In this document: piece after piece, positions 1 to 64,000 of the stretch
Layout: the number at the start of each line of letters is the position of its first letter
Position numbering within the stretch: position 1 is the stretch's first letter
Origin: Agaricus subrufescens
Lineage: Eukaryota; Basidiomycota; Agaricomycetes; Agaricales; Agaricaceae
Direction of reading: 5' to 3'
Assembly (NCBI GenBank): GCA_029945375.1
Contig: CM057069.1
Location: 1,525,677-1,589,676 of the forward strand
DNA: 64,000 nucleotides
Position numbers and translations under genes: made by a program
The notes under the pieces: generated by a model
What the model was told of the DNA's origin: nothing
The model's input: the letters and a program-made list of their open reading frames with translations, nothing else
The model's database searches: none

Positions 1-566
1 AAGGGTATGCGCATATAGCTAAATCCAGCTGCATTCATATCGTCTGTAGGATTAAAAAGATAGTTGAGAAGGTTCCAGTAGCTAGCCGCATTCTTGGCCT
101 ATACAGTGTGGGGAAGAATAAAGAAGAATCAGAATCGGGATCAGTTACAGTGTCGGCGGACATTAGCAATAGTGCTCCTTATATATGTACCTTTAAGTTA
201 TTGAGCGTTAGTGCAGAAGAATCAGCTACGGACAACTTTGGTCAAGACTAGAAGCTGGCTTCTTGATCATCAGAAGAACTGACTGAGAGAGCCGCCAAAT
301 CCCCAAACAGATTGGAATGTCGATGTATCATCAATGCTGATATCGGCTTGACCAGTTCCAGAAACAGGCCCGAAAGCCCACGGAGTACTGGGCTTGAATG
401 ATGTGAACAGTTTAGAACGATCCCAAGTTGTTGTCCACTGATCAAGTATATCGTTGTCTCGTGATCAGTTAATAAACTGTTGAAAAGAATTACTTACAGT
501 ATCCCATATGACGTATTGTGCGAAAGCATTGCTCGCTAATGCGAGAATGATAGAAAGTCGTTTCAT
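1..566 (-). CDS. GH30 family beta-glucanase, 5' part, runs off the left edge
   Basis: This is the first part of a secreted glycoside hydrolase family 30 enzyme, in fungi usually an endo-beta-1,6-glucanase or a glucosylceramidase-like enzyme acting on cell-wall glucan. Exons on the minus strand are 566-498, 437-284, 225-191 and 98-1, with phases consistent. Exon 1 encodes a signal peptide (MKRLSIILALASNAFA, cleavage before QY). The mature N-terminus has the family landmark WGFGGSLTDSSALTLNNLK, assembled across the second intron, and later AGFSYMRIP, which in this family leads into the first barrel strands. The catalytic glutamates lie beyond the window. Nothing in the visible part is broken. 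The GH30 assignment is firm; the exact substrate is inferred. Confidence 0.88.
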
Positions 567-642
567 GTTCCAGCCTACGATAAATTGTTTGAATGAAGGC
601 AAGATAGTTCAGGGTATGCAAGACAACATTTGTTGAATTCAT

Positions 643-661
643 GGCGCATATATATATGCAT
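643..661 (-). promoter_or_regulatory. possible TATA element of the GH30 gene
   Basis: The AT palindrome gcatatatatatgc lies about 80 nt upstream of the GH30 start codon at 566. Position and sequence suit a TATA box, but no transcript start can be seen. Confidence 0.35.
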
Positions 662-2812
662 TTCCCAGCCTGTCAAATCTAGCACATTTAACCAGTAAAA
701 AAGAGAAAAGAGCCATGTTTCACCGAGCTAGCAACAGTCGAGAGACGTTCACAATTGTCATAGCGAGTGGGGCAGAGGTCATAGATGACACGCATGGCGA
801 CTTTGTATTCAAAGATCAAACCGTATGTTCACATGATATCCATCGGAAAGCCTAAAATATGTCAGGCATCATCCCCAAGACGGCTTGCAAGCTTTACGAA
901 AGCAGAGAAGTTCGCTCAGATGGCTGATAGAAGCACAAGCTTCACACGACAATGGGAACACATGGAACCACGCAAAATTTCTTGGACTCCTGCGAAATAA
1001 CACTTGACAAACTAGCAATGAAGATAATCAAAGCACGCACGACCTTTTGGTGGAGTGGGAAATAAAACTTTAAAGGCTACCGTGTTTTTGATGAGTCGAT
1101 GAGTCCCTGCGGCTTGACAGTAACAATCACAATTTTTGCAACCCTGACCGGATAACCGCGGCATCCCTAGAATCATAATCAGGAGATAAGAAAAATGGAA
1201 GTTGAAGACCGGAAAAAAACCGTATGCCAGTGAGAAATCAACTCCAAAGCGATCCTCGTGTGGCTTTCGTGCTTGCCGCGGTCATGCAGATAGCCCTAGG
1301 TGTAGGGCTGGAACTGCACCCGAAATCCACATGTTGCAAGGCCCGCACGCTCAGCAAGCTAAACTCTTATGGCGCGACTTAGAGCTTGCAGCCCAAGCTC
1401 GAAAGTCAGCTGATGATATCGAGTCAAAGGAGCAACCGAAGAGGTCGACTTTAGCTGCCTTGAAACTCGACACCTCGAGGTCAAGTTGTCTCTAACAGGC
1501 ATTCGGCATTCTTTACACCCAATCCGGCATACCTAGGCCCAGGTATTATAACGGCCGAAACGCGGGTGGGTAAAAAAGTAAACCTACCCAGACCGACGCT
1601 TCAGGAACGTTCCACGTGATTTAAAACGAGGGTCAGACTCAGGGACTTGGAATATGGGATTGACGGAGCTTGTACTTCATCTCCGATTCTCCTTTGTAGA
1701 CGGACTCTATAACCGTAGTGAAAGGGCAAAATTATTGGTACCCTAGAGCCGGTGCATCGTAATCTCCTGTGCCCTACCTCGTTGCCTCCTGACTGGAATG
1801 ACTAAGTATTAAAAAACAAGCTTGTCGTTCGTGTAAGCACAATCCAGTGTCCACAACCATACTCAAAATCTCCTCTCCGATATCAAAATAATAATCTTAA
1901 AGTGAGTTATCCATTCTACCGCAACGCAACACCTGCAAACTAAATTAAAAAATATTATTAATATTAAAATTTTTCGATCAGAATTCAGGCTATAGAACCA
2001 GAACCAGACCAGAATATCACTTCGCCCTCTTCAACTCGGTTTCGTGATCGCACTGGAGCGCTGATCGGTCTCGTATTACTGATTCGGTAATTACGGAGAT
2101 AAAGAACATGGGCGGCAAGGGTAAAAACATCTGTCACAATCACAGGCCCAGAACCTTCACGGCTGAACAAAAGAGCGGTAACAAGGATCTTTTTCTGATG
2201 ATACAGGTGCCTAAATGCCTTGCGGGGGTAGTCAAGTAGTTCTAATATATTCACCGTAAACGAATCACGAATTACTTATTAGATCTTTTTTTAGGCCAAA
2301 CCCCTACTTCGACTAGAGGTAAGTATTACGGTCGGACAATACACTACTCCCGTCTCCCCTCCAAAACTTCGGCAATAAGGTCATCTCAACCTGCTTGTGA
2401 GGGGACGGTATTTTATCATAGGTAAAACTCAACGACCGGGAGACCTACCTTCCAAAAATATCCTGAGGATCTACTGAGAGGAGAGTAAGTTACACATCTA
2501 CCAGGGAAACTCACGGCCAGCATGACTCAGCGACGAGTGGCATAACGTGCGCTCTATCCCAGTCAAGTTTGTTAATTAAAGAGTCCGATACGGAAAGAAC
2601 GGTCGAAAGCGACTCGGGAAAAAGCTTTGCGTATTAACTAAGGGTAGTAATGCGCCGGAGGCTGATAACGCCCATAACAGTCACTACTATGGACGTCCGA
2701 ACTGCTGTTTCGCACAACATTTCCTCCCCCCCTAACCCCAATATGGCCGGACCTCGTTGCAGAGGTCTATCGAAGGTATTTGGCGGCCTTCTCCTCGGCT
2801 TCTCTGGGGGAA
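662..2812. other. no supported gene
   Basis: Only short open frames occur here (785-1000 and 1202-1495 plus, 1985-2254 minus, and 2650-2874 plus, which runs past the end of this stretch). None shows a recognisable domain, splice-linked partner or signal peptide. It may be the upstream region of the GH30 gene plus decayed sequence. Confidence 0.5.
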
Positions 2813-3010
2813 AGCAGCCAACACATAATAGACCTCAACGTTCCTTACCCTCTTGCAATCCAATTCGCCCATAATATATTCTACGACCTACACTGCGCTC
2901 GGAAACCTTCCATTACACACCCTCTCCCCCCAACTCTTACAACATCCCTCTAAGTAACACCACAAAACATTCGTCATCAACCACAGCTCACCCAAAACCA
3001 ACACTTGTAA
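2813..3010 (+). repeat. diverged direct repeat, copy 1
   Basis: This stretch is recognisably the same sequence as 3273-3525. Shared blocks in the same order include cctcaacgttcct, acactgcgctcg, ccccaactcttacaa and ccacagctcacc. The copies differ by many substitutions and indels, so this is an old tandem-type duplication. No coding function is seen. Confidence 0.7.
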
Positions 3011-3032
3011 GCCTCAGCTTACAGCATATATA

Positions 3033-3103
3033 CTAGTCGGCTGCAGAATATCTAAGATATTCCGTTGTGTCCCTTTGGGTGTAACGGTTATTTGGCCGAC
3101 TAG
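3033..3103. repeat. short foldback element
   Basis: A 71-nt stretch is bounded by the perfect inverted repeat ctagtcggc / gccgactag and sits between the two diverged direct repeats. An internal near-palindrome (gaatatctaagatattc) adds a second hairpin. It could be a tiny MITE remnant or a hairpin in an untranslated region. It does not fold as a tRNA. Confidence 0.35.
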
Positions 3104-3272
3104 GATAGCCAGGTTACAGCATTACACCATCCTCCAACTCCAACTTCAATCCTATCCGTGACAGCGTCTGATCAAAGTCGTCTTGTCGGCTCCAGAAATG
3201 CATATCATATTAACATTGGGAAGCAGATATCAAAACTATTTCTATCAGATGCTCTAGAAAAAAAATCAGAAA

Positions 3273-3525
3273 AAAGCCAACCTATCATAAACCTCAACGT
3301 TCCTCACCAACCTCTCGCGATCTAATTCGCCATAATACATTCTACGAGTTACACTGCGCTCGCAGTCTTCTATGTCGAACCTTCCCATCACATACACTCC
3401 CCCCTCCCCCCCCCAACTCTTACAATATCTCTCCAAGTAGCGCCACAAGATATTCATTCTTTGCCCCCCTCCCACTGTCAAATTCGTCCTCTACCACAGC
3501 TCACCTGAAACCAGCATCAAAGACA
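3273..3525 (+). repeat. diverged direct repeat, copy 2
   Basis: Second copy of the sequence at 2813-3010, longer because of extra C-rich stretches. It lies just beyond the 3' end of the AP-1 beta gene. Confidence 0.7.
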
Positions 3526-3684
3526 CCCATATCGATGACCTGTCGTCTCTAGAGAAAAACAAAAAGTATATATCACATTACCACAAAAAAAAAATACAAA
3601 AGTAACAAACAGACTCAGAATTACCCTCTCCTTCACCTCTCTCTACACCCCTCAATACATACACAACCCTCACCCCGCACAAAC

Positions 3685-6388
3685 CTAAAACAACCCCAAC
3701 AAATCTTCCTGCGGTTGCTGTCCCCCCGTCTGCGTCTGCGTCTGTTGTCTCCCAGCACCAGCACCACCCCCACCCGAAATCGACAACCCCCCCAACTCCG
3801 CAAGCGGATCCACAACACCCGACATCCTCTTCCCACTATTCCCACCACCACCACCACCACCACCACCACCAGCCAAACCCTGCATCCCACCAAACGCACC
3901 CCCACCACCACTCCCATTCGTCCCAAAAATAGAAACAAGATCATCCAACGGATTACTCGACATCCCAGAAAGCAAATTCGCCGCAGCAGGCGTTTGCGAA
4001 AGTACCTCCGTAGCCGCCAGACCAGACGGTTGTCCTCCCATCGTCGAAGAAACTTCTTCATCGTCATCGAAATCGCTAAAACACAAAAAAAGATGTAAAT
4101 GAGTATAAAGAAAATTAAATTAAATTTTAGGATTGGATTGGACGTACAGAAGATTCTCCGCTTGTCGTCCCGCCACAACTGTTTGTAACGCTTTCTGTGC
4201 CGCAAGTCTATCATCATCCGCTCTAAACAAAAAAGTCAACAACCAAACTCTCAAAATAAGAACCCCCGGGCCACACATACCCCGCTTTTCTTTGCACAGA
4301 ATCAATCCCAATCCTCCCCTTCCCAATAAAAGTCTCCGCAGGTTTATGATAAACACTCGCAAGCGTCGGTATCTCTCCCAACAACTCTTCCAACAACGCC
4401 GGCGCAACCGTCGTCCTCTGTATCGAAATCGGTGGCTTATTAGCCCAAACGACAGCCTTGGCAGCACCGGGATCCGTGGAAAGCAATCTCCAATAGATGT
4501 ACGCTCTATCCCTCACATCTGGAGAATCGCATTCCTTCGTGGCGGTGTCTAGTATTCGTTGGACTAGCCCTTGTGATGTGTCGGGTTTCTTGAGGAAAAG
4601 TTTGACTACGGCTGTGAGGGTTTGTAGTTGAACCTGTTTTTTTTATCACAGAGTCAGTTATGGCTGATTGGAAGGAATGGAAGAAACGCATAGGGGCGCG
4701 TATACTCCATAGATGAGCTATACTCACCGGATACGATTCCTCTGTAAAAGTGTCTACAAAGAACCCAAGTAGTGAATCGGCATTGTTGATTTTATTCGCA
4801 TACTCTCCGATGATCCATATCAGAGATGCTTTTGCTTCTGGTTCTTCCAGTTCATCCAGGTTGGCACACAAAGTAGGAATAACACCCTCATAAGTAGATG
4901 GATACCGGCGGAAGATATCCTGTATACCACAAACGATGAGGAACAACAAACCAATTGATAAGTGAATCACACATACTTTCATGACGACAACGGCTTCTTG
5001 TACCACGTAGCTGACTCGTGTAGCAATGAGCTCAAGAAGAACGTTAACGCAGCGTTCAGCCGCAGACTCTATTTTGATCGCCGTTTGACCAATAGCCTTG
5101 ATACTCTTCCGCACAAAATCAACATCAACCTCCGAAGCGTACCTGCGGTCGAAATGAAAATCTAAACTCGCGGGATATGAAAAGTATTACTCACTCTTTA
5201 AGCTCGCTCAATAGCGCGTCCACGTTGTTATCCGACGCTAAACGAACCATAATATCCAGCTTCTCCACCTTGACATACAGCGGATCGTTATACTTGCAGA
5301 AAAAGACCCTCATTTCGTTTGAGAGGATGTCGGGTCGTTTCTGGAGCAAGAGATTGATATTTCGGAGTGCGACCCACTGCACTTCGGGAGGAGATGAGAG
5401 TAGTGTGACGAGTGGTGGGGCCATCTTCTTGACGAGTTGTTTGATGAGGTCCTCTCTTGTAACGTGGCGCATGTGGATCATGATAACCTTTACTGCTGCG
5501 AGTACCACACTGCCGTTGATATGCTGAAACTGTGGCACGACGCGTTCACAGATATGTTCGGATTCTTTTTCGTCTTGGGCTATGTACCGGGCGAGGGCAT
5601 TCAGAACGGCAACACGGCCCCACTCTGAGCATTCGTTTAGAGCGATGAGGAGTTTGTTGAGGATCGAGCCTGTGATGTTGAAGATGGCAGTATCATCGGG
5701 TTGTATAGCGGGATTAGAAGAGGCGGAAGCGTGGATGTCTGTGAGAGCGGCGACGGTGTTGGCGACTACCTACAAATCAAAGCAACATGAGTGTGAAAGA
5801 GCTGGAGAAGAAAGGCTCACCATAGGGTTCGAATCCGATATCATGTCATGCAACTGGGTCAAAAAGCCGTTCTCAATGACCAGATCGGGTTTGAGGTCGT
5901 ACAACTTTGCTACGCAGAGTGCTGCGGTCTTCCTAACGTAGGGATTCTCATCCCGCAGGCTTTTTTGCAACGGATCGCAGAGGTAATCGATAATCTTCTC
6001 TGCTCTGAGACAGCCCATGGTCCTGATTGCGAGGGCACGGACAAGAGGGTTTGGATCATCGGCGTCCTTGACGAAGGTGTTGACGGCGAGGATGACGAGT
6101 TCGGGCTGGGTCTTGGCATAGTTCATTAGGTATAGGTACACGAGTTTCTTCTGCTCCAGGTCTTCGGTCTGCATGTTTTTGAGGACATCAGGAAAGAGGC
6201 CGCTGACATCTGTCGGAGGGAGGTTAGGTGCCAGTGAGAGTAGAGAGGCCGAGAGGATAGCGACCCTTGCCAACGGTCATGGAGGCGATGACGCGTTTAA
6301 TGGCATCTTTTCGTTTATCGCGGTATTCGCTGTTGAGGTCGACGCTGAGCTCGTAGTTTTCGCCTTTGCGGGGCCCTCGAATGCTCAT
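3685..6388 (-). CDS. APL2: AP-1 complex subunit beta (beta-adaptin)
   Basis: Large subunit of the clathrin adaptor AP-1, which sorts cargo between the trans-Golgi network and endosomes. Eight exons: 6388-6265, 6209-5821, 5769-5195, 5142-4977, 4919-4728, 4633-4281, 4222-4148 and 4075-3685. All phases agree and give 754 residues. The start [19 protein letters not shown] and the run of HEAT-type helices ([48 protein letters not shown]) are those of the adaptin trunk. The last exon is a Gly-rich hinge ending in DLLGLF, a clathrin-box-like tail; there is no C-terminal ear. Fungal AP-1 beta subunits are of similar length and lack the animal-style appendage. Choice of AP-1 over AP-2 rests on that length and is less certain than the adaptin call. 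Confidence 0.93.
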
Positions 6389-6655
6389 GGGGTCGGGAAG
6401 AGATCTGCTCGGCGGCCATATAAGGCAATCCCTCGGTCATCTCCTCGCCAAGACGTGATATGTTAGGTTCGCCCCAAGACACGTCATTACTCGGGAGTCG
6501 CAACTGACAATCAAGCTCGTTCATTGTGTAGAATGGACAGCCCTGTAGGGTCCCCCAGCCCCCCGTCGCAAAACGTAAATCGTGAGAAGGAGAGGCAGAG
6601 TACATAAGGGTTCCACCTGCCCCATCTCCTATCCCCCTTCCTGTCCTCGAACCCC

Positions 6656-7806
6656 ATGGCCCGCATCTTCTGCATCCCCGGTGCCGCCATTCTGTTTGCG
6701 GCCTTTGTCCTCAACCTCATCGTCTCCATCTCCCTTCCCTTCCTACCCGCCCTCGACGTCACGCGCACGCATTTCCAGCACGTCGCTTCAGACAATGGCC
6801 AGAGCAGTATCAGCCAGATTCGAGTGAGTCTTTCTCTCCAGCCGTCTGCCTTGACTTATATTATTTCTCCAGTTCGGTATATGGTCTGTCATTACAGCAT
6901 CCCACCATCGCCTCTCATCTCTAACACTTCCGTCCTCAGGGCACCATGCACCTACACCCAAGACGATGACCGCACTTGTATAAAGCAAGGTCACGACCAC
7001 AACCTTCTGTTATCCTCATATACTCAACCCCACCTAGGTCACGCCTACAGCGTCACTGTGTCGAGCCAAGGCCAACAGTCCAACCAAGTAACAATCGCCC
7101 CATCGTGGACTCGTGGCCTCGCCATCCATCCAGTCGGTATGTCAATCAAACTTCTCCTTTTGTTCATCACCCCAAAAGTCTCCAATCCCCGTGTCTCCGA
7201 TCTCACTAATCATTAACCTCTTCCAACAGCCGCCGCTGTCTCGCTATTGGCCGTACTACTCTCGCTATCCGAAAACCTGACCGTCGTTCTCGCGGCGACA
7301 TTGACCGCATGGCTGGCGGGTCTCATCACACTAATCGCTTTCCTCTGCGATGTAGTCCTATTCGCACATTCAAGGACTCAATTCAAGAAACTCAATCTCG
7401 GCACCCGAACTATTCCTGGACCAGGTGAGCTAATCTATAAACTCTATTACCCACTATCCCCGCCCAATTGCCACCACTCCCTTCCATACGTCAATTCCTT
7501 AAATTGGCTTAAACCTCATCCTCTTTCAAACGTTTCTAACACCACACCCCAATTTCGCTAGGATTCTGGATCAGTCTCGCTGCCTTGATCCTTCTCTTCC
7601 TCGGCGGTATCACCACATGCCTCGGCCGGATCAAAGATCGCCGCACCAAACACAAAGACTTCTCCAACATGCAATCCGTCAGAGCTCAAGCCCTCAAGAT
7701 GGATGAGAAACACGACGGAAAAGACAGGAAATTCGGCAGTGACGCTATCGAACTTTCTACTCCCAACAAAAATTGGGCTGGGAAATTCAAGTTTGGTAAA
7801 AACTAG
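6656..7806 (+). CDS. SUR7/PalI family four-helix plasma-membrane protein
   Basis: The predicted protein of 255 residues has the layout of the SUR7/PalI (Rim9-like) family: an N-terminal helix (residues about 8-32), an extracellular loop with a Cys pair near the G.W.C region, then three helices. Exons are 6656-6823, 6873-6883, 6940-6989, 7038-7136, 7230-7424 and 7562-7806. The second exon is only 11 nt but is required to keep phase and forms FGIW. The tail (residues about 195-255) is charged and cytosolic. Family members act in ambient pH sensing (PalI/Rim9) or in eisosomes (Sur7). Which applies here cannot be told from sequence. It lies head-to-head with the AP-1 beta gene, with about 270 nt between the start codons. 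Confidence 0.82.
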
Positions 7807-8125
7807 GATTGCTTTTTCTTTTCCTATCCCGAGTTATTTTTTTTTTCTTGCTTTTCGGCTTTTTTGTTCTGCGTAGATAAATGATATGCTGTGATGCTAC
7901 TGCTCTTCTCTTGCGACATGCTAGAATGTACTTCATTCTCCGAAAAATGAACATTTAATGATCAGTTCCCTTATTTCTATTGTAACCGCCAGAGATAATC
8001 TAAGAAGGGATCATTTGTAATTACATTATCGATAACGTCATGTAAACTTTTTACGTGGAAGTTAATGTGAGAATAGGGAGTACTTAGTACTAGACTCTCT
8101 CGACAACTAGACTAGATCCAGCAAC
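7807..8125. other. 3' flank of the SUR7/PalI gene, no gene seen
   Basis: T-rich sequence follows the stop codon, as expected for a 3' untranslated region. There is no further coding signal before the SDH4-like fragment. Confidence 0.6.
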
Positions 8126-8511
8126 TGAGCTGCCTCGCAGAGCTGATCAAACATATGTTATCCCACATGTTAGATTCCTCATCTCGCAGTTCCCACCGTT
8201 TCTACAGAAATGACCACTTCCGAGAGCTGTCGCGTGTCGCGCTGTTGTGTATGTCTGCAATATGTCACCCCACTAGCTAGATTACTGATCCTTTGTAGCT
8301 CGCGTAATTTCTACAGGCACTGTAAATGACCCCTCCAACATTCCTTCCTTGCTCCACAGGTTCTTAAAACTGGACATTCGAGCATCTACTTTCAGCTAGT
8401 CTTGTCCCCTCATTGCTGCCACTTTCACTACTTGCACACTTGCTCAACCTATTCTTGATGGACTCCATGGTGTCAGCCTGATCGTTCATCCTCACATCAC
8501 GGTATGTGCAT
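8126..8511 (+). pseudogene. SDH4-like (succinate dehydrogenase anchor) fragment, copy 1
   Basis: This is a degenerate copy, in opposite orientation, of the sequence at 19980-20364. The end (about 8390-8500) still aligns base for base with the exon of copy 2 that encodes PAQPIIDGLLSVSLIVHSHI, a segment resembling the membrane anchor CybS of mitochondrial complex II. The frame is lost. It stops exactly where transposon A1 begins, at the TA of 8512-8513; the expected continuation is not found on the far side of A1. The same 120-bp-spaced internal duplication (tttctacaggca.. and tttctacagg..) is present in both copies, so the sequence was already rearranged before it was copied. Confidence 0.7.
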
Positions 8512-11445
8512 TACAGTGGGGGACAAAACCATTCCAATGTTTTGTACCTTTGGAAAGAATGTTATATACCAGCACACATAAAGTGTTCAAAATCTTGAGG
8601 ACATTTATGAGCATATCTTAGTATCTAAGCTACCATTGTATGATGTTATGTGGCTGTACAGTTATTATTGGTCATTATATAATACTTTTAAGTCAAGAGC
8701 ATCATTGGAACAGTTTTGTCCCTGTACATTGAAAATACAGAATTAGCTACTTATCAAGGCAGAGGATACTATTTTCTGGCTATCAAAGCTACAAATGGTA
8801 GATTTGGTATTGATGCCATCAATATCTGATAAAATGCTGCTGATATGATATCAGAATCCATCTACATATATGCTACTATAAAGATTAGATACTTTATTAA
8901 GTAGTAAATCTTTAATCTCTAGCTTATTATTACATTGTCTTCAAGGCTTGTGATGTAATTTATATTAAAACAGTTATCTAAGTACAATAATATACTGGAT
9001 TATGTAATTTATGCCATTTAAAGACTTATTTGCTGACATAAATATGATTATCCTTAGGTAGAAATATGCTTTCATCTATTTTTTGCACACAAACAACCCA
9101 CTTGCTGGAAAGCTGATTGTTTCACTTAATGCTATAAATGTTAGTGCTTATGTAACAATCAATCAAAGAGCAAACAAAAGCTTTGACCTTCCTCCACAAG
9201 CCTGTATTTGTACATAAATATATAGTAGACTCTAGAGAGTATCTGTAAAAGTGCACCAGGGCTTGTTTCTGATGACTAATCAAGATACAAATAGGCTCAG
9301 AATATTGAGAATAATAGATTATAATCATATGTAACTGAAAACATGCTGATGGAAGTGTAAGAGCTTTACAAGCAGAGGGTAAAAAGTATTAGTGTGTATA
9401 AATGAAAAAAATTGTACTGTAAGATTGCATGGAATGGGCAAGAGCTCAAATAAATACTAAACATGAAGTATTATTGAATGTTAATCTTTTCAGATATATT
9501 TTGGAATTTTCACATGATTCAATCCTAGAGTATTATAGGTAGAATATATCAAGTACAAGCTTAACAAATGTGATATACAGTCATCACTCTCTTAACCCAT
9601 ATGCCTCATAACCCATAACCTCTCATACCCCATAGTTTTTCAGAGTTCCCAAGTTGGTTACCACATAATTTTGCCTAAAAGCCCATACCTTCTAATATTC
9701 AATAACCCATACCCATCTGGAGAAAAAACCCATACATTTGACCCTGATTAACAACATGTCATGTCATTTACTGAGCTTTTAAAATTTAAATCCTTATATA
9801 CTGAGCAAGCTAGCAGCCTAAAATACCCAAAATATAATAATCTTGAACTTGTGGAGGGTTGGGGCAGTGCCTGAATTTCATCTTCGATCATGGCTAAACA
9901 CCCTAAGGCCCCCATTACTGTTCTCAAAAAGGGTCTAGAGAAATTAAAACAGAAGATTCAGATCTGCAAGGTTGACCTCAAGGCTAGGCTTCAAAAGAAG
10001 GAAAAATTGGCAGTTGTTGATAAGGAATAGTTGGATAACAATGGAAATATCATTCAGGAGCAATGTGTTGTTGAGATTTTGGAAGCAGCATCTGATTATG
10101 AGTGAGAATATGAAGAACTTGATGAAAATGGCAAAGGAATTGTTCAACGTCTTCATAAACTGACTGGAGATCATGTTAGAATTATTGGTAACAAGAGAAA
10201 ACATACAGATAATTTTTTGTTTCAAAGGCTATCATTTTCTAAACTTTGATTTACTAGGACCCAAAAATCTGTCAAAGCCAGAAAAATGTAGTAATATCAA
10301 GGAACCAGAAAATCCTCTCCTGATTTCCATGAAAAAGAAGAATGCATCACTTGAGCAAAGAATTGAAATCCTTGATTGGCATCACAAAAATGGCAAAAAT
10401 CAATCAAAAACTGCACATGAGTTCAAGAAAAAGTATTCCAATATGAGGCTTGGACAACCTCTTATCTCAGATTGGTTAAAAAATGAAGAGAAGTGGAGAG
10501 CTGATTGGGAAGTGGCTAGTGGGCAAGCTGCACACAAGGCAAAGCATATCTGACAAACTCAGCATCCAGAAATAACTGATATGCTTGATTTATGGATTCT
10601 CATGCTGATGGCTCAGAAAACCTGCAGCCACTTGTAATGGGAAAAGCTCAAAAGCCTTGTGCCTTTAGAAACAAGTCAGCTGCTCAGCTTGGTTTCTATT
10701 ACTGGAACAATGCCAAAGCATGGATGATGATGGATATATACCAGGAATGGCTAAATGACTGGGACCAGAAACTAGCTATTAATGGCTGCAAAATCCTTTT
10801 GATTGTTGATAATTTTTCTGGCCATACGACTCCTCAAGGCCTGAAAAATATTGAAATGATCCATTTCAAACCAAACCTCACCTCATATGTACAACCAGCA
10901 GATCAAGGCATTATTTGTTGTTCTAAAGCCCATTACTGATCATGATACATCAAGAGAGCAATTTTACACTATGATTCTGGGACAACACCAGGCAAAATAT
11001 ACAACATTAATCAACTTGAGGCTATGTGACTTGTGGATGCAGCCTGGAAAAAGGTTGACACAACAACAATTTGACACTGTTGGATCAAGGCTGGCATTCT
11101 CCCATCATCAATTATAAATGCCACAGATGTTATCAGTCCTTCTCTCCCTGTCTTGTCACTTGTTCATATACCCAATCCTCAGACAGACCCAGTTTTGCAG
11201 GTGGAAAATCAACTTCAGGTTGTACTCAATAACTTAGAAAGTACTGGATGCCTTCAACATGCAAATCAGATAGACATAGAGGGTCTTCTTACTCCAGCTG
11301 AAGAATCACTGATCTTTGACAATGCTACAGATCAGGACATATATGAGGCAGTCATAGCCTCACATAATGCTCTGGAAGATATATTAATCAATGGTGGGGA
11401 TGATGACGCTAATGATGATTATGTATCAGAGCCTTACCCCACTTA

Positions 11446-11806
11446 CAGTGGGGGACAAAACCGTTCCAATGTTTTGTACCTTTGGAAAAAATGCTATATA
11501 CCAGCACACATAAAATGTTTAAAATCTTGAGGATATTTATGAGTATACCTTAGTTTCTAAGCTACCATTGTGTGATGTTATGTGACTGTACAGTTATTAT
11601 TGGTCATTATATAATCCTTTTAAGTCAGAGCATCATTGGAACAGTTTTGTCCCTGTACATTGAAAATACAGAATTGGCTACTTATCAAGGCAGAAGATAC
11701 TATTTTCTGGCTATCAAAGCTACAAATGGTAGATTTGGTATTGATCCCATCAATATCTGATCAAATGCTGATCAATATCAGATATCCATCTATATGCTAC
11801 TATAAA
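11446..11806 (+). repeat. left long terminal inverted repeat of A2
   Basis: About 360 bp that reappear inverted at 12655-13020. They contain a 62-codon open frame (11572-11760) that recurs at 12706-12894 and 13562-13750 only because it lies in the repeat. Confidence 0.85.
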
Positions 11807-12654
11807 GATTAGATACTTTGTTAAGTAGTAAATCTTTAATCTCTAGCTTATTATTACATTATCTTCAAGGCTTGTGATGTAATTTATATTAAAACAGTTA
11901 TCTAAGTACAATAATATACTGGATTATGTAATTTATGCCATTTAAAGACTTATTTGCTGACATAAATATGATCATCCTTAGGTAGAAATATACTTTCATC
12001 TATTTTTTGCACACAAACAACCTACTTGCTGGAAAGCTGATTGTTCCAATTAATACTATAGATGTTGGTGCTTATGTAACAATCAATCAAAGAGCAAACA
12101 AAAGCTTTGACCTTCCTCCACAAGCCTGTATTTACATAAATATATAGTAGACTCTAGAGAGTATCTGTAAAAGTGCACCAGGGCTTGTTTCTGATGACTA
12201 ATCAAGATACAAATAGGCTCAGAATATTGAGAATAATAGATTATAATCATATGTAACTGAAAACAATATGCTGATGGAAGTGTAAGAGCTTTACAAGCAG
12301 AGGGTAAAAAGTGTTAGTGTGTATAAATGAAAAAAATTGTACTGTAAGATTGCATAGAATGGGCAAGAGCTCAAATAACTACTAAACATGAAGTATTATT
12401 GAATGTTAGTCTTTTCAGATATATTTTGGAATTTTCACATGATTCAATCCTAGAGTATTATAGGTAGAATATATCAAGTACAAGCTTAACAAATGTGATA
12501 TAGCAGCAAATCAACTTTAAAATAGTATGGATTACCTAAAATTAGATATTGTTGAGTTTAACCAGCCTCTTAATATGATTTTTTCCAAAATACAGTAAAT
12601 AAATATCAATAGTGAGGTAAAAGTTAATGAATTTCTACCTAATAGATTATTACA

Positions 12655-13020
12655 TCTATAGAGCAGCATATAGATGGATTCTGATATCATATCAGCAGCA
12701 TTTGATCAGATATTGATGGCATCAATACCAAATCTACCATTTGTAGCTTTGATAGCCAGAAAATAGTATCCTCTGCCTTGATAAGTAGCCAATTCTGTAT
12801 TTTCAATGTACAGGGACAAAACTGTTCCAATGATGCTCTGACTTAAAAGGATTATATAATGACCAATAATAACTGTACAGCCACATAACATCACACAATA
12901 GTAGCTTAGAAACTAAGGTATACTCATAAATATCCTCAAGATTTTAAACATTTTATGTATGCTGGTATATAGCATTCTTTCCAAAGGTACAAAACATTGG
13001 AACGGTTTTGTCCCCCACTG
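12655..13020 (-). repeat. right long terminal inverted repeat of A2
   Basis: Inverted partner of 11446-11806, with a few substitutions and a small indel next to the inner end. Confidence 0.85.
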
Positions 13021-14000
13021 TATAAAGAGGTTCTTGCAGCTATTTCAACTGTACAGAGGCACATAGACTTAGATTCTGATCTATGTGCACAAAAATTGGA
13101 CTCCATGTTGGATTCATTTAGATACAATCTCCATAGAGAACACTCAAAATCTTTGGAACCTACACTGGTTACAAATTATTTTTGTTGTATTAGTTCCTGA
13201 TGTCCCAATAAACCTTGAATGAATTTTTCCCAATTTTTCCCAATTTTTCCTGTTATTTAGGGCCTATTTTTCACTCGTTTCTCTTAACCTATACCCCCTC
13301 ATAACCCATAGCTCCAAGTGTGTCCCGAGGGGTATAGGTTAAGAAAGTGACAACTGTAGCAGCAAATCAACTTTAAAATGGTATGGATTACATAAACTTA
13401 GATACTTTTGAGTTCAACCAGCCTCTTAATATGAGTTTTGCCAAAATATAATAAATAAATATCAATAGTGAGGTAAAAGTTAATGAATTTCTACCTAATA
13501 GATTATTACATCTATAGAGCAGCATATAGATGGATTCTGATATCATATCAGCAGCATTTGATCAGATATTGATGGGATCAATACCAAATCTACCATTTGT
13601 AGCTTTGATAGCCAAAAAATAGTATCCTCTGCCTTGATAAGTAGCCAATTTTGTATTTTCAATGTACAGGGACAAAACTGTTCCAATGATGCTCTGACTT
13701 AAAAGTATTATATAATGACCAATAATAACTGTACAGCCACATAACATCACACAATGGTAGCTTAGATACTAAGGTATATTAATAAATATCCTCAAGATTT
13801 TAAACATTTTATGTGCACTGGTATATAGCATTCTTTGCAAAGGTACAAAACATTGGAACAGTTTTGTTCCCCACTGTATGTACAACTTCAGTTGATTTCC
13901 TGGCCATTTACACAATTCATCATTTGTATACTATTCTTAGATTGCCCTCATCATGATGCCTTTGAAAATATCCTGTCTCCTTTCATAAACCTTGCTTCAG

Positions 14001-17000
14001 TCACCTGGTTCTAGTTACAATAAGTCTGCCCACATGCCTTATTTTTTTAGTATTAGTATTAAGGAACATAATCACCATGTACACTTGCTTACCCTCAGAA
14101 TTGTGTGTTACTATTTCAATTGCTTGATTTTCTCTATTTTGCATTATTGTGTTGTATTTAGAAAAGATACAATATCTTTTCTCCTTTGCATCTCCTACTA
14201 AAAGAGCAACTTGGGCACTGGAAACTGCTCCACAGATAAGCACTGGTAAATCTGGTGATTGTTGCAAAAACACTTTTGTTTGGTGATCAATAGGCTTGAG
14301 AAATGGAATGAAAAGATCATTCACAATTTGCAGTTTACAATTTGAGTTACTCACATGCTAAACCAGGAATTGTAGAAGAGGTAATGGTCATTCACAGGAC
14401 CCAGGTCACTAACAATTAGACTTACAAGCTGATCAAAGAATTGTGGAAGAGAAATTGATGAGTCACAGATCTCAGGTCACCAACAGATAGACTTACACGC
14501 TGAGTCAAGAATTGTGAAAGAGGAAATAATCAGTCACAGACTCCAGGTCACTGATAGATGGACTTACATGCTGATCCAGGGATTGAGGAAGAGGAAATGA
14601 TTAGTCACAGACTCCAACCCACCAACAAATGGGCTTACAGCCTGATCAAGGAATTGTGGAAGAAGAAATGGTCAGTCACAGACCTCAGGTCACCAACAGA
14701 TGGACCTACATGCTGACCCAGGAATTGTGGAAGAGGAATAATCAGTCACAGACCCCCAGGTCACCAACAGATGGACTTACATACTGATCCAGGAGTTGTG
14801 GAAAAGGAAATGATGAGTTATGAGCCCCAGGTCACTAACAAATGGACTTACATGCTGATCCAGGAATTGTGGAAGAGGAAATGATTAGTCACAAATGTTA
14901 GATCACCAACAGATGGACTTACATGCTGATCCAGGAATTGTGAAAGAGTAAATGATCAGTCACAGATCCCAGATCACCAAGAGATGGACTTACACGCTAT
15001 TCCAGGAATTGTGAAAGAGGAACTGATCAGTCACAGACCTTAGGTCATCAACAGATGGACTTACATGATGATCCAGGAGCTGTGGACAAGAAAATAATTA
15101 GTTACAGATCCCAGGTCTCCAACACTTAGACTTACAGGCTGATCCAGGAATTGGGGAAACAGAAATGATCAGTCACAGGCCCCAGTTCACCAACAGATGG
15201 ACCTACATACTGATCCAGGAATTGGAAAAGAGGGAGTGATCAGTCTTGGACCCCAGGTCACCAACAGGTGGACTTACAGCCTGATCTGAAAACTGTGGAC
15301 AAGGAAATGATCAGTCATGGACCCCAGGTTACCAACAGATGGACTTACAGCCTGTTCCAAGAACTATGGACAAGGAACTGATCAATCATAAACCCCAGGT
15401 CACCAGTAGATGGACTTACAGGCTGATTCAGGAATTGTGAAAGAGGAAATGATTAGTCACAAACACCAGGTCACCAACAGATGGACTTACAGCCTGATCC
15501 AGGAATTGTGAAAGAGGAGATGATTAGTCATAGACCCTAGGTCTCCAACAGATGGACTTACAGCCTGTTCCACAACCTGTGGACAAGGAATTGATCAGTC
15601 ATAGACTCAGGCCATCAACAAATGGACTTACATGCTGATCCAGGAATTGTGAAAGAGAAACTAATCAGTCACAGACCCCAGGTCACCAACAAATAGACTT
15701 ACATGCTGATCCAGGAATTGTGAAAGCACAAATGATCAGTCACAGGCCCCAGGTCACCAACAGATCAACTTACAGCCTGATCCAACAATTGTGGACAAGG
15801 AAATGTCAGTCACAGACCCCAGGTCACCAACAGATGGACTTACATCCTGATCCAGGAATTATGGAAGAGGAAATGATCAGTCACAAACCCCAGGTCACCA
15901 ATAGATGAACTTACAGGCTTATACAGGAATTGTGGAAGAGGAAATGGTTAGTCACAGACTCCAGGTCACCCACAAATGGACTTACAGACTGATTCAGGAA
16001 TCATGGAAGAGAAAATGATCAGTCATAGACCCCAGGTCACCAACAGATGGACTTACAGGCTGATTCAGGAATTGTAGAAGAGGAAATAATCAGTCACAGA
16101 TCCCAGGTCACCAATAGATAGACTTACAGCCTAATCCCAGAATTGTGGAAGAAGAAATGATTAGTCACAGACCCCAGATTACCAACAGATGGACTTACAC
16201 CCTAATCCAAGAATTGTGAAAGAGGAAATTATCAGTCACAGACCCCAGGTCACCAATAATGGACTTACAGGCTGATCCAGGAGTTGTGGAAGAGGAAATG
16301 ATCAGTCACAGCCCCCAGATTACCAACAGATGAACTTACACGCTGATTCAGGAATTGTAAAAGAGGAACTGATCAGTCACAAAATGCAGGTCACCAACAG
16401 ATGGACTTACAGGCTAATCCAGGAATTGTGGAAGAGGAAATGGTTAGTCACAGACTGCAGGTCACCAACAGATGGACTTACAGGCTGATTCAGGAATTGT
16501 GGAAGAGAGGAAATGATCAGTCACAGACCCCCGGGCCACCAACAGATGAACTTACATCCTGATCCAGGAATTGTGGAAGAGGACATGGTCAGTTACACAC
16601 CGCACCTAAGCGACTGATGTACTTACCTCTTCAATCACGTAATTTTCATTATCGTCATAGTCAACGTCCAGATCATTGAAATGGACTTTCTCAAACATGT
16701 CAACATTACCAGCCCTGTGTGGATATTCCTGTAATAGTAATGAGAGTGCGAAATATTTGATGTTATGTATGATATTACCACCCAAGATTCAAATGCTTGT
16801 TTAACGAATGAAAATAGGATCACAGGTCCATCCCATGGAGTGAAGGGACCATGGTTGTAGTTGCATAGACGACTCATGTTGATATTTTGTAAAGAGTTTA
16901 AAAACTCATCGTACTTTTGCTGCGATCCCGACGAGACCCCTCCGTGAGGCTCATGGCTCTTCACTATCTGAGTCAGTAGTGTTCGACCCATGTCCGTGAG

Positions 17001-18697
17001 AATGCCTCTGGTGAATGCCGCAGTGTCTTTTTCTGGCATCCCTTGTAACTCGTTTTGCAAAGAATCGGTACCAGAAGCTGAACGCGAGTATGAGCATCCC
17101 TCAAACATGATGACGAATACACTCAAACATACCAACATTCTCTCCAAAATGTTTATACCACAGGTTGAGATAGCCCGATAGGACATCGATCTCCACATCA
17201 TGAACATCAATATAAAACTCTCCCGATCTTTGCGCATCCGTCAAGTAGTCGGGGAAAGAAGCATGTAAGAAGGTCAACGGTGTCGTGTGTGCTTCTTCCC
17301 AAGGCGGTATCTTAAGCGTTGATATGCATTTTGTGAGAGCAGGATAGACCCGATGAAGCTCTAGCTGGAGAATCGTGGCCATGCCTCTGAGAGTTCTGGA
17401 CTTTGACGAAGCCCGAAGCCCAGAAGCAGTGCTGCTGCGGAATAACAATGTCGCCCCGAGCAAGAGTTTTGTTATGTTTAACAATTCCGGTGGGATTCTC
17501 AAGAGAATTTCCCTATACAAGTTATCGAGGTTCTTGAAAGGCTGCTCCGCGCTCGAAACACTCTTCGAACCATCAATAGCGGATAAGACACGATCGAGTC
17601 GTGAGATAGGATTAGAGTGATCAGGATCCTTGATGAAACGAATTGCGGTTTGCGCAAAAATGAAGTGGCCAGAGGAAGCCTCCGCGAGTTTGGCGAGGAC
17701 AGTGTTTCCAGGCCAATCATCTGGGGTAGGGCCAGGAAACTCGTCTCGTATGGTGCGGAAGCTATCAGCCAAGAAGCGTCGAACGTCGTCCCGAGCATCT
17801 AGGGCGTTGATGAAGATAGAGTGCGACTCAAACCGGCCTTGTATGGAGGCCTCTTTGAACGTGTTGGTTACATGGAGCTCCGGACGACTCGCGATAATCC
17901 ACGCGAGGGGCTTATCACGATGCTCCCGTGTAAACTTGCTGATGATTCGGATAATGTCCCGTTGGGGGCCCACACCCTCGACCTCGTCAAGTCCATCCAG
18001 CAAGATAGCCATGGGTAGCCCACCCGTTCCAATCTTCCTCACTACGAATGGCTCGATGATGAAGGCTCGAAATTGAGCCTCCATGTTTTTGGTGAGGATG
18101 CTGGGGTTGATAGTAATTCGATCGACGATATAGTCGCGGTAGGCCTCAATACGATGAGCGAGTTGATTCGCGATGGTAACAAAGATACGGTTTGGGTCAT
18201 TACAGTTATTTGGTCGCGAAATAAATACAGAAACGACGCGATCCCCGATTTTTTCCGCAAAGGTTTGCATGATGGCAGATTTGCCGACCCCAGCAGGTCC
18301 AGTCAGCAGGAAAAGGGAATTCAAGCGGGAGATATCATCGAACCAGGTAAGGAGTAATTCGAGAATCGCTTCACGTGTACCGGGATGACACCTGGGCGGG
18401 TATTGGCGTGAAGAATCATCATGGGCTGCACCATCGATGATATACTTTAAGATCAATCCCATAACTAGGGATAAGACAAGACGAATAAGTAGGGTTCTCG
18501 AATAGATGACGCAGCTATCCTCACCATAGCGCATTTTATCCTCTCCTTGAGTTTCCACCATGACGGGATTGTTCAAAACAAAGTGGTGAGCTCCAGACAA
18601 GAAACCACTAGAGCCAGAGGACACTGCGACAATCATGAGCAGCTGACTATTGTGAAAGCACACATAGAAACGCACCTTGTATGTGCGGGGAAGCCAT
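14001..18697 (-). CDS. NACHT-domain NTPase (fungal NLR-like), with a repeat-expanded intron
   Basis: STAND-type NTPase of the kind that Agaricomycetes hold in large numbers, thought to act in non-self recognition or regulated cell death. Exons: 18697-18676, 18623-18525, 18464-17133, 17077-16779, 16728-16627 and probably 14357-14001. Phases agree; 736 residues with the last exon. The N-terminus carries GFLSGAHHFVLNNPVMVE, common in this group. Then come the RCHPGTREAI linker, Walker A (LTGPAGVGKSAIMQT), Walker B (AILLDGLDEVEG) and a sensor-like IIASRPELH. No WD, TPR or ankyrin repeats follow. Exon 5 ends at a perfect GTAAGT donor at the edge of the 71-bp array; the next in-frame sequence is beyond the array (14357). 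Unspliced, the frame would stop seven codons into the intron. The last exon is AT-rich and unrecognised, so that part of the model is tentative. Confidence 0.75.
14358..16626 (-). repeat. tandem array of about 32 intron-like 71-bp units
   Basis: Read on the minus strand, each unit is an intron of about 68 nt. It starts GTAAGTCC, has a CTGAT or CTGAC branch-site match about 30 nt before the end, a pyrimidine-rich stretch (tttcctcttcc) and the acceptor GGATCAG. Three bases of the form NNT (mostly CAT, CCT or GCT) then precede the next GTAAGT. The span of 2269 bp plus the final triplet equals 32 x 71. The first unit (16626-16559) is exactly 68 nt, starts at the donor of NACHT exon 5, and is the most divergent in its 5' half. 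The last unit ends at the acceptor 14358, followed by CAT. Confidence 0.9.
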
Positions 18698-19790
18698 GGC
18701 GAGACCTGGGGAAACGGATTGGGGGGCCACGTCAGTTGTAAACATCCGCCGAAGGGCCTGAAGAGGGCCTGATGCGACGATAAGCTATGACTGTACTCTC
18801 AAGCACAGGGTGCATAAGCATACCAGAGGTGGCCGGTCCAGACATAGCAGGGTTTCCGGACCTAGATCGATCATCCGTGTCGTCGATAGGCTTGGAGAAA
18901 AGTGGCATAGTCAAGAGTACTAGAAACAGAACAAAGGTCGTGCTCAGGAGACAAATACAAGGATCGTAGAGGTCTAGCGTTCATGCCACACACCTGCGAG
19001 AAGATCTTTTGTGAGCGGGGATGTGTGCGTACGGAGTTGGGTTACAAAGACGAAGCTGTGCTGGCCTCGTGCCTACAACGGTACTAATGAGGCATCCCAC
19101 GAATAATCACACAACCGATCGCTCGATCTCAAGTGCTGTAGTGGTGACAACTATAAGCTATAGGCATAGCTAACATATTGCATATCTAATTCAGAATATA
19201 TAACGCCCCGCTGCAAGACATAAGAATAAAAGGAGTCGAGGGAACAAAAATAAATATTCCCGTCAACGGGCCCCACCTGAGAGTCTTCGCGTTTATCATG
19301 ACCACCGCCTCATGCTATAATAACATGACAATAACACTGGCAAAAGCTAGCATTATTCCATGCTGCTAGCACTTTCCGATTTGTTTGGGACATTTCGGTC
19401 TTACAGAGCCCTCCTTTTGCCTTGCAGAATCAGGGGACCTGTACTGCAAGATAATGAGATTTGGTACTTGTGATTGTCACAGACATACTTTCACTGCCAC
19501 TCCTGCATATGCGTAACCCCAACCCGTATAAAGTCTCGACCTATGGTCGTGGGTACAGTTCCTCGTAAGCCGACCCGCGCTGATCTATACCTTTGTAAGA
19601 GATATCACGAAGGTAGTCAGGAGCAAGAACAGGGCATTAAACAATAGAGTCGCATTTCTGGGAGTCCCTAATACTACACAAGGCGAATGTGTAAACTTGA
19701 TTTTTATGCAACCCAGGCCCTTGCAATAAGCCCAGTGAGACATTTAAAACAAAGATCCACCTTTCAGACAAGACAATCAGCATAGCAATC
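18698..19790. other. no supported gene
   Basis: This is the upstream region of the NACHT gene. Short opposing frames at 18732-18969 are shadows of each other and show no domain. No other signal was found. Confidence 0.5.
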
Positions 19791-19799
19791 GACGACATA

Positions 19800-20364
19800 C
19801 CGATATCATCAATCTTGGATTGGTAGATGCCGTCGGAAAAGAAGTCCAACCGTCGCTATTCGTAGAGTCTATGTGGTGATTTTAGCAAGGACGGGAAATT
19901 TGCGAGGATGAGGGTATTCCACAAGGATGCAGTTAAACTAAACAGGTTTGAATAAAACGAGGATGTAATGCACGTACCCAGATGTGAGAATGAACGATCA
20001 AGCTGACACTAAGGAGTCCATCAATAATAGGTTGAGCAGGTGTGCCAGTTACAAACGCGGCAACAGTGAGCAGTGGCGGGGCCAGCAGAGAGCAGACATT
20101 CGAATACCTAATGATAAGAACCCGTGGAGGAAGGAGTAGATGTTGTAGGGTCATTTACAAAACCTGTAGAAAGTGCGCGAGCTACAAACGATCAGTAGTC
20201 TAGTTAGTGGAGTGGTATATCGCAGACGTACACAAACAGCGCGACGCGCAATGACTCTCGGAAATGGACATTTACGGTGCCTGTAGAAACGGCACGAGCT
20301 GCGAAAGATCAGGAATCTAACGTGTGGGATAGCATATGTTTGACCGACTCTACAAGGCTACTCT
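19800..20364 (-). pseudogene. SDH4-like (CybS) pseudogene, copy 2
   Basis: Remains of a gene for the small membrane-anchor subunit of mitochondrial succinate dehydrogenase. On the minus strand, FECLLSAG shifts frame into PLLTVAAFVTGTPAQPIIDG and SVSLIVHSHI. A 40-nt intron follows (from about 19980), then HPRKFPVLAKITT, a TAG where Trp is expected, TLRIATVGLLF, and after another shift GIYQSKIDDIG. Order and spacing match the transmembrane helices and C-terminus of CybS. At least two frameshifts and one stop make it non-functional. The 5' flank to 20364 contains an internal duplication of about 120 bp and is shared with copy 1. Identification rests on remembered family patterns, not on a search. 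Confidence 0.72.
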
Positions 20365-20466
20365 GAGTACAGCACGATGTGCAGCAGCCCTCGGAAAATT
20401 TGCCCGAAGGATGAGATTGGAGGCCATGGTCAACAACAGACGAATGTGGGAAACGATACTTCGCAT

Positions 20467-20484
20467 AACCCTAGGGTTAGGGTC
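20467..20484. repeat. telomere-like palindrome
   Basis: The sequence aaccctagggttagggt contains the palindrome AACCCTAGGGTT, two TTAGGG-type units meeting head to head. It is only about 1.5 units on each side and may be chance. Confidence 0.3.
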
Positions 20485-20659
20485 TATATAAATAATAACC
20501 GCGATCTACCTAATAGACAAGATCCCGTCCCTAGTAGAATTTAACCCTTGTCCTCCAACATCCTCTGAATTATCTACCACCACTGGCTTCTTCTTCTCGC
20601 CTATATTGCTGCCATCCCCACTCTTCGATGCACATACTCTCCAAAACTTCAAATCCTCA

Positions 20660-21439
20660 TCACCTGCACCGGTGCAGATGACATCCGATTCCAGCTGGCC
20701 CGACACAACTAAACAACACTCTCGAGTCATGAGAGTCACATCCAGCAGGAATCAAAATGGAGGGGAAAAAATTTAACGAGGCGAAATAAAAGTCATCATC
20801 TTCCTTGTCAGGATATGGTACAACTTTGATGCCACGATAAGGAGGTGGTCGCCTGGGGTAGGAGGACCTCGTGGGAGATACATTGGATGGATTGTCTGAG
20901 TTGTCGCCGGAGCTAGAAGGGGATACGACGAGAACCAACCTAAAGGCGTCTTTGCCGTTGAGATAGAAACGATAGAACCGCTTCTCACGTATGAGACCAA
21001 GTGATACATAGAGCGAGAGAGCAGCGCAATTATCGAATTCTGTTTCGAGGATAATCTGTTACGAGTGGTGTGGGTGGCGGACGAGGAAGAAAAGAAAGGG
21101 AACCAACCTCTTCGACGCCATCCTCCTGCATGGCATCGATGGAACTACGGACGAGGGCACTAGCTGGAAAGAAGAGAAAAAATAAACAACAGAGACCGCA
21201 CCAAGGTTGAGGGATATCCCCGTTCATCTGTAAGAAGTGAGGATGGAAAGGGGGGGGAACTGGACAGACCTATGCCGCATTTTCGCCAGTTCTGTCGACG
21301 CTGAGTATAACGATATATCCACGATTGGATCCGTTGTGATGGAGACTCTGTTTGCAGGCAATGACACCTATGGGATGAGAATTGACGGGATTGCCTGCGT
21401 ATGTCTGGAGTTGGGGAGGGTATTGAATGACTGGGCTGA
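20660..21439 (-). pseudogene. NatC catalytic subunit-like (NAA30/MAK3) acetyltransferase, probably broken
   Basis: Exons 21439-21270, 21163-21108 and 21055-20660 encode pieces of a GNAT N-terminal acetyltransferase: HPIGVIACKQSLHHNGSNRGY, then NWRKCGI from the acetyl-CoA loop, SSIDAMQEDGVEEI, ILETEFDNCAALSLYVSLGL and REKRFYRFYLNGKDAFRL. That order is the NAA30 signature. The frame breaks between ILSVD and NWRKC (about 21290-21296), where one base seems missing. The N-terminal helices are unrecognisable, with only 22 nt left where an intron would be. Beyond FRLVL the protein carries a long Ser/Pro tail. A single-base assembly error would partly rescue it, but the missing N-terminus argues for decay. 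Confidence 0.7.
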
Positions 21440-21599
21440 CTGGAAGAGAGAAAACGCGTACCAGGAATGAGAGACGGGGCCTGCGGGGGCAGGTAGAAGT
21501 GTGTCGGCCTTTCTGAGTTATCCGTGAATCGCAGAGACACGTCTGCAGGTCAGGCTGGGTCTCAATATCGCACTTGATTGTTCCATGGGAGAGCAAAGA

Positions 21600-22404
21600 C
21601 GAGTTGACTCGGGCATAGCCGATCGACTGTCCCTACGTCTTCCGAGGTGTTTTCATACCGACCTCCCGGTCAGTCTGCATCGGCGGTGGTTGCGCGAAAG
21701 GTGGGGAAGATGACTGGGGCGTGGTGGGCGGGCATCAAGAGCGTGCAGTTGTGTACAAATGGTCATGGTGGTTGAGGATAGGCTGGTGCGACTTTGACTT
21801 GATATTCAATTAATCTGTTGGTAGATACATGGTTTCATGAGAAAGAGAGAGATGCAGTGCTTTATGATGCAATTTGAAGAGTTCTGACATCGGTCCCGGC
21901 GCTGTCAACTAACCAACAAGTTCATGGGTGCAGCGTTGTTTGAACTTCGATTGATGATCATATTTCCCATAATCAGGCTACTTTCCTATACAAGCGACTT
22001 GCACTTCTCACCATCCCACTATCCCAACTTTCCCCCTCGCCTCCGTCTTTTTTACCCATAACATTTAAGGTACACCGAACAATTCCCAGGTAAGTTGTCA
22101 TGTCATTATCTCCAAAATTTTCACTTACTATACTAGTTCCCCGAGAGAAAAACTCGGTCTATTCCTCTGCCTTCTCACCTATCAAGGCACGCGCACAGTC
22201 CTAATTCTAAAAGAGGCGGCCCACCGCCTCAGTCAGGTACCCCTTTGTACATTCTCCATAGTATACTACAGACTGTGCTTAAGCATCGCGTAAAAAATCT
22301 CAACTTCAAATAAAAGACAAAAAAAAACATTAATGTTCATCAAGTCCGTACAGCAATGTCTCCCCCACAAAAAAGAAAAAAAAAAGGATATCTATAATGA
22401 CACA
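21600..22404. other. no supported gene
   Basis: Upstream remnant of the acetyltransferase pseudogene and 3' flank of the DUF6534 gene. Only A/T-rich tracts were seen. Confidence 0.5.
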
Positions 22405-24387
22405 CTAAGAATGTGATCTCCGCCTCTTAGAATCCACCGCCACCACCGGCGACAAACTACAATCCCTAGCCTCAATATCATGAGCCACACTAGACTCAAC
22501 CAACCGACTCCGTTCCTCCTCATCCGACCCCAAAAACACCGATGCCACACTAGCAGTATGTTGATCAAACACCAAGCCACTGATCTTTTCGAGTTCAGGT
22601 TCAGATCGTAGTTTGGCGTTGAGCTGACGACGGACGTTGAGCATTGCTAATAGAGAGTTTGTGTATACTATTTAAATTCGTTGTATTAGATATATTGTGG
22701 ATGTATGATGGAAGGGGGACTTACGTCTTGATACTGAAAGTGCCACAGCGATATAAACCAGGGTGTTCGGTCTCGCTACAAACTTTCATAATTGAGGATT
22801 GTTAGCCAAACTCGTGCAGAATACCCCTTTTGCAACTTACAGAAATAATAACCAAAAGCGAAGCAAGACTTCAAAAAACAAAAACTTTTAGTCCCTCACG
22901 TCCTTTTGAAAACGAAAACACCAACTCACGCAGTCAACAATCCCGACGCGAGTGCATACTTAATCAACGTCGACAAAACCGTAGCACTCCTCTTATCACC
23001 TCGCGAATGAAGATATGCAGTATCGAGCTTGTGTTTATGCAGGACAAAACACATCATCAACGCAATAGATATATCCAGGATAGTTGTCGCTCCAAACCCG
23101 AGATAAATCATCCACTGCTTAATTACATCTCACAGGTCAGTAGCCATAAATAGATTGGTCGGTTAAGTCTCACCTCGGAATTATTCCCAAAACTCAAGAT
23201 GACATCTACGTGTTGTCTGAACAATAAAGATCAGAACTACTCTTCTTCCACGAAAACGAAAAGGGAGGAGATACTGACACTTCATAGCAAACAACTGATT
23301 TAGAATTAAACTAGGAGTCAACACTTTGGAAGTGATAAAATTAGAGAAATTTCCGCACCAACTCCAACACCTACGTAACGAACATTGGTCAGTTTAATCT
23401 TCTGTCTATGATCATCATTTTATAATAGAACTCACCGATCGCGCTGACTACAATCAACCAAATGACAGTCTGCCATATCAAAAAGATGATCACCAAGCAA
23501 TTAGTATCCCGTCGCGAATGATATTAGAAATATCCCCATACCCTGATCAGTCTTGAGAACACCTTGCCAACCAGTTGTGGAAAAGTAGCAACTACATGAT
23601 CATTTAGTCAACGAGATCGTTTGGAGTTCGGGAGACGAGGTGCATACGGGTATGTATCCGTTTGAGGTAAGCCCTTGATTCGAGGAGATACGATTAGCCT
23701 AACGGGATAGTATCTCTGGGCGAAGACCACCAACATTTGTACAAAGATGATCAAAATGGTCTGGTCCATCTGTCAGTTAAACTTATTTCTTGGGTTAAGG
23801 ATATACCCCGTACCTGAGTAGTTCCTATAGCCTAAGTAATGTAATGTCAGAGATGAACACCACCGGTATATTGTAACAATTAATTACTTTGAAACTCCTA
23901 GTTATCTTAGAGTCAGGCAAAAAAACTCGTGATCAAGATGGAGACTGAACGCGTACCACACGTTTCGAGTTGAAGCAACGACCGATCCGAAATTCGAAAT
24001 CAAAAACGTATACATCAGAATCGCCGAGAAGACGAAATGGGCGGCATCCAGCAAACTTGACACATAATGAATCAGTGAATGTGTGTTCGACTCAGGGGAG
24101 CAAACATACCAGATAGCAGCGACCTATGTTCAATGAGAGTCAGTTGAATGGAAGCAATACAGCCCACATTGTCTCTCACTCTGATCTTACACCATAAACT
24201 ATCCTCTGGATAGTTCACGAAGTATTGGAATGCTTGAAGGATAGTGACTCCAAACAATCTAGATTAGAAACCGTCAGTCACAAACAACGAGATGAGACAG
24301 CTCCTTGAGACCGCACGCAGTTCCAACAACAAAACCAACAAAAGGCGGGGTCAACGTATCAGAGTCGTAGGTAGCACCCGTATCCAT
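22405..24387 (-). CDS. DUF6534 seven-helix membrane protein, copy 1
   Basis: Integral membrane protein of a large Agaricomycete family of unknown function. Fourteen exons: 24387-24317, 24258-24180, 24123-24110, 24055-23962, 23831-23814, 23769-23637, 23591-23542, 23469-23436, 23370-23325, 23216-23174, 23114-22930, 22868-22841, 22782-22725 and 22646-22405. Phases close to 364 residues. Landmarks are LFGVTILQAFQYFVNYPEDS in helix 1, LLDAAHFVFSAILMYTF, ILIIFVQMLVVFAQRYY, WMIYLGFGATTILDISIALM and the closing MLNVRRQLNA. The donor of exon 6 (GTCTCC) is weak but is the only one that keeps the hydrophobic frame of helices 4-5. The C-terminal 80 residues are cytosolic and charged. Head-to-head with a paralogue about 1.2 kb away. 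Confidence 0.83.
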
Positions 24388-25548
24388 GGATGAAGAAAAC
24401 GCAGAGAGAGAGAGATAGTCCGTGTCTGCCGTAGCACAACAGAGGGTGTTTATCAGCTGAGAAGTCCTTTTAAGACTATGGGTTTGGCATGTTTTTTCCC
24501 AGCGGCCTTTCTCCAAAGTGAATGGAAGGGCGCTGAAATGCGATCAGCTAGTCCTGATTATCTAAGCTGACTCCCGAGAAAAGTGCGTCATGGGCGGACT
24601 AAGAGTAGTACTGCGGTAACATCTTGGTTGAGAGGTCGCCGGCTTTGAGGCTGAGCGTACAGGAGATCGCCCAGAAATCGTTATCGTAGAACGTGCCCAG
24701 CTACATAAGCGTTTAACTCTGGCTTTTTGAATCACTTGAATTACCGTGTTCCTGCCAAGTCCGAGTGGCCGAAGCCCCGCAGTGTAGTCACAGGCCGAAG
24801 TGTGAGATAATGCCGGGGTAAGGGCCATAAGGGAAAAATCAAATAGAAAATCCCACGACGCCTCCGACTCCCTCTGAACAACACTATCATCCGATATCGA
24901 CGAGACATTCTCAGCATCCTACAAAAGCGGAGCTCCAAAAACCACGCCTATCCAGCTAATTCTGGGTTTTAATCAGATCCCGCCGGCCCTCCGCATAATT
25001 TGATAGGTTGAGCTTACCAACCTCAACAGCTATCGAACTCAACGTGGCCAATAAGTCTCCCGGAATGACAGCAGATAGTGCCTTACTTATTGTTGGAAGT
25101 AGCGAATGCTCTGCTTGCTCATTCATAATATCTGCCAATCAGGTGTTTCTATTCTCGAAATGATGGCCTGAATAGTAACCGGAAAATCCACCCCCAGAAA
25201 CATAAATTAGACGAACTCGACATTCGGTGCTGTGCTCCATTGCATTATCAAACAACCTATTCAACACAGCCTGTATATTAGAAGAATGTGGGGGCCAGAA
25301 TAAATGCGTTGCGTTGCTGTGATGATATCCATCACTTCTTCGTTCATTAAGTTTGATAAATTTGCTTTGTTATCTCACGAATGACAGGAATGTGGTGGTG
25401 ACGGGTGACCGGCTGGTCCGGGTGACATCGTTCCCGCTGCTTTCGTGCGCGAAAACAAACCAAAAGTATATGAGACAGTATGGCTGACAGGCATTCGCAC
25501 TTCCCCCGCCTCCTCCCACAATCTCCCCCCGCCCCCTAGCTTCTACCC
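24388..25548. other. spacer between the DUF6534 pair, with one decayed open frame
   Basis: On the minus strand a frame can be read from about 25250 to 24956 across one TGA. It contains RLIYVSGGGFSGYYSGHHFE and later LLPTISKALSAVIPGDLLAT. I do not recognise it. It looks like a broken gene and not a shadow, but the support is weak. The rest would hold the two promoters. Confidence 0.35.
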
Positions 25549-27548
25549 ATGGCTCTCGTTGATCAAGTCATCCAGACGTTGGGGGCCTCGTTTTTCACCT
25601 TTGTATGTGGTTGCGTGTACGTCTTCTTTGTTCGGGTTTCAATGTCGTTTCTGGACGTGCGAACCCCTTCAGGCTATATGGCATTACTTTATCGCAAGTT
25701 TACCAGTACATGAGAATGTACCCGGAAGATGGCTGGTTTCTTAAATCTACCGTCAGTACTTTCAACAGCTCCCCTATCTGGTATAGTTGATCTTATGTTT
25801 ATGAAAAGGTTATTCTAATATGGTGCCGTACCACTTCCAACTAGACTTTCCCCTGAGACCTGAGAGAATTAATCAGTCGCTTCTAGCGTACTCGATTCTC
25901 TCCATTCCGCATTTTCGATCCACATGATGTGGTCCTGGCTAGTAAAAGGAATAGGATCGGATGTTACCCAGGCTCGAGTGATATGGTGCGTCAATCTTTA
26001 GAATTTTCCCACTGAAACGAATGACTTATGAGCGGATATGCCAAAGGAGTGTCAAGGTCTGTTAACTTCGATTTACTCTGATATCAAACATTTTAAATCA
26101 TCGTCAAGGCTGTTGGATATGTACACGTGGGTTCATCGTTTCCCAGGTATACGACATCTCATCAGCCGGCAACTTGTAGGTTTTTATGATGTTATTAGTT
26201 CAAGGGTCAGTCAGCTCTATCCTGAATTAGATGTCCTACTCACTTAACCCACTCGCAGAACCTACCTATCAAGAATATATCTATGTGCGCATAAAATCAG
26301 CTTCCACTTTCATCTTCTTGCCCAACACACCCCCTTCCAGTTACCTGTAAAAGCATCGATATCGGACGAAAATCCAGTATCATCATACGAGTTGCGTATA
26401 CAGTCTCCCCCTCTTTCTCCCCCTTCCCAATTCAACGCCACAACAGATGTCTACAATCATCGGAGGTGGTCTAGCACTATGTACGACCCTCACAACTCTC
26501 CACCTCGACCTATCATTGACAAAATGTTCACGGTTCTACAGCAGCAGTAATCGGTATGTGCCATTCGCAACTCCTCTACCCACAGCCATCATCTAACAAA
26601 CCAAACTCTTCTAGTCTTTTTAAACGAACTGTACGCCAACTCTCTCGCACTGCTTCCCAAAAGACACCAAATCATAAAAAACAACCAGCACGAAAGTCGA
26701 CCTCCTACTCGACTTTGCCCTCGGGTCCAAGGTGAAAAAAAAACCCCATTCCCCTTCAGCACAAAACTAAAAAAAAAAAAAAATTTGTAACAGTGGGTCC
26801 TATACTTCGCCTTCGCCGTCACCTGCGTCGTCGACATCGGTATCACAATCGGGATGAGCGCCATCCTAACCCGAAGCAAAATCAGAGTCAAGGGTGTCTA
26901 CGTAGCGAGTAACGTCGTCCTATCCAAGATCATCATCTTTTTTATCAGCTCAGGACTTTTAACAAGGTAAAAAAAACAAGAACCGCAACTCTTTGAATGA
27001 CACATTACTAAACCCTTCTTCTTTTTTCTCTCCTTTCTAGTCTCGTCGCGATCGTTTATATGATCTTGGTTCGTATCTCTTTTTTTCTTGTATTTTTTAA
27101 CGTCAAAGCCTAGACCTAACGAAATTCTGTAATGAAATAGTATGCATCAATACCAGACGTCCTTCTCTTCATCGGTGCAACATTCTCCTCAAGCAAACGT
27201 ACGTTCTGTTCCACCCTCACTATCCCTGCCCCACTCACTCTTCACCCAACAAATCACAGTGTACGCCAACTCAGCTCTAGCAATGTAAGCCTCTCCTACG
27301 CCCCCCTCTCCACACCAAACCCTCACACACAACCCAGGCTAAACGGCCGTCGCCATCTCCGCTCCCAACTCTCCCGCCCCTGCGACATCGAACTCGCCAC
27401 AACAAGCAGCACCCTCCACTTCCGTCCAGGCATAGCAACATCAGAATCACACAGCGACCTCTCCGGTCGTCCCATCGTACTAAACGCCACCACCATCACC
27501 ACCGCCGCCCATCATCGTTCTCCAAACGACGACGAGGAGAAGAGATAA
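25549..27548 (+). CDS. DUF6534 seven-helix membrane protein, copy 2
   Basis: Paralogue of the gene at 22405-24387. Fourteen exons: 25549-25616, 25673-25780, 25887-25985, 26047-26056, 26109-26126, 26180-26205, 26259-26346, 26447-26553, 26689-26731, 26794-26966, 27041-27068, 27141-27198, 27260-27284 and 27338-27548. Phases close to 353 residues. It shares landmarks in the same order: LYGITLSQVYQYMRMYPEDG, VLDSLHSAFSIHMMW, VFMMLLVQ, WVLYFAFAVTCVVDIGITIG and LYANSALAMLNGRRHLR. Its 18-nt exon (26109-26126) corresponds in place and length to the 18-nt exon 5 of copy 1, which supports both models. The 10-nt exon 4 is the least certain. Function unknown; expected at the plasma membrane or in endomembranes. 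Confidence 0.82.
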
Positions 27549-28152
27549 CCCCCGGCCAGTAGCGGCTGCGGCAATGGGTGGTTAGTACGCATTCTCCAGA
27601 CTTGGACCCGCCACACACGATCTCTCATATATTCGTAAACTGATTTCCAGCTCTCTCATCCGCAATGTAACAAAAAAAAAAGAAATTTGTACAAAACTAC
27701 CTACATTCTCTAAATTATTTTCCCTCTGCTTTGTTCTGTTAGATATTCCTTTAGGATTATTATTGCTGTCATTCTTGTATCGTTAATCATATCGGGTCTT
27801 TACGGGGTATAAGAAAAATCAAAACCAAAACCAAAACCAAAAATTGCGCTCAAAAAATAAAAACCAAAAAAAAAGAGTAAATTTTTCGTATATGACATAA
27901 AACAACAACACATAAATTCACTTTCTTTCTTCCCTAAAACCAAAACCTATTTACACAAAAACACACACACTCAATCTAAATCTCACAACAACAAACATCA
28001 CAACTCTAAACAGTATAATGTAAATAACCAAAAAAAAATCAAAAATCAACAGCAACAGCAACACCCTGCATATAGTCATAGAAAAAGAAAAAAAAAAAAA
28101 AAACCGAAAAACCAAAAACAGAAAAGTCATATACACAAACTCTTCTCTCTCA
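27549..28152. other. convergent 3' flanks, no gene
   Basis: A/T-rich spacer between two converging genes, with runs such as repeated ccaaaa near 27820. It is consistent with untranslated regions and terminators. Confidence 0.6.
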
Positions 28153-31100
28153 TCACTGATCATTCGAACCCGAAATAATACTCCCAATACTCAACGGATT
28201 AGATTTCTTCCCTCCTACTCCCGCCACAGCCCCAACCACTCCTGCCGCCCCATTCCGCTGTTGTTGCGGCGACTGCAGCGAATCACTCCGGTCTCTCATA
28301 TACTCCCCCTTCGCCACACCCCCAGCCCCATTCCCATTACTCATCCCGTTACTGTTGTTACTACTGTTGTTGTTGTTATTGTTCCCATTCCCAGGTCCGT
28401 CATTCCGACTCGAAGCCGACGGACTCCGTAACTGAATCATAGAAAATTGTGTCCTAGAATCCCAAAAAGAACACCCCACATATCAGTACACACACGTCCT
28501 CAAACCACACAAAAAAGAGGGTACATACGTATCCGGTGAAGAAGAAGTATTATGATGCTGCGTCGGAGAAACAACAGGACTCCCATTCACTGTCGTCGTA
28601 GTCGTCGTCACATTATTAGAATTACTCGTAGCCGTATTCGAAGGATGATGATGGTGATGGTGATGATGATGATGATGATGTCTCAACGGTGCCAATTGAA
28701 TCCTATCACTATAACACGCAGACATGAGCGAAAAAACAAAATAAAAAAGGAATTATAAATCTACACGTACCTATCACCATTCCCAATCCACTGTTGTTGT
28801 TGCTGATATTGCACAGGCGCACCACCACCACCATATCCATGAGTCGCCCCATTCCACTCCGACGTACTCCCACCACCACCCGACGTCCCAGAAGCCGAAA
28901 CCATCTGACCCGCCTGTTGCGGCTGCGCAGGACTCCCATTCACAGAACTAGCAGCCCCAGTCCCATTAGGCGGCCCAGCACCAGCACCACCATTACCATA
29001 CCCAACACTATACCCCGGCGGTGGCGGTCCCTGCTGCTGCTGCTGTTGATGTTGATACATCGCATTCACATTATTAACAGCAGCAGCATTCATACTACCC
29101 ACACCATTCATAGCCCCATTCATCGCACCAACATTCGCATTCGTCGTCGTCGTCACCGGCGAAGAAGAAGACGGAGGCGCAGGAGAACCATTAACTATCG
29201 CAGCAGACGCCGTCGTAGGCGTATTACCAGAATTAGGATGTTGCTGAGGATGTCCACCGCCCAAAAAAGTAGCACCAGGCGGTGGAGGTATAGACACAGA
29301 TTGCTGTTGCTGTTGTGGTGGTTGTCCGCCATTCCCATTAGTAGTTGTCGTTCCCGCCGTAGGACTGGTAGATTGGTGAGGATGATGAGGAGGAGCATAA
29401 ACTTGTTGTACCGGTTGCACTTGTTGTGGTTGAATCATAGAAGGATGATGATGATAAGGTTGTTGATGTTGTTGTGGCGGATATGACAACGTCGAAGGTG
29501 GAGGTGGTTGCTGAGACGGCGGTGGCGGCGGCGCCCCGGCATGGTTCGGATGGGGTGGTAGTGGCGGGGGCGGCGGCGGAGGACGCTGCAGGTGATGCTG
29601 AGGATGTTGTTGGTGATGTACATGTGGTGGAGGGGGGTGCTGTTGATGATAGTCATACGGAGCTTGCGGAGGCGAAGTGTTATAATGATACGGCTGCTGT
29701 TGTTGCTGAGAATAGGCATACCCATTGGCACCATACGCCGCTTGCGGCTGTTGCTGCTGCTGCTGCTGATCGTAGTATCCCCCACCGGCACCACCATACT
29801 GTTGCTGAGGAGGTGGCGGATAATTCGTATACTCATATCTCTGCTGCTGCTGCTGCTGTTGTTGTTGCGGCGGTGGAGGCACATATTGCGGCTGAGGCTG
29901 CTGAGCATAATATCCTTCATATCCCGGCGGCACCTGTTGTACCTGTTGTTGAACCTGCTGAACCTGAGGATGCCCCACTTGAGACGAAGACGACGGCGGA
30001 GGCGGAGGATGCGATCCCGGTGGAGCACCACCACCACCATTACTCCATTGAGAATCACCACCTCCAGTGGTACTACCCGAACTAGTAGAACCAGTATACG
30101 GTGGAGCATAATGACCGTTAGGTGGTGGTGGTGGTGGATGATGATGCTGATGGTGCTGAGGGTATGCTCCTCCTCCCGGGGTCGCAGGCGAATACTGCGG
30201 ACCAGGAGGAGGCGGCGGGGGCGGATGGGTATAAGGGTGATGATGCGGCGGGGGCGGGGGTATATGTTGATGATGTTGAGGCGGCGGGATGACTTGTTGC
30301 GAATGATGCGGAGGTTGCGGCTGTTGCTGCAAAGCATGATAACCCCCTTGTTGCGGGGGCGGCGGCGGCGGAATATGCTGGTGTTGCTGTTGATGATTAT
30401 GAGGTGATGTCGGATACGGCGGAGGCGGACCACCAGGATGAGGCTGGGGAGTCGCCTGGGCTTGGGCATGTGAAGGCCCAGTTGTCGGCGTAGACGAATT
30501 CGTCGTCTGCGCCGCGGCAGGCGTATGCTCAAAAGATTGAGGTTGGTATCCCCCACCCCGTCCATCCGAAATACTGGGCCCACTTAATTCCATCCCGGGA
30601 GGGATATTCACACCCATGGCATGACCACCGGGCGTATTTTCCTGGGGAGGCGGAATAATAGGATTTCCGCCATTGGGCGAGGGCACGACACCTAAAGCGC
30701 CCGGTGGCGGAGGAATCGACTGGGGAGGCCCAGACGTCGTCGCATGTGAGTACTGATTCCAGCCAGCATTACCCTGCTGCTGCTGACCATACGCATAACC
30801 AGCGCCAGAATCAATATTCATCATCCCCGGCATATTCGCACTGTTCACATTCACATTGCCGGCATATTCGTCAGTCCTACTCCTTTTATTATTTTTGTTG
30901 ATCATGATATCGGGATTGTCGACATCTTCTCGGTCATCATACTGAGGTATACCCGAGGAAGATCCCTGGACAAAGGTGGGGTTTGGGTGATATTGGAGGC
31001 GGGGAGAAGAGAGCTGAAGGGGGATGGGATGTTCAAGGGCCTGGATGGGGCGTTTGCGGACGCGAATGTCCTTGCGAATGCGGATCTTGATTCCCTGGTC

Positions 31101-32085
31101 TGCCAGAGAACAGGAAAGCGGCGTGGATTCTAAACACAGCAGGAGGGCGTGAGAAAGGGGCGAGGTGCAGATTGCACGAAACGGGAAACCGACCTTCCAT
31201 GCCCGGAAACTTTTTGGCGGTGTAGACATAGAACGGGGCAGAATAGATAGACTTGCAGTGCCGAACATTGTTTCTGATAGAAAAAAGAAAACAAAAAAGA
31301 TAAGAATTGATATCATAGGGAGGGCGAGATTCGAGATTGGCGGGGGAACCGGGAATACGGTGGCCAAGGCGTAAACGAAGATCTCATGAGAAAAAAGAGA
31401 AAAGAGACATACCCGACCACTTCAAAAAGGCTTAGTTTGAGTCGATAGCTGCCTTCGGTGCGCACACTCAGATCGGGAAAGACGAAAAAGCCAGCATCTG
31501 GGGGGAAAGCAGTTGAGCGAGACAAGAAATCAGAAAAAGAACACGGTCGCACCCTCGTTGTTGTGCTGTGGATCCTTGAGGTGGTAGAGACTGGAGACGA
31601 CGGAGCCAGTGGTACATCTCGTGCGGCCGTCCTTGAGCCAGTGGAGTTCGAGATCGTCGTCGGGCTTTGCAAGCGAGGCGAACATGAAGTAGTAGGGGTT
31701 CTGGAGGTAGGACTGGGCGTAGGCGGCGGCATCGGGGGGAGGGCCGGGCTCGTGGCTGGGGTAGTGGGAGGGCGGCGGGGGGGACGCTGGGGGGCTGGTG
31801 TGGGACGGCGCGGAGGGTGCGGGATCGATGACGCGGAGCTGGACGATGGGGGGCGGATCGATGGGCCGGCGGTCGGCTTTTACGGGGCAAAGTGAGGCGT
31901 CTGCTCGCAGAGACGGAGGAGGGGGGGAAAAAGAGGGCACAGTTACCTTTGCCGCCGACGCCGCACATGCGGGCCTGCTTGGGCTCCTGGCGCACGACGA
32001 GGTCGTATACTCTGGGGGAGGGCGAGATGAGCATGGGCGAGGAGGGAGGGCGGGCGACTGACAGTCTGTCTCTTGCGGGGGCCAT
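28153..32085 (-). CDS. velvet-domain transcriptional regulator, VelB-like, with very long low-complexity tail
   Basis: Velvet proteins are fungal DNA-binding regulators that couple development, light response and secondary metabolism. Seven exons: 32085-31947, 31876-31553, 31497-31413, 31273-31194, 31129-28771, 28708-28529 and 28453-28153; phases close to 1155 residues. The velvet domain fills about residues 25-230: YDLVVRQEPKQARMCGVGGK, DRRPIDPPPIVQLRV, FFVFPDLSVRTEGSYRLKLS, YTAKKFPGMEESTPLS and QGIKIRIRKDIRVRKR. A bipartite-like NKNNKRSR follows. The remaining 900 residues are Pro/Gln/His/Gly/Asn-rich, with a 12-His run and many poly-Gln and poly-Pro blocks. The Pro-rich insert inside the domain and the IRIRKD ending favour VelB over VeA or VosA, though not decisively. 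No break is visible. Confidence 0.88.
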
Positions 32086-32734
32086 TGAGATCGCCTCGCA
32101 TAAAGAACCGCTCGACCGGCCCACCGCTCCCCTGGGCTCCTCCCCGCTCCCACGCCATCGCGATCATCACCCACCCATTTCCCGATCCCACACCCCCCCC
32201 ACGAGGCCTGACGTACCCTCCCCCGGACCTTCGGACTTAAGCCGTGACGCAGCCCCGTCGCCAGCCCCCACCCCCTCCGCCCCACCGCGCTGCCAGTTTC
32301 GAGTCGATTCGGTAATGATCCATCCCCCCGGCATCTCCCGCTATGGATCAGCAGCCCTGACCCTCGCCTATTCTTAGCACGCCCCCCAGGCGAGCGCGAA
32401 AACAAAGAGCTGATCATTAATCAGGCCATTTCCCCGAATGCATTGATACATCCATGGCTCTCCCGTTTTAATAAATCACCCTCACAGAATCCCCCATCCC
32501 GCAACAACGTGAATCACACCCCAACGCAAACTCTATAACCTTACCTGCCGCATAACATAAGCTCAAGCCCTCTACCCTTGGGACAAACCGTGAGGCAATG
32601 GTACCGATCGTGAATATCATCATGACAGCGCTTCTCATGACATATGATAAACCTACTTGCCCTGGTTCGCGGATGCAATCAAACCTCAGACACTTAATTT
32701 ACTGACAGTCTGTCTACGGTACGCCCTTCTTGAT
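32086..32734. other. upstream region of the velvet gene, no gene
   Basis: A C-rich 5' flank up to about 32380, then the 3' flank of the chitinase gene. No coding signal on either strand beyond shadows of the first velvet exon. Confidence 0.6.
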
Positions 32735-34912
32735 TTATTTCTTCCCTAATCCAGCACGAATGACGTTTTGCAAGGCGATACCGTCGTCCTGTCCAAAGTT
32801 AGATCCTCTCTTTCAACACGATTGTGTGGAATACCTGATCAAGCGACCAAGTGAAGCAGCCACCCATCTTCGATTCCCTCGCAAATTTGGCCTTGTCCAT
32901 CAAACTGTATGTATCATCAAACGTGATGACGGTCCTTCGGGCCTGGTTGAACAGGAACTAGGAGAAAAAGAGTCCGTAACTTTGATCGTAGTTCACCTAA
33001 GCGAGGTCACTCACTGGAGTGTCGCTGCAATCATCCCATGCTTTAGTATAGCCATTAGCGCCATCATATGTCCCGTCTGCCTTCTTGACCAGAGCTCCGT
33101 GTGATATCAAATCTCTGAACGAAATCTGTTGTCCCCACATTGCGCTGAGGTCACCCGCTGGAGCGACCCCCGTCTCAGGCTCCTTTGGTGGGTAGCGAGG
33201 ATGGGCAAAAGCTGGAAACACGGGCATTCTCGCACTCGGAAAAGAGCTTCCTGAAAGCTTCTTGGCAGTACTCCGAGAGACATAGCCATAAAGTGGCAAG
33301 CCCAGCAAAAGTTTCCCGGCAGGCATGCCTGCATTGGTCCATTGAGAAAGCGCCGCCTTCGCTGACGCTTCTGGTTGCGAACTGGTTCCACACCCGTTTT
33401 CTGAGTTCCGTTCAATGAGAAAAAAAGGAGCAGACACACGGGGAAGCGGAAACGTACCCAGAGGTGCATTAGGCCCAGGTTTGTCTGATGCAATAAAAAC
33501 GTCGTAGTTCCTAAACTTCCTTAACAGCTGATGCACAGGGAGGTGGGAGAGACGGACATGATATTGACAAAATTCATATAACGGGCGAATTCAGAGACGT
33601 CTTTGAGTGGCTTCCCATCGGGACCCCTCCAAGGCAGTTGGGTGACGGCGGCGGTGATTATCCTAGTTGGCCCTGGGTCTTCATTAGCATCGTACGGAAG
33701 TAGTCAACACGACAAATGTCCAACCTAAGACCTCACGCAAGAGCTTGATGAAACTCAATAGATTTGCCGAATCTGCAGGCGAGTGGGGATTCCCGGCGCC
33801 GGTGTCGTTTGGGTATTCCTGACGATCGTTGAAGAGTGAATTTCATTTATTGCCAAGCAAGCTTACCCAATCAATGTCGATACCTAAGTGACGGTAATCT
33901 GTCAGGCACGCAATATTAAATCAATTTGCTACACATACCATCAAGGCCGAATTCATCGATGATTTTATCGATGCTGCCGCAGAGCTTTGACCGGTTTGAT
34001 GCGCTTGACATGGCTTGACTCATCCAATGACAACCCGCCCATCCCCCTTAAAATATTGTTTAGGCACGAGAACAGTAATACCTCTGGTCACTCACCCATC
34101 GAAATTACAATTCTGGTCTGATTGGTTCCAGCGCGGGCGGCCGTTACTAGACGTCGTAGTACATTTCTGCTATTGTTGTCCCAGTCAATACCAGCAACTC
34201 CGTTCGGGGTGACAAAACCTAAAAATGCAATCAATCCGTGGTATAACAAACAAGTGGTACGTCACTTACAGAAGAAGATAATATCAAACTTGGCGTAGGC
34301 AATCTTCTCCGGACTCAAGGTATCCGCGGACCAACTAGGATAGTATGCTGCTGCGAGCGGTTCGGAATCCCTTGTGTGACCTATTCCGGCGTCGCTTTGT
34401 ATGTATAACTCGCGGGGTCGGCCAGGGCTAACAGTAACACTGGGCGATGACGGTTTGGATTCCATATTAACGACCGGTTCACCAGGTTTGGTTTGCGGTG
34501 TTCCGAAAGGATAGAAGAGGCCAGGGGTGAGAAATTGGACCAAGAGAGGGTGATCTTGCAGGTCATAGCAGCGGAGAAGATTGTGCAGGTAGATTGAGAG
34601 ACCCTCCTTTCTCTCGGCGATGAGTTCATCATCGAGCCATGCAGAGGGTACAAGGTTCGTGGTGAGAGAGCGCTTGGCCGGCAGGACAAAGGGATCCCTC
34701 AACGAGGTGTGAAGAGTCATGAACTGTATATATATGCGCTACGTGAGTGGTTGTATGCGACATAAACCGCTCAGTCGTACCTCGGAGTAGCGTCGGAGGA
34801 CGTTCTGTTGCGTGCCATCGTCGAGGGCCACTTTCAAGTTGTAGAGGACATGGGGGTGGGGCGCCGAGGAGGTCGTATGGCCGATTATATGGACGGCGGA
34901 GAACATGGGCAT
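32735..34912 (-). CDS. PX domain-GH18 chitinase fusion protein
   Basis: Eleven exons: 34912-34781, 34723-34270, 34218-34096, 34046-33939, 33883-33867, 33818-33737, 33672-33558, 33510-33458, 33400-33015, 32957-32835 and 32788-32735. Phases close to 548 residues. Residues about 5-130 are a PX (phosphoinositide-binding) domain: HVLYNLKVALDDGTQQNVLR, RRYSEFMTLHTSLRD, SAWLDDELIAERKEGLSIYL. Residues about 195-548 are a GH18 chitinase barrel: AAYYPSWSADTLSPEKIAYA, ISMGGW, the catalytic DGIDIDWEYP with its Glu, MNYDVF, LLLGLPLYGYVS, and FTWSLDQDDG. Both domains share exon 2 without a break. No signal peptide is seen, so the protein should be cytosolic or bound to endomembrane phosphoinositides, unusual for a chitinase. 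Intron 7 has a weak GTCCGT donor, needed to give MNYD. Confidence 0.85.
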
Positions 34913-35058
34913 CTTGGAGAAAGGTGCAGGTCACAAAATGCGCGAATACCAAGCTTTATGTAGCCGGACATAGTGACGAATTGGGCAGGCAAATTGCCGA
35001 ATGTGGAAGAGACAGTGGCGGGCAGCGCCGCTCGACAGCACACGGCAACTCACGTCGA

Positions 35059-35648
35059 TTAGCATACAGTCTCCTCGTTAGCCATGAGATCCAGGGTGGG
35101 AGGCCGCTCGATGTCGAATGCGGCTCCCTCAGCCTGTCCGTCGAATCGATGCGCAGCTTTTTTGGCGTTGCAGTACGACATGGCAGCATCTCGAACCGTC
35201 GTCCATTCGACAACGCGTGTGCCCAGCGGAGCTTCTGCAGCGCCTCCTTCACCCATCCAACACAGTTCCATCCAGTTTCGCCCTGTCGCAGTGGTGTTGC
35301 CCGCAGAATCTCTTGGACGCGTTTTACCTTTACGATCTTCGCGATTGCGACGCGGACGAGGAGCATGTTCGCAGCCCGAGACGAGACATCGATCTCCTCG
35401 AATACCCATTGGGAATGGTTGGGACTGAGAATCTTCTCTTTGGCATGATACTGTACCCTTCGGCTTCCCTCTTTTTCAGCCTTTGGAGCCATTATTAGAC
35501 CCCAGTGATATCTACCGTGCAAAGAAACCTATGAGCATATGGCAAATTCTGTGGCGGGTCAAAACCTACGTGTCTCAAGGCTGGGCATCCTTGGTACGCC
35601 ACCACGAGCAAACAGAGCAACATACAGGCGCTCTTTGTTTGAAGGCAT
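35059..35648 (-). pseudogene. DUF6914-like gene with one frameshift
   Basis: Two exons, 35648-35566 and from 35511 onward. The first gives MPSNKERLYVALFARGG and the second continues RRYHWGLIMAPK, then HAKEKILSPN, RAANMLLVRVAIAKI and WNCVGWVKEALQKL. The family pattern then resumes one frame over with LGTRVVEWTTVRDAAMSYCN and ends AHRFDGQAEG to a stop at 35059. The shift lies near 35221-35240, with no room for an intron. It is either a young pseudogene or a one-base assembly error; everything else is well preserved. The function of the family is unknown. It sits about 150 nt upstream of the PX-GH18 start in the same orientation. Confidence 0.65.
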
Positions 35649-36205
35649 TTGAAGGCGGATGACGTCGGTGAGGAAGTGACACATCCACACGACAATGTTG
35701 AATTGACGTTCCCAGGAAACCCAGGGTCCTTGACTCGGAATCAATCAATGTTGGTGATTTCCTCTGGGCACTATCAGGTGGACCAGAAAAACCTATACAT
35801 GGGAGCATCTACTGATTGTCATCGTATGGCGGCACATGTACTCGTGCCCATATATAGTGCCCGTGGAGTTCTGCTCCTGTCGATCCTTGCCGACTTTTTC
35901 AGCGTTGTTGAATGCACATCCAAGTATTCCATAGCTGGAAATGCCTCGGATCGATAACACTCGTCGAGGTGGGCACTGCACAGCCAGCAGACGTTTCTTG
36001 CGCGACCTCGAACCACTAATTTCCATCCGGGATATTTCGTCCAAAGAAATCTATTTATACATGTGACTGGCGTGCATGTGTTCGTTGCCTTCCAACCACC
36101 TCCTAATCTCACACTAGTCACACACCGCATCTCTCCTCGCGCTCCTTATAATCTCTGAATGACATTCTGCCAGCGAGGATCCGTTCCACCTCATTTGCGC
36201 TAGCT
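35649..36205. other. divergent intergenic region, no gene
   Basis: Separates the DUF6914-like gene from the secreted-protein gene. Several short frames overlap on both strands, without domains. Confidence 0.55.
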
Positions 36206-38795
36206 ATGCTCCTGCTTGAGCGCCTTCACGTCTTCGTACTTCTTGGGGGACTGGTTGGAGAATCAGTTGCACAGACATGGTTCGTACACAGTTTCTGGAC
36301 CCTCGAAAATCCAAGAACATTGACCATAATCCAATTATAGGTGTGGAAAACATTATATGTCCAGCTCAAAATCCAGTGAACCCGGTCGGTCCACCATAGA
36401 CGCCATGCATCCCACCCCTAACCTTCCGTACAGGTGGCGAATTCCCCGAGCCAGCAACATCTTCTGGACCTCTCCTTGCTTTACGCTGTGCCCAGACCAT
36501 TCGCCCTTACCTGCCGGGTGATGCTAACAGCGACAGTGACCCAAACGCAGTATCCGTCCTCATCGATACCTCCGTCACTTTCCGCAAAGTCAATGGCTCG
36601 CAAGCCATCAACATCCCATCCGGTAGCTCGTCCAATCTCCAAGTCACCGTTGCTGTCAATGGGCAAACTCTCACCAGCGGAGAGGTCCCTTTGAACACCA
36701 CCAAACACGCGTTGCCGTTTTCCCTCTCGTCACTCACCGCTCAAACTACTGCCTACACTATGACTTGCACTGCGACACTCGGAAACCAAAAGTTCACTGC
36801 TTCGGGATTATTGACTTATCTACCCAACCCCCCTTCCAGTATCGGATCCGTGACAAAGATGGATTCGAGGACTGGAGCACTACTCGCGAGACCCGCCAAC
36901 GGCAAAGGTGGAGATTTCGCTCCTGTCTTTCCCATTGGCTTCTACACCCAATTCGATAGCTATCTGGCGAAGGATCTTACTGTCTCTGCAACATTGGCTA
37001 AGCAAGGGTAAGTCAACGACCTCTCGGCCTCTTTCATTTCTGATCCTCATCACTCGAATCAGGTTCACAGTTGTATGTATTCAGTCGCTGACTTTGAATT
37101 AACAATATTAATACCTATCAATACAGGTGCACCCCGTCCCCAACTTTAGTAACATGACGGCCCTGGATGCAGTCCTGGACAAGATGCAGGAGGCGGGTTT
37201 ATACCTGATGTACGACATGAGAGGGTATGTAAACACACACACTCTTCATCCACTATCTACTCACGTCTCCTCACCACGGGTTAGCACCTACATGGACTCC
37301 AGCTCTGTCACGGCTCAAGTTAACCATATCAAATCCCGTCCTAACCTTCTTCTTTGGTATACCGCCGACGAACCCGATGGCACATCCGATCCTCTGGACG
37401 CTACCCTAAAATCCTCAAACCTGATCACCTCATTGGATGGTGGCGATGGCAAAGGTGGTGCAGGATACCATCCTGTCTCATTAGTTTTGAACTGCCAAAA
37501 TTACTTTTTCACGTGAGCCCTCCTTCCTACTGCAAACGTCCTAGTCCTTTATACTGTGATGGCGACAGCGAATACACCTCGGGTTCCGATATCGTTTTAC
37601 AAGATGCGTATATGGTCGGCAACAACGTTACCTTTTCGAGTCAATGGGGTACTGTTTGTAATACAACTTATGGTGACTGCGGGTAAGTCTCGAAACAGCT
37701 TTTACTATCATGGATAAAGTTTAAGGTGCTGCTAGCTGCGACAACTGTAAAGGTTCTTTCACAGACATTTCGGATCGCATGGATGAGTTCAAGGACCACT
37801 TGTTCGTGAATGGTTGGGAGAGGACTAAGGCTGTATGGACGGTACCCCAGGGCTTTGGTAACGAGACGTAGGTGGCTCTAGGTCATGGTCCCTAGCCTTA
37901 TGCTAACATGAACTTTCTTTGCAGCTATTGGAAGGTATTCATATATACTGCGTCCTCCAATGAGACTTTCATCTAATTAACCTCTATAGCGTTTCCCCAC
38001 AGGCAAAGAATTCGTCGTTGAAAGCGTAGTCGGCATTAATCACGGTGGTCTCGGTACGTTTCCCCCATCTCGCACTCGAAAAGGGAACTGAAAAACACCA
38101 AAAAAACACTTTTAGGCGTCGTATCGTGGGACGACCCAACATCCAGCGACATCAAAGCTTCCGCCTCAACCCTCGCTCTCTCAATGCCCAAAATGACTCC
38201 GTTCATCCTAAACGTCAACTCTTCATTCCGACAAATCACCATCGGCCAAGTCGATGTAGGACTTTGGACTCTCAATGGTCAAACTCTCGTCCTTGCCTCC
38301 AATATGGCTAGTTCGCGTTCTACAGTCACTTTCAGCCAACTTGGCATACCTGGTACCGGTGTCAACCAAGTGTTGAATAGTGGTGCTGCGGCGGATACTA
38401 CTGGGAAACAGTTCACGTTTGATGCTACCGGTTCAGGTGGTTGGGTCGTCACTGCGTGAGTGCCTCTTCCTCTGTTCATGTTAGTTGTAAAATCTCGCGG
38501 TTGTGATAAAAAAGACCATGAAAATGTCATTATCATGTTTAAATATCAACCAAAACGCGAGATTACGCACGCCGAAACAACGGAATCGCTTACAAAAAAA
38601 AACACCCCCAATTTTTTTGGGCTCTTTTATTTTATTATATATATGAATAGTGCACCTTCATCCTCTCAAGACCCGAAGAACCCAGGTGTTAACACGACAA
38701 ACAACGCCAATGCTTCTATGATGAAGAAATCTATACCCATTTTGCTTGTGGTTGGATGTGTGGCGGTTCACATGACACTTGCGGGGTGTGGCTAG
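36206..38795 (+). CDS. secreted, probably GPI-anchored protein with glycosidase-like barrel
   Basis: Twelve exons: 36206-36279, 36341-36384, 36434-37007, 37063-37072, 37127-37224, 37285-37512, 37569-37682, 37736-37867, 37925-37934, 37990-38053, 38116-38455 and 38651-38795. Phases close to 610 residues. There is an N-terminal signal peptide (LLLERLHVFVLLGGLVGESV) and a C-terminal hydrophobic tail (IPILLVVGCVAVHMTLAGCG) after a Ser/Asn-rich stretch, as in GPI-anchored wall proteins. The centre (FAPVFPIGFYTQFDS, VVHPVPNF, LYLMYDMRG, LLLWYTADEPDG, ETYWKRFPTG, GGLGVVSWDDPTS) follows the strand order of TIM-barrel glycosidases; the DEP segment could carry an acidic catalytic residue. I know similar fungal proteins only as uncharacterised. 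Two exons are 10 nt. The last intron (195 nt) is long; without it the protein ends at VVTA. Confidence 0.75.
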
Positions 38796-40270
38796 AATTT
38801 AGAAGAAGGGGGGAGAAGATGTTTTTATGGGAGGGTAACATGTGGCATGGAACTATTCATTCCAGAGACCCCGGATGATTCTTAAGGCGAGCCCTTTTCC
38901 CCCCCGCCCCCACCCTCCTATATAAAGTGGGAAAAAGTGGCCTATGGTATAATGTATGTGATAGAGATCTTATTAGTCGTGGTTACCGTGTGTGTATATA
39001 TGTATTGTCTTTTTATTTTAAGTGAACGCTTCTGAGAGATTGTTTTGAGCTGTGGATACCAGGTCTCGAAGGAAGACCACTGAGGGTTACCAATCATGGT
39101 CCACGTTGAGACAAATCTGAATGGACGCCAAAGTCATTGATGTTGGTACCACTCTGTTAAGTTGAATATCCATAATATCCACTTAAATGATCTTCCTCCC
39201 AGAGGAACAACCGGTACACAGTGAGACGACGAGCCCCAGGAAACTGAAATTTAAAATTCAAAAAAATCTTTTTTTTTAATTCGTGGTCCCGGCGCTTGAT
39301 CTTTCGACTATTTGGTATAGCTCCATGAAAGAACGGATCTAAAGTTTAACTGAAACTGATCAGAAAAAAGCCCAGGCCTATGGGGTAGTACTGAAAATTC
39401 TTAAGCTTGAGTCAGCCTATCGGAAAACGAGTCAAAGACACGGCAACTAGTGCTTTTTGACGTGTGCTGCAATTTTAAGAACGAAGCCTTGCATCTATAT
39501 CCGATTTAACAGCCTCAAGTGGGATGATGGAGGTACATCTCTCTCTACTCGGTTGAAAATTTTTCGTAGCTCCAATTATCTGAATTGTCAGTGATGTACA
39601 GGTGTAGACCACAGCCCAGTCGGGAAGGGGTTGTCTTATGGCATGAGGGTGCTCATTAGGACTAGAAGACACATACGTCAATGGTGAGCTGAACCTTTTC
39701 TTTGTCAGTTTGTCCCATTAAGGTACGATGATTTGCCTACTTAGGAAGCGTTATCTTCACGTTCTCTTGCCTCTTGCCTGGTCTAATATTTCACATGAAT
39801 CCGTAACTCAGAAAAAAAAATGCGCCACACCCGATTGGTTAATTCACGAAAGTTCTTTGTTTAAGGGTTCAAGCAGTTCCGACGGCGCGAATAGGACTGT
39901 AACAAATTATTGTAGCGTCTGGAATGCAAGTGCGACAGACATGCCGGTGGCGGGTGTTCGTTTACGATAACCTGGCCCGAATAGGACGAGAGATCGCCGT
40001 CATTTTATTTTAGGAACGGCAATGTCCCCAGGTTCGTTGTGATCTAATTTAAGGACGAATCTACAAAGAACTCACCACGTTCGCTTCATCTGGAACAGCC
40101 CTTGAAGATCAACAAGTCTATGACAGAGTCACAACTTAACTGTTGTATTATCGCAAAATACATTCAATTGAATACTATAATTACCAAATGCGTACAATGG
40201 CGTTTTGAGTAAACAATATTCTGTTATGTCGGCAAAATTCAACAAGCCATGAGGTACAAATGACTTCAAT
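38796..40270. other. no supported gene
   Basis: This is the 3' flank of the secreted-protein gene and beyond. Frames at 39475-39681 (minus) and 39728-39970 (plus) have no recognisable features or splice partners. Confidence 0.5.
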
Positions 40271-43200
40271 TTACCCCCTTACGCGTTCATGCGGCTCTTG
40301 CCAGGGGACATTCAAGATACGAAATATTTCTTGTTCAGTTTCTGAGGCCACAAGGGTTCCTAGTTAAGGTAAGAGAAAAATGTCACCTTGCAGGATGTAA
40401 GAACACAAACCTTGGTTTAACTTGATACGAGAGTCTTTGACGTCGCGTACAACTCCACTGAATAATCCACGTTGGTTCAGTGAGTACCCCATCTTATTCG
40501 CTTTCAACCTCATGGCCCGGTTAAACTGGTCGCTTCAGACAGGAAAGCAGACTTAAAATAAATTTCCTCACGATATCATCTCCCTAAATGTTATGGTTTA
40601 ATGAATTACCGGGGGAAAAGCGTAAACGGGAACATACAGTGTAATACAACAGAGCTGCTCCTCGGTTTTCCCAAGGCACGGTGAGGAAATCGATCCGGCG
40701 CCGGCGGGATCCAGGACTGGGTAAGCGGCAGAGACCACGATAGACACACTCAAGGTCCGCCAGATTCTCGGGAACTGCCAAGTCCTCTGTGATGATCTCT
40801 ACCTTATGGAGAGAGGCGAGAAGCCGCTTCAGGATCCCTGTAATCTCTATTGAGCATGTGGAGAGAACGGTACCAATAGATGATATCTACCCGAGTGAGT
40901 CTGGCCATCTTCTGTTGGACGCGTGATTAGGATGTCGATATCGCCACAGTCAGATTTGCCTCTGTTTTCCATCATCACTGACTAGGTTTTGACACTACGG
41001 AGAGGATTATTAAAGCATACCTTCTAAAACTTCCCATGATTTCTACAAAAAGCTTGGGGTCAAATGATAAAGCTATGGTTCAGCGCTTGTTCAGCGCCAA
41101 TGAAGGTAGACCTCGTTTCTATACGAACCTATTGGTTTAATTAGCTCAAATATTGCCTTTGCTTCAGTGCGAGGCATGCGCTCATTGATGTCTGAAAATT
41201 GAGAATTTCGTAAGTCGCAGATTTTTTTAGCAAAGGGCTCATGTGTTGATACCATTATAATACTGAAGTCCGATCATTTGAACCGAAGTCAAGGACACGC
41301 CATGCTTCTGGTTACGAAGGTCTTCCAAAGTACGGCAACCAGCGTTATACCACTTAAACGCAGTTGATTGGCCTTGAATAAAGCCATCGCATTAATGAAA
41401 TAAGGAACATCTAAAGATTGTTCTCTCACCAACGCCGTAGATACCCTGAAATAAACGTGTGACCTTGACGTCGTCCGTTTGCTCATAACTGATGCGTCGG
41501 AGATCCCCTGTTTGAAGAATTTCCATTATCTTGATGAGGGTCAGTATCACACGGACTAAAGGTTAACAATTCTGGCGCACTTTCACGGCCGTTTTCTCGC
41601 CGACTCCACGGATGCTCCGAGCCTCACTGAATGAGCTAATTCGTTTTGCGTATGTGCGAATTGCACGAATACCTAACAAAGTTCAGTGGGATCCGCGGAT
41701 ATCTATGCATATATATATTAATTTACTTTTGTTATAGCTAAACGCCCGCCAGTGCTCTTCATCGCCGATTTTAGCTTTGTGAAGCTGTTGCAGCTCGAGC
41801 AGCTGCGGCCAGTATCATTTTCCGTTCCAAGGTAGTTATCGGACCACTTACTTTATCAATAATATCCTGGTTCACGCAGGTCGAATTTCGCTGATAGGGC
41901 GTGTCACAAGTCCAACCCTATGTCCATTAGTGGAGCAATACGCCGGATGTGTGAACTTACTCTCTTCGGCTTGGTTTCTGAAACTTGAAGATCAGGTTCA
42001 CCCGCCACTGGTTCAATGTCGTCATCGTCAGATTCGTCAAAGTCACCAAAACGGGACCACTTCGAGCCCAGACACCGTAACTAATCTGATCATGTCCAAC
42101 ATTGTAAGTGGGTATCACTCACGTTGTTTTCGTGAGATGCTCTGGCTTCTGCGTAGAACTCTGCTAGCGGGTCGATGCTCATTCTTCTCCCGGTTCCTTC
42201 TTCCGAAAGTTCACGTTCTTTACCTTTCTCAACGTAGGGTTGAGGGCTAGTGGAGCGATTCAACTGGTTTTTGACGGAGTCAAGATCTCGATTGCCAAGA
42301 GATGATGGTTGGGCAGGGCTAGAACAATTGCGCGTGTCCGAAATAACTGCCGAAGTAGAGAAGTAAAATAGCTTACGCTGCTGGCCCTCCAGAAGTAGGT
42401 AACTTCGGTATTCTGTCGTGGTGGGCCTGTAGCTTTGGCGTTATGCTTCGACTTGTTGATGTATCCATTCTTTCGCTGAATGCCGCATAATACCACACTT
42501 CTTCCATCTTGGCCACGATATCGTCCTTGAGTTGACCGGGACGACCAATCGCTGAAAGAATCCAATCCCATTTCACAGTCGGGATGTGGTCCGGTATGTC
42601 GGACAGGCGACTATAACCGAGAGCACGGAGAGTAAAAATCTTGGATGCATCGGTAACAATATGGGTCACGGTTACTGGGTCGAAAGTAGGTGCAAGATGG
42701 CCACCGTGTTTCACGATCTCATAAAACGTGAGAAAGGGGAAAGTGAGTTGTCAGGACATGATCCCAAAAGTGACAACATACGAGTTCCATGCGTCCGCGG
42801 GTTCTTTCACCAGCATACTGCATGTCACCTCCAATGTAAAAAATATTTTTACCCTCAAGGAATTTGATAACCGAGGACTTCCGTCCTTCTGCGGCTTCAG
42901 CTGCCCTGTCCAGCAGTTGTTGTGCGTATTCAGCGGGGGTCACAAGTCGCGGTTTCTCCTTCCGACCATTCAACCTCTTCTGCCCTTTGGTCAGTAGGTT
43001 ACCACTGCGGCTCACTGTCGACTTTAGCGTCTCCCGAAGAGGAGGGAAAGCAGCATTAGATGAAGCGGGCGGGGTTTTCCCTTCTGGGTTAAGATCCTTG
43101 TTGGTTTGATGCCTTCCTGGGAAATTGGGCTCTGTATCTTCATTTTTTAGCAGCATGATCTTGCCCTGACGTTTCATTGCAGCATGCTTTGCGACACGCT

Positions 43201-44404
43201 CCTTGACTTTCAAAGATAACCTGGTGGGGCCTGAAGCGGCGATCCCTGTTATCCGGTCCACTGCATCCGAGGTAGATATATTTTGTGCGCTAGGATCCTC
43301 TATAGGCGACGTAGGAGGGTCACCTTCTTCACAGTCAAGGTTTCGCGATTCAGTGTTAGTGAGCTGTCCTTTTGAACCGGCGCGAATACTTTTCGTATTA
43401 ATAGCTACACCGGGAGAAAATGAGCTGATGCTTGAGTAATAGTGTTGACATCAATCAAGTGGCGACCCCTTTCGATAAACGGAACCTACGGGCTGGATAA
43501 TTCTGATGAGGACCGGTTCTGAGCACTGTGTTCCGGAGAAGGCATGAAGCTCGAGATCTCCGATGGTCGTTCAATTGCTTCCTCAGACGCGTCCGCCATA
43601 TTTTGCGCACTTTTCGTTCGAACGATTGAGTCCACTATCGGAGATTTTTGCAGAGGTTTAGCACTGGGTTTGATAAAAATGTCATTCCTTGTTGACCAAG
43701 GTTTACCATCCTTCTGACGTTTCGCGGGAGATGTTGAATGAATTGGAGAAGCCTTACGTTTGATGGCAATGCTTTTAGATCTGCTTCCACCCAAAGTTAG
43801 ATGGTCTCATGCGAAACAAACCTAAGTATGTTACCTAATTTCAGGTTCATGTATTCTATCCCCGGTTTCACTCAGAAACTCTGAGATGAGGACTCTAGAG
43901 TCGGAAAGGCTTGTCCTTTGATGAATTATTTTCATGCATTCTGGATGAAATGCCTTTTCACACTCACTTCCGTTGGACGAGTTGGTTATGAAGTATCTTT
44001 TCTGGTTCAAAACTTGAGCCTACGGAAGGCGTTTCTGTTCCAGGACGACTGCGCATAATTCACATACACAAGATCCGCAGAGTCGAATGGAACTGGCCAT
44101 ACCTCAATTGGGATCCTCTTTCGCCTGGGTGACTATTTGGTTGTCTTGCCGGACTTGGGACTCTTTGTAAGCTTGGACACGAACTACCCTGTCCATCCGA
44201 AGTTGTTCGAAGTCCATTCATTGCTGCTGATTCATTGCTATCTTCTCGAAATGGTAATGGAGCAAGATTCGATGCTGAATTCTCTTGAGTGAAATGAGAC
44301 TTAATTCCCGTGGACATGTGTTTCCAATAGGCGCTGAGGTCTTCGTCTGGCTGGTTCATAATACTGTCGCGCTCACGATAGAACGCGTCCACGTCAAAAT
44401 CCAT
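40271..44404 (-). CDS. POLL: DNA polymerase lambda (family X)
   Basis: Gap-filling polymerase for base-excision repair and non-homologous end joining. Twenty exons with consistent phases give 1039 residues; main exons are 44404-44103, 43783-43490, 43430-42782 (long linker and start of BRCT), 42717-42377 (rest of BRCT), 40837-40638 and 40359-40271, plus a 12-nt exon at 40583-40572. BRCT: FLEGKNIFYIGGDMQYAGER, KHGGHLAPTFDPVTVTHIVT, IPTVKWDWI. The 8-kDa/fingers part has IGDEEHWRAFSYNKSIRAIR and the HhH motifs GVGEKTAVK and GIYGVG. The palm has GKSDCGDIDILITRP with the metal-binding Asp pair, and RRRRIDFLTVPW with the third Asp. The end is typical: GYSLNQRGLFSG and EQEIFRILNVPWQEPHER. The length exceeds animal POLL because of a Ser/Lys-rich linker. 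Intact throughout. Confidence 0.93.
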
Positions 44405-45136
44405 TACAACGGTGTTGGGTAATGGTTTTCTGCAAGAAGCTGGTCGCAACTGTGTGAGTCACCCGCATCCATTTTCAAACGCGACCACGTGATTGTTTCT
44501 CCTTGTGCTTCAAAATTCACGTAGATAATCTAAGCTAATCTTCATAAAATCCGTGCTTTCATGCCCTATAAGTTAAGTGCAATGAACTTGTCCTCGAGTT
44601 ATTTTCTAGGGGAGGAGCGCTTTCATGTCCGCAGCACCAATTAATATACTCATTGTGGTGCATCATATAAGCAGCAATCGAAATTGCGTCAGCGTAGTAA
44701 GTTCTGTTCAGCAATCCTCACAGGGTCACTAACCGATGGCTCTCCGAGTTGTGTTGTACATATGTACCAGATTGGCAAAAATAGCGAATATTCTCTAGGG
44801 CCCTTCTTCCCAGTTTCGCGGACTTTCAATCCGGGTACTGCCAGGCCTCCTAGGACCAATGGGTGATGAACCACAGGATAAGTGCAGGTTCACCGAATGT
44901 AAGGCCGATCGACGTGTTCTCGGCTAGCACCCGAATGGGACTAGATTGTGCACCGATGTCATTAATTCCACGTTGTTCTGCAGTCGAAAATTCGGAACAC
45001 CTTGATCAGCTATCCGTTCTTTCCTCGTGGTTATCACCTCATCAGCTTGTCTTCCCCAGGAGCAAACACCGCCTGAACAGCTTATAAACCCTTCAGAATC
45101 GGACACCCTGCTTTCCACCTAGGACATCAAAAACCA
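44405..45136. promoter_or_regulatory. shared upstream region of POLL and the methyltransferase gene
   Basis: About 730 nt separate two divergent start codons (44404 minus, 45137 plus). No other gene fits here. Specific elements were not resolved. Confidence 0.4.
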
Positions 45137-46423
45137 ATGCCTACTGCCACGACTAATCATCCTGAATCCGATAGCGACAGTGACAGCGGGGTTGAAGAGC
45201 AAGGGAGGCAAGCCCACGGGGCCTATTCCCCGACCGACCGCGATGGTTCCCCAGCTTCCGTTCAGGAACTCGAGGATCACGAATTTCCCTCATACTTTAG
45301 CGAACGCAATGATCGGCTCTTTCATTCATCACCGACCGCTCCATATCCACTACCTGTTGATGCTGGAGAGCAAGAGGTAAGATTGCTTCTTTATCTCTAT
45401 CCATTTTTTGGGCCTATCTTTTCCCATCCAGCGAATGAATGGCCTGAACGACTTACTCAAGGATATGATTGGCGCTAATTACCGTACCGATGGCCCTGTG
45501 GCGCAGATGCTGGCGCCAGATCCTGACAAGCAAAAACATGTTCTTGACCTTTGCACTGGGACTGGAAGATGGTAGGTTGAAGAGGGGACTTCAATCTGCT
45601 CGTGGAATTGTCGCCTCATTCAAACGTTTACCTAGGGCCATGGAAATGGGTGAAAGTTTCCCCCACGTTCTATTTACAGGAGTCGACATTGGCGCGCTTT
45701 TTTCACACTGTCTAATAACCGCAATCAGACTAAAAATTTTACAGTTCCCATCGCCACTCGATACCCGTTGCCAAACGTTATCTTCGAGGTCGGAGATATC
45801 ATCGAAGAGTTTCGTTGGGCGAACTCTACCTTCGACTTCGTTCACGCTCGAGACATCGCCCTATCGGTGAGCCATCTCTTCTTATCAAAAGTTTCGGATT
45901 ACCCACGAGTTTGTTGTCGTAGGTTCGTGACTACAAAACGATATTGCTCGAAGTTGGTCGAGTCTTGTGCCCTGGAGGTCTTTTCTTCTCGGGCGAATGG
46001 GAGTTGAGAGTTCGCCACCAATCGGATTCTCAGCAATCCGCCAATGGCGAGCATGGTGACATTTACCCCTCGTCTACGCTCTTCTACCAAGTCGTCAACG
46101 CAGCAGTTCAGAGCCTAGGGATTGTGACGGAAGTTGGCCGCATCGCCGACTACCTCCATGAAACAGGACTTTTCCATCAAATCCAATCCAACACCATTTT
46201 GTTTCCCGTTGGGGTGTGGCCCAATGACCAAAGGCTAGCGGATATGGGCGTTAAGTTACAGGAAATGCAGGCCCTCTTTGCAGACTCTGTAAAGCCGCTT
46301 CTCCGCGATATGGGGCATGCAGAGCAGTTTGTCGATACTCTCGCGTCAAATTTCGTCCATGAGGCTAGGTCGAATGCTGGGCTCGTAGCGGCATACCATT
46401 ACGTGCATGCTATCAGGATTTAG
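45137..46423 (+). CDS. class I SAM-dependent methyltransferase
   Basis: Five exons, 45137-45376, 45432-45571, 45636-45691, 45745-45866 and 45923-46423, give 352 residues. After an acidic Ser/Asp-rich start (SDSDSDSGVEE), motif I is HVLDLCTGTGRW, followed by VLFTGVDI, the adenine-side acidic motif VIFEVGDI, then FDFVHARDIALSV and VGRVLCPGGLFFSGEWEL. This is the layout of the broad fungal LaeA-like/TAM methyltransferase group; the substrate is unknown. The third intron (45692-45744) starts with GC, not GT; no GT donor keeps the frame. Head-to-head with POLL. Confidence 0.85.
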
Positions 46424-49400
46424 TTAGTTTTGTAACAGTTCACCAAACCGCTTTCTTGCTAGATATCTCTTCTATCCCCAACGTCGAGTCTGATCGCTAT
46501 CCGCTTTTTCCCGTAATATCATCTTGTATTCTTCTTTTTTTTTCTCAGTCTGACGGGAAAATCCCACGATATCGCGATGCCGGTGGCCTCACTATAGGTA
46601 TGCGTAAACGTGGTGGCAACGTGAAAATGTCGGCGGAGAATATAGCAATTTATCTACGGAAGCTTTATTTCTTTTCCATCAACAAACAACCTGTTTATTG
46701 ATAGAAAATTGGAAAAGCATCTGGAACTCAGGCTCGTCGAGGCTTGTGCTTTCGCGGCATTCAGGACCGACGTTGTGATTCTCAAGTCACAATGTACAAT
46801 GTCAGCACAACTCGTTCAAAAAAGCAATTATCTAAATCATGCTTCATCACCGGCTTGATCCTCAACTTTTGATTAGGGAGGTACACTAAGGAAGAGAGGG
46901 ATGCCAGGTGACCGATCTTACGCATCTTGACTACTAAATGCAGCCTTGCATACCCACACTAGACTCCTGTGTGTTTTCTAGCTTGAGATCTACTCCAACT
47001 TTTTTTCGAAAATTCAGAGCCCAAAATCTCTACCTCATATTACCTTTGAGAGCAACCTGCTGCTGCTGCACTACCGTGCAATGTGACACAAGTAGCTGGA
47101 GACATAGCGCGCTCCATTTTACATCGGACTCTAATCTGTTATTCATATTCCTACTTCCCAACAACATTATTCAATACCCATACCTTTACAAATCACTTCC
47201 ACAATTTGCGCTTTCCCTAACGACTTTCTTTGCTTCCTGACAAGATATTTGATGGCGATAAACGACCACGAAGCAATACGTCACATCTATTCAGTAATCA
47301 ACATTTTCGATAACGCTAATTCTTCTGAATGAATCTCTCTTCTACGGCCCGTGATTCCATGGACGTTGTAAGGGTTCCAAGCTGTCAGAAGGAATGGAAG
47401 ATGTGATAATCAGCGATTTATTGTGCTATCTTTCAAATTTATGCGCATCTTTAATCCGATAATAAAACCACATGAGGCTAACCGGAGTGAATCTGATGGC
47501 CTTTGGTAAAGGTCCATGTTTTAAGGAAGTGTACGAGTGTGGGCGTGTGTAGTTAAATGGTGTATTCCAAAGATCCGGAACCGATGCTCGAAACGCTGGA
47601 CCACCATCCAGGGTCGAGGTTGTAATCGAAACTGCCAGGTCCATGGGGCATTAATGCGTTAGCCTTCACTCGATTGGGAAAGATATAGACGATCAGTAGA
47701 AAATTCCGCTCTTTTCTGATAATGATACCATTTCTAATGGAAGATTGTGGCTAGGGGCCGATTTCGCAAATTACAATGCTGTCTGTCACTGAAATTTCAG
47801 GAAGGAAAATGTGTATAATTATAGACCTTCGAACTGCCAAATGGAGTAATAATGCACAGAAGTTAGCTGGAAGTGTCGACTTTGTCTCCGGCTCCCTTAC
47901 CTGGGGGTAAAAGTATATCAGTGAAACTGGGGGATTCGCGCATAGGAGGTCATTTATAGTTATACATAGTAGTGATTCTTTTCATTCCGCAGGATACCCA
48001 AACGATGGTCTAGACACCCTTTCGAGCCAATGCACGGTGATTATATGAGTACAACTCATAAAAGAGAAGTTTGTGATACATGACGTTTTGTTCTTGCCGG
48101 CGGCGGCTAGTAGGTATCCGTCAGTCATCGTGCACTCATGACCAAGGTGGCATGATACACTGACATCATAAAACCTTTTGATCAACGGAGCAATCTAGCT
48201 TCTGTGCCTATGGACATATCTCGAGTGACTCTATGACTCCGAAAACAAGGCTTTTGATAAATCGGCCTGATAAATGAACCAGTTTCGGAATCAGTTATCA
48301 CGAACTCTTCACAGTATCAGAACAAGAGCTTCTTCCACTTTGAGTAGTCTAGACGGGGATAGAACCAATTAGCATGTTTTCATATCTCGAACATCCGTCC
48401 ACGAGGGGTCAATACCGGCAACACTATCACGAGAAAGATAAAATTATCTCAGGCGCTTCAACTTTCTACGCCAGCTCTATACTTGATGAATTTCTCCCAT
48501 ACATATGTAAACTAAAACGTGCATTGTACTTCTACGCCTGTACTTGACCACTTGACTGGAGTAAAACAGACGATACGCTATTGATATAACTGAGTATCGC
48601 CTGTTGTCATAGAGTAGTGGATGTCCTCCTATACCTACTATTTCGGTATGTTGATTGACTCGATGGAAGAAGGGAAGCCAGGACGGTGATTGTGTATCTA
48701 GCCGATGATTTGATCGGGCAGGTAAGGAAACACCCGAAATATTAAAGGTCTGCGAGCCGTCCATTCGGTCAAGGTGAGGTTGCAACATAGCCGAGTCGAA
48801 TGAGCCTAGAGGCCTAGACCTCGTGTTTACCTATAGGAATAGTTACTGCGGCTATGTGTTAGGTAAGGAAGATTAGGAAGGAAGGTAAGCCTTACGATAG
48901 CCGCCTGCCCGAAGATATTAAGGAAGGCAGTATGAGAGAAGTGTTAAGATAGGGGTTCAATGTGGCTGCTGCCACTCCGGAACAACACAAACCTGTGAAA
49001 CGCCTAGTGAATCATGTTCGTTACTGTAGCCAGTAAACGTCTATCTTCAGATTGCACTAGATACGCAGTAGAACAAACTTGTGGAGGTAGCTCATAAGGG
49101 TACATGTCTGTGATCTAGAACTCTTGTTGAACTTGTGGAACTAGCAGATGCTGAGTTTCTTTATCAGATTTTCATTGTCTTGTGCACGTCAGGTCGTCCG
49201 GTAGTAACATCATTCGGTATCTTCCTGCTTCAAAACTTCATCCGGATTCAGAGATTCAGTCTGAGATTCTCTACACCTGAGCAGTCTCCAAAAAATACTA
49301 AGAAACAGATCAATTGAAAAGTGATCCGCTAGAGATATCAATCTTTTGATTGATAAGTCAGGAGAAGCCCGGTGAATCCGGGATTTGTCTGACTGATTCC

Positions 49401-50534
49401 GGTCCAGTTCTTGACCCTTAAGAACGCTAGAACTTTGCCTGAACTTTGTCCGGACTTTCGCCCGGAGAATGACGACAGTGCTCAGGGGTGTAAGATAGTA
49501 AGATTTTACCAATGGGCTTTGTTCCAGACCGTCACCTGTCCTAATGAAAGGATGCTGCATTTGAGTCAAAGTACGTCTTTAACCACTAATGATGAAGATC
49601 AGTCTATATCAAGGATGCTGGGGAGAAGCGGAAGACATTCTCCTACATCATTAAAGAATTCTGGGCAAGAAAAACGGTGAAACTGATGCTCTTCTGAATG
49701 TAGAGAACTGTGAGGAGACGTTGTGTTTCATCGTCGCCTATCGTTTGTGACCTTCAAGAACACTTCGTAGTGTGACTTCGGCATTGAGAAAGAGAGACAG
49801 AGATTTATCAAGTGGGTATACCGAGAACTTTGTGGACCTTCCCTCCGACTTTGTAGGCCACCCCTCCATCGGTGATCTCGACCCCTCATCGATAGTTCTG
49901 CGATTACCTTTTTTTGTTTTTTTTTGTTTTGTTTTTGTTCTTTTATCTATTTTATCTTATTTTGCTTTTCATGGGTGTAACACGAGAGCAAAAACTGGAG
50001 GATGAAAGAGTTAGTATCCATGATAGCGTGAATCTAACATTTTCAAGCTGTTCGGCTCCATATGGTATCCAGAGAAGGTGGGGTCTTAGTAAATCCAGGC
50101 CTGGAGCAAAGAATCAGTTGTTTTGTCGCTTTTAGTGGCTTTATTGGTAGTCCCGGTTTCAAGATTTAAAACCAAACGAAGGTGCCGAGCAGTGGGCTTT
50201 CAAAGGTAAAACGGTTTGTCTTTAACCAAAGGAGATCCGCTTTCGTTCTCAATTCAATGTTAGACAATTAGCCATGAGAGAAGTTCAAAAAAACCAGAAA
50301 GCTTTTCGTCTTACGCCACAGAGACTGAGGAAGGAATTGACGAGAGGCAGGGTCAAGAGCATCATCACTACTACGACAGGGGTTACAGTTTCCAAAACAG
50401 GAAGTTACAGCCGCTACTTTCCGAAATTATCCGGGAGAGCCAGGCATCCCGTTTAGTTGATCCAACCTCCTCCTCCCTCTCCCCTCCTCGCGCACGCGTG
50501 TGTGTGTTTGCTAACTTGTTGTACCGAAAAAGAA
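46424..50534. other. 4.1-kb gene-poor stretch
   Basis: No gene could be supported. Short frames (47426-47644, 48477-48788, 49210-49569, 49411-49680, 49772-50005, 50274-50456) are unrelated to known domains and lack splice partners. A long T-rich tract lies at 49909-49970. The sequence has the uneven look of decayed transposon DNA but shows no clear ends or repeats inside the window. Confidence 0.45.
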
Positions 50535-52056
50535 ATGCTGTCAAGAACAATAAACGTTGCTGCACGTCGTGGTTTTGCAACTGCAGTCTCTGACGCTGCC
50601 AGTGGTGTCAAAGTTGCTTCTGTTGATTTTGGTCAACCCACTTCGGCTGTGACTGTTCTTGTGAAAGCTGGTCCTAGATTTCAGAGTAAGGATGGGCTTT
50701 CGAATGTTTTGAAAAACTTTGCTTTCAAGGTGCGGGTTTTTTTTTTTGTTTCGATTTCGATTTCTTTTGGGCTTAATGTTGTTTGGGTTTTGGGTTAGAG
50801 TACGGAAAAGCGTTCGGCTCTTGGGACTGTGAGGGAAGCAGAGCTGTATGGGGGTATGTTGTCCGCGAGTTTGACTCGTGAACATCTTGCTCTTACGGCT
50901 GAATTCCTTCGTGGTGATGAGTGAGTTTTTTTTGTTCGTGTTCTGCTCAAACGTCATACTCAATGAATTCCTTTTTCTATCACAAAGAGCTTTCTTCGTG
51001 GACGTTCTTTCCTCTTTTGTCACCTCCGCCCGATTCACTCGTCATGAATTCCAAGAATACGTTACCCCACTGGTGGAATCTGATACCAAAGCGGCTACTT
51101 CAAACCCGGCTACGAGAGCTATCGAAGCTGCTCATGCCCTCGCCTTCCGTTCCGGCTTAGGATCTTCGTTATTCGCACCGGAGCACCCCCATGTCGATGT
51201 GGGAGATATCAAAGCATTCGCTTCGCAGTCCTTCTCCAAGGGCAATATTGCGGTTATTGGAACTAATATCGATTCGTCTACTTTGACTAAACTCGTTGAT
51301 GCTTCTTTCGCTGGTGCCAATGCTACCACGGGCGCGTCCTCTTCGAGTCCTGCTAGTAAATACTATGGTGGTGAATCGCGTTTGGATGGCACCGGTGAAG
51401 GTTTACAAACTGTTTTCGTCGGGTTCGGCACTGCCAGTTCTTCATCGGCGGAATTGGCTACACTCGCGGCGCATTTATCCACTGCACCTTCGGTGAAATG
51501 GTCTAAGGGGCTTTCACCTATTGTTGCTGGGATCCCTGAGGGAGTGCAAGTGCAGAGTGTGTATATGCCGTACTCGGATGCTAGTTTGTTTGGGTTTGTA
51601 GTTCAGGGAGAGATGGCTGAGGGTGTTAAGGAGGCTTCGAAGGTTGCTGTTGCGGCTTTGAAGAATGCGGCGAAGGGGTTGAAGGAGGAGGAGTTGAAGT
51701 CGGCTGTTGCTAAGGCTAAATTTGCGGCGGCGAGTGGTGTTGAGTCGAAGGAGGGTTTGATTGATGTTTTGGCATCCAAGGTGGGTTTTGCTTTATTTTT
51801 TGGGGGAAGGCGAGAGACTGATGGTGTTGTGTGCAGATCTTTACTGGTGCAGAGGCATCTGTTGAGTCGACTCTGTCTAGTTTTGATCAAGTGAATGCGA
51901 GCTCCTTCTCCCAGGTAAGAGTGCTTTGATTGTGTGTGCTCAGGGTTAACAATCAATCAATGACAGGCCGTCTCTTCTCTTATCTCTGCGAAACCGACTT
52001 TGGTTGCTGTTGGCGATATTCGCAAGCTTCCTTTCGCCGACGAGCTCGGGATTTGA
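50535..52056 (+). CDS. QCR2: cytochrome bc1 complex core protein 2
   Basis: Structural core subunit of mitochondrial respiratory complex III, related to the processing peptidase but without catalytic function. Five exons, 50535-50729, 50799-50920, 50988-51780, 51837-51914 and 51967-52056, give 425 residues. The N-terminus MLSRTINVAARRGFATA is a mitochondrial targeting sequence. The M16-like fold is visible in VTVLVKAGPRFQSKDGLSNV, REAELYGGMLSASLTREHLA, IEAAHALAFRSGLGSSLFAP and the C-terminal KPTLVAVGDIRKLPFADELG. The zinc-binding HxxEH of active M16 peptidases is absent, as expected. Codon use is even and the gene is intact. Confidence 0.92.
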
Positions 52057-52580
52057 GCAGTGTTTTTAGGGTAGATGACAACTAGTTGGGCGGAGCAGTA
52101 ATGTAGATGCGCGCGTGTTTACATATAGATTCTATCTCTCTGAAACTCTTTAATTCGCTGCGTCGCTGTATTAGCTAATGGACTGTCCGCCTGGTCCCTG
52201 CTGCGAAGGCCCAGGGGCCAGAAACGAATTGTCGGCAAGTGGAAGATCGCCATCATGTGACTGCAAACAGATGATTAGATGCAGATCAATCGCCTGTGAG
52301 AAATCGAGCCGGACCCCGCAGCTTCGAGGGCGGCTGGCCGGGAGAAGGACGAGGAGAACCAGGCGAGGGCGGATCACGTGCGCAATATGGGGGATATGTG
52401 GCCAAGGGAGCTGTTCTATGTGCAGACCCATCGAACCACCCTTTTCTCTCGCCTCATCAGCCACATCTCCGCGCCCTCCACAGACCCATTGCCACCGCCG
52501 CTCCCACGCGCAGTGCGCAAAATCCCTCTCGCCACAAACTCCGTCATATCCGCCCGTCACGCCGCTCGCCTTTCGCCCAG
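52057..52580. other. spacer between QCR2 and the NST1 gene
   Basis: About 520 nt, CpG-rich near 52300-52560. Open frames here run on both strands because of base composition. Probably 3' flank and promoter. Confidence 0.45.
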
Positions 52581-54268
52581 ATGTCAGGGCCCAGACGACT
52601 TCCCGAGGACATTCGGCGGGGACTGGAGCATTTGGAAGCACAGTTTGCAGAGGCGCTGTCCGTCCATAGTGCATTAGTCGGTGAGGAAGCGTTTCGGCGA
52701 ACGATGCGGAGGGACTTACAGGGCCGTTACAGGTCTTGCTGAACGCGGTCCTCGGGCGATGGAACAGCTCCGGCAGCGAATTATGGACTCTGCGGCGGGC
52801 GAGCCCGATAGCGAGCTGTTCACCCAGGCCGCGGCGACGATCTTCAAAGAGATGATGGGCCTCGACGGGTCAGAAGTGAAGATGGAGATGCTGAGGAATG
52901 CATTATCGCATAGTGTGAGCGAGCGTTTGTGGCCGGGTATCCAATCGCCAGCCCCTGACCACCGAGTCGCCCAGATGAACACCCAGTCCAAAGAGTCTGA
53001 CCAAGAGACCGACAATGACGACCCCGAGGCTGAAGATCCGGCCCAGCTGCCCGGACCTGCCATTTCGGGAGGGCCTCGCCGCCGCCGGAAGCGCCGCAAG
53101 AGGGCCCGGCCGGCGCATGCAGAGGATTTGGGTGAGCGTTCGGAGGTCATGGGAATTTTCGATGCCGGATGACAAATCGTTTCCTTTAGGCTCTCCTCCT
53201 GCCATGCCCGTCAATCGTCCCACAACTCAGATGGCCAACCAGCCATCCCCGTCCCCCATGTCCAAGGGCAAGAAGCCCATGGCCTACCCGCAGCAGACTC
53301 AGCAACAACCACAGCAGCAGCAGCAGCCTCGCAGCGAACGCGCGGCCTCCAAGGCTCCACTCTCGTATCAATCTCCTCCGGCTCAGCAAAATCGCCACCC
53401 CTCGCCGCCCTTGTCCACCGCCAGCAAGTCCAGGAACGGCCCCGTCTCCAGCTCCAATCCGAAGGGAAAGGCCAATGCAAACAAGATCTGGAGCACGAGC
53501 ACAACCGAGGAACGGGAACGCATCAAGGACTTTTGGCTCGGTCTCGGTGAGGAAGAGCGTCGGAGCCTCGTCAAGATCGAGAAAGACACCGTCCTCAAAA
53601 AGATGAAAGAACAGCAGAAACACTCGTGCAATTGTGCTGTTTGTGGCCGGAAGCGGTTCGTGTTTGTCTCTTGTTTTTAAAAGTTCTCTCTTGTATCCGA
53701 TTTCCTCATCATCTTTTCAATTTACCCCTTGGCCCACAGTCGTGACACTGAACTGACGCTCTCGTTCTTCCCATGCTGCCCACATCAACATTGATTCTTC
53801 TCCTGATCACAATCGGATCTCCATTTGATATCAACCCCCTCAAAATCACCACGCGACCTTCAAATATGTGTGTCTTCCTGAAACACAAATAGGAATGCTA
53901 TTGAGGAGGAGCTCGAGGTACTGTACGATGCTTATTACGAGGAGCTAGAACAGTACGCGAACCACCAGCAGCGTTATGTAAATTCCGGCGGCACGATTTC
54001 ACCCCCTCCTGGTCCTGGTCCGTTCCCCGGTAGCGTCGAGCTCGATAAGAACGGAGCTGTAGTTTCACCTATCCCGACAGGTGCAAATGGTAAACGTCGC
54101 GGTGGTAAGCAGCGTCAACAGCCACCATCTATAAATGGTAGAAAAGCGCTTTCGACAGCACACCACGATCCCCTACATCATCACCATCACCATCATCATC
54201 ATCATGACGGAAGCGGGTTCGAAGACGAGGACGGTGAGGAGTACGGGGAAGACGACGAGTATGAAGAT

Positions 54269-54300
<32 letters not shown>

Positions 54301-57300
54301 AGAAGAGGAAGAAGAGGATGATGATCTCGATGGTGATAGGGGAGTAATGAACGGACGAGGCAAGACGGCTCGTCAAATCTCTGCAGGTAGGCGGGGCGTT
54401 GTAGGGAAGGGAAGGAGAGGGATGAATGGTATAAAACGGGATGGTTTCAATCTGACAAGCCTAGCCGTAAGCGGTGAGTACATTTTAGCCCTTGCGTAGT
54501 AACCTTCGGAATAACCATGGGACATGACAATTTTCTTCGTTTTGGGCATGTTTGATCCTTTTTGCGTAAACTCAAAAAAATTGCCATATACGGTCCCTTC
54601 CGTCATGTGTTCTTATAGGTCCGGGTAATATCCTGACTGTAGCAGATGACCTCTTGAAAAACGATGGCCAGAAGTTCCTGGAGATGATGGAGGAGTTAGC
54701 AGAGAGACGGATGCAGAGAGAAGAGGAGGCTGCGGTGGACGTGGAAGACGACAGTGAAGATGATAGTGAAGACGACGCTGATGATGGGAGTGATGTTGTT
54801 GACGAGGAGGATGCGGATGGTGGAAGTGAGGATGAGGAGGATGATGAAGATGATGACGAAGAGGTGGGTGGTTTTTTTTTTCCGAACTTGTCTGGGTCTC
54901 TGGCGTTATACCAGCGAGCAAGCATTTTCCGTTCTATGTGCATGCCTATATTGGGAAATGACGCACTCTTGAGGAGTGGCTGACCTGAATGCTTGTTCTT
55001 TGAACTTCTCTTCCCCCACTCTTTAATCGTTCAGTTTCGGATAAGGAACGCTGGTTGCTGACTTATTGTCCTTTGTTGCATTTCCCCTTCCTCAATGGGC
55101 CGCGTACGATGTTCTCCCCGCTTCCCGATGTTATCCTGTCTCTATCTCCCAAACATCAATATTACCGTCAACGTCAACAATCTTGGTGATGCATCTATGA
55201 CCTGGCATACCCTTTTCCTTGCACTCTACAATATGCTTATTTTCGGAACACCAATTGCTTCAACGTCGTGTCACATGCATACACTCTATCCTCCGTACCT
55301 CCTTTCTCGCACCCCCAAATCCGAAATTCCTATTCTCTTCAAATACAATTATACCGATTTCGATCTCCATGTTTACATGACACTACTTCCTTCCTGGACA
55401 CCTGCGGACTTTCCGCTGACACCTCACGAACCTGCACTTGAATATCGATATACCGATGGGAAACCACTTAATTTACTTCGGATTATGATGGTTTTTATAC
55501 AGGTTATGACGGAGGAGCAGAAGATGGAGGAGGGGAAGCGGATGTTTTCGATATTTGCGGCGAGGATGTTTGAACAGAGGGTCTTACAGGCGTATAGAGA
55601 GAAGGTAGCGCAGGAGAGACAGATGCAGTTGCTGAGAGAGCTGGAGGATGAGGATAAGTTGACGAAAGAACGAGAGCAGAAGAAGCAGTCTGCGAATCAG
55701 AGGAAGAAGGATAAGAAACGGTAAGCTGTTATTTTCTCATTTTTGTTTTTGGGTGTATGGTTTTTCTGATTGTTGTGTTTTCTGTTTGGGATTCTTTGCA
55801 GTCAACAGAAGCTTGCGAGGGAAGAAGAGAAGGCAGCCAAGGCGGCTGAGAAGGCTGCGGAAGAGGCTGCTATTAGGGCTCGGCAAGCTGCTATAGAGGA
55901 GGAAAATAAGAAGAGGAGGGAGGAAGAGCGTGCGAAACGGGAGGCTGTGCGTAAAGCTGCTGAGGAGGAGCGGGCACGCAAGGAGGAAGAGAAACGGAAA
56001 CGAATGCAAGAGGAGCGTGAACGTGAAGCTGAACGTGAGCGGAAGCGAAAGGAGAAAGAGGAAAAGTTGAAGGCTGAGAGGAGGGAGCGGGAGGAGAAGG
56101 AGAGGAAAATCAGGGAGGAGAAGGAGGCGAGGTTGGCGAAGGAGAGGGAGGAGCGGGAGAAAGTTGAAAAGGAAAAGAGGGAGAAGGAGAGGATCGAGAG
56201 GGAGGAGAGGGAACGTGTTGAGAAGGAGAAGAGGGCTTTAAAGGAGAAGGAGGAGAGGGAGGCGAGGGAGAAGCTTGCAGCGCAACAGAAGGCTGTGGCT
56301 GTTCAGCAACAACAAAATGCTGGTCCTTCGTCAGGGAAGCGCAATGCGTACTCTGTATCCTCACCGTCACCCGCCAAGATCAATAATGGTCTTGTAGCTT
56401 CTGGATCATCTCCTGCCGGGTTGCAACGCTCGCCGAACAATAGTTCGAGTGGAATGAGCAGCAATGCTGGTACACCTACAAAGAAAAGTTACAGTGGTTC
56501 TAAACCTCCTCCGCTCTCTTCTTCCATGTCTTCTCCGAATGTCCTCGTCAACCCCAACCGCGGTCCTGCTCCTCAACAGATACCCCAGCAGGCCGGTTCT
56601 TCTCGTGGACCTCAGATTGCTATGGGTGGATCGCAACCTCCTACACCCATTACTACCCATCTTCCTCCTCCACCGTCGGCGGGCATGATGTATGGTCAAG
56701 GACAGTCAGGCCCTGGTGGAATGTTGCCTTTGTCTCCGCGAATGAACAATTTTACTCCCGCGTCTCTTCACTTTCCTTATGGCGGTGCTGCAGGTATGCA
56801 GCAGCCTCTACAACCCTCCGCGCTTCCCCGGAACTTCAACACTCCGTTTGATGTTAATGCATATCAACGGGGCGTGCCTGTAGGGTTATCTTCGGGAGCT
56901 CCTTCACCTATCGGTCCACCGACCAAACCTAAAACACCTTTGGCAACTGCTTCTGGGTCACCGACAACACCGGTATCTGGAGGTCCTGCTGGTCCTGCGT
57001 CCTTGGCACCTGGGTCGGGGAGACGAAGTATACATACGCTTTCTGATTTACCAGGACCGAGTTCATCAGGGTCTACGGCGCTTATGACTAACCTTGGACC
57101 TATTTCTCGACCCATTGCACCTATTGCCCGGCCTACAGGACCCGCTAATTCTTCTGGGGGAGGGAATGTCGATAGTTCGAGTCCGAGGTCTAGCTCGCCT
57201 GTGAAGAGGTCACCGAGCCCGAAAGGTGTTTTGGGGTCATCTGCCTTGGCTGCGGATGATGATGAAGTTGTTCCCGCTTCTCGTAGGCATCATGCTGGGA

Positions 57301-57836
57301 CGGCGCCGATTGGGATTGGTGTGACGGGGTTGGGTTTGGGAGGGGGGATTGGTGGGATGGGGAGTGCCGGTGGGAGTGCGGGTGGTGCTGGTGGTGCTGG
57401 TATGATTGGACAACCGCCTTGGGGTTCTTCGAGTCCTCGTGGATCTGTGGGCGATGCTTTACGATCGACGCCATGGGGGCCTCCAGGATTTTCGGCTGCG
57501 CCGGGAAGTCGACCAGGACCGCCTATTGGACCTCCTGGAAGTAATAACCACACGCACACGCACAATCATAATCAACGTAATCATAACGGGAATTCGATGC
57601 CGCATGCGATAGGTCATCCTGGTTCTCATCCTGCATCTGTGGCGCCTGGTAGTAATACTGGTGCTGGAGCGTCTTTGTGGGGTAATACCGCGCCTGGTGG
57701 CAATACGCCTGTTACTCCTGATTGGCATAATGTGAATGCATTCTTTGGGAATGGGGGAGGAAGTGGTAATATTCCGTTTTTGAATGCTCATAATCACAAT
57801 CATAATACTCCTGGATCACCTCATTCTGGGGCATAA
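52581..57836 (+). CDS. NST1: stress response protein NST1
   Basis: A fungal protein linked to salt tolerance and splicing factors. Seven exons, 52581-52680, 52733-53131, 53190-53655, 53893-54473, 54619-54863, 55503-55720 and 55802-57836, give 1347 residues. The family core is [20 protein letters not shown] followed by [20 protein letters not shown] and [10 protein letters not shown], then an acidic stretch of Glu/Asp with a run of 10 His. A very long Lys/Glu/Arg coiled coil follows (exons 6-7, [20 protein letters not shown] onward), then a Ser/Pro/Gly-rich tail. The first two exons ([20 protein letters not shown]) are not part of the NST1 pattern I know; phase supports joining, but a start in exon 3 is possible. 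Intron 5 is 639 nt, long for this genome. Confidence 0.85.
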
Positions 57837-59740
57837 AACTGATGTGCGTAGGTGAGGGGAGAAGGAAATGGAGGGGGAATTGGGATGATGTTAGAGAGGG
57901 GGGAGGAGGGAGATAATACGAGTGATTGGAGGGATGGGATTTGTTATTTGGAACACACTTTTTTTTGTTGTTATTTCATTTTTTTTTCTTCTCTTTTTCA
58001 AAATAACGATAGATGCATCTCCCATCATCATAATCATCATCATCATACAACCATGCAGCCTTGGCCCATGTCTTTTTTGTAATTCAATTTTTTTTTCAAA
58101 CACACATAAGAGTTGATTTTTTTTTCGTCCATGTCAGATAGAACCCCATCCGTCCACCATGCTTGCATTATATTTTTTTTGCGCGCTTGTAAGTTCGTTG
58201 GTCTTTTTCGACACTTTTGGAATTCCACCTGGTTTTTGATGCATGATTTCTTTTTTTTTTTTTTTTTGTATTTAACATTGGATTGATTCCCTCGCCCGCT
58301 TGTTTTTTGAATTCTTGCACATGGCAATAATAGCATCTGTTTTCATGATTGATTTCTCGTTCTCACATTAATATTTTTGACTTGTAATGTATTGCTCACG
58401 GGTTCTAGTCATCAATAATAACAATCGAATACGTTCTTATGTCTATTTGTGGGCCGGCTTCACCGAGAAATGTTACACTAAAAGGGGTGTGGTGTGCTAT
58501 GATATTCTGCCACTGCTGACTGTGCCAGCTGTCAGCCTCGTGCTTGGGATCGCTGTTAGGTACATACACGCGATCATGTAGTTTAGTGTTTTTTTTCATG
58601 ATTGACATGATCGTGTGCTTGTGCCTTCTCAGTCAGCCGGGGGCCGACTGATAGAGTTGATCAGTGACCGTGTGTCGATAGGCGAAGAACTATGTGGTTT
58701 TGCGCCATGGGAGATGGTAGCCGAAAAGTAAAATTTTTAGGCCTTGGATAACCCTGACACAATTACTTCTCCGAGAGGGGGGTTATTTAATTACGTACAT
58801 ATACATGAATAACTTTTGTGGCTGAACACGGTGATAGACGAAGGCCGACTTATGATCATAATGGTTTGTTTGCTTTTTTTTTGCTTTTTACATTACAAGA
58901 TAAATTTTCGGCAAATGGGCTCCGACAACCGGTCCTATTGCCTCCACCCTGGCCTTGCCCATCTGTATCATGTATTGAAAGTCGGGTCAGGGGTGTGGGG
59001 TTCTTCCCCGCTACCAGTTCTCCCCCCACCTCCGCCTACCATTGATCATGATGACAGGGTGTGCACGCGATTCTTTGTATGTGAATGTAGTATTTTAAAG
59101 GGGTATTACTCCGAAGTCCCCCATTTGTAGTGGTTTTCAATGGCCGCTCAGGCACGCAAAGTGGAGATAGAAACAGACTATATATGTGATGGAATTTCCC
59201 ACAATGAATGCTTCCCTACTGATATTCGTCTTCTCCACTTGTGGTGCTTCTTTGCCTGGTTTGCGTTTAGGATCTATCCGCAATTCGTAATGTAAAGCTG
59301 TTGAGATGATGGTCTTGGCATCTTGGGGCCCCATGAGTTGTATTCTTGTATTCCTCTGGGGGAATACGTGGCTGGGCCAGGCCTATATGAATCGGATCGA
59401 GTTTAGCCGAGGGAAGAAAGTTTCCAGCGGCTTATGGTTCTACAGGCCTGGTCCTGCCGCCATTGTCGGTGCTGTGCGGTAAATGGAAACGTTTCAGTTT
59501 TTTAAGCCTTCTTTGAATGGGTAGCGGTCTTTATAAGTGGAAAGCCGGTCAGGTGTGATCGGAAGACCACTGTAAGCAATTGCATATTGACTAGTATTGG
59601 AAAAAAAAAAAAGTATATCCCAGCTAAACTGGTACATGGGCGCGTAACGTTCAATACAGTGGCGTCGAATAACATGTCCCCCTCGTGAGACCGATGGGTC
59701 GTAAGCAATAAATATCAATCCAAATCCCAAGATGGCCGTA
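57837..59740. other. convergent 3' flanks, no gene
   Basis: Long T-tracts and ATCATC runs follow the NST1 stop, probably its 3' untranslated region. The rest (58387-59334) holds only short frames without features. Confidence 0.55.
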
Positions 59741-62169
<2,429 letters not shown>

Positions 62170-63880
62170 CGTGGAGGGAAAATAGATAGAGGGTGGATGT
62201 CGGGTTTAGATAGATTTTGACGACGCGCATTAAATAGCAGCCCTCCCGGCATAGCCTGAGAAATGTGCCACCGTATGAAATTGGTATCAAAGGGGTTAGG
62301 ACAAGATCATCGTCCGAATTACCTCACTCATCGGGATTACTTACTCACATCATGTTGTACAAAATCTGAGTTACCAGATGCGCCAAAGTCATGTGGGGAG
62401 TGTTTAGCGGTGGAGATTTCTCAGCGAGAGAGCCAATGGCAATCCGGCTAGCCAAGCTGAGAGATCTATATTGAGGATCTAGACCCAAATATAGCGTAAC
62501 AAAATGCCTCGTGTTTGTGGAGAATGAATTGTCCTGGCGTGATCGGGAGTCGGGGCCAACAATGGGGCAACAAGATATGGGCGGTATCTGCATCACAAGA
62601 CCACATGTCCGGCATCATCCCTGTTCGGATGTGACCAGTAGCCGGGAACTGAGTCCAATCAACAGTAAAGAGGAGTTGTCGCCTTCATCGAAGTTTAGCC
62701 GTGCCTCTTCTTCTGAGGGCACTGGGAATCAAGAGCCTTACTTATCGGGATATGTCCTTCTTAATTTTTCACCTAAATTAGATCAACGAAAAGCTCTTGC
62801 ACGACAGGCAACTCACCGATCTGCTCGGCTGGCGAAGCTCGCAACTTGAGCCCCAGTAGTTTAATTCATCGGACCACGGGCAAGTACCCCATATGGATGT
62901 CCCCGCCAGGCCGTAAACTACACGATGATTAAACCCTGCACCCACCAGTGTGCTGAAGCGGTTTCCGAGAGGTATACATGATATTGCAAAAAAAGTTCGG
63001 ACCGACCGCCCCAGGAAGAAGTGGGGGAAAATCAAGGGGAGACGAATAAAACGCAATCCGAAAATACTCATGACAGGCATGTTCTAAGTGTTTCTTTGGT
63101 GCGTGAACCCAAAAAGAACAACGTTGTTGATACTCCGAGTCTCCTTAAGACTGATAGCATGGTCATTCATCGTGAGCATACTTTTCAGGGCGCACCTCAC
63201 CCATGGTCCTATGACTCCTTTTTTTTTATATTGTTCCTTCAAACTTTTGCCCTAGAATCTGCATAAATGGGGACAATAGGAGACGGCTGCTGAGACTGGT
63301 TTTCGGGCTTTGGAGAACTGGTCAAAACCTTAATCCCATCGAGGCAATCCGGTGCTTCCCGCCACCGAAGCCAGCAATCGAACGATGGCCGAAAGTGCCT
63401 AAAGTCAATCGCACGCGACTCCATCAGCTCAACATCAAGCCAGGGTCCTGACAACTGCTTGAGACCCCAGTTGGTACCGGTTGAACAACAGAAATTGGCC
63501 GGACTCTCTGAAAGTAAGGCTCTGGACAATTCTCTGCTAACCGAATGTCTTCAATTCTGGTCGGTCATAGGTTTGTCATATACTTATTCAGTCGGTGTAT
63601 TTTCTTGGGCGGACAGCGTTGTGGGGCAGGTGGAGTAATTTCAAATTTCCTAATCAAGTGTACGACTCTAACCAATGTCCTATTTAAATCTCAGCCCCAT
63701 TGTTCACCTCTAAATGCTTCCATGAGGAAAGATTGTATTCGAGGAGCTAGGACGGAGGATAGGCACTGTAGTGTTTATTAGCCTAAGTATAGTAGCCTCA
63801 TCTTCCGTATTGGACAGTGGAGTGTGTCAATCTATATATCCCCTGCCATATCATAGTATACGCTACACATTGACTACAAA
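62170..63880. other. no supported gene
   Basis: Frames at 62345-62596, 62778-63080 and 63239-63529 (minus) and 62511-62849 (plus) show no domains. Probably promoter of the transporter gene and intergenic sequence. Confidence 0.5.
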
Positions 63881-64000
63881 ATGAGGATCAAGAAGTGGAC
63901 TTCGGCAATTTTAACTGTTGCGGGTTTCATGGAGGTAGATAAATGATAGTAATCCAGACCTCTGACGACATCAACACAATTACAAAATTCATAAACTACA
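63881..64000 (+). CDS. possible first exon of a secreted protein, runs off the right edge
   Basis: ATG at 63881 gives 18 codons, MRIKKWTSAILTVAGFME, with a signal-peptide-like hydrophobic stretch, followed by a GTAGAT donor at 63935. A TATA-like tctatatatc lies about 50 nt upstream. The rest is outside the window, so this is only suggestive. Confidence 0.35.

Follow-up and report, generated by a model that had tools for sequence, protein, structure and literature searches.

In the open-access accounts of Tuber melanosporum, NACHT-ANK genes are described that contain tens of codon-sized (3-bp) exons, and alternative splicing of these exons is regarded as a possible means of diversifying the recognition domain (PMC4986451, PMC3689799, PMC10197012, PMC9815663, with Iotti et al. 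2012 as their source). The gene analysed here lies on the minus strand of a 64,000-nt stretch of the Agaricus subrufescens genome, the whole of which we call the window. It resembles the Tuber genes, as far as they are presented in these accounts, in belonging to an expanded NACHT NLR family with dozens of predicted 3-bp exons in the C-terminal region. The 32 triplets in the window and the 424 junctions in the fetched family match the Tuber anatomy, here as read from sequence alone. The opinion of a preliminary description that no described class fits this array is therefore not supported. Unlike the ankyrin-bearing ascomycete Tuber of those accounts, however, the present host is a basidiomycete, its gene gave no ankyrin match, and its C-terminal domain is short and has no Pfam match. 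Compared with what they report, the basidiomycete host, the other type of NLR and the combination of fixed signals with diversified codons appear to be new.

A related case is that of the NWD NLRs of Podospora anserina, whose WD40 repeats are described as evolving in concert while specific positions diversify (PMC4986451). Near-identical repeats with hypervariable codon positions are also found here, as DNA units and not as protein repeats; the Podospora repeat, as described in that source, is a coding WD40 unit, whereas the repeated unit of A. subrufescens is intronic, with the variable codon making up an entire predicted exon. Reports from Arabidopsis and Drosophila describe exons of 1 and 3 nt (PMC4674806, PMC7392893). 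Among the papers listed by searches of an open-access library for microexons, tandem introns and single-codon exons, there was neither a second case of codon-exon arrays nor a report of such arrays in a basidiomycete.

Micro-exon genes of schistosomes produce protein variation via differential splicing of small exons. They are comparable to the present case in this respect, but their exons comprise several codons each and they are not known to encode NLRs. Diversity-generating retroelements act on NNY variable codons, of which the first two positions vary while a pyrimidine as third base avoids stops; the triplets described below are similar in that codon positions 1 and 2 vary and the third base is a fixed pyrimidine.

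The host gene and its array

The gene consists of three exons, the array and a last exon. Its features, taken from the gene model (for exon 1 also from Pfam, for the array also from TRF), are as follows:

17133..18636, minus strand: exon 1, N-terminus and NACHT/NPHP3_N domain, phase 1 at its end
17078..17132, minus strand: intron 1, ordinary, 55 nt, GTATGT...CAG
16779..17077, minus strand: exon 2
16729..16778, minus strand: intron 2, ordinary, 50 nt, GTAATA...CAG
16627..16728, minus strand: exon 3, 34 codons, phase 0 at its end, which is the first array donor
14295..16626, minus strand: array, 33 introns and 32 putative single-codon microexons
16556..16558, minus strand: microexon 1 (GAT), with successors about every 71 bp
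15068..15069, minus strand: sole broken acceptor of the window array, AT instead of AG
14355..14357, minus strand: microexon 32, the last (CAT)
14295..14354, minus strand: intron 33, the last, 60 nt, diverged from the unit, GTGAGT...CTCAAG
14001..14294, minus strand: last exon, in frame, contributing helix and strands to the C-terminal domain

The predicted start codon of exon 1 was picked by likeness to P0001. The first stop of the last exon ends at 14001, and there may be an additional intron ahead of it. The gene encodes a NACHT/NPHP3_N NLR: the Pfam match to NPHP3_N (E about 3e-13 to 4e-13) is over its cut-off, and that to NACHT (E 1.3e-5, 25.5 bits) falls just below the cut-off of 26.7. 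Ankyrin (ANK), WD40 and TPR repeats were absent from the 16 Pfam matches obtained at E up to 1 with a spliced model of 735 aa, and the Pfam search found no name for the C-terminal domain. If all 32 triplets are retained, including the one behind the broken acceptor, the predicted protein has 764 residues, and those read from the 32 microexons are DPPRPGAPSPDAHHAAPAAYPHRHHYHAHRLH. Of 193 protein matches, 120 were listed; the relatives with names in this list belong to the Agaricaceae, the best being an Agaricus bisporus protein (58%), and metagenome proteins reach 76%. With the C-terminal region, the protein database returned two metagenome relatives only, each covering 31% of the region. Exon 2 has matches at 24 places in the genome (its own included), and a paralog's last exon at 25.

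TRF detected a period of 71 with 31.7 copies between 14349 and 16597. Read from donor to donor on the minus strand, from 16626 to 14355, the array consists of 32 units which add up to 2272 bp and thus to exactly 32 x 71, as had been proposed, though individual lengths range from 70 to 74 bp: 28 units measure 71 bp, three measure 70 and a single one 74. Each unit extends from a donor to an acceptor and ends with one triplet, and the three-base NNT spacer of the preliminary description is present in 32/32 cases; the gap between acceptor and next donor is 3 nt throughout (32/32, 31 of them with AG). Equally correct was the statement that the array starts at the donor of a real exon, since the exon 3 product ends with ...NYVIEE in phase 0 and is followed by GTAAGT. 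The splice signals proved less uniform than had been assumed. GTAAGT, ascribed to every unit, is found at 29 of 33 donors (GTAGGT at two, GTAAGC and GTGAGT at one each), and the acceptor, likewise ascribed to every unit as CAG, retains AG before the triplet in 31 of 32 units and reads AT in the remaining one. This broken acceptor counts against a microexon reading. The CTGAT/CTGAC branch site is true in a loose sense only, with CTAAT, CTCAT or AATGAC in some units; the YTRAY pattern is far above shuffles (see below).

Chains of three GTAAGT donors, joined through YAG and 3 nt, were counted 20 times in the window, with start points that all lie between 16626 and 14567; 20 letter-shuffled windows contained none. 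A coding repeat read through the unspliced array is ruled out by 47–58 stops per frame (52, 58 and 47 over the three frames).

Downstream of the NLR gene there is an AT-rich block (8500-13900 of the window) with direct copies of 94-100% identity, most of them at 2.9-kb spacing, and with inverted arms of ~330 nt whose complementarity is 95-98%. The block has the appearance of a transposon cluster adjoining the last exon. Past this block, exons for an Adaptin N-terminal region on the minus strand (4506-6276) belong to an ordinary vesicle-coat gene. The window represents the last 64 kb of its contig (C13), and a telomere repeat is absent from the final 1 kb.

Splice signals and triplets across the gene family

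Two DNA searches of the A. subrufescens genome (44.65 Mb, 44 contigs), whose copy counts are lower bounds, located copies in at least 27 groups of places. The 25 stretches fetched from these, together with the window, contain 25 arrays, each with a minimum of four units, as well as two units that stand alone. All of these arrays, of which the genome has at least 25, adjoin one or both of the two family exons, and signals are mostly kept; only the two lone units (L032, L033) are without adjoining family exons. The preliminary description had named, as a refuting finding, related genomes in which the repeat lies outside genes with decayed sites; within this one genome, the 25 arrays do not show such a situation. 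An introner element would be expected in many unrelated genes; the copies located here, as a lower bound, are those in the 25 arrays beside family exons and the two lone units. A phase-0 exon at the donor side is present in 22 of 25 arrays and an in-frame last exon in 22 of 25, with both in 19. The six arrays without both exons in frame comprise two truncated by contig ends (L013, L016), three damaged ones (L020, L021, L012b) and L030, which was missed by the motif filter, yet has an open exon 3. These three damaged paralogs and L027, whose exon 3 contains a stop, argue against the microexon reading.

TRF periods across the family are mostly 71 or 72 bp, and 69-73 bp in decayed arrays. NACHT exons 54-84% identical to that of the window are found, among the matches listed, upstream in at least 22 of 23 other array loci; these matches include none upstream of L021. 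A NACHT search of the genome, with 77 of 907 candidates scored, and four further stretches (L034-L037) show that NLRs devoid of an array are also present. Contig C6 carries the arrays L025 and L026 at a distance of 556 kb; over 1736 bp they share every letter, and either duplicated very recently or were duplicated in the assembly. In L020, a 264-bp tandem repeat with 7.2 copies (6048-7928) lies ~400 bp downstream of the last array unit, and the last exon was not found downstream of the array. The location of several arrays looks subtelomeric: they lie either no more than ~0.2 Mb from the end of a contig (C1, C13) or on a small one (C25, C27).

Alignment of the family provided 424 junctions, 27 of 451 rows being dropped as incomplete or containing insertions. 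Of these, 420 retain AG, 423 retain GT and 397 the full GTAAGT. Departures were counted against the consensus of each array after ten near-duplicate, broken or very short loci had been dropped. They amount to 1/665 for GT, 5/648 for AG and 20/1328 for donor positions +3 to +6, as compared with 1445/17080 for the other intron letters. Within the triplet they reach 164/324 at position 1 and 187/323 at position 2, and 31/327 at position 3. A YTRAY motif 12-50 nt from the acceptor is present in 251 of 291 introns from 16 arrays (mean 111 and maximum 131 in 200 shuffles), and the strict form CTRAY at this distance in 87 of 291 (mean 47, maximum 68). In the same introns the branch T and the branch A show 0/291 departures each, and the letters between and after them vary in 34 and 18 of 290 cases. 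The units had been cut by the donor and not by the branch. GT, the branch A and AG are hence held against drifting background letters, the pattern typical for spliceosomal introns.

The triplets behave differently. Mean within-array diversity is 0.64 at codon position 1, 0.71 at position 2 and 0.16 at position 3, against values at or below 0.30 for all intron columns save two (0.44, 0.35). Nine arrays contain a total of 148 unit pairs whose introns are identical to the letter, and codon positions 1-2 differ in 115 of them (at one position in 51, at both in 64) and are the same in 33. No such pair exists in the window array, in which all 32 of 32 introns are distinct. With a mean distance of 0.21 they are not homogenised, which speaks against the microexon reading, and the argument from identical introns therefore rests on the paralogs. 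In 12 arrays, codon and intron distances are uncorrelated (r -0.12 to 0.21); mean intron distance is at most 0.091 in ten of them, and L017 (0.23) resembles the window.

Several properties of the triplets were examined with regard to coding. The triplet and its neighbour (columns 33-37) contain one insertion and one deletion in 434 rows, with ten odd junction rows overall. There is no stop among the 424 aligned triplets, and the two TGA returned by a looser regex both fall inside introns. In the non-duplicate arrays the corresponding figure is 0/330, with a chance of 0.18 if only third bases are shuffled and of 0.03 if all positions are; without near-duplicates, the signal of stop avoidance is thus weak. 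Non-T third bases give residues outside the reach of NNT somewhat more often than expected, in 19 of 45 cases (null mean 14.4, P 0.035), and all twenty residues are represented. Taken by themselves these codon tests are weak; strong evidence for codons comes from diversity being concentrated at positions 1-2. A change from T to C at position 3, although always synonymous, occurs once in 424 triplets; because NNC is almost absent, which speaks against an account at the level of codons only, the third base is held by something other than the code, probably by splicing or descent.

Interpretation of the array and its origin

We consider it very likely that the triplets are single-codon, phase-0 microexons coding for a hypervariable stretch in the C-terminal domain of an NLR, with introns that are spliced and an array that was amplified from an ordinary intron. 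Each unit would comprise a spliceosomal intron of ~68 nt and an NNT triplet as one-codon exon, and splicing of the introns, singly or in groups, would insert up to 32 residues between the first strand and the next helix of this domain. As all microexons are 3 nt long and in phase 0, any subset could be skipped without a frameshift, and hence many protein variants may be possible from one gene. Among the three options put forward in the preliminary description, variable one-codon microexons in an NLR-like protein are thus the best supported, in view of phase 0, open flanking exons, triplets hypervariable at positions 1-2 and splice signals fixed across the family.

The other two options, a recursive-splicing array or a huge composite intron in pure form, leave the hypervariable spacer unexplained. 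Excision of the whole array as one composite intron, or stepwise by recursive splicing, would mean that the triplets never appear in mRNA. The frame would survive skipping of the entire array, since the end of exon 3 and the beginning of the last exon are both in phase 0, and broken inner acceptors would be harmless. Nonetheless, we regard this scenario as very unlikely because it accounts neither for near-random letters at positions 1-2, and not at position 3, out of 71 columns nor for the unit-by-unit retention of inner donors, branch letters and acceptors. Zero-length exons and split splice sites, the hallmarks of recursive splicing and stwintrons, are absent from the window units. Tandem arrays commonly arise through slippage and unequal exchange, and arrays of high identity and changing copy number are indeed present here. 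That the array is merely a minisatellite which by chance came to lie within an intron, its units being functionless, is nevertheless extremely improbable given that GT and AG together depart in 6/1313 cases, against the much higher rate elsewhere in the introns, and that the arrays adjoin the same family exons.

The introns are homogenised in most arrays and the codons diversified; the most probable cause of this diversity is selection favouring a varied recognition surface. Targeted hypermutation of the triplets, in place of selection on ordinary mutations, would leave the same anatomy. It could explain why codons are near saturation despite identical flanking introns (115/148 pairs), and it is compatible with near-duplicate arrays, where five of eight comparisons show a frequency of change in triplets that is 2.6 to 9.2 times that of other letters (7/51 vs 27/1230; 5/33 vs 53/923; 3/57 vs 15/1435; 22/54 vs 60/1357; 22/58 vs 90/1428), unit gain or loss possibly inflating some of these counts. 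However, L012a and L018 differ at 0/42 triplet letters and 38/1080 others, which is also a point against the microexon reading as such, and in the pairs L025/L026 and L013/L017 nothing has changed. Moreover, strong diversifying selection along with concerted evolution of the introns could give the same pattern, and we therefore deem targeted hypermutation unlikely. Similarly doubtful is a stop-proof library of randomised codons, in which a dedicated process would rewrite positions 1-2 faster than the introns and combinatorial splicing would vary a recognition loop; if this were true, the receptor repertoire of the fungus would extend far beyond its gene number.

With respect to the source of the single-codon microexons and their introns, tandem amplification of an ordinary intron of an ancestral gene may have generated the array. 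The array-less paralog L036 possesses a 7-codon exon and a 51-nt intron directly before the same last exon, and the first 41 letters of this intron align to the 71-bp unit (z 9.2, 0/2000 shuffles); against the 72-bp unit, z is 6.6. The lack of likeness between the L036 intron and the first and last introns of the window array (z 1.2 and 0.1) counts against the overall reading. L037 (500-900), which has no array either, contains a single ordinary intron, in phase 0, at the position of the array, and its C-terminal domain resembles A. bisporus proteins. Within this lineage, a single ordinary intron probably underwent amplification. Since the host is a basidiomycete and the intron of an array-less paralog is homologous to the unit, an origin separate from the design of the ascomycete Tuber is suggested. 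A relationship of the unit to neighbouring introns was considered as well and dismissed, since z against the 71- and 72-bp units did not exceed 1.4 for window intron 2 or 1.3 for the first L036 intron, and was below 0 for the L037 intron.

Place in the protein and significance

In an alignment with array-less A. bisporus proteins, the microexon residues follow the first strand of the C-terminal domain and precede its helix. In the model of the array-less homolog P0023 (mean pLDDT 80.9; block means 87, 81, 83, 67 and 90 over residues 621-670), the matching stretch is a hairpin of two strands (644-662) flanked by a strand (623-627) and a helix (667-683). By analogy to NLR biology in general, the microexon stretch may serve as a recognition surface.

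Gene annotation and short-read mapping probably overlook arrays of this kind. The family makes it possible to test how the spliceosome handles 32 successive 3-nt exons and how codons diversify beside unchanging flanking introns, and the coexistence of identical introns with diversified codons is the main question that it raises. If the array is spliced as we propose, the variable surface of a receptor would be coded codon by codon, and one gene could give rise to very many in-frame variants.
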